From Bdellovibrionales bacterium (GTDB taxonomy: Bacteria > Bdellovibrionota > Bdellovibrionia > Bdellovibrionales > UBA1609), in the NCBI GenBank assembly GCA_019695175.1, contig JAIBAM010000020.1, positions 1 to 47,577 on the forward strand: DNA of 47,577 nucleotides, given 5' to 3'. The notes beneath the pieces were generated by a model. The model was not told the DNA's origin. It ran no database searches and saw only the letters and a list, made by a program, of their open reading frames with translations. Both the position numbers and the translations under genes were made by a program. Of this stretch, positions 1-47,577 are shown in pieces. How positions within the stretch are numbered: the first letter of the stretch is position 1; each line of letters opens with the position of its first letter.

Positions 1-656
1 GCCACAATCTCAGCTCGTGATTTTTCTTCAGGACTATCTACCACACCCTCTAAAATAAACTTATTATTAACCGCACTGACTCTGACTTCAGGGTTGTTAA
101 TTTTTCTTTCAATAAATTGAGCAATTTTATTTTGCGCGGCCGGACTCAAGACAACAAAAGTTGTTGCCATTGAACCATATTGTTTAACTACACTATGAAT
201 TCGTTTCATATCTGAGGGCAAAAGTATTTGTCCATCCACAATCACTTTATTGTTCGCAATTTTTATGGAAATTCCATCAATGGTATTTAAGAGTGATTTG
301 ATTTCACGCGCCACTTTTACTAAATCTGTTTTTCTCACATCAATAGTAAAGGAATATAGAACTTCCCCTGTTTTCTTATCAATTACATTGAGAGTTCCAA
401 CCCCCACAGATTTTGGATTAAAACGCAAAGTCTGATCTGCAGGATTGTACTGCGCCTCTGTAAACTTTCTAAAAGTTCCTGTAACATTAATTTCCTTAGG
501 GGCATTGGGAATTTTTTGATCAAAATAAGTTCCCACAGACAGATTCAAATAATCAGTTTGGGTTTCTCCAGCAAAACAATTCCAAGAAAAAAGTAACAGG
601 AAGAATAAACCTCCTGATTTTTTCTGAATTATTTTTTGATTCCCAAATCCCCTCAT
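1..656 (-). CDS. cpaC: Tad pilus secretin CpaC/RcpA, N-terminal part (runs off window)
   Basis: The frame is open from an ATG at 656 to the window edge, giving about 218 residues. The start has a good ribosome site (GAAGGAAG). A hydrophobic signal peptide (about residues 14-30, ending CFAGE) is followed by a pilus-secretin N-terminal domain (about 32-108) and then BON-like repeats, the arrangement of CpaC/RcpA-type outer-membrane secretins. The secretin barrel itself would lie outside the window. It follows cpaB by 22 bp, the usual Tad order. The family role is the outer-membrane channel for Flp pili. The gene is cut only by the window end; nothing suggests it is broken. Confidence 0.85.
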   Translation of the reverse strand, partial: MRGFGNQKIIQKKSGGLFFLLLFSWNCFAGETQTDYLNLSVGTYFDQKIPNAPKEINVTGTFRKFTEAQYNPADQTLRFNPKSVGVGTLNVIDKKTGEVLYSFTIDVRKTDLVKVAREIKSLLNTIDGISIKIANNKVIVDGQILLPSDMKRIHSVVKQYGSMATTFVVLSPAAQNKIAQFIERKINNPEVRVSAVNNKFILEGVVDSPEEKSRAEIV

Positions 657-678
657 ATCTTCCTTCTCTATTCTTACT

Positions 679-1539
679 TTATAAATTTTGAAAGGGTCCC
701 TGTTTTTTAGGTGCTGGTGCAGGAGTTGGAGGAGTCACGGCTGTAGGTTGCCGCATAAATTGCTGTTGAATCACTGCTTGAGGTACTTCCTCCACTAAAC
801 TTTCAACAGTCACATTGGGATATCTTTTTCTGGTGTGATCACTTGGATGCCTTAAAGTGATAAACAAAGCCCCTGGTGAGGTCGATAAAATATAAATTAA
901 TTTTTGCGAATCCTCAGGACTAGCTTCAATGGTAATAGTTGAAAAGGTGGTATCCCCCCGCAATCGAACCATTCCTGCTTTTTCAAAAAATCTTGGCATT
1001 TCATTGGTCACGCGAACGCCCGTAGCCAAAATCACTACATCTTGCATTAATGTTTTCACTTCTCTTCTCTGATTTGGTGGTTTACCCACGTCTAATGCCG
1101 TGATCAAATCGACTCGGTCCCCTGGATTTAACAACTTAGCAACCCCTCTCATTTCGTCAATGGGAATGGTGACGGCTCTCTTGCTGGGTGCCACCTGCAA
1201 AGCTAAGCCTGTCATTGTTCCGGGTTGAATAATTTTATTTTCTAAAATTTGCTCCCCTTTTCTTATGGGAGCTAATGCCACCTGACCGACAGCCAGTTCG
1301 GGATCTGTCACCACACTAGGTTCTTTAAAAGAATCCGGACGTTCCACCATTTCTAGCATGGTTTCATCAATAGTCTGCATATCGTCTATGTCTTTTGCGG
1401 CAACAACAACTCTAGATTTCTTTCCATATTTTTCCATCACCTCACGACTTTTTTGCTCGGTATAACTATAAAGTAAAAACACCGCAAAAAGCGCCGCCCC
1501 CACGGAAATCCAAAGCGTTCTCGTCTCATTTTTATTCAT
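679..1539 (-). CDS. cpaB: Flp pilus assembly protein CpaB/RcpC
   Basis: Encodes 286 residues with an N-terminal membrane anchor (about residues 5-22), then an SAF domain beginning VVVAAKDIDDMQTID and an RcpC/CpaB-type domain (sequences such as VTIPIDEMRGVAKLLNPGD). A Pro-rich tail ends the protein. I chose the ATG at 1539 over the upstream ATG at 1563 because AAGAGGAAAAG sits 6-8 bases before it and the extra eight residues would put charge before the anchor. CpaB is a periplasmic partner of the CpaC secretin. It lies between the TadE-like pilin genes and cpaC in one operon. Confidence 0.9.
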   Translation of the reverse strand: MNKNETRTLWISVGAALFAVFLLYSYTEQKSREVMEKYGKKSRVVVAAKDIDDMQTIDETMLEMVERPDSFKEPSVVTDPELAVGQVALAPIRKGEQILENKIIQPGTMTGLALQVAPSKRAVTIPIDEMRGVAKLLNPGDRVDLITALDVGKPPNQRREVKTLMQDVVILATGVRVTNEMPRFFEKAGMVRLRGDTTFSTITIEASPEDSQKLIYILSTSPGALFITLRHPSDHTRKRYPNVTVESLVEEVPQAVIQQQFMRQPTAVTPPTPAPAPKKQGPFQNL

Positions 1540-1584
1540 AAAAACTTTTCCTCTTATCTGCAATGATCTTAAGTTGAGTGAACT

Positions 1585-2106
1585 TCAGGATCCTCCACAA
1601 GTTGAATCTAAACAAATTCCATAAGTAATCATAATCCAAACCGGCCCCACTTCGACGCTCTGATTTCTGGGTTGTATAGTAAATATTTTATCCAGATGAT
1701 CTTGATCTTTTGCCCCCGTTCTAGGACTAGGATAACCGACAGCTAAAGGACGCCTTGAGGCAAAAAATCCTTCCTGATTTGAAGGTGCATCCTCAGCACC
1801 AACAGAATGAAGCCTTACCCCTTTGTTTTTATAACTCAAAGGAATGGGCGAATTAGACTGACCAATATCACGGAACAAAACTAGGTCCGTTCGATTTCTA
1901 AATGTTTCAAAAGCATAAGTCCTGGAAGATATAGATTGAAGAATCGCGGTATGAATAACCCCAAAAAAGCCCAGTGAATAAGCCACCAACATAATAAAAA
2001 TAACCAGAAGTGGAACCACTTCCACAATAGCCATTCCACGACTATTCAGGCAACGGCGATGGTCCCCCTTTTTATTCTTAATTTGTATTTTAACATCCAT
2101 TATCAT
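1585..2106 (-). CDS. TadE-like pilus-associated protein
   Basis: About 173 residues. A basic leader ends at SRGMAIVEVVPLLVIFIM, the TadE-type arrangement of a G-x-A-x-x-E motif followed by one transmembrane helix (class III prepilin-like). The rest is a periplasmic domain with a C-terminal Cys pair region (CLDSTCGGS). The start at 2106 or 2100 overlaps the end of the upstream gene (stop at 2090-2092) by up to 17 bases, implying translational coupling. TadE-type pseudopilins are processed by the Tad prepilin peptidase and are needed for pilus assembly. Exact start uncertain. Confidence 0.7.
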   Translation of the reverse strand: MIMDVKIQIKNKKGDHRRCLNSRGMAIVEVVPLLVIFIMLVAYSLGFFGVIHTAILQSISSRTYAFETFRNRTDLVLFRDIGQSNSPIPLSYKNKGVRLHSVGAEDAPSNQEGFFASRRPLAVGYPSPRTGAKDQDHLDKIFTIQPRNQSVEVGPVWIMITYGICLDSTCGGS

Positions 2107-2704
2107 CGTAGGACCTATATCCACTTTCCAAAGTATTATTGGTGTAACTTGACATACCAGCGGGAACACTCAAAGAACGAATGGCTTGCCAACGTTTCTG
2201 GACAAACTGTAAACACTCCGATTCAGAAGTCTCCCTACCAAGATAGGACGCAATGAAGGTATTAAAACTGGATCCACTCCCATCCCCTAGAGCTGCAGTA
2301 CTTCCATAAAAAGGGATTTCAAAATCTAGAATTCTTGCAATAAAATTTGTTCCCACACCCCAAAATTGATTGGGATTAGAACCTTGTTGTCGATAGGCCG
2401 GATAAACTTGGGTCATATCTCCTATTTGAGGAGTTCCTGAAACTTCAAACCAGCCACTCGTATACAGTCGATTCACTTGCGGATTTGAAATCAATTCAGC
2501 ATATTTTTGTCGAGCCCTTGCTATTTGCATAGTAGGATTAATATGTCCTGGAAAATAATTTCTTGCTGCGGAAAAAGTAATGTACTGAGTCAGTTCAGCC
2601 ACTGTTAAAGAAAGCGATAAAGCCAATAAGATCGCAGAAAGCCCCATAACTAAAACTAAAGCGAATAGAAAATCCACTGAAATCATACCTTTGTTTCGTC
2701 TCAT
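2090..2704 (-). CDS. TadE/TadG-like pseudopilin
   Basis: Encodes 204 residues. The N-terminus MRRNKGMISVDFLFALVLVM has the G-M-x-x-x-[DE]-F signature of a class III-type prepilin leader followed by a hydrophobic helix (about residues 8-32). The remaining periplasmic domain has no recognisable fold to me. The ATG at 2704 overlaps the stop of the upstream pilin-like gene (ATGA at 2704-2701) and has GGGGAAGA before it; the longer reading to 2785 only covers the upstream gene out of frame. Its position between other pilin-like genes supports a Tad role. Confidence 0.7.
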   Translation of the reverse strand: MRRNKGMISVDFLFALVLVMGLSAILLALSLSLTVAELTQYITFSAARNYFPGHINPTMQIARARQKYAELISNPQVNRLYTSGWFEVSGTPQIGDMTQVYPAYRQQGSNPNQFWGVGTNFIARILDFEIPFYGSTAALGDGSGSSFNTFIASYLGRETSESECLQFVQKRWQAIRSLSVPAGMSSYTNNTLESGYRSYDDNGC

Positions 2705-2952
2705 TTTAATTCTTCCCCACGACTTGAAATATGACGGCCATGTTGTGAAGGATGAAATGGAGCGCCAGAGGAAGGACTCATCCAAACTCCGTTTTGCAAC
2801 ATTCCAGAGACCCTTTGCCAGGGGGAACTTACTATTTCATTTATAAGTTGATTTTGTTTAAACTGATTAGAAACAAGTGTTCCCACTAAAAGAAAAATAA
2901 CTAATATCAAAACAGCCTCAGTTACAGCTTGGCCTTGATTATCAATTACCAT
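2701..2952 (-). CDS. Small pilin-like protein of the Tad operon
   Basis: Encodes 83 residues: MVIDNQGQAVTEAVLILVIF is a pilin-type N-terminus (Q-G-Q-A-x-T-E followed by a long hydrophobic helix), then a short polar tail rich in Ser, Pro and His. GGGAAG before the ATG at 2952 decides this start over 3006. It overlaps the 3' end of the prepilin peptidase gene by 7 bp and the next gene by 4 bp, so it is translated within the operon. It could be a minor Flp-type pilin or a third TadE-like pseudopilin; the sequence does not decide. Confidence 0.65.
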   Translation of the reverse strand: MVIDNQGQAVTEAVLILVIFLLVGTLVSNQFKQNQLINEIVSSPWQRVSGMLQNGVWMSPSSGAPFHPSQHGRHISSRGEELK

Positions 2953-3458
2953 AAAACACTTCCCTTCCAACGTGAAAGAGCCAAAACTGTGATCCATCCA
3001 AAACACAATGCCGCAGCAAAAGGGATTTTATGTAAAGAGTTTATCTCCGCCTTTTTAAAATAAACTATAGCGACTGTTGAAAGCATGAGATTCTTAAACT
3101 CACCCGCTACAATGGCTCGAATGAGACCTAGAACAGCCCCCCAAACCAGGGACCAAATAAGAACAGACAGAACCGTGGACCAGTGACTGACCATTCCAAA
3201 AGCTAACATTAGTTTTAAATCACCGGCACCTACGACACCCATACTTACCAGAGGCAATAAAGTTATGGCTGCGACACCAAACCCCAATAATCCTATTTGC
3301 AAACCAACCCAACGATAAAACAAAATTTGTGCAATAACCCCTAAAACCAATAGTATCAAAATATGTCGATTGGGAACTTTTCCCATTTTTAAATCGTCCA
3401 CAAGTCCGACAAGTAAAACTAAAGAAGGAGCCCCCCAGGTAAAGACATTCTCCATCAT
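2946..3458 (-). CDS. cpaA: Tad prepilin peptidase (A24A family, CpaA/TadV)
   Basis: 170 residues, the size of single-domain TadV/CpaA peptidases. It is multi-membrane-spanning and carries the two aspartate motifs of the A24 family: an early D in GLVDDLKMGKVPN and the GxGDxKL motif as GAGDLKLM. These aspartates cleave class III prepilin leaders in the inner membrane, here presumably of the Flp and TadE-like proteins of the same operon. The ATG at 3458 overlaps the upstream stop as ATGA and is preceded by GGAGG; a second ATG follows immediately at 3455. Confidence 0.88.
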   Translation of the reverse strand: MMENVFTWGAPSLVLLVGLVDDLKMGKVPNRHILILLVLGVIAQILFYRWVGLQIGLLGFGVAAITLLPLVSMGVVGAGDLKLMLAFGMVSHWSTVLSVLIWSLVWGAVLGLIRAIVAGEFKNLMLSTVAIVYFKKAEINSLHKIPFAAALCFGWITVLALSRWKGSVLW

Positions 3459-3658
3459 GGCCCTCCAGGAGCTTGCCACCTTGTGGTTTTCCCATCCGAA
3501 GTTATAAATTTATTTCCAATAGAAATGTTTCTTTCAATGCGGGCCGCAAGCCTGGGACCCGATTTTTTAAAAGTGGCCAAAGGACCCAGATCACCTAAAA
3601 AAACTCCTAAAATAATATAGGCGTAGATTCCTAACAATAGAACTAATTCTGTTGTCAT
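3455..3658 (-). CDS. Small membrane protein of the Tad operon, unknown function
   Basis: 67 residues with one N-terminal transmembrane helix (about residues 4-22) followed by a basic and polar tail (sequences such as FKKSGPRLAARIERN). The ATG at 3658 has an AGGAGG ribosome site four bases away. It sits between flp and the prepilin peptidase and overlaps the latter by 4 bp, so it is very likely co-expressed. I do not recognise the family. It is not a pilin, since the helix starts at once without a cleavable leader. Confidence 0.6.
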   Translation of the reverse strand: MTTELVLLLGIYAYIILGVFLGDLGPLATFKKSGPRLAARIERNISIGNKFITSDGKTTRWQAPGGP

Positions 3659-3759
3659 CAGTCCTCCTGACTCGGGCTAGTGACCTATCCACTATCAATA
3701 TAAAAAAATAATTTATTTTAATTTTAATTCACTTCTAAGAATAAAAGTGGCTTCCCAGT

Positions 3760-3957
3760 TTACCCACCATCACCCGATCCAAAATTACCAATTTTTCCAC
3801 TGACATCATCCATTTTACCTTTCACCGCCGCAATAATTTGATTTTTAAATAAAAAGGCAACTGCAATCACCACAACTAAAAGTAAAATGTACTCAGAAAC
3901 ACCCTGAGCCGATTCGTCTTTTAAAAGTTTATTATAGAAACTTTTGATGCTCTTCAT
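3760..3957 (-). CDS. flp: Flp/Fap-type major pilin
   Basis: 65 residues, the usual Flp size. The leader ends in KDESAQGVSEYILLLVVVIA, the Flp pattern of G-x-x-x-[EY] before a hydrophobic helix (about residues 20-40), followed by a short Gly/Asp-rich tail (NFGSGDGG). A GGAGGG site precedes the ATG. It is the first gene of the operon, which is usual for the highly expressed pilin. About 100 bp separate it from the next gene. The leader should be cleaved by the peptidase at 2946-3458. Confidence 0.9.
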   Translation of the reverse strand: MKSIKSFYNKLLKDESAQGVSEYILLLVVVIAVAFLFKNQIIAAVKGKMDDVSGKIGNFGSGDGG

Positions 3958-4224
3958 TCTCCCTCCAAATTCCCCTATTTAATTAAATAAATTAAATTCT
4001 TATACACTTTTTAATTTAAAGTCTGTTCCTAGATCCCTATCGGCAGTCTCAACGTCCTACCTTAGGATTCTCAACAAGAAATACTTGAAAAATTAGGGAT
4101 TCTTTGGAACGCATCCCAAACTGAATCCCCCATCAAAGTCTGTATAAAGATTTGACAGACGCCCATTTCATTGACCGAAGCACAATTCCCGCGGCAAACT
4201 GAGGCTCTAGATTGGATAGCTTAT

Positions 4225-5817
4225 ATGACAAAACATAAAAAATTTATCTTCATCTTTTTTTTTGGGATCCAGACCTTCGCCTTTTCTCAAAATAATGAAA
4301 GCAATCGATTCAAAAGCGCTGTCGATGAACTCCTTACCATCCGCTCGATCAGTGTTTTAGGTTTCACTGATAATTTACAGGGAATTTACGCTCGTCCCCT
4401 AGAGTCCCACTTAACTGAACTCCTTGGAAAAAATCACCATTGGGATCTGCTTCCAGTGAACTTAGTCGGTCCCCTATTTAGTCCCGAAGAGTTAGAAGAG
4501 GATGTGGAAAAATCAAAAAGCATAGCTGCTTCGTTATCGGCAGACGCCTTTTTTGTGTCACGAATTTCCAAAGGCCCACAAGGGGTTTATATTATTTTGA
4601 GCCTTTTCTTAAAACAAGATGGTCAACTTTTATTTAGCGAATCATTTAAAGACGATTCTCAATTTGAAATTAGTGACTTAAAAATCGAAATCGAAAAATT
4701 GTTAAAAAAAATATTAAATAAAATTCCCTATCAAGGACGAATCCTTAGTCGAGAAGGTCAAAGGGTCACACTCAACATGGGTGCCAATGATGGCCTTCAG
4801 TCAGGTCAAGTTTTAAGTGTGGTGCAAATCATCGACATGAAACGGCATCCTAAGTTTCATTTTCTCATCAGTACTGAAAAGGAAGTTTTAGGAAAAGTGA
4901 AAATATTAAAAATTGACGAAACCCTTAGTTTTGGTTCTATTCTCACGGAACGAGAAAGGGGTGTTATACAAAAAAATGCAAAAATTCTAACTTCGGATTT
5001 TGTATCCTATTCTGCTGAGACTACCCTAGATGATAATAAAGAAGATGATTTCATCCAACGACCTGAATCTAAAATGAGCTTTGGTGAAAATCCCCAGTCC
5101 TGGGTCCCTACTCCCCAACCCACTTTTGGTCAGGTGGGGGCTCGGATCGGAAACTCTATATACTCAACCAACACAACATTACAAAGTGTGGGTTCACTGG
5201 AATCATCAACATACCTTGCACCGAGCGTGATTCTGGACGGTGAAATTTGGATTACAAATCATATTTCTTTTCATACCAGTTTTAAACAAGGATTAATGCA
5301 AGTCAAAAACCCGCGTTCGGGTTCCAGTCCAAGCAAATTAAATCAATCATTAACATCCTATGATTTTCTTTTTGGTTACAACTTCAGACTGAGTCCCAGT
5401 ATTTGGGGACCCAACTTGGAAGTCCTATTAGGTTACTTGAGTTCGCGATCCTACGTGGACAACGCCTCTCCACAAGTTTATACCACAACAAACTATACTG
5501 GAGTTAAAACTGGGATCCGTGGGGATTTTCCCATTTTGGCAGAGCAAAAATGGTTTGCCGGAGCGCAAATATATATGGTTTTACAACCAAAACTGAGCGA
5601 AACTCCTGTCTCATCAGGAAGTTCTTCACAAACCACAATAAATAATTTTGGATTGTATGCCTTTAAAAAGTTATCAGAACGAACCAAATTGACTGTTTCT
5701 TTGGACTTTGAACAGTATTCAAATAACTTTTCAGGTACAGGAACCCGTGCTGAACCAGCCACCAGCTCCAGTCAACGATTGACCACAATGTCGTGTGGTT
5801 TAAATTATCTTTTTTAA
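4225..5817 (+). CDS. Exported protein with likely C-terminal outer-membrane beta-barrel
   Basis: About 530 residues from the ATG at 4225, where a clear signal peptide begins (MTKHKKFIFIFFFGIQTFAF, cleavage near SQ). The first 130 mature residues look like a small alpha/beta domain that senses or binds something; a middle segment (GRILSREGQRVTLNMGANDG) resembles FlgT-C-like or SH3-like repeats. The last ~230 residues are rich in alternating polar/aromatic strands and end in GLNYLF, a C-terminal Phe typical of outer-membrane barrels. Family not recognised. It is divergent from the Tad operon, and a link to pilus work is only possible. A start at 4171 is less likely because it would precede the signal peptide. 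Confidence 0.7.
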   Translation: MTKHKKFIFIFFFGIQTFAFSQNNESNRFKSAVDELLTIRSISVLGFTDNLQGIYARPLESHLTELLGKNHHWDLLPVNLVGPLFSPEELEEDVEKSKSIAASLSADAFFVSRISKGPQGVYIILSLFLKQDGQLLFSESFKDDSQFEISDLKIEIEKLLKKILNKIPYQGRILSREGQRVTLNMGANDGLQSGQVLSVVQIIDMKRHPKFHFLISTEKEVLGKVKILKIDETLSFGSILTERERGVIQKNAKILTSDFVSYSAETTLDDNKEDDFIQRPESKMSFGENPQSWVPTPQPTFGQVGARIGNSIYSTNTTLQSVGSLESSTYLAPSVILDGEIWITNHISFHTSFKQGLMQVKNPRSGSSPSKLNQSLTSYDFLFGYNFRLSPSIWGPNLEVLLGYLSSRSYVDNASPQVYTTTNYTGVKTGIRGDFPILAEQKWFAGAQIYMVLQPKLSETPVSSGSSSQTTINNFGLYAFKKLSERTKLTVSLDFEQYSNNFSGTGTRAEPATSSSQRLTTMSCGLNYLF

Positions 5818-5918
5818 AAAAAATCTTTAACGGCAAAAAAAGAAGCTTTATGCTAAAAAGTTTTCACAGCCATTTTGATACGGCACTTTACTGATAACAA
5901 AATTTTAAAAGTCTTATC

Positions 5919-6959
5919 TTAGTTTCCAGTTGAGCATTCAGAACGGATGAAACTTTTCTGATCAATATTTTTATAAATACCTTCAAGTAAATTTGACGGT
6001 ATCTGGAACCCTTTGACGCTAAAATCATAGGATTGGGGGTTCGCACCTTGAGCAGTTGGTGCGGGAGCATTTTTGGTACCATCTGATGGAATTGATGGCT
6101 TTCTCCTCACTTGAGTTCTTCTCTTAGGCTGAATCCAAAAGTCCTCCTTAAAAGAACTCAAAAGATTACTTGCGCCTGTCACATTATTTTTTAAGAAATC
6201 AACCAAACGGGAACTTACCCTTATTAAGGAAGCGTCCTTTGGGTTGTCGCCTCCAAATTGTAGCATCTGTGTGATTCCAATCTGCAAATCAACTTCCTGT
6301 TGACAAATGGTACTAGTAAAAGTTTTCCAAACCGTCGCTTGAATTTGTTTTTGCGATCCAATTTTATTAAATCTATAGACACGGACTTCATTGGAAGGTT
6401 CTCCTATTATATCCAAACTAAATCCATTTGCCACCCCCAATGTTTTTGAAGAGGGCCTAAAAGTTTTAATACTTCCATCACTGTCTTCCTTTACTGTAAA
6501 ACTGATTGTTGAGTTTGTTGAATTCGTGACTTTAAATAATTCCCCAAACTGAGATAAGATATTCGACATTGAAGCGGCTAAATAAGTGACTCTGACACTG
6601 TTTAAATCCCCTGAACTAGGGGATGCAGAATTATTTTTTAACAACTGTACTAAATATTGGTGCTGAGTTTCCCAAGAAAGTTCCACATGGGGGTTTTTAG
6701 ATCGAATTTCATAATCTGTAGTCACAACTTTTGATTGTTCGTTGGACTGTGCCTCTAGTTTTTGAAGTATTTCCACCAGTTGTGGTAGATTCTTAATACT
6801 TTGATTGGCCCCTGTTCCAGTTTTGTTTCTATCCGACTTATTTATTGGAATTCTAATTCTATGGATTTTATCATTCGAACAACCGCAAAGGCCCAACAAT
6901 ATTATCAGGGCGGGGGGGGAAATCCATCTTGAGGGCTTTTTTTTAAACACAAAACTCAT
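5919..6959 (-). CDS. Predicted lipoprotein of unknown function
   Basis: 346 residues with a basic N-terminus, hydrophobic stretch and lipobox L-C-G-C (cysteine about residue 27) followed by SND, so it should be lipid-anchored; the residue after Cys is Ser, favouring outer-membrane sorting under the E. coli rule. The mature part is Ser/Thr/Asn-rich with no motif I recognise; a linker near residues 290-315 is rich in Pro and basic residues. It converges with the barrel protein upstream. Function unknown. Confidence 0.7.
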   Translation of the reverse strand: MSFVFKKKPSRWISPPALIILLGLCGCSNDKIHRIRIPINKSDRNKTGTGANQSIKNLPQLVEILQKLEAQSNEQSKVVTTDYEIRSKNPHVELSWETQHQYLVQLLKNNSASPSSGDLNSVRVTYLAASMSNILSQFGELFKVTNSTNSTISFTVKEDSDGSIKTFRPSSKTLGVANGFSLDIIGEPSNEVRVYRFNKIGSQKQIQATVWKTFTSTICQQEVDLQIGITQMLQFGGDNPKDASLIRVSSRLVDFLKNNVTGASNLLSSFKEDFWIQPKRRTQVRRKPSIPSDGTKNAPAPTAQGANPQSYDFSVKGFQIPSNLLEGIYKNIDQKSFIRSECSTGN

Positions 6960-7222
6960 TTATTAATTCCTTTTTTCCTTCCTGGATTATCTGAATTTTT
7001 TTCAATTTCAGACCTCAAAAAGATTCCACGTCTATACACTAAGTTCCAACAATTCTTGTAAAGCAAACTAAATGCCACCTTTTCTAAATTTATGTAGGAA
7101 AAAGATTTCAATTTTGGTTATGTTGCTTAACAGGGAACCAAAGATCATGAGCCCAAGGATCACGACGATTTTTGTCCTTGAAGACAAAATAAGTCACAAT
7201 TTTAAAAAGGAGATATTTGGAA

Positions 7223-7816
7223 ATGACCACCCCATTACCTCAACTTGTTATTTTAGCTTCGGGTTCAGGTTCCACCTTTGATTATTTATTACATAGTTCA
7301 TTAAAAGGGCTGCTACGGGCCAAAATTGTCAGTTTAGTTGTTAATAAGCCTAATACCGGGGCAATGAGTATTGCCCTAAACCATAATATTCCTGCCTTTG
7401 AAATTAACAAAAAAAACTTTTCAAATGAATCGTCTTGGGATTTAGAAATGTGCCAAAAGGTCACTCCTTTCCAACCGGATCTCATTATCCTTGCTGGATT
7501 CAATCAATTGCTTGGCCCCCTATTTCTAGCGCAATTTAAAGGGAAGGTTATGAATATCCATCCCTCTCTTCTTCCTCATTTTGGAGGCAAGGGAATGTAT
7601 GGAAACCACATTCATAAAGCTGTGATTGAATCTAAAGTAAAAAAATCTGGAATTACGATTCATTGGGTCAGTGAACATTACGACGATGGCCCTATCATTG
7701 CGCAAAAGGAAGTTCTCATTGAGAATAATGAGACCGTCTCTTCATTGGAGCAAAAAATAAAACTCCAGGAAAAACAATTTTATGTAGAAATAATTAACAA
7801 AATTTTAATAAAATGA
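7223..7816 (+). CDS. purN: Phosphoribosylglycinamide formyltransferase
   Basis: 197 residues, about the PurN family length. Motifs: an N-terminal phosphate-binding loop (ASGSGSTFDYL, compare SGNGSN), the NIHPSLLPHFGG folate/formyl-transfer motif with the conserved Asn and His, and the loop HYDDGPIIAQ carrying the catalytic-type Asp. It transfers a formyl group from 10-formyl-THF to GAR in purine synthesis. The ATG at 7223 has AAGGAGA about ten bases upstream; an in-frame TTG two codons earlier is the alternative. It stands alone here, without other pur genes. Confidence 0.88.
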   Translation: MTTPLPQLVILASGSGSTFDYLLHSSLKGLLRAKIVSLVVNKPNTGAMSIALNHNIPAFEINKKNFSNESSWDLEMCQKVTPFQPDLIILAGFNQLLGPLFLAQFKGKVMNIHPSLLPHFGGKGMYGNHIHKAVIESKVKKSGITIHWVSEHYDDGPIIAQKEVLIENNETVSSLEQKIKLQEKQFYVEIINKILIK

Positions 7817-8045
7817 GGATCTCCTTTTGAAGAGCAAACCCGAACCCTGCAAACCAATAAAAGCGATGGAAATTCAAATGAAGTTCCTCTCATTTTTTGG
7901 CAGAGTGAGAGTCCCTAGCGTATGGCATAAGTTTCGCATAAAAGAAAAGTTGCTCATTTGTGAAAAAAATATGGTTGTAGTGAGCGTGCAATATCACTTA
8001 ATTAAAATTTAACGTCTTTGATTTTATTTATAGTACCAAAAAAAT

Positions 8046-8339
8046 ATGGAACCAATAAATTTTGTAGACTACAAAACATTTAATAAGTTTCTAGCTGTAA
8101 TGCTTCAGGAAAAACGTATGGAACAGCATCAAACTCTAAATCAGATGGCGATCCAAATTGGTTTGTCCCAACAAGACCTGTCTAATCTAGAGCTTGGGAC
8201 AATTGATTCACCGATAGACTCACAGCTACTTTCTAAAATTGTGGATGCCTATCAAATCAATTCTACCGAGATAAATGTTCTTTTAAAAATGGCTAGTGTT
8301 TCTCGACTCGTTGAACTCATAAAGGTATTGGATGAATAG
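8046..8339 (+). CDS. XRE-type helix-turn-helix protein (first of a coupled pair)
   Basis: 97 residues. About residues 26-75 have the Xre/Cro pattern: TLNQMAIQIGLSQQDLSNLE gives the recognition helix, followed by a region like the third and fourth helices. No further domain. The start has no evident Shine-Dalgarno site (AT-rich AAAAAAAT). Its end overlaps the next gene by eight bases (ATGAATAG), so the two are probably made together. Likely a small DNA-binding regulator; target unknown. Candidate targets are the neighbouring enzymes. Confidence 0.65.
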   Translation: MEPINFVDYKTFNKFLAVMLQEKRMEQHQTLNQMAIQIGLSQQDLSNLELGTIDSPIDSQLLSKIVDAYQINSTEINVLLKMASVSRLVELIKVLDE

Positions 8340-9243
8340 CCTTCAAGAAGATAAAAAAATTCGGGAGCTCGTTAGTAAAATTGGAGTGGACTTTTCTACA
8401 CTGAGTCATGCCACAGGCCAATCTAAACGGGATGTCTTTGGGTGGTGGAATCAACCCGGAATTAAAATTCTATCCCCGCGTCATATTGAAAATTTTGCCC
8501 ACTATCTTAGTTTGACTCCAGAACAAATTGTTTCTGACCAGTTTGATTTGAACGAACTTAGAAAAAAAATTATTTTAGGGCCAAAAATTGAGAACGAAGT
8601 TTATCACCTCGATGCCTATAGCAAAGTAAGAACCACAGCCCACATCATTAAATTTCTTTGTTTTCGCTTTGGGCAAAGTAAGGCCGATCAACTGCTCCGA
8701 CATATGGGTGTTCACCCCTGCATTTACACCCTTCTCGACAACAAAATTAGTATTGAGTTTTTTACGGATCTCCTATCAAAAATCGCAAGTCTTGGTTTAA
8801 CTGAGGATGAAATAAATCACCTATCCTGCTACATGTTTTTAACTATAGAAGGAACCGCTTTAGGTGAAAAATTTTCTCAAGCTCAAAATTATTTTGAGTG
8901 CTATGAGATAGTCAATTCCAGCTACGACCAATTTGATCATAATTTTCACTATAAAATGGATCTGGATCAGGATGGGTTTAAATTTTATGCATACCCTGGA
9001 GAACTTCTTCAGAAAAAAATTATGGAACGTAAGATCAATTGTACACGATTAGTTTTTTATCGCAAAACTATGCTGGGTTGGTTTCCCTACCTATCGGGAT
9101 TAGCTCCCCTATCAGTTCAACTCACTAAAAGTATTGCTTTTGGTGACCCCTTTTGCCTTATTGAAGGAAGTTTTCCTCAACAGAAAAAAACATCGAAGCC
9201 CCAAAAAAACAAACTTAGGCTGCTACCTGATACCAATTCATAA
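8332..9243 (+). CDS. HTH-containing regulator with a large unknown ligand or effector domain
   Basis: 303 residues. Residues about 10-55 look like a second divergent HTH (FSTLSHATGQSKRDVFGWW), and the remainder (about 90-285) is a globular domain with several Cys residues. Its last part, LAPLSVQLTKSIAFGDPFC with the following glycine and Phe, is faintly like the small-molecule-binding V4R/heme-NO-binding fold (a C-x-x-G-D-P-x-C pattern), but I cannot confirm this. It starts inside the stop region of the XRE gene. Its 3' end overlaps by 29 bp the converging acyltransferase-like gene. I suggest a ligand-responsive regulator. Confidence 0.55.
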   Translation: MNSLQEDKKIRELVSKIGVDFSTLSHATGQSKRDVFGWWNQPGIKILSPRHIENFAHYLSLTPEQIVSDQFDLNELRKKIILGPKIENEVYHLDAYSKVRTTAHIIKFLCFRFGQSKADQLLRHMGVHPCIYTLLDNKISIEFFTDLLSKIASLGLTEDEINHLSCYMFLTIEGTALGEKFSQAQNYFECYEIVNSSYDQFDHNFHYKMDLDQDGFKFYAYPGELLQKKIMERKINCTRLVFYRKTMLGWFPYLSGLAPLSVQLTKSIAFGDPFCLIEGSFPQQKKTSKPQKNKLRLLPDTNS

Positions 9244-9955
9244 TTTCATTCAATAAATCTGAAATGGATTTGATGGACTCTTGACCTCCGATAATTTCTT
9301 GGGAACTTAATAAAAATTCTTTGTTGTCATTCACAGCCTTTATGAGCCACTCTTTGTTAAATTCATCCACCAATGTAACACAGTGAGTATCAGGCACCAT
9401 GGGATGTTTAAAAAACAATCCCTCTGGAAAAAATCCTACTTGTTTAACCCACCTTGAAACTTTATATTTTTCGTTGCCAGCTCCTACAAAATGACTCATC
9501 CCCCGTCTAAGAATGTAAGTAACAACCAACAAAAATCCCAATTCTGAAAGTTTAAGTCCTGAATTTTTATGTGAATACTCTGGATGAACAAACCAAGAAT
9601 TACAGTCCACGAGAAAATTATGCTTCATTCGCATTTGTTCTAGAGCCCTAATTGCTTTTAAACCTGCCAACTGGATGTACCCATCAATGGGTAATTGCAG
9701 GCCATGTTCTTTAGCTCTGTTCTCGTAGGTGTTTCGTATAGCCAATACTAATTTTGGAGTGTATAGATTGGTGACGTCAAAAATTAAAAAGTGAGTGCCA
9801 ATCATATCATGTTTATCCATGACCACATAATTTTCATTTGTCTGCAAAAAGGCCTGCTGTTTGCTTTTTATAATATCACCCAGCAGATCTCGCACCCACG
9901 GACCCTTATCAAGGCAACGTAAGGGATAATCAAAAATCAAAGAACGAAACTGCAT
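9215..9955 (-). CDS. GNAT-fold N-acyltransferase-like protein
   Basis: 246 residues. The middle part (AIRNTYENRAKEHGLQLPID, then a beta-strand segment WFVHPEYSHKNSGLKLSELG) and the helix GFLLVVTYILRRGM followed by FVGAGNEKYKVSRWVKQVGF follow the GNAT course of core strand, acyl-CoA-binding turn and final helix-strand. It may belong with the N-acyl amino acid synthase (FeeM) or autoinducer-synthase-like branch; it is clearly not a typical LuxI, whose conserved Arg/Phe/Trp N-terminal set I do not see. It overlaps the converging regulator by 29 bp and its promoter region lies in the 330-bp gap shared with a third XRE gene. Substrate unknown. Confidence 0.5.
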   Translation of the reverse strand: MQFRSLIFDYPLRCLDKGPWVRDLLGDIIKSKQQAFLQTNENYVVMDKHDMIGTHFLIFDVTNLYTPKLVLAIRNTYENRAKEHGLQLPIDGYIQLAGLKAIRALEQMRMKHNFLVDCNSWFVHPEYSHKNSGLKLSELGFLLVVTYILRRGMSHFVGAGNEKYKVSRWVKQVGFFPEGLFFKHPMVPDTHCVTLVDEFNKEWLIKAVNDNKEFLLSSQEIIGGQESIKSISDLLNEIMNWYQVAA

Positions 9956-10286
9956 CCTCCCCCCTTTTGACTTTTTTTATCGGCAATAAAATTTACAATT
10001 ACTTAAAATTATCGAATTGGATATCTCATAATAAACTAATATAAATTAATTTACAAAATTTATTTTGTTTAATAACCGTGCAAAAAGAGAGCCTTTAAGA
10101 AATTGTTATGAAAATTAAAAAATGTTGCCACTTTGCAACTAATTTCGTTCCAATTTGGGACAGATCCTTTAAACTTTTGTACAAATATTTAAACTCATTA
10201 TTGCCATAATAAAAAACCAATGATACCCATTAAACAACAAAACCTTACAAATATTAAATAACCTATCCTAGTATTGGAGAAGAACT
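9956..10286. other. Divergent intergenic region between acyltransferase-like and XRE genes
   Basis: 331 bp, very AT-rich, with no credible gene on either strand. Both flanking genes start outward from it, so it must hold both promoters. The clearest structure is the inverted repeat listed separately at 10124. Several TATAAT-like boxes occur by chance in such AT-rich DNA and I do not assign one. Confidence 0.5.
10124..10139. promoter_or_regulatory. Inverted repeat GTTGC-N6-GCAAC, candidate operator
   Basis: A perfect 5-bp inverted repeat with a six-base spacer in the divergent intergenic region of an XRE gene and the acyltransferase-like gene. XRE regulators usually bind short inverted repeats of this kind and often repress their own promoter. 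The repeat is short enough to arise by chance. Confidence 0.3.
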
Positions 10287-10568
10287 ATGCGTCACGCAAA
10301 ACGGAGAATGGGAAAAGAGGCTTTTTCAAAAGTTGGTGATTTTTTCAAAGATAAACGTGTCGAGGTCAACCTCACTCAATCAGAAGTAGCTGAAGCCTTG
10401 GGGCTTTCCAGTGGGCAATTTGTTTCTAATTGGGAACGGGGAGTTTCTATGCCTCCTATGGATTACCTTCCAAAACTCGTCAAATTGTACAAAATTAATA
10501 AGTCAGAGCTAGTTAGCGTTTACACCTCTGAGCAGGAAAGATTTATTAAAGAAGTTTTGTACCGTTAA
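10287..10568 (+). CDS. XRE-family transcriptional regulator
   Basis: 93 residues. Residues about 17-75 form a classic Cro/C1 HTH: LTQSEVAEALGLSSGQFVSN, then WERGVSMPPMDYLPKLVKLY and the helix-ending tail. A TTGGAGAAGAACT ribosome site precedes the ATG. Single-domain XRE proteins of this size commonly act as repressors or as antitoxin-like controllers. It is divergent from the acyltransferase-like gene and upstream of the hydrolase and ThiF genes, which it may control. Confidence 0.8.
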   Translation: MRHAKRRMGKEAFSKVGDFFKDKRVEVNLTQSEVAEALGLSSGQFVSNWERGVSMPPMDYLPKLVKLYKINKSELVSVYTSEQERFIKEVLYR

Positions 10569-10587
10569 GCCGAATTTTAAACTTCCA

Positions 10588-10636
10588 GAAGGGTCAACGA
10601 AGTTTTCCCTAATTTCTTTAGGCCCTTCCCCTTTTT
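10588..10636 (+). terminator. Possible rho-independent terminator after the XRE gene
   Basis: GAAGGG at 10588-10593 can pair with CCCTTC at 10623-10628, followed by CC and five T. The loop is long (29 bases) but contains a second possible pairing (GAAG with CTTT). Placed 20 bp after the XRE stop codon. Confidence 0.35.
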
Positions 10637-10938
10637 CTGTTGAATTCCCCATTCAATACCCCTCATTTAAAATATTTTTTACATATTAAGCTCTTGCAAT
10701 GATCAAAAAAATCCTACACTCTTAATATAAAGTATTTGTTTATATTTAACAGCAACAGGTTAAGACTAAGTTAACAGTCAACGATAGTTTCACTGAAATA
10801 TTGAACGCTCTTGGGTTAAGCGGTTTAATAATACCAGGATGATTTGGTGTGTTCTCCTCTCCTCCTTTGGCGGAAAGTTTTCAAATGACATCACCAAACC
10901 CTCCAAACTTATAAACTATTTCAACTTGAGGGTGCCAT
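10637..10938. other. Gene-free upstream region of the hydrolase
   Basis: About 300 bp without a credible gene. TTTGGTG at 10843-10849 and CACCAAA at 10892-10898 form a distant 7-bp inverted repeat around a pyrimidine-rich stretch shortly before the hydrolase start; this could be a leader structure but fits no RNA family I know. Confidence 0.35.
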
Positions 10939-11734
10939 ATGAACTATAAGAGACAAAAGGTTACGGAAGATACTTTGTTTTTACATTTAGGGCCGGGCGG
11001 ATCTGCCTATGTGGAAAGAGTTTTATTAAAAGAGTTGCATCCAAATGTGAGTTTTTGGGATCAACCCAATGATTTAGTAACCCGTTGGAATGACCTTTTA
11101 AAGGAGACCGAAAAAAAAATGTTAAGTCTCATACAAATTAACTCTCAACCGATTGTGCTTTGGGCCCATAGCTTCGGCTGCCATTTGGCTAAAGCCATGA
11201 TTGAAAGACATCCTCAAAATATAAAATCAGCTCTATTTTATAGTCCCTGTTGGAATGTTCCCCGTGGCATTTATAAATTACTTAAAAAAATGGTCTCTGA
11301 AAAGCAAAGGACAAGCTTCAGTGTTATTGGACACTGAAACAAAGGAATTACTTGCTAAATATTCATCAGAAAACTCGACCCCAACTACGGCTGACTTTTG
11401 GAAAATTGTTTCCCAGGTAGCCAAAGACCCGGAATATTTTAAACACTATTTTTCCAGTGCGAAAGCTTTCTCCAAATACCTTGAAATCAGTCAAAAGGGC
11501 CCTCAAATTAATGAGAATCAATTTTTTTCCATAACATCAGATTTTCTTTCCACCCCCTTAAATAACTCTGCATTGAGTTGGAAAGGTGAAATTCAAATCT
11601 ATCTTGGCGAACAAGACCCTCTTATTGATCCCATTAAAGAATCCATTTTATGGAAAAAAGTTTTTCCACAGGCTCTTATTCATATTTTACCTAACAAAGG
11701 ACACTTTCCCCACCTAGAGGAGCTTTTATCATAA
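10939..11734 (+). pseudogene. Alpha/beta hydrolase, interrupted by a one-base frameshift
   Basis: Two overlapping frames (10939-11337 and the frame open through 11255-11734) together give one alpha/beta hydrolase of about 264 residues. The first frame holds HLGPGGSAYVER (oxyanion loop region) and the nucleophile elbow AHSFG; the second holds the acid in GEQDPLIDP and the histidine in NKGHFPHLEE. All triad residues survive on the two halves. The frames meet at seven consecutive A (11284-11290); six A would join them as KLLKKWSLKSKG. This may be a sequencing error, a recent mutation, or slippage-controlled expression. The next gene, a ThiF homologue, follows by 57 bp. Substrate unknown. Confidence 0.7.
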
Positions 11735-11791
11735 CCCTAAGAGTCACTTCCGCAACCAACCAGTGTTGTGTCGACTTAAAAGGAGAACTAT

Positions 11792-12676
11792 ATGTTTGCA
11801 CCCTTTGACCTGGCCTCATCGACGTACCAGAGTTTTTTTGATGGCAAAAATTATCAGCAACGAACAAAAAGAAACCAGTTTTGGTTGGGCGGCTCTGAAG
11901 GTCAGATGCGGCTGCATAATTTAAAAGTTGGAATTGCTGGACTTGGCGGCATGGGAAGCCATATTGCTGAGCTCCTCGTTCGCCTAGGTGTTGGGTACAT
12001 CAAAATTGCAGATCCTGATACCATTGAAACCTCAAATATAAATCGACAGGTTATTGCAAATCAAAAGACAATTCATATGCTTAAAACGGATGCAATGACT
12101 GAGAGACTTCGAGAGATTGCCCAGGACTTTGAACTCATTGTATACAAGGACGGAATTCATTCCCAAAATGCAGAAGAGTTTGTTAATGGGTTAGATGTCG
12201 TGGTCGATGAAATCGACGTGTACCCCCTTAAAGCTCACTGTTACCTGCATGAAGCGGCAAGAAAAAAAAATATTCCCATTTATTCATCTTTTGTTATTGG
12301 AGTTGGTTGCCATATTTACAAGTTTGCCAGTGAAAATTATACGTTTGAAGACTTCTTGTCTTCCAATGAACTGGAACTAGACAACCCTAAAGCACAGCTC
12401 CTTGTGGATAAATTCTGCTACCCTTTACCCAGCTACTTACAAGATAAAAATCAACTCAATTTATTCACTAATGAAGTTAGTTTGGCAGCTCCTATTCTTG
12501 GCACCTCCACCTTACTAGGGCAATCCATTTTAATTATTCGAATGCTTGCCGATCAACTTAATTTAGAGGCTTTTAAAGGGATTCCTCAAACCCCTATCAT
12601 GCCAGAATTTATTAAAATAGACCCTCTGGACCTTCATATTAAAGTCTGTAAAATTAAAAACCCGATTAAATCTTAA
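11792..12676 (+). CDS. ThiF/MoeB/E1-like adenylyltransferase
   Basis: 294 residues, a single E1-like adenylation domain. The Rossmann loop KVGIAGLGGMGSH (about residues 46-58), the nucleotide motif IADPDTIETSNINRQ with its Asp and Arg, and the downstream Lys in MLKTDAM are all present. The Zn-binding CxxC pairs of MoeB/ThiF are missing, as in the looser THIF-fold family that works in natural-product or tRNA (TcdA-like) chemistry. These enzymes adenylate a carboxylate, often a peptide C-terminus. The ATG follows AAAAGGAGAACTAT. It is downstream of the hydrolase in the same direction. Partner substrate unknown. Confidence 0.75.
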   Translation: MFAPFDLASSTYQSFFDGKNYQQRTKRNQFWLGGSEGQMRLHNLKVGIAGLGGMGSHIAELLVRLGVGYIKIADPDTIETSNINRQVIANQKTIHMLKTDAMTERLREIAQDFELIVYKDGIHSQNAEEFVNGLDVVVDEIDVYPLKAHCYLHEAARKKNIPIYSSFVIGVGCHIYKFASENYTFEDFLSSNELELDNPKAQLLVDKFCYPLPSYLQDKNQLNLFTNEVSLAAPILGTSTLLGQSILIIRMLADQLNLEAFKGIPQTPIMPEFIKIDPLDLHIKVCKIKNPIKS

Positions 12677-12742
12677 AGTACTGACTTGAAAAGGCTGAGT
12701 CTAACCGCAGTGGAGCGAAAAATTTTAGAACCTATTTTATAA

Positions 12743-12761
12743 AATAAAAATTATTTTTATT
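12743..12761 (+). terminator. AT-only palindrome after thiF-like gene
   Basis: AATAAAAAT and ATTTTTATT form a perfect 9-bp palindrome around one T, 67 bp after the stop. It has no GC, so a stable stem is doubtful; a weak terminator is possible. Confidence 0.3.
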
Positions 12762-12851
12762 CCTAGACTTACCCCAACCTGAGCCCTCATGACATGATAG
12801 TTCAATGATCATAATCACTTCATTCAATAAATCCTGAGGAGGGGTTGTCCT

Positions 12852-13346
12852 ATGAAAATGAATTTCTTTTTCCTATTTTTACTAGGGATCGCATCACAAC
12901 ATATTTTGGCTGCAGATGGAAGTTCTGGCTGTGGACCCGGGTGGTATTTATTTAAAGAGAATTCCCTTGTTTCGTCCTCCTTTCGCTCAACTACGAATGG
13001 TTTTTTATTCCCTGTAGTGACCTTTGGAATGACGTTTGGCACCTCCAATTGCACTCAGCATAAGTTAGTTTTAAAAGAAAAGGAAAGTCTCTACTTTGCT
13101 ACAATGAACTATTTTGAACTAAAAAGAGATATCACTAAAGGAGAAGGAGAGTACTTAGCTGCATTTTCTTCAACCATGGGCTGTCCACAATCAATACAAA
13201 GTTACTTAAATCAAAAATTAAAAGCAAATTATTCCCAAATCTACAACTCCAGTAAGGAAAATCCTGAGACTGTGCTTTTTCAAGTTTACCGAACTATTTT
13301 TTCTGATGCTGATTTAACCGCAAAATGTTCTTTGGGAATGGCTTAA
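12852..13346 (+). CDS. DUF3015 family exported protein
   Basis: 164 residues. Signal peptide MKMNFFFLFLLGIASQHILA, then GSSGCGPGWYLF and FGMTFGTSNC, the Gly-Cys-Gly and TSGTSxC signatures I associate with DUF3015, plus further Cys that could form disulfides. GAGGAGGGG before the ATG supports the start. It precedes the DUF4105 gene; these two families are often neighbours in Gram-negative genomes, which suggests a shared envelope task. Molecular function unknown. Confidence 0.75.
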   Translation: MKMNFFFLFLLGIASQHILAADGSSGCGPGWYLFKENSLVSSSFRSTTNGFLFPVVTFGMTFGTSNCTQHKLVLKEKESLYFATMNYFELKRDITKGEGEYLAAFSSTMGCPQSIQSYLNQKLKANYSQIYNSSKENPETVLFQVYRTIFSDADLTAKCSLGMA

Positions 13347-13385
13347 TATCTTTCGTTTTAATGTTAGGAACTTATAAAAACCCAT

Positions 13386-13455
13386 GTGCTGTCTATCATT
13401 TTGCAATCCAATTATTGGTTTTTAAAACCAATCAAATAAAAATGAAAGACAGCAC
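13386..13455. repeat. 70-bp imperfect hairpin spanning the likely DUF4105 start codon
   Basis: Outer arms 13386-13402 and 13439-13455 pair with one mismatch over 17 bp (GTGCTGTCT with AGACAGCAC). Inside lies the perfect 9-bp palindrome ATTGGTTTT-T-AAAACCAAT (13414-13432). The right arm contains ATG 13442, taken as the DUF4105 start. On RNA it would hide that start. It may regulate translation, act as a transcript-end stem for the DUF3015 gene, or be a small palindromic mobile repeat. Confidence 0.6.
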
Positions 13456-15502
13456 AAAAATAAAAACTCGAATTCAAAACAAAATTATTCTGATTTTTTT
13501 TGTTTTGAAAATTTTTCTATTTGTACCTCATTTTGTTTTTGGAAAAACTTATCCCACAAAGTCCTCGACTCCATTTTCAAGTTCCATCTCTCCATTTTCA
13601 AGTTCCATCTCTCCATTTTCAAGTTCATTACAAATTCCACGAGAGCAGCTCGACAGCTTCAGTCACTCCCCACAGTGGCTGAGGTTATTTCAATATGAAA
13701 AAACTTTTTTTGGAAAATGGAAAAGTGCTATCCACTCAACACAATATTTTTTTTCAGAAAAAGGATTTGATGATCCTGGTGCCGAAATGCAAGCCGCCCT
13801 GTCTGCATTCAGTCAAACAACAACTCTTTATGGAACTCAAAAACAACCCGCAGCCTGTGTTTTTCCGGCACGAAAAAAAATACTAGAAAATCTTTTGAAA
13901 ACTTCCTTCCCAAGTCCATCCTGCCCAGATCTAAAACAATGGCAGAACACTCTTGAAGTAAAAAATGTTTATTTAGTTTTTGTGGGAGCTTACATGGGAA
14001 ATCCGGCTTCGCTTCTAGGACACAGTTTTTTACGTCTATCTAAAGAAAAGGAATCTACAGAAGAAAAAAGTGGACAAGACCTTTTAAGTTATTCAGTGGG
14101 ATTTTTAGCTCAATCCCAATCAGCGTCAAACAAAATGATGTACATGCTTAAAGGTTTAACTGGAGGTTTTCCCGGGTTTTATGAGATCGAACCCCATTAT
14201 ATGAAAGTGGGCCTTTATAATAACTCCGAAAGTCGAGACCTCTGGGAAATTAAGGTCCATTTGACTCAAGAACAAATGGACCTTTTGGTTTTACACTTAT
14301 GGGAATTAACCTTTAATGCCCAGTTTAACTATTACTTTCTTGATGAAAATTGCTCTTTTCGACTTATAAAGCTACTAGAGGCCATTCAACCCGAAATGAA
14401 TATCAGTTCCAAATTATCCCAAATTGTACTACCTGCCGAAACGGTCAGAGAAGTGATGAAGTTTCAATCCGATCCCACCACTGTATTTTATCGCCCTTCT
14501 ATTAAAAGAAAGATTCAGTACAAAGTTGATAATTTGTCACCCGAGCAAAAAAAATTATTTTTCAAAGCTAAATCTAGTGTAAAGGCAACAGAGAAATTAA
14601 AAGAGTCCTCGACAATTGATGCTCTGCTTGATTTTTGGATCTATCAAAATTACCAGGTACAAACCCATTTAGAAAAAGCTCAAAAAGAAATTATGACAGC
14701 TACTTACAAACAAATGGCGGCAAATGAGCAAACCTCAAAATATAGTCTTTTATCAAATGAAGCTTTGAGGCAGTATTTTTCCCTAAAACCACCCTTTTTA
14801 TCACATCCGCCAAGGGTCTTTTCAGCAAGTTGGAACCAGTCTCTTAACGAAAAGGATAATACACCCCCGTCAACTCAAAGTTTAAGCTTTCGATGGGGAG
14901 CACATCCATTCTGGGTCAGTGATTTGGGACGACAAGACACTTCTTCGGTAGAGTATCTTGGCTTTGATTTGGAACATAAAAATAAAGATCGATATCACTG
15001 GCAGTTCCTGCTTCTGCAAATTCAATCCATCGAAGACATTTTATCCTTTGATCATTCTTGGTCTTGGCAATTAAATTTCTCAGCCAAGAACAGCTCTTGG
15101 TTCTCCACAACCTTACCTGCAGATGACACGTCCATTCATATTCATTCTACAGTTTCTGGAGGATTAGGAACATTACTTCCAAAAGGAGCGCTTTATTCAT
15201 TGCTCCAGATCCATAATGAAATATGGAATGACAACAAAGTGAAGACTTTATTAGCCCCAGGAATTTTATTGGGTCTAAAATTACGTCCTCAAGAAAAAAT
15301 AACTCTGGTGTCTGAAGGAAGCCAAAGCTGGTGGAATCATCAATATCGATTTCATTTTGAAAATCGATTCAGTTATCTAATCAAACAAAATAAAGTTATT
15401 TATCTGTCCTATCTGAATACAAAAAGCAGCCCCCAACCCACCTCACAAAAATTACCCCCTGGGTCCCATCAACTTGAGATGGGATTGGGATACTTTTTTT
15501 AG
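13442..15502 (+). CDS. DUF4105 (Lnb-like) envelope protein with barrel-like C-terminus
   Basis: About 686 residues from ATG 13442, where a long hydrophobic signal segment starts (IILIFFVLKIFLFVPHFVFG). Residues about 170-350 carry the DUF4105 core: YMGNPASLLGHSFLRL with a conserved His and the later LDENCSFRLIKLLE with a Cys, an NlpC/P60-like pattern. The C-terminal third (about 450-686) is strand-rich and ends in GLGYFF, like an outer-membrane barrel. A 21-bp repeat near the 5' end adds PFSSSIS units. No good ribosome site precedes 13442; an ATG at 13361 is the alternative. Family function is poorly known; a cysteine-hydrolase-like activity on wall or lipid substrates is inferred. Confidence 0.7.
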   Translation: MKDSTKIKTRIQNKIILIFFVLKIFLFVPHFVFGKTYPTKSSTPFSSSISPFSSSISPFSSSLQIPREQLDSFSHSPQWLRLFQYEKTFFGKWKSAIHSTQYFFSEKGFDDPGAEMQAALSAFSQTTTLYGTQKQPAACVFPARKKILENLLKTSFPSPSCPDLKQWQNTLEVKNVYLVFVGAYMGNPASLLGHSFLRLSKEKESTEEKSGQDLLSYSVGFLAQSQSASNKMMYMLKGLTGGFPGFYEIEPHYMKVGLYNNSESRDLWEIKVHLTQEQMDLLVLHLWELTFNAQFNYYFLDENCSFRLIKLLEAIQPEMNISSKLSQIVLPAETVREVMKFQSDPTTVFYRPSIKRKIQYKVDNLSPEQKKLFFKAKSSVKATEKLKESSTIDALLDFWIYQNYQVQTHLEKAQKEIMTATYKQMAANEQTSKYSLLSNEALRQYFSLKPPFLSHPPRVFSASWNQSLNEKDNTPPSTQSLSFRWGAHPFWVSDLGRQDTSSVEYLGFDLEHKNKDRYHWQFLLLQIQSIEDILSFDHSWSWQLNFSAKNSSWFSTTLPADDTSIHIHSTVSGGLGTLLPKGALYSLLQIHNEIWNDNKVKTLLAPGILLGLKLRPQEKITLVSEGSQSWWNHQYRFHFENRFSYLIKQNKVIYLSYLNTKSSPQPTSQKLPPGSHQLEMGLGYFF
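13571..13626. repeat. 21-bp tandem repeat inside DUF4105 gene
   Basis: Two full identical copies (13571-13591, 13592-13612) and 14 bases of a third, each starting CCATTTTCAAGTTCCATC. They encode PFSSSIS units, keep the frame, and lie in a Ser-rich linker just after the signal peptide. Copy number is likely to vary by slippage. Confidence 0.9.
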
Positions 15503-15511
15503 ATTTCCAAA

Positions 15512-15540
15512 TTGACGGCTAGTTATGATAAGTCCATAAT
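15512..15540 (+). promoter_or_regulatory. Sigma-70-like promoter for the 81-residue gene
   Basis: TTGACG (15512-15517) and CATAAT (15535-15540) are separated by exactly 17 bp and sit 47 bp before the ATG, in the short gap after the DUF4105 gene. Confidence 0.6.
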
Positions 15541-15587
15541 CCTGCGACATTGAATTTAATTTTTTAACGAAAACGAAGAGGTTATTT

Positions 15588-15833
15588 ATGTCAGAAGATT
15601 TAAAGGCCGAGCTGGAACGTTTAAAAGCAGAAAATGAACAATTAAAAAATAAAAAAAGTTCACGTGGAACTCTCTCAATGAAAGTAAGTGAAAAGGGCGG
15701 TCTCTCCGTTTATGGGTTGGGAAGATTCCCCGTAACTCTGTATAAAGAACAATGGCTTAAACTTATTTCTATCATTGATGAAGTCAAAAAATTCATTGAA
15801 GATAATGACGCCGCATTAAAAACAAAAGAGTAA
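15588..15833 (+). CDS. Small conserved coiled-coil protein, unknown function
   Basis: 81 residues. An N-terminal charged coiled coil (residues 1-24, EELERLKAENEQL-type heptads) is followed by a compact, basic to hydrophobic segment (SMKVSEKGGLSVYGLGRFP, then VTLYKEQWLKL) and a helical tail. I have seen this arrangement in short conserved proteins of many bacteria but know no function. Its own promoter-like sequence lies upstream. The 3' end overlaps by 41 bp the converging membrane-protein gene. No signal peptide, so cytoplasmic. Confidence 0.75.
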   Translation: MSEDLKAELERLKAENEQLKNKKSSRGTLSMKVSEKGGLSVYGLGRFPVTLYKEQWLKLISIIDEVKKFIEDNDAALKTKE

Positions 15834-16041
15834 ATCCACCACCCCATAGGAAATAAGAATTTTCCATAAAATTGGGTGCCAGCGTTATCAGATAAGGCCA
15901 GAGCAGAAGGGAAAGTCCACTTAGAAGCAAAATAAATTGACCCTTCTGCCGGGCTTTTTTTATAAAAAATAATCCAAAACTCCCAAATATAAGACCTGCC
16001 AAAATAGATGAAAAAAAACTTTCGGAATTTGACTCAAGCAT
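15793..16041 (-). CDS. Small integral membrane protein, unknown function
   Basis: 82 residues with three hydrophobic segments (about residues 10-25, 33-55, 61-78) separated by basic loops (FFIKKARQKGQF). The pattern resembles small conserved membrane proteins with a G..G.F..GKK and L.YPY segment. The ATG at 16041 is chosen because the strong site GGAGGAAAGGAA precedes it; the upstream ATG at 16089 is not preceded by one. It is antisense to the end of the upstream small gene. Confidence 0.7.
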   Translation of the reverse strand: MLESNSESFFSSILAGLIFGSFGLFFIKKARQKGQFILLLSGLSLLLWPYLITLAPNFMENSYFLWGGGFTLLFLMRRHYLQ

Positions 16042-16140
16042 TTCCTTTCCTCCAAGTTTAAGGACAAAAATCGGCATTTGTATTTCCATTTTACACCCAA
16101 TTTAGACCTTAAGATTTTATAAAATAATCTTTTCTAAGAT

Positions 16141-16167
16141 AAACCCCTACAACAAGGGTTTTTTTTT
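16141..16167 (+). terminator. Rho-independent terminator
   Basis: Stem AAACCC (16141-16146) and GGGTTT (16156-16161), nine-base loop, followed by six more T. On the plus strand it would end transcripts from the 81-residue gene about 310 bp after its stop, just before the VWA gene. Confidence 0.65.
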
Positions 16168-16217
16168 AGATAAATACCCCATTTTAGACCTGCACACTTT
16201 TGGACTTAATCTTGCAC

Positions 16218-16232
16218 TTTCATCATATGAAA
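16218..16232. promoter_or_regulatory. Palindrome TTTCAT-CAT-ATGAAA upstream of the VWA gene
   Basis: A 6-bp inverted repeat with a three-base centre, 30 bp before the ATG of the VWA lipoprotein and after a TTGCAC box. It could be an operator overlapping the promoter. Short, so moderate weight only. Confidence 0.3.
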
Positions 16233-16262
16233 TAATGTTTACTATTTGTAATTTGGGAAGAA

Positions 16263-18071
<1,809 letters not shown>

Positions 18072-18149
18072 CCACTTTCTTCGAAGACACAAGGACTTGG
18101 CGAAAAGTTAACCCCCACAATGCTTCCGTCTTTAAGAATTTTTCATTAA

Positions 18150-18638
18150 GTGATAATTAGATGCATCTTTTCTAAATCGAATCTCAGCAAAGAAAAAAAT
18201 TGTTTTAAAGATTTGGTGGATGCCATTTCAGATTTTAATACAAAAAAGGAAGAAATTATTTCACTCATAAATGCTTCACCCGTTGATTCTGAAGGAAAGA
18301 AGAATGCTCTGAACCATATAAATATGTTTTTTAAATCTGTAAACACCGTAGTGGCACAACCTATTTTGATCTCCGAAAATATACACTTTTACAAAAATGT
18401 AGAGGGATCTAACGAAAAAACAACCATAGGACTGGAAGGTAGATTTTTACCCCTGCGTCCCAGAACTCCCATTAAAATAAAAAAAACAATAGGTCAGAGG
18501 TTCCAAGTAGCTATCATCGATATTCATGGAGATCTCGCCCAATACGAAAGTACAATCGGTTATATCGACAATAAAGCAAAAATAGGTTCTGAACAACCAC
18601 GTAACCTTATAGAACAAGTGGATGAAAGAGATCTTTGA
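18150..18638 (+). CDS. Hypothetical protein
   Basis: 162 residues from a GTG directly after an in-frame TAA, with no evident ribosome site. The N-terminal half is helical and Lys/Asn-rich, and the C-terminal half strand-like (TTIGLEGRFLPLRPR, then VAIIDIHGD). No signal peptide or motif known to me. The good length and balanced composition suggest a real protein, but the start is doubtful: the true N-terminus may be missing or begin at an internal codon. It converges on the RND gene, ending 8 bp from its stop. Confidence 0.45.
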   Translation: MIIRCIFSKSNLSKEKNCFKDLVDAISDFNTKKEEIISLINASPVDSEGKKNALNHINMFFKSVNTVVAQPILISENIHFYKNVEGSNEKTTIGLEGRFLPLRPRTPIKIKKTIGQRFQVAIIDIHGDLAQYESTIGYIDNKAKIGSEQPRNLIEQVDERDL

Positions 18639-18646
18639 GAGTTTAT

Positions 18647-21600
18647 TTATAAGACAGATTTTGATCCTTTAATGAGCCATATATAACCTATGGGAAGTAA
18701 AAAAAGCGTTAAAAATGTTGAGGACAATAATCCACCAATAACAACTGTTGCGAGAGGACGTTGCACTTCAGCCCCTAGCCCATGATTCATCGCCATTGGA
18801 AAAAACCCTAAGGCTGCTACCAGTGCCGTCATAAGAACAGGTCGTAGTCGTGTAAGTGCACCTTCTTTTACCGCATCTACGACACTGAATCCCCGCTCAC
18901 GAAGATGATTAATAAATTCTACAAGAACCATACTATTTAAAATGGAAAGACCTAACAAGGCAATAAAGCCAATGGCGGCTGAAATGCTAAACGGAATTCC
19001 ACGCAAAAAAAGAGCCAGAATTCCTCCTGTCACAGCAAAGGGAATACTGCTGTAGACTAAAAAAGTGAGAGAAAGACTTTTAAAATTTCGCAGCAGTAAA
19101 ATAAAGATCACCAAAAGTGTTATGGGCACAATCATAAAAAGCTGAAGGCGAGCCCGTTCTAAGTTTTTGAACTGTCCACCCCACTCGATTAAATATCCAG
19201 AATCAAGATTCAACTCTGAGTTTATTTTACTTTTTGCTTCTGCAACGAAACCCGCCAAATCACGCTCTTTGAGAAAAATAGCAAGGGCGGCATAGCGTTT
19301 TCCAAAACTTCTAGCTATGGTTGTAACTTGATTTTGTTGATCAATGGTGGCTATCGTTTTTAAAGGAAGACTGCCCCCCTCACTTAGGGCTACGGGAATT
19401 CGTCCAATTTCATCTGGATTCTCCCGAAGTTCTTCAGAAAGATGGAGCATCACCGGAAAACGCCTTTCTGCTTCATAAAAATTTCCCACTTGCGTTCCAC
19501 CCATTGCCATTATCAGAGTTGAATTTGCATCGCTTAAATTCACTCCATATTTTGCCATTTCGGTATAGTTTAAATTGATATTGAGAACGGGACTTCTTTT
19601 GAGTGCGGTCAAAGCGTCCATTTCAGCCTCAGCAACACCCGGAATTTTTTTTATAATTTCTTTAGCTTGCTCAATATATTTCATTAATTTATCCAAATCA
19701 GTACCGTAAATACGAAGACTCACATCCGCTCGGCTTCCCTCTAAAATTTCATTAAATCTCATGGCAATAGGTTGAGTAGGACTCACTTCATGTCCAGGAA
19801 GTTCTTTTTGGATTTTCTCTGAAATCGATGTCATTAATTCCTGTTTGGTTCTGACTCTTGTCTCTTCACCAATTTTTAAAGTGGGCCACTGAGTTGGATC
19901 CTTTTTCAAAATAATAAACGTGTCTGCAAAATTGACCCCCATCGGATCTGTCGCAGACTCTGGGGTTCCTATTCTTGAAAAGACTCTTTCAACTTCGGTA
20001 AACTGACGAATGATCTCCTCTGCTTTTTTTTGATTCAAAATGGAATGGTCTAAAGAAATACTATTGTCTCGAACGAGACCAGCAACTAAATCTCCTTCAT
20101 CTAACTGAGGAATAAAATTGGAACCAAGGCGGGTCAGAATGAATAAACTCAAAATCGCAATTGCGATTGCACATGTAAATAATAAATATTGATATTTTAG
20201 GGCCCAATTCAGTGCCAATTTATACCCCATAGAAAGCCATTCAAAAATTACAGGGTGTTTTAATTGGCTCGCATGAGCAGGGCGAATGATCATAAATCCT
20301 AAAACTGGCATTAGAAAAATGGCTGTAAGTAAACTGGCTCCTAAGGCCATAAGCACCGTGACAGCCATGGGATGAAACATTTTACCTTCAATTCCTTGCA
20401 ATGAAAGAATAGGAACATAAACGATCATTATTATAAATAAACCAAGGGAAACAGGTTTTATAACTTCCAAAGTTGATTCCTTCACCAACTGAAGACGGTC
20501 TTTTAAATTAGGATTTTTTTCATGTTCCAATTTTCTCATCAGGTTTTCAATCATCACAACCGAACCATCCACCAACAAACCAAAATCAATGGCACCAAGA
20601 CTCATAAGGTTGGCAGAAATTCCCATGTAATGCATTCCTATAATTGCAAAAAGCATTGATATAGGTATCGCCATGGCAACAGAAACTGCAGCCCGAAAAT
20701 TTCCCAACAACAATAGCAACACTAAAACAACCAGAGCAGCTCCTTCTGCCAGGTTTTTAACCACCGTTCGAATGGTTTCATTAACCAGAAAAGTTCTTGT
20801 ATAAACTATATTTATGTATATATCTGAAGGAAGTTGCAATTTTTCAATGGCTTGGACTACATCCATTGAAACCTTGCGACTGTTTGCGCCAATGTACATG
20901 AGCGCAGTCCCTAAAACAGCCTGTTGACCATTGACAGTGGCGGCCCCTAAACGTTGCGTGTGGTCCTCTCGGACACCGGCCACATCTCGCACTAAAACAG
21001 GTTGTCCTCGAACATTGAGCTTTATTGGAATTTGTTCCAAAGCTCTAAGGTCGGGAAGCGAACTGGAACTGCGAACAATAACTTGCTTACCCTCACTCTG
21101 GATATACCCACCGCCATAGCTCTCACCAACGGTCTGAAGTTTCTTGAGTAAATCATCAAATGTAATGCCATACATTTCTAACTTTCGTGTGTTAACATTA
21201 ACATGAATTTCTTTTCGATAACCCCCATTGCTATCAATATCCGCAATTCCTTCAATTTTTTTTAGCTCAGGTCGAATCACGTGATCTTGGATTGTACGTA
21301 AATACCTTAGTCGAGCTTCTTCTGGTTCTTTAAGAAGTTTTGACCCAGGCTTTCCCTCCACCGTGTACATAACAATTTCACCAAGTCCTGTGGTGATGGG
21401 CGCTAATTCCGGAGTCATGCCTGCGGGAAGTTGATCTCGAAGATTCTGAAGACGTTGAGCCACTTGCTGTCTAATGAAATACAGGTCCGTTCCATCTTTA
21501 AAAACAAGAATCACTTGAGACAAACCATATTTGGAGAGTGAGCGAATATCTACAATTCCTGGCAAACCGGACATTTCCGTTTCAATGGCGTAACTAACGG

Positions 21601-21790
21601 ATCGTTCAATTCTTTCCGGATCCAAAGCACCGGTTTTGGTATTGATCATAACTTGAACGTTGGTAATATCCGGGACTGCATCTATGGGCAAATGGTTCGT
21701 TTGATATAAACCATAGACGGATAAAAGAAAAAAAATCCCTAAAACCCAAAAACGATTTTGTAATGTTTTTTCAATGAATGCAGCAAGCAT
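18647..21790 (-). CDS. Heavy-metal efflux RND pump (CzcA/CusA family)
   Basis: 1047 residues, the normal HME-RND length. Twelve membrane helices in two sets, two large periplasmic loops, and the family motif DFGLLVDGSVVMIEN in helix 4 near residue 405 (acidic proton-relay residues) identify the HME branch rather than the drug-exporting HAE branch. It exports a cation (Cu/Ag, Co/Zn/Cd or similar) from periplasm or cytoplasm by proton exchange. I cannot choose the metal because I did not align the methionine sites of CusA. It follows the TolC-like gene by 2 bp. No adaptor gene is adjacent, which is unusual. Confidence 0.9.
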   Translation of the reverse strand: MLAAFIEKTLQNRFWVLGIFFLLSVYGLYQTNHLPIDAVPDITNVQVMINTKTGALDPERIERSVSYAIETEMSGLPGIVDIRSLSKYGLSQVILVFKDGTDLYFIRQQVAQRLQNLRDQLPAGMTPELAPITTGLGEIVMYTVEGKPGSKLLKEPEEARLRYLRTIQDHVIRPELKKIEGIADIDSNGGYRKEIHVNVNTRKLEMYGITFDDLLKKLQTVGESYGGGYIQSEGKQVIVRSSSSLPDLRALEQIPIKLNVRGQPVLVRDVAGVREDHTQRLGAATVNGQQAVLGTALMYIGANSRKVSMDVVQAIEKLQLPSDIYINIVYTRTFLVNETIRTVVKNLAEGAALVVLVLLLLLGNFRAAVSVAMAIPISMLFAIIGMHYMGISANLMSLGAIDFGLLVDGSVVMIENLMRKLEHEKNPNLKDRLQLVKESTLEVIKPVSLGLFIIMIVYVPILSLQGIEGKMFHPMAVTVLMALGASLLTAIFLMPVLGFMIIRPAHASQLKHPVIFEWLSMGYKLALNWALKYQYLLFTCAIAIAILSLFILTRLGSNFIPQLDEGDLVAGLVRDNSISLDHSILNQKKAEEIIRQFTEVERVFSRIGTPESATDPMGVNFADTFIILKKDPTQWPTLKIGEETRVRTKQELMTSISEKIQKELPGHEVSPTQPIAMRFNEILEGSRADVSLRIYGTDLDKLMKYIEQAKEIIKKIPGVAEAEMDALTALKRSPVLNINLNYTEMAKYGVNLSDANSTLIMAMGGTQVGNFYEAERRFPVMLHLSEELRENPDEIGRIPVALSEGGSLPLKTIATIDQQNQVTTIARSFGKRYAALAIFLKERDLAGFVAEAKSKINSELNLDSGYLIEWGGQFKNLERARLQLFMIVPITLLVIFILLLRNFKSLSLTFLVYSSIPFAVTGGILALFLRGIPFSISAAIGFIALLGLSILNSMVLVEFINHLRERGFSVVDAVKEGALTRLRPVLMTALVAALGFFPMAMNHGLGAEVQRPLATVVIGGLLSSTFLTLFLLPIGYIWLIKGSKSVL

Positions 21791-21792
21791 TT

Positions 21793-23010
21793 TTATTCCC
21801 CGATTCCTTGTGGTACCTCACCAACCAAAAAGAGAAGTTGGCTGAAGGCATTATAGAAGTCCATTTGACTTTCAAAGACGGCATTGAGTTCTTCCAAATG
21901 TTGAGCATCAGCTTCAAGGTAAGTCATTAAATCAATTTGACCCTTCCTAAAACCTATATCAACAATTTGCATATCCCTTTCCATTTTTCCGATGGCATCT
22001 GGAGAAAGTTCAGTTAAAGAGTTTCCTAAGGTTCTATAAACTTCGAGGGATGATTTTAACAATTGCACAAATTGCTCTCGAACCCAAATCAATCGCAATC
22101 TCTCCGCAGCTATTTTTGATTCAGTTCCTTCAATGGCTCCACGATTTCCATTCCAAGTCGGAAGAGAAAAGGATAACCCCAGAGAGTATTTTTTTTCAGG
22201 ACTAAACCCTGAGCCATCTTCATAAGAAGATAAAAGAGTCAACCCCGACCATGATTCTGCACGAGCGAGTTCATGGGCATATTCCATTTGCGAAACCAAA
22301 AGTTGTTGTTGACGAAGCTGGGGGTTTTTTTGCTCAAATTTTTTTATTAGTTCTGTAAGTTCAAACTTTTGTGGCTGACGATACCAAGAGGTACGTATCA
22401 GTGGTTCATTGGGCAGTTCCAAATAGACATTTAGCGCGTTCCAAGCCACTCTTCGACTGGTTTCAAGCTGTTTCAGTTCTTTTTGCAAAATCAATAATTT
22501 TGATTTTACAATAATAGCCTCGGCTCTTTTTTGTGGAGCCGCAAAAGGTCGAGATTGAAGATAAGTCGCAACAACTTTAAATCGATCCAACCTCTCTTTG
22601 GCATGATGGGATTTTTCCAATGAAATTTTATATTGCAGAATGAGTCGCAGGATCTCACCTCGTAATGTGATTTCTGCCTGTTCTTGTATCTTCTCCGAAA
22701 TGGCATACTGAGAAAAAGCTAAATTTCTTTTTGCACTCATTTTTCCAAAACGAGGCAAAGATTGCGAAATGGAAACACGCCCAAAGTGAGTGTTTCCTCC
22801 TGATTCTTCTTTTTTATCAATACCAAGTTCCAAATGGGGGTCTTCCCATTTTCCAGCATAATAAAGTTCAACTTGCTTTGCTTTGGCTTCAAGTTTGAGG
22901 GCTTTTATTTCCGAACTTCTCTTAAGAGCTAAATCGACAATTTGATTCACAGAATAAGTCGGTTCGGAATGACAAAACGTTGAAGCTAAAATAAGAATAA
23001 AAAAAACCAT
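21793..23010 (-). CDS. TolC/CzcC-like outer-membrane efflux protein
   Basis: About 405 residues. Signal peptide MVFFILILASTFCHSE, then long repeated helices of the OEP family (AKAKQVELYYAGKWEDPHLE, later TESKIAAERLRL), matching the TolC/CzcC fold that forms a trimeric channel through the outer membrane and periplasm. AAAGGGAAAAAGT precedes the ATG at 23010; the longer reading to 23046 adds only residues before the signal peptide. It is the first gene of the pair and its product should dock the RND pump downstream. Confidence 0.85.
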   Translation of the reverse strand: MVFFILILASTFCHSEPTYSVNQIVDLALKRSSEIKALKLEAKAKQVELYYAGKWEDPHLELGIDKKEESGGNTHFGRVSISQSLPRFGKMSAKRNLAFSQYAISEKIQEQAEITLRGEILRLILQYKISLEKSHHAKERLDRFKVVATYLQSRPFAAPQKRAEAIIVKSKLLILQKELKQLETSRRVAWNALNVYLELPNEPLIRTSWYRQPQKFELTELIKKFEQKNPQLRQQQLLVSQMEYAHELARAESWSGLTLLSSYEDGSGFSPEKKYSLGLSFSLPTWNGNRGAIEGTESKIAAERLRLIWVREQFVQLLKSSLEVYRTLGNSLTELSPDAIGKMERDMQIVDIGFRKGQIDLMTYLEADAQHLEELNAVFESQMDFYNAFSQLLFLVGEVPQGIGE

Positions 23011-23756
23011 ACTTTTTCCCTTTATCAACAGCAAAAGTAAGAACATGAATATTTATTGTAGAACAGTCGAGTAAAACTTTAGTACCAGAATCTAGAACTA
23101 TAATGTTATAAAATGAGATGTTTCGAAGGAAGAGTGATCTCACGCCAAACAAAAAATATCGTCAAGGGAAATTGATGGACTTCACTTACATAAGTTCTGA
23201 TGAAAAAATAATATAAAGAAAACTAAGTGATTGCAATGCCCAAAATGACAAAGATGCCAACAATCCTGAAATTGGCGTCCCCAGATGGCCCCGACTTTAG
23301 AAATCGTGCAAATTTTTTCAGAATAGATGTTACTCAACAAGCTGCGTGAACTCTTCGTTTTCACTAAGAACGAATTCAAAGCCCTTACCAGTTGAAAGTC
23401 GGTAAGTAGAAATAGCCCGAACAGCTCAACCCATTAATGGCCTCAAACCTTTAGGCGCCCTCTTTGAGAAGAGCCTTCTCAAACCGTCGAATCCGTTCTT
23501 CCAGTTCCTTAGGTGAAGGGTTTCAACGACTTGCTTAAGAAAAGAATTTATCAGCGCTCGATAGGGAGGGACATCCTTGATAACCTGCAATTTGATCAAC
23601 ATACCGATGGTGACAAACCGCTTAAACCAGCCTGTACAAAGACATCGTGGGGGTACACAGAATATTTTGGCAACGCTAGTTATGAAACTCAGTCCGATTC
23701 AAAACTCAATGCCCATACATCTTTAGAGTTTGCTTTTCAGCTGGTACATTGATGAT
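23011..23756. other. Decayed region between efflux and aro operons
   Basis: About 745 bp without an intact gene. On the minus strand it holds a frameshifted antitoxin-like remnant (separate entry) and, after it, a 31-codon stretch (23330-23430) reading AVRAISTYRLSTGKGFEF and ending FTQLVE at a stop, with no start codon, which looks like another gene remnant. Plus-strand frames here appear to be their shadows. The aro promoter must lie in its right end but I cannot place it. Confidence 0.5.
23451..23625 (-). pseudogene. Frameshifted CopG/ribbon-helix-helix-like antitoxin remnant
   Basis: One minus-strand frame reads KRFVTIGMLIKLQVIKDV then PPYRALINSFLKQVVETL; one base out of frame it continues SPKELEERIRRFEKALLKEG and stops at 23451. 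Joined, this matches the C-terminal pattern of BrnA/CopG-type antitoxins (x-x-x-I-P-Y-x-x-L-I-N-x-x-L-K-x-x-V) followed by a charged helix. A single missing base near 23515-23520 explains the break. No start codon with a ribosome site and no intact toxin is seen nearby. Family assignment is by eye. Confidence 0.45.
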
Positions 23757-24833
23757 ATGACCTCTATGAGAAAACAAAAATCCAAACTCAATTTTGTCCA
23801 ATCTTTGCCCTCACCTAATTCCTTTGGTGAAGACACTCTTTTAATCCACGACAAAGTTTTGATTAAAGCCAACTCCCACTTTGCTTCTTGGGCCCATCAA
23901 TTTACGGCGATCTACCCTGTAAAGGCGGGAGAATCGCTTAAAAACTTAGATTATTTCCCGCATCACATGAAGAAGTTAGTTCAACTATCCCACTCCTACA
24001 ACCCGCGTCTATTAACTCTTGTTGTCGCCGGAGGAGGATCCGTAGGGGACTTTGGTGGGTTTATCGCTAGCATTTTAAAACGGGGGGTGCGCCTCGTCCA
24101 TATTCCAACCACTTGGCTGGCGGCTTTAGATTCAAGTCATGGTGGCAAAACGGCCTTAAATGTTTCCCAAGGTAAAAATCAAATTGGCACTTTCTACCCG
24201 GCCGATGAAATTTATATTGTTCACAAAATTCTCCATTCTCAACCGAAGAGTAGAGCCCTTGAGGCCTGCGGAGAGCTTGCAAAAATTGCACTCATTGATC
24301 AAAGCAAACTTCAGGGTAAATCTTGGGTTGATCAATTAGAAGTAACCCAAGGAACTCCACAACAACTATTAAGTCGGTTTTTAAAGCAAGCCATTGCCTC
24401 AAAATATCGTGTGGTCCATAAAGATCCTTATGAACAAATCGGTCACCGTCAAATTCTTAATTTGGGTCACACTCTAGGGCATGTATTGGAAAGTTTTATG
24501 AAACTACCCCATGGGATTGCCGTGGCCCAGGGAATTTTTTTTGCTCTTGATTGGAGTTTGAAGCTGGATCTTCTTTCAAAAGAAAATCACAGTCGAGCTC
24601 TAAATTTAATTAAAAATAAATTATGTTTATTTCCTTTAAACAACACGCCAAAGTTTAAAAACAAACGGCCCTCTGTACAAAATGCAAGAGCTATCCTCTT
24701 GCAAGATAAAAAACGCAAAGGGTGCCATGAAGTCACTTTTATTTTTCTAAAGGATTTTGGCAAACCCATCCGAAAAACAGTTTTAGTAGATCAACTCATT
24801 GAAGAAGCTTATTCGCAAGGATGGATTGGATGA
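23757..24833 (+). CDS. aroB: 3-dehydroquinate synthase
   Basis: About 358 residues, the family length. NAD-binding motif GGGSVGDFGGFIAS, then HIPTTWLAALDSSHGGKTAL and KNQIGTFYP, and the metal ligands in ACGELAK (Glu), NLGHTLGH (His) and LPHGIAVAQG (His). It converts DAHP to 3-dehydroquinate, step two of the shikimate pathway. ATG 23757 is chosen; 23766 is possible and neither has a clear ribosome site. The 3' end overlaps aroA by 4 bp. First gene of the aro operon. Confidence 0.93.
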   Translation: MTSMRKQKSKLNFVQSLPSPNSFGEDTLLIHDKVLIKANSHFASWAHQFTAIYPVKAGESLKNLDYFPHHMKKLVQLSHSYNPRLLTLVVAGGGSVGDFGGFIASILKRGVRLVHIPTTWLAALDSSHGGKTALNVSQGKNQIGTFYPADEIYIVHKILHSQPKSRALEACGELAKIALIDQSKLQGKSWVDQLEVTQGTPQQLLSRFLKQAIASKYRVVHKDPYEQIGHRQILNLGHTLGHVLESFMKLPHGIAVAQGIFFALDWSLKLDLLSKENHSRALNLIKNKLCLFPLNNTPKFKNKRPSVQNARAILLQDKKRKGCHEVTFIFLKDFGKPIRKTVLVDQLIEEAYSQGWIG

Positions 24834-26020
24834 AGAAATTTAACTTTGATGGGGAAATCGCTTCCTCAAAGTCTTTACTGAATCGCATGTTAGTGATTCA
24901 AAGCTTTTCGCCCCACCTAACCGTAAATGGGGAATCCCATTGTGACGATGTGGTTTACATGAAATCAGGCCTTAAACAACTGTTTCTAGGTCATTCTCCC
25001 ATTGACTGCGGAGCAGCAGGGACAACCTTTCGTTTTTTAGCATTAAGAGCCTCTCGCATTCCGGGAAAACATTTTTTAGTCGGCTCAACCAAGCTTCTCA
25101 ATCGCCCCCAAAGCGCATTATTTGACCTGATCAACGGATTGGGTGTCCGCGCTCAAAAAACTGACTCTGGATGGATGCTTGAGGGGGACGGTTGGAAAAA
25201 ACCCACTCTCCCCCTCATTATTGATCGCTCCCAATCAAGTCAATTTGCAAGTGGAATTCTACTTAGTTCCTGGGATCTTGATTTTGATTTGGAACTTAAA
25301 CTTTCAAACGTCAACGAAGCCCCGTCCGAAGGTTACTTTGAAATGACTAAAAAAGTTTTATTAGATTCCGGGATGAAACTAAAGTGTAATAGCACTAAAA
25401 TTCTGGTGCCAAAGAACAGTTCTGTTATCGCAAACAGTTTAACAGCAGAATCAGATTTAAGTTCTGCCTTTGCCATCGCAGCCCTTGCCGTCATCTCCGG
25501 TGGCAAAGCTCAGTTTCATTCTTATCCGAAAAACAGTTTACAGCCAGATGCACTTTTTCCTCAAATTTTAAGTAAAATGGGTGTCTGCGTAACTGAACTT
25601 TCCAACGGAAATCTTTGCCTTGAAAGAACCCAAGATTTAAAACCAATTGAACAAAACCTTCGTAATTGTCCTGATCTCTTTCCCGTCCTCTCTGTGTTGT
25701 GTGCCTTTGCAAAAGGAACATCAACATTATATGGGGCACCCCATCTGGTTCATAAAGAATCCAGCCGAATTGAATCTACGGCAAACCTCCTGCTCCATTT
25801 GGGCTGTGACTTCAAACAACGTCACGATGGTTTGGAAATTAATGGACCCACTTTTATTTCTAGGAAATTTTTTGAATTTGATCCTCAACAGGATCATCGT
25901 TTGGCTATGGCTGCAACTGTAGCTCGCTTGGGTGGGGCTCAACTAAAACTCCTCAATCCCCATGTTGTGAACAAAAGTTGTCCTGAGTTTTGGGATCTAT
26001 TGGAAAGAGGTCTTAAATGA
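24830..26020 (+). CDS. aroA: 3-phosphoshikimate 1-carboxyvinyltransferase (EPSP synthase)
   Basis: 396 residues, a little shorter than the usual 427 because the N-terminus begins almost at the first substrate loop (GEIASSKSLLNRMLV, the P-G-S-K-S-x-x-N-R motif). Other signatures are CGAAGTTFRFLAL (N-A-G-T-A-x-R-F), LLNRPQSAL (the R-P-M-x-x-L segment), SQSSQFASG, and DHRLAMAATV near the C-terminus. It joins phosphoenolpyruvate to shikimate-3-phosphate. ATG 24830 overlaps the aroB stop (ATGA) and has AAGGA eight bases upstream; an ATG at 24821 is possible. Its stop overlaps the next gene (ATGA at 26017). Confidence 0.93.
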   Translation: MKKFNFDGEIASSKSLLNRMLVIQSFSPHLTVNGESHCDDVVYMKSGLKQLFLGHSPIDCGAAGTTFRFLALRASRIPGKHFLVGSTKLLNRPQSALFDLINGLGVRAQKTDSGWMLEGDGWKKPTLPLIIDRSQSSQFASGILLSSWDLDFDLELKLSNVNEAPSEGYFEMTKKVLLDSGMKLKCNSTKILVPKNSSVIANSLTAESDLSSAFAIAALAVISGGKAQFHSYPKNSLQPDALFPQILSKMGVCVTELSNGNLCLERTQDLKPIEQNLRNCPDLFPVLSVLCAFAKGTSTLYGAPHLVHKESSRIESTANLLLHLGCDFKQRHDGLEINGPTFISRKFFEFDPQQDHRLAMAATVARLGGAQLKLLNPHVVNKSCPEFWDLLERGLK

Positions 26021-27891
26021 GACGCGTGGCATTTATCGGTCATCGAGGCGTGGGAAAAACAACCTTTCTTGGACGAGTGACGGAGTATCTTAAAGATAAA
26101 TCAATAAAGTTTATTGATTTAGATCAAGAAATCACAAATCGCACCGGACGCAGTCTTAAAGATATTTTTTTAGAAGACAAAGAAGTCGGTTTTAGAAAAT
26201 TAGAGCTCGATGTCTTTCAAACCATTGACCATGAGCTCAATATTAATAACGAGGTCCTCCTTGATCGGGAGGTCCCTCTTGATAAAGAAGTCAATAATAA
26301 AAATCCTGGTTTCAGGATTCAGGAGCCTCAAGCTGTTTTCTTGATTTTAGGGGCTGGCTTTGACCCCAGAAATATTCCAGAAACTTGGGAGGTCATTTGG
26401 CTCCGTCGCGCGAGCGATGCCGGGGGGAGGATTTTCTTCGATCGACCTCGCTTGAATGCAAACATCCCCTCACTTCAGGAATTCATGGAACGCTATCAAC
26501 AACGTCAAATCGCCTATGAAAATCGTGCAGATCAAGTGCTTTTTTTGGATGAAGGGCTTGAGAGTTTTGACCCTATAGAAAGGGCCTTTGTTAGAGAGGA
26601 ATTCCAAAACTTGAGTGGAACGATGACTCTGCTGCCCTCACACTTTCACAGTGAATTAAAGTTTCGTCGGTGGACCCACTCCCGCTTGCAGTGGGGACTA
26701 CAACACTTTGAACTTCGAGATGACCTACTGACTTTTGAACAAATGAATCTGGCATTAAATATTGTCCCAAAAGAACGACTCATTCTAAGTTTTCGGGATC
26801 CCCTACGCATTCCTCAGACTTTCTTATTGATTAAAAACTATGAACTTCTCTTTGACTGGCCCTTGGAGTTTGGACCTTGTAACGTGAAGAAACCAAACAT
26901 TATATCTTTACACCGAAGGGAACAAGGGGTCTCATTAAAAAAAACATTGGAACAATTTGAGGTAATAAAAGATTCCGAAATCCTTTTAAAAGCAGCTTTA
27001 CCCACTTATAATTTTCATGATTTGGATTCAGGACGTCGTTGGCAAAAGGAGCAACCCTCTCGACGAAGTTTTCTTCCCCATTCAACAGAAGGACGATGGG
27101 TTTGGGACCGTTTGCTCGCCTCTTCAGAACAACCGCTCAATTTTATTCGTGAAGGTCAAGGCAGTGGACCCGACCAACCCACATTACTTCAGTGGGCAAG
27201 ATATAGATCTCTGCAAAACTCAACAAACTTTGCTGCAGTCCTTGGGGACCCAGTCTCCCATTCCCGCACCCCAGCAGAACAAGGTCCTTTTTTTGCCAAA
27301 AGGAAAATCCCTATCTTCGCCATTCAGGTGCAAAAAAAGGAATGGGAAGAAGGAGCACTTGAATCCCTTCGTTCAAGGGGTCTTGCTTTTGCGGCCGTTA
27401 CCGCTCCCTTAAAGCACCACGCCTTGGCTCAAGCAACCTGTGATTCCAAAGCTTTAAACCTTCAAGCCGCCAATACTTTAATTTGGAAGTCTAAGTGGGT
27501 GGCCACAAATACCGATCTAGTTGGATTTAAGAAAGCAATTGAAGATATAGGTGAACTGGGAATAGTTGCCGTTTGGGGTGGAGGGGGCACTCTTGGTGTT
27601 ATAAAAACAGTTTTACCGCAAGCCCACCTCTACTCTCAGAGAACGGGCTCCCCTCGCTTCGGCAATGGTGTAGAATCACCCGACACAGTGATTTGGGCTG
27701 CCGGAGCCATGACCATGAATGGTTCTGCGCCACCAAAAACTTGGCGGCCAAAACGGATATTTGATTTAAGTTATAATGAAAATTCACCGGGTCGGGCTTA
27801 TGCTTTGGAAAAAGGATCCATTTACATCTCAGGACTTAAAATGTTTAATGAACAAGCCGCAGCACAGAGACGGTTTTGGGAGGTCACTTGA
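26017..27891 (+). CDS. AroK-AroD-AroE fusion (shikimate kinase, type I dehydroquinase, shikimate dehydrogenase)
   Basis: 624 residues in three parts. 1-190, AroK: P-loop GHRGVGKT (8-15), FIDLDQEI (Asp34, Asp36), FRKLE (60-64) and RPRL (143-146). 200-395, a divergent type I dehydroquinase like that of eukaryotic AROM: FELRDDLL (Glu232, Arg234), ISLHRREQG (His299), ILLKAAL (Schiff-base Lys325), RWVWDRLL (Arg365) and GSGPDQPTL. 400-624, AroE: GDPVSHSRTP (410-419), VTAPLKHHA (Lys466), ATNTDLVGF (Asp500), WGGGGTLG (520-527) and GLKMFNEQAAAQ (606-617). The product would catalyse three pathway steps. Both ends overlap neighbours. The AroD part is the least certain by similarity, but its key residues are present. 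Confidence 0.88.
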   Translation: MRRVAFIGHRGVGKTTFLGRVTEYLKDKSIKFIDLDQEITNRTGRSLKDIFLEDKEVGFRKLELDVFQTIDHELNINNEVLLDREVPLDKEVNNKNPGFRIQEPQAVFLILGAGFDPRNIPETWEVIWLRRASDAGGRIFFDRPRLNANIPSLQEFMERYQQRQIAYENRADQVLFLDEGLESFDPIERAFVREEFQNLSGTMTLLPSHFHSELKFRRWTHSRLQWGLQHFELRDDLLTFEQMNLALNIVPKERLILSFRDPLRIPQTFLLIKNYELLFDWPLEFGPCNVKKPNIISLHRREQGVSLKKTLEQFEVIKDSEILLKAALPTYNFHDLDSGRRWQKEQPSRRSFLPHSTEGRWVWDRLLASSEQPLNFIREGQGSGPDQPTLLQWARYRSLQNSTNFAAVLGDPVSHSRTPAEQGPFFAKRKIPIFAIQVQKKEWEEGALESLRSRGLAFAAVTAPLKHHALAQATCDSKALNLQAANTLIWKSKWVATNTDLVGFKKAIEDIGELGIVAVWGGGGTLGVIKTVLPQAHLYSQRTGSPRFGNGVESPDTVIWAAGAMTMNGSAPPKTWRPKRIFDLSYNENSPGRAYALEKGSIYISGLKMFNEQAAAQRRFWEVT

Positions 27892-28928
27892 ATTCTGCAA
27901 ATTCTTTTGGTTCACGTTTTGTTGTGACCAGCTTTGGTGAAAGCCATGGACCAGCAATGGGGGCTGTCATCGATGGCATGCCCGCAGGCATTTTATGGGA
28001 TGAACAAATATTATTTAATGAAATCCAGCGCCGTCGACCAGGAACCTCTGCTGTTGTTTCCTCGCGTAATGAACTCGACACTCCCGAAGTACTTAGTGGT
28101 GTTTATCAGGGCAAAACCCTTGGAACCCCCATCGCCATCCTCATTCGCAATCAAGACGCACGATCCAATGATTACAAACAAATAACATCGCAGCCGCGAC
28201 CCGGCCACGGAGATGATGTTTGGTTCACAAAATTCGGACACAGTGACCCTCGTGGAGGAGGTCGGTCGTCGGGTCGTGAAACCATCGCTCGAGTTGTTGG
28301 TGGAGCCGTCGCGCGAATGTTTCTCAAGGAGGTTTGTCCCCAACTAAAAATCATCGGTTTTGCCAGTCAGATCGGACCCTTCTTTCTTTCCTCTCATGCC
28401 CTCTCCACACTCTCTGTAACTGATTTATATCAAGCAGATCGCTTTGTGGCCCGTTATCCTTCCCCAGCTCAGGAAAAAGATGTGGAAAATTTACTCCTAG
28501 AAGCAAAAGCCCATGGTCTCAGTTACGGAGGTTTGGCTGAAATCTGGATTGAAGGTGTGCCTAAAAACTTAGGTCAACCTGTCTTTAGAAAATTAAAAGC
28601 TGATTTTGCAAGCGCCTTTATGGGTGTTGGTGCTGTAACCACTTTCGAGTTAGGAGATGGTGTACAGAATGTAAAAGAAGAAGGCTCTCAATTCCATCGT
28701 CGGGAGGATGACGGTTCAAGATACGGTGGCATTCGAGGTGGCATTTCAACTGGAGAACGCATCCGTTTACGAGCGGGATTTAAACCCACCTCCAGTGTTT
28801 TAGATGTAGCCAAAAAGGGACGACACGACCCCTGCATTGTACCTCGAGCCATTCCAGTTCTTGAGGCCATGGCGGCCCTAGTTTTAGTCGACCATATTTT
28901 ATGGGCCCGAGGCGATCGATTTGTATGA
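27888..28928 (+). CDS. aroC: Chorismate synthase
   Basis: About 346 residues. SFGESHGPAMGAVIDGMPAG, RRRPG, the ELDTPEVLSGVYQGKTLGTP segment, RPGHGD, GGGRSSGRET, GIRGGISTGE and GRHDPCIVPRAIPV are the chorismate synthase signatures, including the FMN-contacting and catalytic His residues. It makes chorismate from EPSP by anti-1,4 elimination with reduced FMN. The start is probably TTG at 27888, overlapping the aroE stop (TTGA) and following GGGAGG; a TTG at 27876 would lie inside that ribosome site. Last gene of the operon. Confidence 0.93.
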   Translation: MNSANSFGSRFVVTSFGESHGPAMGAVIDGMPAGILWDEQILFNEIQRRRPGTSAVVSSRNELDTPEVLSGVYQGKTLGTPIAILIRNQDARSNDYKQITSQPRPGHGDDVWFTKFGHSDPRGGGRSSGRETIARVVGGAVARMFLKEVCPQLKIIGFASQIGPFFLSSHALSTLSVTDLYQADRFVARYPSPAQEKDVENLLLEAKAHGLSYGGLAEIWIEGVPKNLGQPVFRKLKADFASAFMGVGAVTTFELGDGVQNVKEEGSQFHRREDDGSRYGGIRGGISTGERIRLRAGFKPTSSVLDVAKKGRHDPCIVPRAIPVLEAMAALVLVDHILWARGDRFV

Positions 28929-29306
28929 ACAATAAAACCTTTCTAAATCGAACATAGTAATATTTAAGAAGTAAAAATCGGAAAATGGAGGGAATAAATT
29001 CGTACCTTTTGCTGAGGCATGTCCAATCCCAACAGATTGGACCGGTATGACGCGAGGTATTCACTCCTCACTCTTTAGCTCAGCATTCATTTCTTTTTAA
29101 AACCTTTAACCCTAATTCATTTTTATGCTTTTTAATATTACATGGCTTTGAATTTAACACCTATTTTAGAATAGTACCTTTTGGAATTTCACTCTTTCTT
29201 TTAGCTACCCACGACACACTTCTAGACCCGATAACTTTTTTTAAATTCATTACTTTTGCCATTTCTGAATTCTGAATACAGAGCACTCATACTTTTCATA
29301 CTTCAG
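28929..29306. other. Gene-free region between aroC and sodB
   Basis: 378 bp with no gene on either strand that I can support. The only structured element is the hairpin at 29021-29042. Confidence 0.5.
29021..29042. terminator. Perfect 8-bp hairpin downstream of aroC
   Basis: GTCCAATC (29021-29028) and GATTGGAC (29035-29042) with loop CCAACA, 92 bp after the aroC stop. It lacks a T run on either side, so it may be an RNA-stabilising stem rather than a standard terminator. Confidence 0.4.
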
Positions 29307-29975
29307 TTAGAACAGCCGCACTTCCTTTCGCTTTGGAGATGGACGACCCTGCTCATGGCTTTGCGTCCTTCGAAACGGGTATTCCATAGTTTTTCCAAAA
29401 TTTTCTTCGACAAATTCCCAGTTAACGATTTGCCAAAAATTTTCGATATATCTCTCCCGATCATTTTGATAATCAAGGTAATAAGCATGCTCCCAAACAT
29501 CACATGTCAATAATGGTACTTCTCTTTCAAGGAGAGGATTTCCCGCATCTTCTATGGCGCGGATTTTTATTTCACCCTTTTTATCAATTACAAGCCAAGT
29601 CCAGCCGGTACCAAAAAGTTCTAGGGCTTGTTCAGTAAATAAAGCCATGAATTTTTGCAAAGACATGAAATGCTTTTCTATGACATTTTTGACTGAGTTG
29701 GAAATAGCCCTACCGTTTGGTGTTAGACAGTTCCAATAGAAAGTATGGTTCCAAATTTGAGCGGCGTTGTTGTAGATTTTGTCGTTCTTTTTATAAGTGC
29801 TGTACATGATTTCTTCTAGGCTTTGACTTTCTTGTGGTGTGCCCTTGATTAGTTTATTAACTCTGTCGACGTATTTTTTGTGATGTTTTCCGTAATGAAA
29901 ATCGATAGTCCTCTTTGAAATGTAAGGCTCAAGAGCATTTTTAGCATAAGGCAATTCCATAAGTTCAAAAGCCAT
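29307..29975 (-). CDS. sodB: Superoxide dismutase, Fe type
   Basis: 222 residues. Metal ligands in the Fe/Mn family positions: HYGKHHKKYVDRVN (first His), NNAAQIWNHTFYWNCL (second His), and DVWEHAYYLDYQNDR (Asp and His). The AAQ and WNCL choices favour iron over manganese. It detoxifies superoxide in the cytoplasm; there is no signal peptide. The protein carries an extra basic tail of about 30 residues beyond the usual end (after FVEENF), unlike most SodB. CTAAAGGAGGCGTC precedes the ATG. Confidence 0.93.
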   Translation of the reverse strand: MAFELMELPYAKNALEPYISKRTIDFHYGKHHKKYVDRVNKLIKGTPQESQSLEEIMYSTYKKNDKIYNNAAQIWNHTFYWNCLTPNGRAISNSVKNVIEKHFMSLQKFMALFTEQALELFGTGWTWLVIDKKGEIKIRAIEDAGNPLLEREVPLLTCDVWEHAYYLDYQNDRERYIENFWQIVNWEFVEENFGKTMEYPFRRTQSHEQGRPSPKRKEVRLF

Positions 29976-30083
29976 GACGCCTCCTTTAGTTTTTGTGTTT
30001 TTTTGATCTCTACTTAGTTTTTTTAAATTGGAGACTAAATATAATCTACATAAAAAAACAAATAGAACTTATCTAATAAATTG

Positions 30084-30623
30084 TCACTCCTGAGAAAATT
30101 CAGTCGTTTTAGAACTGGCTAATTTTTCTTTAGCTTTAGTTCCTAGTCTTTGAAAAAAACCTGTTTTTCCTTCCGAAATAGGAATATTTGTTGTTCTTGT
30201 TTCTTCAGATTTAGGAATAGCCACACGTAGCACACCATTTTCATAAGCCGCTTCAACTTGATTAGGATCTACATTTTCCGGAAGATGGATGGATCGTTGA
30301 AATCTTCCATAGTGTCGCTCATAAATTCGAGATCGGTCCCCTTGTGCTTCTTTTCGCTCTCCTGAAATAACGAGATTACCGTTAGATACTTCAACCTTAA
30401 TATCATCCCTATTTACTCCTGGGATATCAAAACAATACACATAATTTTCATCACAATCTTCTATGGCACATGTGGGAGCAAACCCGTATGGCATTGATGA
30501 CATAAATTCGTTGTTCAAACTAACATCTCCTGGTGACCAAAAATCGTCGATCAGTCGATTCATTGCTCTTTGAAATGAATTAAAGTTCCTGTCTCCTCGC
30601 CAAAAATCTAATTGATTCCGCAT
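30084..30623 (-). CDS. Small heat-shock protein, Hsp20/alpha-crystallin family
   Basis: 179 residues. The alpha-crystallin domain (about residues 52-145) includes FDIPGVNRDDIKVEVSNGNL, RKEAQGDRS and the closing AAYENGVLRVAIPK (the A-x-x-x-N-G-V-L signature). It binds unfolding proteins without ATP and prevents aggregation. Acidic-poor tail with KTGFFQRLG and Lys. AGGAGG before the ATG gives a good start. It is in the same direction as sodB but 100 bp away; both are stress genes. Confidence 0.92.
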   Translation of the reverse strand: MRNQLDFWRGDRNFNSFQRAMNRLIDDFWSPGDVSLNNEFMSSMPYGFAPTCAIEDCDENYVYCFDIPGVNRDDIKVEVSNGNLVISGERKEAQGDRSRIYERHYGRFQRSIHLPENVDPNQVEAAYENGVLRVAIPKSEETRTTNIPISEGKTGFFQRLGTKAKEKLASSKTTEFSQE

Positions 30624-31264
30624 GACTTTCCTCCTATGTATTTTTTGTCGACATAACTACTTCACAATTCACTGGTAAATATTTAAGTGTGCAAATATCT
30701 TGCCTTAACAGACAGTCCTCTGAATTGTCTGCATCAAATTCTCGGGTAAAAATCCCACATTGGATGAGTCATATTTCCCCAATGATTTAAGACAGTATTG
30801 TTAAACCTTAGTAACCCAATGACAGTAACCCCATGTCAAAACTTTGTGTGGTTCAGTAATCATAAAACTCACCACCTTTCTTGCGAAATGAAGCCAGGAA
30901 ATAAAAATTGAGTGACTCCAATTAAGATAGGGATAATGTTGGAGTTATAATTTGACTTACAGAGCCTCACCAAACATTGAAAATTGGAAGAGACGTCAAA
31001 ATTTTAATATCGGAAATAAGCAGCCTGACTCTATCACACCCACTCCCATCGACAGCTTCAATTACTTCTGACAGGAGGACTCATCAACTTCATCAAACTC
31101 ATCCATTGGATGAATGGATGAAATGGTTGAATGGATGAAATATGAAACAGAAGTTATGAGGTTGATAGTGTGTGGCTCGGATTTTGCTAGCTCCAGTAAA
31201 TAGGATTTAATTAAAACCTGTTGAACAAAGTTGTTTAAATTTTCTGATGGAAAGGAGTTAAGAA
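30624..31264. other. 641-bp gene-free region
   Basis: No credible gene on either strand. Structures seen: a 7-bp inverted repeat ACTCCAA/TTGGAGT (30915-30921, 30939-30945); a palindrome TCATCCA-T-TGGATGA (31099-31113); and a 13-bp direct repeat GAATGGATGAAAT (31112-31124, 31129-31141). The hsp20 promoter is in its left part. I see no CIRCE element. Confidence 0.5.
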
Positions 31265-31651
31265 ATGGAAAAAGCAAAGGGTTCTGAATTTGAGTCAGAC
31301 AAAGCCAAATCTCTGAGTCATGCCCTAAGTATTTTGAACGAAGCAGCCGATGATAGCGCGCAGGAAATTCGAAGAATGGTGAACTCAGACTACGAAAAAC
31401 TCAGAGATTTATTTGATGGAACCAAACCAAAAATTAAGCGAGCGTTTGGTGAAATCAAAGGATTCGCTGACGAGTCCATCCATCTCGCCAAAGATAAGGT
31501 CGTGACGACTGCGAAAGGCGCTGCAGAAAATGTCGACGAATCAGTACATCAGCAGCCTTGGATGTATCTAGGTTGTGTAGCCGCAACATCGGTCTTGGCT
31601 GGATTTCTTCTTGGCAGAAACTCCGTACGAGTTAAACATGGGACTAGTTGA
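31265..31651 (+). CDS. DUF883/ElaB-YqjD-like membrane-anchored protein
   Basis: 128 residues. A long charged helix of coiled-coil type (residues about 10-95, including KDKVVTTAKGAAENVDESVH) is followed by a single C-terminal helix with the W-x-x-x-G-x-A-A-x-x-x-x-x-G-x-x-L-G-R pattern (PWMYLGCVAATSVLAGF, then LLGR). This is the DUF883 pattern; E. coli YqjD and ElaB are inner-membrane, ribosome-associated proteins made in stationary phase. The ATG follows GAAAGGAGTTAAGA. It lies near hsp20 and sodB, consistent with a stress role. Confidence 0.85.
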   Translation: MEKAKGSEFESDKAKSLSHALSILNEAADDSAQEIRRMVNSDYEKLRDLFDGTKPKIKRAFGEIKGFADESIHLAKDKVVTTAKGAAENVDESVHQQPWMYLGCVAATSVLAGFLLGRNSVRVKHGTS

Positions 31652-31966
31652 AAAAATACTCCGGCTTTATGGACTCAGTCTCTATCTTGCTTAATTGAAT
31701 CTTGAGAGCAAATGATTCGTTGAAATGAAAGCCCTTACTTTTTTTGTGAGACTCCTGAGGGGGGGCGACAACCAATATTTATCTATATATCTTTCAAAGA
31801 TTATAAATATTTTTTATTGTTCTATTGAGATTTAAAAAATTTTGCGACCTCTTGTTACAAATTATTGTTCCTTCCTATACTATCACTTTTTGACACAACT
31901 TTGTTTCAGACCCATCACTCTGCTTGTTTATGAAATAGGAAAGAATCTTTTTTTTGAAAAACTTTT
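31652..31966. other. Gene-free region between DUF883 and YihY genes
   Basis: 315 bp between converging genes, AT-rich, no gene supported. No clear terminator with a GC stem is seen. Confidence 0.45.
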
Positions 31967-32818
31967 TCACAATGACTCAAGGGTTTTTTTTGAACCTTTA
32001 GCGGCCAATTTCTGTTTTTCAACAAGAAAATTTATTTCTGAACCAAAAAGCAAAACCGAGCTAGCCATGTAAAGCCAAAGCATTAATATGATAACAGCCC
32101 CTAAACTACCGTAGGTAGTAGTAGCATAGTGTGCAAAATTTTCGATGTAGTATCGAAATACGATTGATCCGGAAACCAATAACATGACAGCGACAATATT
32201 CCCAATTCTAAAGAGACTAAAACTGCGTTTTATATTGGGTCCATAGTGGTAAATCAGAGCAAAACCAAGTAACAAAGAAAAGAAACCGATAGTCCATCTC
32301 AAAATCTCAAAAGCAAAGAAAAATAACTTATGATAAGAAAACGAATCGACAAAAAAGTTTTGAATAACTCCGCCAAAGACAATCAAACTAAAGGCCGATA
32401 ACACTTGTACTCCAAAAACTACAGTCATAAATATGGCGACCATTCTCCCTTTCAAAAATGAGCGCGCCTCCTCAACATAAAATATTTTGTTGAGCTGTCG
32501 CATGATCGCATACATTCCAGAAGATGCTGTCCAAACTGCTGCCAAAAAACTGAGCGATACGATTCGAAGGTCTTGAGAAGCCATGACATCATCAATGATT
32601 TCAGAAAATAAAACCGTTGCTTCTTTGGGCCATGCCAGTGAAACAAAATCCAAAATAGATTTTTCTAAATTATCGATGGGTAAATATGGGAGAACACTGA
32701 AGAGAAAGATGATGGCAGGAAAAATGGAAAGGAGTAGGAAGAAGGTGAGAGCAGCTGCACCCATAAAAATATCATCTCGTTTCGACTTCATTTTTAATTC
32801 CGACAAAAAATCGATCAC
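31967..32818 (-). CDS. YihY/BrkB family membrane protein
   Basis: 283 residues, six hydrophobic segments. ALTFFLLLSIFPAIIFLFSV near the N-terminus and SLSFLAAVWTASSGMYAIMR, then the repeated YGSLGAVIILMLWLYMASS near the C-terminus, are typical of the YihY (formerly 'BrkB, RNase BN') family. Inner-membrane protein; the molecular function is not settled, and the old RNase BN label was wrong. The protein ends with a basic and polar tail (VEKQKLAAKGSKKTLES). Confidence 0.85.
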   Translation of the reverse strand: MIDFLSELKMKSKRDDIFMGAAALTFFLLLSIFPAIIFLFSVLPYLPIDNLEKSILDFVSLAWPKEATVLFSEIIDDVMASQDLRIVSLSFLAAVWTASSGMYAIMRQLNKIFYVEEARSFLKGRMVAIFMTVVFGVQVLSAFSLIVFGGVIQNFFVDSFSYHKLFFFAFEILRWTIGFFSLLLGFALIYHYGPNIKRSFSLFRIGNIVAVMLLVSGSIVFRYYIENFAHYATTTYGSLGAVIILMLWLYMASSVLLFGSEINFLVEKQKLAAKGSKKTLESL

Positions 32819-32964
32819 TATATATCCACCAATCCTACTTAATAATTCACCTGACTATCAGGTCATCAATTCCAGTGATACGACTTTGTACTGCAAGTCT
32901 AAGACCAATAATTGTTGACACCATAAAATACGTTTACTGAATCATTGTGTAAGTATTTATAGTC

Positions 32965-33130
32965 TTACTTTGAAATCTCCCCAGAGCTTTTGGTGAGGCG
33001 TTCTCGTCTGTCAGCAAACGGCACAGGATTTTCAGTATCACAGACCACTGGATTTTTTTGCATCGTACGGATGCGCATAAACATCCGGAACGTCTTCCAT
33101 TTTTTCCAAATATTCAGCATCGAGGCGGCC
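32965..33130 (-). pseudogene. Decayed IS630-type transposase fragment
   Basis: On the minus strand one frame reads GRLDAEYLEKMEDVPDVYAH then PYDAK and soon stops (33038); after a change of frame at a run of seven A the next frame reads NPVVCDTENPVPFADRRERL and stops at 32965. Together they match the IS630 transposase centre (the M-E-D-V-L-D-x-Y-x-x-P-Y-D-x-x-x-P-V-V-C-x-D-E-x-P pattern). Here the catalytic D-E reads D-T-E. Only about 55 residues survive, in the gap between YihY and the anchored protein. Confidence 0.65.
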
Positions 33131-33170
33131 AAAAGAATTTTTAAAACAAATACAAATCCATGCGAGTCCT

Positions 33171-33641
33171 TTAAGGACCGTCATCCAAATCCAAGTGGAT
33201 TTTTTTCTTTAGAGATTTGTTATAAGTTATAAAAAAAGGATCCCTTTTTGATGAATTCAAACCTAAGATCATTCTGTCTTGGTCATTATTTTTAAATATA
33301 TGAAGCGGAGATTCTGCGGGACCAAACGATCTTAATAGTTGAATCATTTTTCCCGATTGATCTTGAAGACCTATGTGAGAGGTCCCATCTGGGTAAAGAC
33401 CAATTGTCACCCTAGGGACGCCTTTTTCATCCATGATCCAAAAACCAGGAGGTCCCTCCTTAGCAAACCCCAGTTGCGCTCTTATTTTTCCATCGCTACC
33501 AATGAGTTCGAATCGAGAAGCCTTGATTATTGTTTCATTCGCAGCATGGGCAAAGTTTTCAACCCAAAAGTGGGAATTGAGTATTTGAAAAAACCAAGCG
33601 CCTAAACAACCTGCAAAAAAAGCGATCACCGTTGTCTTCAT
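33171..33641 (-). CDS. Membrane-anchored repeat protein, unknown function
   Basis: 156 residues. N-terminal signal/anchor (VIAFFAGCLGAWFFQIL), then about 100 residues in short repeated strands: SRFELIGSDGKIRAQLGF, GFWIMDEKGVPRVTIGL and SHIGLQDQSGKMIQLL, each about 25-30 residues with a G-K/V-x-R turn. This is like small beta-repeat proteins of unknown function that I have seen in deltaproteobacteria. It is 28 bp downstream of sucD in the same direction but has its own start and a Lys-rich end. No enzyme motif. Confidence 0.65.
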   Translation of the reverse strand: MKTTVIAFFAGCLGAWFFQILNSHFWVENFAHAANETIIKASRFELIGSDGKIRAQLGFAKEGPPGFWIMDEKGVPRVTIGLYPDGTSHIGLQDQSGKMIQLLRSFGPAESPLHIFKNNDQDRMILGLNSSKRDPFFITYNKSLKKKIHLDLDDGP

Positions 33642-33668
33642 AGCCCCCCCCTTTGAGTTCTATTCAGA

Positions 33669-34535
33669 TTATAAGCTGGCTTTAAGAGTTGAGCCCAAAT
33701 CTGCAGGACTTCGAGCTATGTGACACCCAGCAGATTTAAGAGCTTCAAACTTTGCTTCGGCCGTACCTTTTCCACCACTAATAATCGCCCCAGCATGCCC
33801 CATTCTTTTACCTTTTGGAGCTGTAGCTCCAGCAATAAAACTGGTGACAGGTTTTTTAAATTCTCGACGAATGTATTCGGCAGCATCCTCTTCAGCAGTT
33901 CCACCAATTTCTCCGATCATAATGACTGCATCCGTATTTTCGTCTTTGTTGAAAAGTTCTAATACATCAATAAAGTTTGTTCCATTCACAGGGTCTCCAC
34001 CAATTCCCACGCAAGTACTTTGACCTAACCCTACGCGACTGAGTTGCCATACCGCTTCATAGGTGAGAGTCCCAGAACGGGACAAAACCCCAATGCGACC
34101 TGGCTTATGAATGTGACCCGGCATAATTCCAATTTTACATTGTCCAGGGGTGATGACTCCTGGACAATTGGGTCCGATCAGCCTAGTTTTTCTCCCCTGC
34201 ATAAACCTTTTTACTTTAACCATATCTAAAACAGGAATTCCTTCAGTAATACAAACCACCAAATCCAGTTCGGCATCGACAGCTTCCATAATGGCATCCG
34301 CAGCAAAAGGTGGCGGAACATATATTACTGACGCATTGGCTTTTGTGTGTTTTACAGCTTCTTCGACCGTATCAAAAACTGGAAGCCCTATATGTTTGGA
34401 GCCGCCCTTTCCAGGTGTGACTCCTCCCACCATTTTTGTACCGTAAGCTAAAGCTTGTTCAGAATGGAAAGTGCCTTGAGCACCCGTAAAACCCTGACAA
34501 ATGACACGAGTGGATTGATTGACTAAAATGGCCAT
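33669..34535 (-). CDS. sucD: Succinyl-CoA ligase, alpha subunit
   Basis: 288 residues, the family length. CoA-binding Rossmann start ([18 protein letters not shown]), [14 protein letters not shown], and the phospho-histidine active-site region [20 protein letters not shown] (His in GHAG). With SucC it converts succinyl-CoA to succinate, making ATP/GTP in the TCA cycle. AGGAG before the ATG. Third gene of mdh-sucC-sucD; 39 bp after sucC. Confidence 0.95.
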
Positions 34536-34574
34536 TTTAAATTAACTCCTCTTAAATATTTGCTTAACTGAAAA

Positions 34575-35744
34575 CTACTTAGATGATTGAACTGCGGAAA
34601 CAATACTTTTTGCTGCTAGGGTTAAATCATCAGCCGGAGTGATATTAAGCCCACTTTCTAATAATAATTTTTTTCCCAATTCCACATTGGTCCCTTGCAG
34701 ACGAACCACGAGTGGCACTTTTAAACCCAACTCTTTCGTAGCAGCGATGACACCTTCTGCAATAATATCGCATTTCATAATTCCACCAAAAATATTTACT
34801 AAAATACCTTTGACGTTAGGATCTTGTAAAATAAGCTTAAAGGCTGCAGTGACTTTTTCTTTGTTAGCGCCTCCACCCACATCTAGAAAATTCGCGGGAG
34901 ATCCACCGTGAAGTTTGATAATATCCATAGTAGCCATGGCCAATCCGGCCCCATTAACTAAACAACCTATATTTCCTTCCAATTTTATGAACGCCAAATC
35001 ATATTTGCTGGCTTGAATTTCAACCGGATCCTCTTCAGTAAAGTCCCTTAATTCCACGATTTGTGTCTGTCGATAAAGAGAGTTGCTATCAAAATTCAAT
35101 TTAGCATCTAAAGCTAAAACTTCTCCCTCCACAGTTTCAACTAGAGGATTTATTTCTGCAATGGAGCAATCTGTTTGTTCATAGGCTTTCGCTAACCCTA
35201 GAAAAACTTTTACAGCATTTTGGGCTGCTTTATCTTTCAAACCGATAGCATAGGCCAATTGTCGTGCTTGAAAAGGCATCAAACCCACCACAGGATCTAG
35301 GACCACACGGTGAATCTTTTCTGGAGAGTGTGCCGCCACCTCCTCAATATCAACTCCACCTTCAGAACTAGCCATTAAAATAAGTCTTCCCACGGTCCGA
35401 TCCAATAACATGGCGACATAATACTCTTTTTTTATTTGGCAACCTTGCTCAATAAGTACTTTATGAACCTGTTTGCCTTCAGGCCCAGTTTGGTGAGTGA
35501 CCAAATTCATTCCTAGAATTTTTTCGGCAAGAGTTTTTACTTCTTCCAAGGATTTTGCAATCTTAACCCCACCGCCCTTACCACGACCACCGGCATGTAT
35601 TTGCGCTTTAACCACCCATATTTTACCACCAATCTCCTGGGCCGCATTGATGGCTTCGTCCGCATGGGAAATTACTTTTCCTTTAAGGGTTGGAACTGAA
35701 AATTTTTTTAAAATCTCTTTAGATTGATACTCATGAATATTCAT
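34575..35744 (-). CDS. sucC: Succinyl-CoA ligase, beta subunit
   Basis: 389 residues, the family length. N-terminal [18 protein letters not shown]-grasp part with [20 protein letters not shown], Mg-binding EINPLVET, and the C-terminal [16 protein letters not shown] and [13 protein letters not shown] segments. It carries the nucleotide site of the enzyme and pairs with SucD. Lies between mdh and sucD. Confidence 0.95.
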
Positions 35745-35771
35745 CGTTCACCTAAGCATGGAAGAAGGTTA

Positions 35772-36716
35772 TTAAAGGGATAATTTTTTTAAGGCTTGAA
35801 CAAGTTCTTTAACTGCACCTATGGAGTGTTGAAGTCCAGCTTTTTCAACTTCATTTAATTCCACTTCATAAACTTTTTCCATACCTCTTCCGCCCAGTTT
35901 GCAAAGAACACCAATGAAGAGATCTTTAACACCATACTCTCCATCAAGTAGAGCCGCACAAGGTAAAATCCGTTTTTGATCGCGAAGAATAGATTCGGCC
36001 ATTTGTACGGCGCTGGCAGCAGGTGCATAGTAAGCTGACCCTGTTTTAAGTAAATTTACAATCTCAGCACCACCATTTCTGGTTCTTTGCACCAAGCTTT
36101 CAATTTTTTCTTTACTAAGAATTTCAGTCAAAGGGACTCCTCCCACTGAACAGTGTCTGGGCATAGGAACCATGGTGTCACCATGACCACCAAGAACAAA
36201 GGCTTGGACATCACGGATACTGACTTGGCATTCTTCTGCGATAAATGATCTAAAGCGAGCGCTATCTAACACACCCGCCATACCGATCACTCTTTCCCTT
36301 GGAAAATTCAGAACTTCCTTAGCAACAAAGGCCATCGCATCCAGTGGATTACTAACAATAATAGCTACGGCCTGAGGGGAGTGTTCTCTTACCCCAGTAC
36401 ACACTTCGCGCATAATCTTTGCGTTTGTAGCCAGCAAATCGTCACGACTCATTCCCGGTTTTCTGGGAAGTCCCGCTGTAATAATCACCACATCGGATCC
36501 TGCAGTATCTTTATAATTTGAAGTTCCCATCACTCGGGCATCAAAATTTTCCACAGGAGATGCTTCATAAAGATCCAGAGCTTTACCTTTAGCGACACCC
36601 TCATTTATGTCGACGAGAACAACGTCACCCAGTTCTTTTGCTGCTGCCCAGTGAGCGCAGGTCGAGCCAACAAATCCAGCCCCAATAACAGATATTTTTT
36701 TTCTTTTGTGTTCCAT
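35772..36716 (-). CDS. mdh: Malate dehydrogenase, LDH-like type
   Basis: 314 residues. NAD motif [18 protein letters not shown], then [15 protein letters not shown], the loop [17 protein letters not shown] with the substrate Arg residues ([10 protein letters not shown]), SNPLDAM, and the catalytic [10 protein letters not shown] (His). This is the type III, LDH-like malate dehydrogenase, not the type of E. coli. It oxidises malate to oxaloacetate. First gene of mdh-sucC-sucD, so three TCA steps are in one operon. Its upstream region of 160 bp is shared with the diverging Mla-like operon. Confidence 0.93.
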
Positions 36717-36876
36717 GAGTTTAGACCTTTCTGCAATAATGGATTTTATAGACCGTATGAAAATGATGATTCTTCACCCTAATCTAGATCGGAACAGTAT
36801 AAATGACAACCATTGCTATCAAAGTCCCGACTTACAACTATAAGCAAAAAATTTTAATTTCCAGAAGGTTATACCC

Positions 36877-37641
36877 ATGATTTTGGGGAAAGTTGAACTA
36901 CAAAATGTGAAAGTTTCTTTTAATGGAGAAACTTTGCTTAAAGAATTTAATCTAAAAATTCGACCTCAAGAACGAGTCATTCTTATTGGTCCCAGCGGTC
37001 AGGGTAAAACCACGATACTAAAAGTCATTGGAGGTTTATTTAAACCCACTTCGGGCCAGGTACTTATAGATGATCAAGACCTTTATCAACTGAGAGAAAA
37101 GGATCGACAACTTATTTCGCGAAAAATGGGAATGCTTTTTCAAAAAAATGCACTCTTTGATTCTCTGACAGTGGCAGATAATATTGCTTTTCCTTTACGA
37201 GAAACAACCTCATTCAGTGAAGAGGAAATCCAAAATAAAGTAAATTCTTTTTTAACCGCCGTGGGCTTGGATCATGTCCCCCACCTTCATCCTGACAAAA
37301 TCAGCGGAGGCATGCAAAAACGTCTAGGCATCGCTCGGGCCCTCGCCCTGGATCCAAAGATCATTTTATATGATGACCCCACCGCAGGACTAGACCCAGT
37401 GACAAGTCGAAAAATCATCGATTTACTTTTATCCTTTCAAAATAAAATTTCCTCCACACTTATAGCCGTAACAAATGATATGGCACGGGCCTATCAATTG
37501 GCGCAAAGAATTTTATTTGTCAATGAAACGGAAGTGTTAGAGACCGGCTCTCCTGAACAAACAAGACAGCATGAGAATGAAAAGGTTCATCAATTCGTTC
37601 GAGGTAAAAATGGCACCACCCAAAAAGATTTACACTCATGA
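36877..37641 (+). CDS. Mla-like ABC transporter ATPase (MlaF type)
   Basis: 254 residues. Walker A GPSGQGKTT, signature ISGGMQKRLGIARALALDP (the GGMQKR form of the MlaF family), Walker B IILYDDPTAGLDP, and a H-loop region where NDMARAY takes the place of the usual SHD, so the switch histidine is replaced. It would drive phospholipid transport at the inner membrane. First of four Mla-like genes; the stop overlaps the next start (ATGA at 37638). Confidence 0.85.
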   Translation: MILGKVELQNVKVSFNGETLLKEFNLKIRPQERVILIGPSGQGKTTILKVIGGLFKPTSGQVLIDDQDLYQLREKDRQLISRKMGMLFQKNALFDSLTVADNIAFPLRETTSFSEEEIQNKVNSFLTAVGLDHVPHLHPDKISGGMQKRLGIARALALDPKIILYDDPTAGLDPVTSRKIIDLLLSFQNKISSTLIAVTNDMARAYQLAQRILFVNETEVLETGSPEQTRQHENEKVHQFVRGKNGTTQKDLHS

Positions 37642-39350
37642 TTGAATTTAAAAACTTAACTAAAAAATTTGAAAGCCGAACTGTTCTCAATTCTATTTCT
37701 TTACAAATTCCCCAGGGGAAAATTTTATTTATTCTAGGCACTTCGGGCACAGGAAAATCGGTGCTTTTAAAAAATTTAGTAGGCCTTTATCGACCGACCA
37801 GTGGTGAAATTTGGATTGATGGCGAAGAAGTCACGCACCTCTCAGAAGAACAGTATTATCCCATAAGAAGAAAGTGCGGCATGGTATTTCAATACCCAGC
37901 ACTTTTTGATTCTCTTAATGTGTATGATAATGTAGCCTTTGGAATAAAAAAGAATTTTCCCGAATGGGATCAACAGCAAATTTCTGCCAGAGTAAAACAA
38001 AGTCTAGATTTAGTTCATGTTACAGGCATGGAAAAGAAAAAACCCAGTGAGTTGTCCTATGGATTACAAAAAAGGGTGAGCTTGGCTAGAACCCTTGCCT
38101 TGGAACCTTCTTTACTTCTTTTTGACGAACCCACCACGGGCTTAGATCCCATCATCACTCGATCTATAAATGAATTGATCTATGACTTATCCCGAACTCT
38201 TCAAATCACCTCAGTGGTGGTCAGTCACGATATGCACTGTGCTTTGGAAATTGCAGATCATATTATTTTCTTAGATAAGGGTTCGATCATTGCTCAAGGG
38301 AGTCCTCAAGAGATTATTAGTGATCCCCATCCCTTGGTTCAGGACTTTTTACTAGAAGCTTTAAGTGCTCAAGAAAATGATGAATTGGAAAAAAAATTAA
38401 ATATTCCCCATTCCTACACTCCAATGACATTGCCTCCAAAGAAGGTCACAGAACCTCTTGCAAACTCCAAGCAGAATTTGCTCTCTTCAAGTCACTCCAC
38501 ACTTCCCCTTGCAAACCCTACAGTTCAGACTAAATATAATATAAAAAATATTTTATTTATTTATATAAATATTTTATTTAAACCAATCTTATCTGTTCTC
38601 GATTTTTCAGGAAATCTAGTAAGTTTTTTAAAAGAGATGCTAGGTGCTGTAAGAAGGGGTTCTTGGTCTTTAAGTGATATCTGTGAACAATTGTGGTTAG
38701 TGATCATCCAAAGTTTTTCTACTACAGCCATGGCAGGATTTTTTGTGGGAGCCATTATGGCCGTACAATTTACTTTGCAAGTGAAAGAGTTTGGAGCTCT
38801 TGGTTATTTAGGAGGTCTGACAACATCAGCCACTTTACGTGAGGTGGGACCGCTTTTGATTGCATTTATGCTCAGTGGAAAAGTGGGAGCTTACACCTCT
38901 GCAGAATTAGGTACTATGAAAGTCACAGAGCAGATTGATGCCTTGAGATGCTTAGGTGCCAATCCACTTACAGAAATTGTTTTCCCCCGTTTTATTGCCA
39001 TTATTATTGCGAGTTTTTTTCTTTTAGGAGTTGGTTTATTAATGTCCATTGGAGGGGGATTAATCTTAGGTCATTTTTTCGCTGGTATAAACCCTGAAGA
39101 GTATCTCCGACATATTCCTACAATCGTTTCTTGGCCATCGGTAGTGAGTGGATTATTTAAATGTTTTGTGTCGGCAGTGATGTTGGCCTCCATCTGCACC
39201 TTTATGGGTTATTCAACAAAGGGTGGAGCCAAAGGTGTGGGTCAGTCCGTTGTCAAAACTGCTGTGCTGACTATGGTTGGAATCATTATGGCTGATTGGG
39301 CAACTAGCTTTTTATCGGATGTGATTCTTCTGCTTTATTTAGGGGAATGA
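37638..39350 (+). CDS. Fused MlaF-type ATPase and MlaE-type permease
   Basis: 570 residues. Residues 1-245 are an ABC ATPase: Walker A GTSGTGKSV, signature LSYGLQKRVSLARTLALEP (degenerate: usual is GG-M-Q-K-R), Walker B LLFDEPTTGLDP and switch VVSHDMHCAL. A Ser/Pro/Leu linker of about 80 residues leads to an MlaE-type permease (about 330-570) with SATLREVGPLLIAFM, TSAELGTMKVTEQIDALRCLG and GGAKGVGQSVVKTAV. Nucleotide-binding and membrane subunits are usually separate genes, so this fusion is unusual. With the separate ATPase and the next permease it could form a heterodimeric pump. Confidence 0.88.
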   Translation: MIEFKNLTKKFESRTVLNSISLQIPQGKILFILGTSGTGKSVLLKNLVGLYRPTSGEIWIDGEEVTHLSEEQYYPIRRKCGMVFQYPALFDSLNVYDNVAFGIKKNFPEWDQQQISARVKQSLDLVHVTGMEKKKPSELSYGLQKRVSLARTLALEPSLLLFDEPTTGLDPIITRSINELIYDLSRTLQITSVVVSHDMHCALEIADHIIFLDKGSIIAQGSPQEIISDPHPLVQDFLLEALSAQENDELEKKLNIPHSYTPMTLPPKKVTEPLANSKQNLLSSSHSTLPLANPTVQTKYNIKNILFIYINILFKPILSVLDFSGNLVSFLKEMLGAVRRGSWSLSDICEQLWLVIIQSFSTTAMAGFFVGAIMAVQFTLQVKEFGALGYLGGLTTSATLREVGPLLIAFMLSGKVGAYTSAELGTMKVTEQIDALRCLGANPLTEIVFPRFIAIIIASFFLLGVGLLMSIGGGLILGHFFAGINPEEYLRHIPTIVSWPSVVSGLFKCFVSAVMLASICTFMGYSTKGGAKGVGQSVVKTAVLTMVGIIMADWATSFLSDVILLLYLGE

Positions 39351-39357
39351 GGGAAAA

Positions 39358-40131
39358 ATGGTCAGTACCGTTGGAACACAAATTATTTATCGAATAAAGA
39401 TGGTTCAGGATTTTTTTTATTTACTAGGTCAAACTCTGTGGCGAACCTTTTCGGCACCCTATCGTCCTCGCGAAATTATAAAACAAATGGAGTTTGTCGT
39501 ATGGCAGAGTCTTCCTGTTGTTTTATTTTCAGTTAGCTCTGCAGCAGTTGTTACTATCATTGAGTCCTCTTTTCATATGCGCTTGATTATTCAAAATGAC
39601 AGTTTAGTTCCAGGTTTTGCAGCCATGCTCATTTTACGGGAGTTGGGTGCCGTGGTCTCAGCTCTTTTGGTGACCTCACGTGTGGGGGCTGGATTTGCAG
39701 CTGAAATTGCCACTATGAAAATTACAGAACAAATTGATGCCTTAAAAATGTTGGGAATAGATCCTGTTCGTTTTTTAGTGGTACCAAAATTTATCGCTTG
39801 TACTGTTGGAGGATTTTTAATTTCCATTTTGGCAAACATGGCCTGTCTTTATTGCGCTATTCTTGTCGGAAAGTTGAAATTAGGCCATTCCTTCGAAGGT
39901 TTTATTTCTTCTATGGGAAATTTTATTCAGTTCAGAGATCTTATTTTTGCAGCAATTAAGGGATTTTGTTTTGGCGCCGTAATACCGTTAGTGAGTTGTT
40001 TTTATGGATTTAGATGTCGTTCAGGTGCCGAAGGTGTTGGTCTTGCCACGACAAACGCCGTGGTAACCTCTTCAGTGGTTATTATAATAATGGACTTTAG
40101 CCTCTCCTGGTTTTTTTCCAGATATTACTGA
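39358..40131 (+). CDS. MlaE-type ABC permease
   Basis: 257 residues of the MlaE fold: LILRELGAVVSALLVTSRVG, the conserved TMKITEQIDALKMLG loop, and RSGAEGVGLATTNAVV near the end. It is a permease lacking an ATPase, the partner that the fused gene would need. ATGAGGGAAAA before the ATG at 39358, 7 bp after the fused gene. Confidence 0.87.
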   Translation: MVSTVGTQIIYRIKMVQDFFYLLGQTLWRTFSAPYRPREIIKQMEFVVWQSLPVVLFSVSSAAVVTIIESSFHMRLIIQNDSLVPGFAAMLILRELGAVVSALLVTSRVGAGFAAEIATMKITEQIDALKMLGIDPVRFLVVPKFIACTVGGFLISILANMACLYCAILVGKLKLGHSFEGFISSMGNFIQFRDLIFAAIKGFCFGAVIPLVSCFYGFRCRSGAEGVGLATTNAVVTSSVVIIIMDFSLSWFFSRYY

Positions 40132-40181
40132 CACAAATCTATGTGATAGGATAGAAAAGCCATTTCAAATAAAGGAGCTTT

Positions 40182-40958
40182 ATGAAACCTGAAGCAAAAG
40201 TGGGGTTGCTATTTTTGCTGGCTTTCGCAGTGACGATTGCCTTTGCCTATTCGCTAGGTGCATTGAATCCATTTTCAAGCCGAAAAAGTTTGGACATCGC
40301 CTACAATTTTGCAGGTGGAATTGATATTGGATCACCGGTAAGAGTCATGGGAATTAAGGTTGGAAAAGTAACTGCCATTGAGTTTGACCCAAACTTGAAA
40401 ATGCCCGACGGTGAGGAAGTTAAGCTTCGCATTAGTGTTTCCATAGATAAAAAAGCTTGGCCAACACTTCGTACTGACAGTCGTTACTTTATTAATTTAG
40501 CAGGAGTGATTGGAGAAAAATTTTTAGAAATCACACCGGGATCCGGTGGCGCCCAACCATTACAACCTAACTCCTTAGTTCGCGGTGAAGATCCACCAAG
40601 AATTGATCAATTGATCTCACAAAGTTATGGTTTGGCCGGTAAAATCATCAATTTGATTGAGAAAAATGAAGGCTCTTTAGAGAACATTATCGAAACCGTC
40701 AGTCGATTGGTGGTGAATATGGACAAGGCCCTAAGGCAGTTAGATAAGACCACTAAAAATCATGAGATCAATCTGATGTTAAAAAATGTTCAGGATTTAA
40801 CCGGAGACCTAGCTTATTTTTCACGGCAGATGCGTTCACCAGAAGGTCAAAAAACCATTTCTTTGCTCAATCAGTTGCTCCACCGTCTAGAACCTTTAGA
40901 TGCGAAAGCCTTAAAGAAATTCCTTCAACAAGAAGGGATTCGGGCAAAACTCTTTTAA
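40182..40958 (+). CDS. MCE/MlaD domain protein
   Basis: 258 residues. One N-terminal transmembrane anchor (about residues 7-25), then a single MCE domain (about 35-120) with GIDIGSPVRVMGIKVGKVTA, and a helical tail. MCE proteins form hexameric rings that carry lipids between membranes; this one is anchored in the inner membrane. The ATG follows AAAGGAG. Fourth gene of the operon; no MlaC or MlaA gene follows. Confidence 0.9.
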   Translation: MKPEAKVGLLFLLAFAVTIAFAYSLGALNPFSSRKSLDIAYNFAGGIDIGSPVRVMGIKVGKVTAIEFDPNLKMPDGEEVKLRISVSIDKKAWPTLRTDSRYFINLAGVIGEKFLEITPGSGGAQPLQPNSLVRGEDPPRIDQLISQSYGLAGKIINLIEKNEGSLENIIETVSRLVVNMDKALRQLDKTTKNHEINLMLKNVQDLTGDLAYFSRQMRSPEGQKTISLLNQLLHRLEPLDAKALKKFLQQEGIRAKLF

Positions 40959-41142
40959 GCTTAACCTGAGTTCAGCTATTTTTTAAGAAAAGATTAAGAA
41001 TCTGTTCGGAAATACCTTCTCAGTGAAGGAAAATATTCAGATTTGAAAATGAATTCTTGGGGGGCAGTTGTGATCTCTAGCTTCATATACTGGAAATTGG
41101 ATTTTTGCTAAAGACCCCCAGGAAGTTGAGGGCCTTTAACTT

Positions 41143-41160
41143 GACTCGACTTTTCGAGTC
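41143..41160. repeat. Perfect 7-bp hairpin GACTCGA-CTTT-TCGAGTC
   Basis: Seven-base stem and four-base loop between mce and the Lys-rich peptide gene. With the smaller palindrome ATGGTT-TG-AACCAT at 41167-41180 (followed on the minus strand by T5) it may end transcription of the minus-strand peptide gene, which stops at 41195. Confidence 0.45.
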
Positions 41161-41194
41161 GGAAAAATGGTTTGAACCATCTTTCCTTTAGGAA

Positions 41195-41293
41195 CTACTT
41201 CTTTTTTTTCTTAGCAACTTTCTTTTTAGTTGCAGTTTTTTTGGTTGCCGCTTTTTTAGTTGCAGTTTTTTTGGTTGCTGCTTTCTTTGCCAT
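41195..41293 (-). CDS. 32-residue Lys/Ala/Thr-rich histone-tail-like protein
   Basis: ATG 41293 to TAG 41195, preceded by a very good AAGGAGGATAAA ribosome site. The peptide is built from AATKKTATKK repeated twice, then a KKK-rich end (KVAKKKKK): 16 of 32 residues are Lys. This resembles the tails of histone H1-like proteins (Hc1, AlgP-type) and should be highly basic and unstructured, binding DNA, RNA or ribosomes. The codons of the two repeats are nearly the same. Possible terminator stems lie just downstream. A short gene, but the ribosome site and composition make it credible. Confidence 0.65.
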   Translation of the reverse strand: MAKKAATKKTATKKAATKKTATKKKVAKKKKK

Positions 41294-41452
41294 TTTATCC
41301 TCCTTGGATATTGTTGGTAATTGCAATTTGAGTGTTTAACTTCATCACAATTTAATTATGTTCAATGCTTAGTGTATCGACACAACTTCTGTCGTCAATA
41401 AAAAAATACTTTGTCATTCATTTTGCATCTCTACTTTTTTTTGGAGTGAAGA

Positions 41453-42175
41453 TTGTTTTGGGTGTTTTTAATAAATTTATTGTCCGTTTTTTGGATACTC
41501 CATCGGATGATGAGAACAAATACACAATATTCATTTTGCTGGATATTTGTGTCTCATTTCATTCCGATTATGGCCATTTTTCTTAGTAGGTATTCTGTTC
41601 TTTTTTTTATATTTCTAGTTCATGCACCCATTTGGATTTGGTATTTTCTTATCTTCATCCAGAAAATAAAAAAAAGAAACCTCTGCGAGTCACACTTAAG
41701 AAGTTTTATTGATCATATTATCTATAACATGAAGTCCGGACGGTCCTTTAGAAAAAGTCTCACGGACGCCTCTCAAGAATTGCCAGAAGCTTGGTTGAAA
41801 AATAGAGTTCAAATCTGGCTGAGTGAATTGAATATGGCCCCTACTCAAGTGAAAGGCGAACCCGTTTGGCAGGAAATTCAGTTGGAATTTCTGGCCATCG
41901 ACCATCAACCCCATCAAGCCATACAAAGGTTACAAAGTTGGAGAAGTCGTCTGAAATTGACGGCCGATTTTCGACGTCGATCAGGACAGGTGCTAGCTCA
42001 AGTAAGATTGCAGGCCACTTTGGTCGGTGTCCTCTATGTTGCATTACTCCTTTTTAGTCTTATGAGAGGGGTTTGGCGTACTCACGCAATTTTAGTGGGA
42101 GTTTCAATGATTTTATTTCTTATGGGAGTCTTTTTAATTTTCAAAATGGGGAAAAAAATAAAATGGAGTTTCTAG
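41453..42175 (+). CDS. TadB-like type II secretion F domain protein
   Basis: About 240 residues with four hydrophobic segments, two at each end (about residues 1-16 and 42-70, then 185-230), flanking a cytoplasmic helical domain with FIDHIIYNMKSGRSFRKSL (the L-x-x-G-x-S-x-x-x-A-L type signature of T2SSF). TadB is an inner-membrane platform subunit of Tad pilus machinery. The start is a TTG with GGAGTGAAGA before it; internal ATGs exist. It overlaps the TadC-like gene by 13 bp. Confidence 0.65.
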   Translation: MFWVFLINLLSVFWILHRMMRTNTQYSFCWIFVSHFIPIMAIFLSRYSVLFFIFLVHAPIWIWYFLIFIQKIKKRNLCESHLRSFIDHIIYNMKSGRSFRKSLTDASQELPEAWLKNRVQIWLSELNMAPTQVKGEPVWQEIQLEFLAIDHQPHQAIQRLQSWRSRLKLTADFRRRSGQVLAQVRLQATLVGVLYVALLLFSLMRGVWRTHAILVGVSMILFLMGVFLIFKMGKKIKWSF

Positions 42176-42594
42176 CACAACCCTATTTATGTCTGTTGGA
42201 GGTCCGTCATCGTATGGAATGTGGCCACTCTACTTCAGAGGCCTTGAGAAATTATTTTAGTAAAGTCAACGATCCCTTTGCTGTGAAGCTACTTCAGTGG
42301 CAGTGGAGTTATTTGCAAGGGAGACAAGGGGATGAAAAAAAAATATTTAACTCTCCCCTCCAGATATTATTGGTAGAAACCATTAAGCGCGGATTAAGTG
42401 GGGAGCCTATCCTCACACGACTTGCAGAAGTGGAAGAGGAAATGCGCTTGGAAATGATCGATGCCATGGAAAAACATTTACAAAAATTGCCTGTCTTATC
42501 TTTATTACCTCTGACAGGATTTATTTTTCCAAGCTTTATGCTCTTGCTCATTGGCCCCCTCATGTCGGATTTATTTAACAGTTTTAAATCATGA
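42163..42594 (+). CDS. TadC-like type II secretion F domain protein
   Basis: About 143 residues from ATG 42163, short for TadC because only the second half of the F domain seems to be present: LEVRHRMECGHSTSEALRNY (platform signature), EEEMRLEMIDAMEKHLQKLP, VLSLLPLTGFIFPSF and a C-terminal membrane helix. The start overlaps TadB by 13 bp; the frame open to 42073 is an artefact of that overlap. With the TadB-like protein it should form the inner-membrane platform of the Tad system at 1-4 kb. Confidence 0.65.
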   Translation: MEFLAQPYLCLLEVRHRMECGHSTSEALRNYFSKVNDPFAVKLLQWQWSYLQGRQGDEKKIFNSPLQILLVETIKRGLSGEPILTRLAEVEEEMRLEMIDAMEKHLQKLPVLSLLPLTGFIFPSFMLLLIGPLMSDLFNSFKS

Positions 42595-42998
42595 TTTATT
42601 TTTATTTTATCATAGAGTTGCTTGTCTGGACTCCCAGATATTCCCAGGCCCATTGGACTGACTTGATTGAATCTAAAAATTTGATGCAGTTTAAAAAAAA
42701 CCAGTGGATTGAAAAAAACCGCGAAGTTCTAAATAAGAGTTGTAAAATACAAATAACATCACACCTTCTACCCACGCAATGTTTTCACTCAATCGAGGGT
42801 CTCTCGATTAAACATCATTCGGAACAAACCCGATGGGAACAATATGAGGATTTTTGTACTCAACTCCATCTCACAAATCTGAACTCGGAGGAATTAAAAA
42901 AAAATTTAACCCAATTGCCAAAAGGATCTCGATGTTGGAATCACGTCCATGAAGCTTTACTAATTAAAGAGTACCAACAGCAAGAGTTTCAATTTTAG
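42591..42998 (+). CDS. Small exported protein next to tadC, unknown function
   Basis: 135 residues. Signal-like N-terminus (MIYFYFIIELLVWTPRYSQA), then a helical domain with four Cys (SCKIQI, TQCFHS, DFCTQL, SRCWNH). The ATG overlaps the tadC stop (ATGA at 42591-42594). The frame continues 67 codons after its TAG stop, which is noted among the findings. Family not recognised; operon position points to pilus biogenesis. Confidence 0.5.
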   Translation: MIYFYFIIELLVWTPRYSQAHWTDLIESKNLMQFKKNQWIEKNREVLNKSCKIQITSHLLPTQCFHSIEGLSIKHHSEQTRWEQYEDFCTQLHLTNLNSEELKKNLTQLPKGSRCWNHVHEALLIKEYQQQEFQF

Positions 42999-43102
42999 TA
43001 CTTCCTCTTATTTAGACTCGAGCGCCTGCTCGAAGAATGGGATCAAATTCATGGTACTGAATTAGAAATCGTGTTGGCTCAAAATTTGAATAGTACTGCT
43101 GC

Positions 43103-44245
43103 ATGTGGACTTATTTTCAAGGAGCAAAACCATCTTCTGTCAGGTACACTTTGGGTCCCATTATTGGGCAAGGGTCTTCAGGAGTTGTTTTCCAGGCACT
43201 AAGAAAAGATTTGAATGGAAATTATTCACAACAAATCGCAATTAAAGTTCTTAAATCTCGGAACTTGGTCAATCTTTGGAGAAAGGAATTTGAGACCCTT
43301 TCTCTTCTCGCTTCCCCTCATTTTATAAAAATTTATGGTTTTGAGTGGTTGGAAGGTCAGCCCTCACTCGTTTTAGAATACATTGAGGGCCTTACTTTGA
43401 CGGAAGTCTGGGCTTACTGTCATCTTCAGCCAAAGGACATTTCTTTTATAATGAATCAACTAGCGCAAGGGTTGGCAGATCTTCACAGACAAAACCACAG
43501 TCATGGGGATTTAAGCCCCAATAATATTATGATCGATCTAAATGGAAAAATTAAACTTTTAGACTTTGGGGTGCGGCTTCATGATTTAAAGAACCGACAT
43601 GCCACTCTAGCTTACGCTGCACCAGAACTTTTTAATGCTGAAAAAATTGATGGACCCGCAGCAGATTGGTTTGCTATGGGAAAAATCTTTGCTCAAGCAG
43701 CGCAAAAACTCCATTGCGAGAATTTATTTAAAGACATTATTTTAAATTTAACCCAACCTAATCCTGTAAAAAGACAATGGAACTCTATTGCTCTTGACGG
43801 ATATGATTCTAAAACTTTGCAAATCAAAATTAAGGAAGGTCTGGAAAAAAAACAAGCTCTTACCACAAAAACACAAATTCTTGATTTGTCTTTAAAAAAT
43901 CGAGGTAATGCTCCTTTCCGACTTAACCCACGTTATCTTTTTCCTTTTCTTTTTTTTTCTTTGGGATTTTATCCGTCCACAGCTCATCAGCAAGGCGAAA
44001 TTTATTCTGCGAAGCAAGTGGCTAAAATTTCCTTTCGCTCCCATCATTGGATGCAATTTTTTTTGGATCAAAAATACATTGGTTATGCCCCGATCACATT
44101 GGACAAGGTGCCTGCCGGCCAGCATGAATTGAAATGGAAGTCAGAACAAGATCATGGATCCCTGACTTTGACACTGCTCCCAGGTCAACATATGATTCTT
44201 AATGAAAAAAAAATAATGCAATTAAAGTTCACGAACCAAAAATAA
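43103..44245 (+). CDS. Ser/Thr protein kinase with C-terminal PEGA-like domain
   Basis: 380 residues. Kinase domain about 14-260: GQGSSGVVFQAL (Gly loop), IAIKVLK (ATP Lys), SHGDLSPNNIMI (catalytic loop, HGD in place of HRD), LLDFGVR (Mg loop) and YAAPELF. Then a membrane helix near residue 275 (YLFPFLFFSLGFYP), and a C-terminal domain of about 75 residues: FLDQKYIGYAPITLDKVPAG and HELKWKS, a PEGA-type fold of the kind that links kinases to envelope targets. The start at 43103 is the only ATG after an in-frame stop and lacks a ribosome site. It lies 105 bp after the small exported protein and may regulate the pilus. Confidence 0.8.
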   Translation: MWTYFQGAKPSSVRYTLGPIIGQGSSGVVFQALRKDLNGNYSQQIAIKVLKSRNLVNLWRKEFETLSLLASPHFIKIYGFEWLEGQPSLVLEYIEGLTLTEVWAYCHLQPKDISFIMNQLAQGLADLHRQNHSHGDLSPNNIMIDLNGKIKLLDFGVRLHDLKNRHATLAYAAPELFNAEKIDGPAADWFAMGKIFAQAAQKLHCENLFKDIILNLTQPNPVKRQWNSIALDGYDSKTLQIKIKEGLEKKQALTTKTQILDLSLKNRGNAPFRLNPRYLFPFLFFSLGFYPSTAHQQGEIYSAKQVAKISFRSHHWMQFFLDQKYIGYAPITLDKVPAGQHELKWKSEQDHGSLTLTLLPGQHMILNEKKIMQLKFTNQK

Positions 44246-44273
44246 ATATTTCTTATTTTGTTAAGGGGTAGAT

Positions 44274-45098
44274 ATGTCCATTGTTGATGCGATTATTTTA
44301 GGGTTGGTACAAGGATTAACTGAATTTCTACCCATTTCCAGTTCGGGCCATCTGGTTATTGCACAATATTTATTAGGTCTCCCCACCCAAGATGTAGCTT
44401 TTGATGTGGCCTTGCATGTAGGCACATTATTTTCAATTTTTACAATCTACTTTTCACTTCTCAAAAAGGTTTTAGTTAAGGGCCTGCTAAGCCGCGACTT
44501 GTTTAAATTAAAAAACTTAGAAAGTCGCTTGATTTTTATGGTACTTGTGGCCTCAGTGCCTACAGCCTTTATCGGTCTAGTATTTCGTCATCAGTTAGAA
44601 GCGATGTTTTCAGACATGAAATCTCTTGGGATCTGTTTTATCCTTACAGGGGTGATTTTGTATCTGACACGATTCATGAAAAGCGACACCACTTGGACAA
44701 AAGACAGTTTAAAATCCCTAACTGGCGTGGAAAAGATCACGAGCGTAAAAGCATTTTTGATTGGCACAGCTCAAGGTTTGGCTATTATTCCCAGCATCAG
44801 TCGCTCTGGAACAACGATCATAACTGGTTTGTATTTGGGTTTACCTGGTCCCACCGTTGCCATGTTTAGTTTTATAATGTCACTTCCTGCTATCGCTGGA
44901 GCGGCACTTTTAGAACTGAAAGATATTCCGTTGACCTCTGCCCGCTGGGAGATTATTGCCATCGGAGTCTTTACCTCTTACCTCTCCGGATTGCTTGGAC
45001 TACTCACCGTTTTAAAAGTGATTCGAAAAGGTCGATTGGAACTGTTTACAGGATACTTAATTTTGCTTGGGGTTTGGGTTCTTTGGAAGATGGCTTAA
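44274..45098 (+). CDS. uppP: Undecaprenyl-diphosphatase
   Basis: 274 residues, the family length. The active-site regions GLVQGLTEFLPISSSGHLVI near the N-terminus and SISRSGTTIITGLYLGL near residue 175 hold the conserved Glu, Ser, His and Arg of UppP/BacA. It recycles the lipid carrier in peptidoglycan synthesis, in the inner membrane. AAGGGGTAGAT precedes the ATG. It lies between the kinase and metB-like genes in one direction. Confidence 0.94.
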   Translation: MSIVDAIILGLVQGLTEFLPISSSGHLVIAQYLLGLPTQDVAFDVALHVGTLFSIFTIYFSLLKKVLVKGLLSRDLFKLKNLESRLIFMVLVASVPTAFIGLVFRHQLEAMFSDMKSLGICFILTGVILYLTRFMKSDTTWTKDSLKSLTGVEKITSVKAFLIGTAQGLAIIPSISRSGTTIITGLYLGLPGPTVAMFSFIMSLPAIAGAALLELKDIPLTSARWEIIAIGVFTSYLSGLLGLLTVLKVIRKGRLELFTGYLILLGVWVLWKMA

Positions 45099-45157
45099 AG
45101 CCTGATTGGTTTCAATCCAAAGGCAAACAATATTAACGGAGATTAACGGAGGAATTT

Positions 45158-46324
45158 GTGAACTCTTTTAACAAAAATAAATTAGGTTTTGAAACAAGGG
45201 CGATTCATGTTGGACAAGAGCCTGATCCAACCACTGGCGCAGTCATGACTCCAATTTATCTGACCTCAACCTATGTTCAGGAGTCTCCCGGTCAACATAA
45301 AGGTTATGAGTATTCTCGTACAAAAAACCCCACAAGATATGCCTACGAACAATGCTTAGCCAGTTTGGAAAATGGAAAATATGGCTTTGCTTTTGCTTCT
45401 GGTTGTTCCGCCACAACCGTGGCACTTCATTTGCTGAGTGCTGGTGACGAAGTGATTGCTGGAGATGATATGTACGGTGGAACCTTTCGTCTGTTTGATA
45501 AAGTTTTAAGTCGCCATGGAATACAGTTCAACTACGTGGATATGACATCTGTTGAAAGTGTACAAAGGCTGATTTCAAAAAAGACCAAAATGATTTGGCT
45601 TGAAACTCCCACCAACCCGACTCTTAAAATATTCGATATCGAGAAGATTTCTGCTTTAGCAAAAAATACCCATATCCTACTTGCTGTTGATAATACATTT
45701 ATGAGCCCCTACTTTCAAAGGCCTTTAGATTTGGGTGCAGACATGGTTGTTCACTCCACAACCAAATACATTAATGGGCACTCGGATGTGGTGGGTGGAG
45801 CCATCGTCACTCGATCCGATGAATTGGCAGAGCGCCTTGGTTTTTTAAGCAACTCCCTGGGGCCAATTGCTTCCCCAATGGATTCCTACTTGGCGCTACG
45901 AAGTTTAAAAACTTTAAGCTTAAGAATGAAAGCCCATCAACAAAATGCTTTTTCAGTTGTGCATTTTCTTAAAGATCATGCAAAAATCGAAAAGGTGATT
46001 TATCCCGGGCTTGAAAGCCATCCCCAATTTGCCATTGCGAAAAAGCAAATGCATGGATTTGGCGGTATGATTTCGATGTACGTTAAGGGTGGTATGCCCC
46101 AAGCTAAAAAATTTTTAGAAAAGGTGAGGTTATTTTCCTTGGCAGAAAGTTTGGGTGGTGTGGAATCATTAATCGGTCATCCCGCCTCAATGACTCATGC
46201 AAGTATCCCAATTGAGCTCAGAAAAAAATTAGGTATAGATGATAATCTGATTCGTTTAAGTGTTGGAATAGAAACAGATTCGGATTTAATTGCAGACTTG
46301 CAACAGGCTTTAGAACATATTTGA
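45158..46324 (+). CDS. metB: Cystathionine gamma-synthase/gamma-lyase type PLP enzyme
   Basis: 388 residues. YEYSRTKNPTRYAYEQCLAS near the start, FASGCSATTVAL, DMYGGTFRLF, the TNPTL motif and the PLP lysine in STTKYINGHSDVVGGAI are family signatures. The family covers synthase and lyase in the transsulfuration pathway; the choice of metB over metC/mccB is not settled by motifs. The start is a GTG with GGAGGAA before it (the repeated sequence ATTAACGGAG occurs twice just upstream). Confidence 0.85.
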   Translation: MNSFNKNKLGFETRAIHVGQEPDPTTGAVMTPIYLTSTYVQESPGQHKGYEYSRTKNPTRYAYEQCLASLENGKYGFAFASGCSATTVALHLLSAGDEVIAGDDMYGGTFRLFDKVLSRHGIQFNYVDMTSVESVQRLISKKTKMIWLETPTNPTLKIFDIEKISALAKNTHILLAVDNTFMSPYFQRPLDLGADMVVHSTTKYINGHSDVVGGAIVTRSDELAERLGFLSNSLGPIASPMDSYLALRSLKTLSLRMKAHQQNAFSVVHFLKDHAKIEKVIYPGLESHPQFAIAKKQMHGFGGMISMYVKGGMPQAKKFLEKVRLFSLAESLGGVESLIGHPASMTHASIPIELRKKLGIDDNLIRLSVGIETDSDLIADLQQALEHI

Positions 46325-46335
46325 CACTGAACTGG

Positions 46336-46358
46336 GGAGAAGGTAGGTATCCTTCTCC
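46336..46358 (+). terminator. Strong hairpin after the PLP enzyme gene
   Basis: GGAGAAGG (46336-46343) pairs perfectly with CCTTCTCC (46351-46358) around TAGGTAT. It lies 11 bp after the stop and 30 bp before the tRNA. The T-rich stretch begins only after AAC, so it is either a terminator or a processing stem for the tRNA transcript. Confidence 0.55.
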
Positions 46359-46387
46359 AACTATTTGTATTTTATATTTAATCCTTT

Positions 46388-46463
<76 letters not shown>

Positions 46464-46603
46464 TTTTGATTTTAAGTTGATACATTCTAAAGCTAACTTT
46501 GCCTAGTAAGTAACTCTGATCGAAGGGCAAACTTCCCCTTAGCGCGATTTATCAGCGCCCAAATGGTTTCAACTTTTTTAACTGGTCAAAAAATCAGTTT
46601 AGG

Positions 46604-46654
46604 ATAATTCCCAATTGTTCAACCACTTAAAATAATTCCCGATTGTTCAACCAC
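46604..46654. repeat. 23-bp tandem duplication at the transposase 3' end
   Basis: ATAATTCCCAATTGTTCAAC plus CAC (46604-46626) and the same with one change (46632-46654), a period of 28 bp. The inner copy encodes the last residues of the IS110-type protein; the stop codon lies in the outer copy. Confidence 0.8.
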
Positions 46655-46987
46655 AACACGCTTTTTTGAGACGATCCTTTGATGATTGTGATGGAAAACA
46701 TTCACCCCAAGAGCTTTTAGTGCTGACACATGCTTTCGAACTTGTGCCTCATGAGAATCTCCGCGGTTATACCAGATCTCTTTATAATTTCCCCCACACA
46801 AGATCTTATAAACAGATCGAGCTATACGGTTAGCAATCGCCTCCTTGGCTTTGTTTTTAGAGCCTAATTTGAACACCAGTTTGTTGTATTTGGCCCGATA
46901 AAAAGATTTCCGTTTAGACTTTGCATTCTGGGCCACTTGAACTAAGATTTTTGCCTTGTAAGTATCTCCATGCGGAGAACGGATCAA
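46619..46987 (-). mobile_element. IS110-type transposase, C-terminal fragment
   Basis: Open for about 122 codons. KAKILVQVAQNAKSKRKSFY, YNKLVFKLGSKNKAKEAIAN, IARSVYKILCGGNYKEIWYN and EAQVRKHVSALKALG follow the second half of IS110/IS1111 transposases (k-l-G-x-K-x-A-x-x-A-x-A-x-x-I-A-x-x-x-Y). The N-terminal catalytic DEDD part is missing: the frame is closed by a TAG in the palindrome at 46994-47010. The element is therefore cut and inactive. Confidence 0.7.
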
Positions 46988-47013
46988 TCCCTTAGCGGCC
47001 TACGGCCGCTTTA
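46953..47013. repeat. 61-bp direct repeat, copy 1 (transposase fragment and palindrome)
   Basis: Begins GCCTTGTAAGTATCTCCATG and ends with the palindrome GCGGCC-TAC-GGCCGC. It matches 47456-47516 except for four transitions. The first part codes for the start of the IS110-type fragment. Confidence 0.85.
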
Positions 47014-47147
47014 CTGACTTCGTCGATTTGGAAATGAACGCAAGTCATTTCAATAACTTAGTGACAATTTAGTTCCCTACGTTTCGAGAAAGTAAGGTTT
47101 TTCTTGGTGTTTTACTCCTAAAGCAGAAAAGATGGATTGTTGTAAGG

Positions 47148-47310
47148 GTGGAAGATTGCACTCAAGTGAGTAAAGATACCTACTACCGCTGGCGTAAAGA
47201 GTTTGGCGGGATGCAAATTGATCAAGTGAAAAAGTTAAAAGATCTTGAAAAAGAAAATGCTAGGCTTAAAAAACTTGTGGCTGATCAGGCTTTAGATCTT
47301 TCAATATTGA
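47148..47310 (+). mobile_element. IS3-type OrfA fragment
   Basis: Frame from about GTG 47148: SKDTYYRWRKEFGGMQIDQV and KKLKDLEKENARLKKLVADQ then ALD, the second half of an IS3-family OrfA with its leucine-zipper coiled coil (HTH then L-x-x-L-E-K-E-N-A-R-L). The N-terminal HTH part is degraded upstream, and the frame is cut at about 47310 by another IS end. Confidence 0.75.
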
Positions 47311-47333
47311 TCTTCCCCCGAAAAAGTGGACAC
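47311..47333 (-). repeat. IS3-type terminal inverted repeat
   Basis: The minus strand reads GTGTCCACTTTTTCGGGGGA then AGA, the usual IS3-family end. It follows the OrfB fragment and abuts the OrfA fragment of the opposite orientation. Confidence 0.65.
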
Positions 47334-47339
47334 GAAAAC

Positions 47340-47460
47340 TCACGCGCAGAGAGCTAGTTTTTCGTACTCTTCCGGACTCATGTATTCAAGACTTGAGTGT
47401 CGGCGCTGGCGATTGTACCAAACTTCAATCCATTCAAAAATCGCCTGCTTTGCTTGCCTT
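47340..47460 (-). mobile_element. IS3-type OrfB C-terminal fragment
   Basis: The minus strand reads [20 protein letters not shown] then [14 protein letters not shown] and stops at 47340, the end of an IS3-family integrase-core OrfB (Y-N-R-x-R-x-H-S-x-L-x-Y-x-S-P). Its upstream part is replaced by the second 61-bp repeat, so the element is truncated. Confidence 0.8.
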
Positions 47461-47516
47461 GTAAGTATCTTCATGCGGAGGACGGACCAATCCCTTGGCG
47501 GCCTACGGCCGCTTTA
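47456..47516. repeat. 61-bp direct repeat, copy 2
   Basis: 57 of 61 bases match copy 1 at 46953-47013; the four differences are all transitions. It also ends with GCGGCC-TAC-GGCCGC. Confidence 0.85.
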
Positions 47517-47520
47517 ACCC

Positions 47521-47577
47521 AATTGTTTAACTCAATTGACTGTTGCGCTTTAGCGCATCAATTTTTCACTCAGTGAA
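47521..47577. repeat. Three successive palindromes at window end
   Basis: AATTG...CAATT (47521-47537), TGCGC-TTTA-GCGCA (47544-47557) and TTCACT-C-AGTGAA (47565-47577). Dense short palindromes beside IS fragments suggest a transposon end or REP-like element that continues past the window. Confidence 0.5.

Follow-up and report, generated by a model that had tools for sequence, protein, structure and literature searches.

In the MlaFEDB transporter of E. coli, A. baumannii and P. aeruginosa, an MlaD-type MCE protein is combined with MlaB, an MlaF-type ATPase and an MlaE-type permease, the last two each encoded by one gene and each forming a homodimer (PMC7367683). Mycobacterial Mce1 combines a heterodimeric MlaE-family permease, YrbE1A/B, with a homodimeric ATPase, MceG, and six MCE proteins (PMC9882608). 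MlaEFD of Veillonella parvula has neither MlaA nor MlaC; it contains a single ATPase and a single permease, modelled 2:2:6 with a longer, helical MCE protein, MlaD, of 419 aa (PMC10665443).

When two ABC subunits dimerize head to tail, every ATP is enclosed by the Walker A, Walker B and switch elements of one of them and by the signature of its partner (PMC12038006). The closest mechanistic analogue of the system described here is the heterodimeric exporter with a degenerate site, for example MsRv1273c/72c, whose impaired half has Asp in place of the catalytic Glu and Gln in place of the switch His (PMC12038006). Together with TM287/288, TmrAB and BmrCD, it belongs to the exporters with Glu replaced by Asp and His lost in one ATPase domain (NBD), an altered signature in the opposite NBD, and one remaining consensus site. 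MRP1, CFTR and TAP are further members of this group, and, to our knowledge, nearly all work on degenerate ATP sites has concerned exporters of the CFTR, MRP and TAP kind.

The locus described here, from a member of the Bdellovibrionales, likely encodes an obligately heterodimeric ABC lipid transporter of the MCE family with one degenerate ATP site, for which we infer the NBD pairing, the behavior of the two sites, the stoichiometry and the lipid.

An MCE-type transporter operon with two unlike ATPases

The window, that is, the whole 47,577-nucleotide stretch of DNA that was analyzed, is one contig of a 2.6-Mb genome that is 97% complete. It contains four successive plus-strand genes, whose reading frames and domains agree with a preliminary description of the locus. 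The first (36877..37641) encodes NBD-A, an MlaF-like ATPase of 254 aa (Pfam ABC_tran, 6e-35). The second (37638..39350) encodes a 570-aa chain in which a second ATPase, NBD-B, is fused to permease A (ABC_tran at residues 17-167, MlaE at 349-557), with approximate domain limits of 1-245 for the NBD, 247-312 for the linker and 313-570 for the MlaE domain. Permease B, of 257 aa (39358..40131), also belongs to the MlaE family, with PDB matches to MlaE and YrbE1A/B; PF02405 is found in both permeases (7e-57 in permease A, 8e-60 in permease B). The fourth gene (40182..40958) encodes an MCE protein of 258 aa (MlaD, PF02470, 2e-15). Since the stop codon of NBD-A is overlapped by the start of the fused gene, and permease B and the MCE gene follow after only 7 and 50 bases, respectively, the four genes form a tight operon.

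For both NBDs, MlaF proteins are among the best PDB matches, and both match the NCBIfam MlaF model, although below its cut-off. The two halves are unlike, with 36% identity between NBD-A and NBD-B and 29% between permeases A and B; a TEQIDAL segment is kept in both permeases. With MlaE permeases, an MCE protein and MlaF-type ATPases all present, the locus encodes an MCE-type (MlaFE-like, type VIII) ABC transporter.

The earlier label "Mla-like" is too specific for the system. Neither MlaA (PF04333) nor MlaC (PF05494) was found in the genome, in searches whose controls were positive. Assignment to the Mla pathway of E. coli is consequently not supported, and the locus does not by itself imply a function in outer-membrane asymmetry. 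In place of the homodimeric MlaF and MlaE of that pathway there are two unlike ATPases and permeases, always present together and presumably paired, and there is no MlaB in the operon. The locus is also distinct from the mycobacterial type, with its homodimeric MceG and six different MCE proteins, since each operon has a single MCE gene and a pair of unlike ATPases. A heterodimeric MlaE-family permease, known for Mce1 and proposed here, is common to both. Known Mla systems had been described as homodimeric; this holds for MlaFEDB (PMC7367683), but an MCE transporter with a heterodimeric permease on a homodimeric ATPase is known in YrbE1A/B (PMC9882608). With the Veillonella system the locus shares the absence of MlaA and MlaC and a longer helical MCE protein, albeit one of 258 aa. 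From the degenerate-site exporters it differs in its unrelated permease fold and its MCE protein, which they lack, and they have an NBD fused to each TMD.

All three altered positions fall on one ATP site of a proposed heterodimer

The NBDs were aligned with E. coli MlaF, using a reference sequence in which the positions of K47 and E170 agree with the published ones (PMC7367683). NBD-A has an intact Walker A and Q-loop and an intact signature, ISGGMQKR (Ser143-Gly144-Gly145, 37303..37311 on the plus strand), and it retains the D-loop. Its Walker B motif, on the other hand, reads YDDP, with Asp167 (37375..37377, plus strand) where MlaF has its catalytic Glu, E170, and its switch loop reads TNDM, with Asn200 (37474..37476, plus strand) in place of the His (MlaF H203). 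NBD-B shows the reverse: Glu164 (38127..38129, plus strand) and His197 of the SHDM switch (38226..38228, plus strand) are intact, and the signature, LSYGLQKR, has Tyr141 (38058..38060, plus strand) in place of its first Gly. The residues quoted previously (NDMARA without His, SHDM, LSYGLQKR and the normal signature of the free ATPase) are thus correct, as were the His and signature changes in the list of lesions, which had missed the Asp for Glu in YDDP.

The catalytic Glu and the switch His are lost in NBD-A only, and the signature is altered in NBD-B only. Because ATP sites span both subunits, all three lesions fall on one composite A:B site, leaving the other fully consensus. With the consensus residues split in this way, a complete site can arise only in an A:B pair, since A:A or B:B dimers would each contain two defective sites. 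That both ATPases are nevertheless conserved favors the heterodimer. The proposed heterodimer, in which one ATP site is degenerate and the other consensus, is thereby supported by alignment, and also by the conservation and controls described below; two canonical sites, which would have argued against it, were not what the alignment gave.

Conservation among the Bdellovibrionota

The five genes for NBD-A, NBD-B, permease A, permease B and the MCE protein were read in roughly 100 Bdellovibrionota loci, and residues were counted, after deduplication, in the first two of the locus sets. The position of the Walker B Glu is Asp in 69/72 NBD-A orthologs, the switch His is lost in 71/72 (63 Asn, 8 Ser) and the signature SGG is present in all 72. 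The NBD-B signature has Tyr in 71 orthologs and Phe in 7 (n = 78), with the catalytic Glu kept in 78/78 and the switch His in all 77 that were readable at that position. The asymmetry is not due to chance, since more than 70 orthologous operons show the same fixed pattern. By comparison, single-ATPase MCE systems of the same phylum were canonical in 8/8 cases (LSGGM, DEP, [ST]HD). The genome under study has three other MCE systems, two of which have canonical ATPase motifs. The third (L073:994-3506), left aside from the controls, has a single ATPase with strongly altered motifs: FDSGG in the Q-loop region, an SGSQ signature, DDP and no switch His.

In more distant families, most NBD-A sequences still have the Glu, whereas Asn or Ser already replaces the His and the signature of NBD-B already contains Tyr or Phe. 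The existence of distant NBD-A sequences with Glu but without His suggests that the switch His and the signature changed first and the catalytic Glu later.

Named carriers of the operon include Bdellovibrionales and Bdellovibrionota MAGs and the complete chromosome of Bdellovibrio bacteriovorus strain kdesi. A scan of 84,980 species returned loci of the Bdellovibrionota type, one short match in Okeania and one "Streptomyces" MAG; it rested on permease-A patterns, and the range may thus be wider. The MAG (CALQIT020000001.1), titled Streptomyces griseus, contains a typical Bdellovibrionota operon and is probably a mislabelled bin. Relatives found in a plasmid search were all below 60% identity, and the best of them adjoins a single ordinary permease gene. 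Several genomes (loci L169-L175 and L177) contain a second NBD-A-like ATPase gene of about 0.75 kb, with DD in Walker B, which has no permease, NBD-B or MCE gene adjoining it. In L171, the gene that follows this copy looks like a cation-transporting P-type ATPase.

Do the two ATPases form one motor?

In two whole-genome searches covering the genome's own class, an NBD-A ortholog (E < 1e-90) was present in 70/71 genomes with NBD-B, versus 1/28 without it (Fisher p about 6e-22, indicative only, since related genomes are not independent). Co-occurrence owes something, in part, to genetic linkage, and NBD-A is retained even when it lies up to 3.5 kb away or, in one genome (G040), on another contig. 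This supports the membership of NBD-A and NBD-B in one predicted physical dimer. In the trees, NBD-B and each permease type form clades of their own and the NBD-A sequences group together, with some low supports; monophyly of NBD-A is not pressed, as its node has a support of 0.065, possibly lowered by re-rooting. The separate clades indicate that the split into unlike halves predates the sampled diversity.

Could the operon instead encode two homodimeric transporters that share one MCE protein, one built from NBD-A and permease B and the other from NBD-B and permease A? NBD-B and permease A do form one chain in the window, and in some genomes NBD-A lies apart from the remaining genes. However, fusion of one half is just as expected for a heterodimer, co-occurrence of the two NBDs is almost complete with one MCE gene for both, and each homodimer would have two defective sites in spite of the conservation of both ATPases, which makes this arrangement very improbable. 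Alternatively, NBD-A might not be half of a motor but bind ATP in a regulatory or structural role, with NBD-B acting alone or with another partner, such as a second NBD-B. Indeed, neither of the residues acting on the attacking water is present in NBD-A, and some genomes have extra NBD-A-like genes without partner genes; but NBD-A has kept its Walker A, Q-loop, D-loop and invariant signature, which is what completing the NBD-B site needs, and the signature of NBD-B itself is altered in every copy. We consider this improbable as well.

Acceptance of the A:B dimer still allows that both of its sites are active, with Asp, Asn and LSYG tolerated and the heterodimer asymmetric without being degenerate. 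Glu to Asp is a conservative change, and most of the distant NBD-A relatives have Glu. Against this, three changes converge on one site, the E170Q variant of E. coli MlaF does not function (PMC7367683), and equivalent changes mark the impaired sites of known heterodimers (PMC12038006), so that two active sites appear unlikely. Finally, the lesions and the fusion might be products of pseudogenization, misassembly or sequencing errors. The fusion is unique among the loci examined, and a sixth gene found in many relatives is missing from the genome. As a source of the residue changes, this is refuted by a pattern that is fixed across families with intact reading frames; the linker of the fused gene is in frame, both other frames contain stops, and in one relative (G033) the two genes already share a frame. 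A decaying or misassembled operon is thus extremely improbable.

The fusion of NBD-B and permease A

The reported ATPase-permease fusion is real in the assembly but not typical. Its linker, of about 65 residues, is in frame, several stops interrupt both other frames, and there is no in-frame start codon at residues 282-333, where relatives start permease A. In every relative examined, on the other hand, NBD-B and permease A are encoded by separate genes, and with its occurrence limited to this genome among the loci read, the fusion was rejected as the defining feature of the system. In G033, the NBD-B and permease A genes are in one frame with a single stop codon between them, which may show the route by which the fusion arose. 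Other apparent fusions (a 600-aa NBD-A frame in L180 and permease frames of 378-483 aa) are frames that are open upstream, with no recognized added domain. When the fusion was aligned jointly with NBD-B and permease orthologs encoded by separate genes, the NBD rows fell on the permease half, and this alignment was left out of folding.

Proposed mechanism and evolution

How would the preferred heterodimer operate? One copy each of NBD-A, NBD-B, permease A and permease B would form a core beneath a ring of the single MCE protein, with the two NBDs dimerized head to tail. The Walker A, Walker B and switch elements of NBD-B and the signature of NBD-A would make up the complete site, at which ATP is hydrolyzed. 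The opposite site, made from the Walker A, Asp and Asn of NBD-A and the LSYG of NBD-B, would hold ATP with poor or no hydrolysis and clamp the dimer in a partly closed state, a role suggested by analogy to exporters that have a different fold. About one ATP would be used per cycle, the two unlike permease halves would move asymmetrically, and lipid, the presumed substrate by analogy with the transporter family, would pass between a cavity in the inner membrane and the MCE tunnel. In E. coli, MlaF with the E170Q change fails to complement (PMC7367683). The NBD-A site, however, may be weakened rather than dead, since Asp can sustain slow hydrolysis and most of the distant NBD-A sequences keep Glu.

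Searches of the open-licence literature turned up no account of an Mla or MCE transporter with two ATPases; as far as that literature shows, the parts were already known and the arrangement is new. It is probably the first MCE/MlaFE-type lipid transporter with an obligate heterodimeric motor and one degenerate site: a system that predates the diversification of the Bdellovibrionota, lost the His and gained the aromatic signature first and lost the Glu later, in its own class, and that in many lineages has its own small outer-membrane barrel in place of MlaA/MlaC. If true, a degenerate site would have evolved separately on an unrelated permease fold, with the intermediates (His first, Glu later) in living lineages, and two unrelated machines could be compared to learn what a crippled site is for. 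It would also offer an approach to lipid transport in Bdellovibrio-type bacteria, of which at least one genome is without MlaA and MlaC, and point to a different possible outer-membrane partner.

The MCE protein, the downstream gene and the neighborhood

The MCE protein has an N-terminal membrane helix, one MCE domain and a helical C-terminal part. In its model, the membrane helix and the MCE domain are confident and the helical tail less so, with fold matches to MlaD and Mce1 proteins. Its C-terminus, KKFLQQEGIRAKLF, an FLQxEGIxAKLF-like tail, is among its most conserved stretches in alignments across families and could perhaps be a docking tail.

In L137 (7367-8017) and about 58 other loci, a sixth gene of about 200 aa lies directly 3' of the MCE gene. 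Its product has a signal peptide and an invariant C-terminal Phe and is modelled as a beta-barrel (mean pLDDT 88.7; closest folds OprF, OmpA and OmpX), making it, on this model, a candidate outer-membrane partner of the transporter. The gene is absent from the window (40958-41453) and from this genome. It is also missing from some other operon-bearing genomes, and in a few it is present although the operon is not; as each occurs without the other, it is not an obligate part.

Upstream of the operon is a divergent mdh-sucC-sucD cluster (window 33669-36716), shared by about 50 loci, and downstream a TadB/TadC-like-looking pair of conserved membrane-protein genes (window 41453-42594), found in 40-46 loci. 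With flanks common to 40-50 loci, the neighborhood of the operon appears old and stable. In the gap 3' of the MCE gene, at about 41190-41310 of the window on the minus strand, there is a lysine/alanine-rich short repeat (AAKKATKKAA-like) that resembles a small basic DNA-binding protein.
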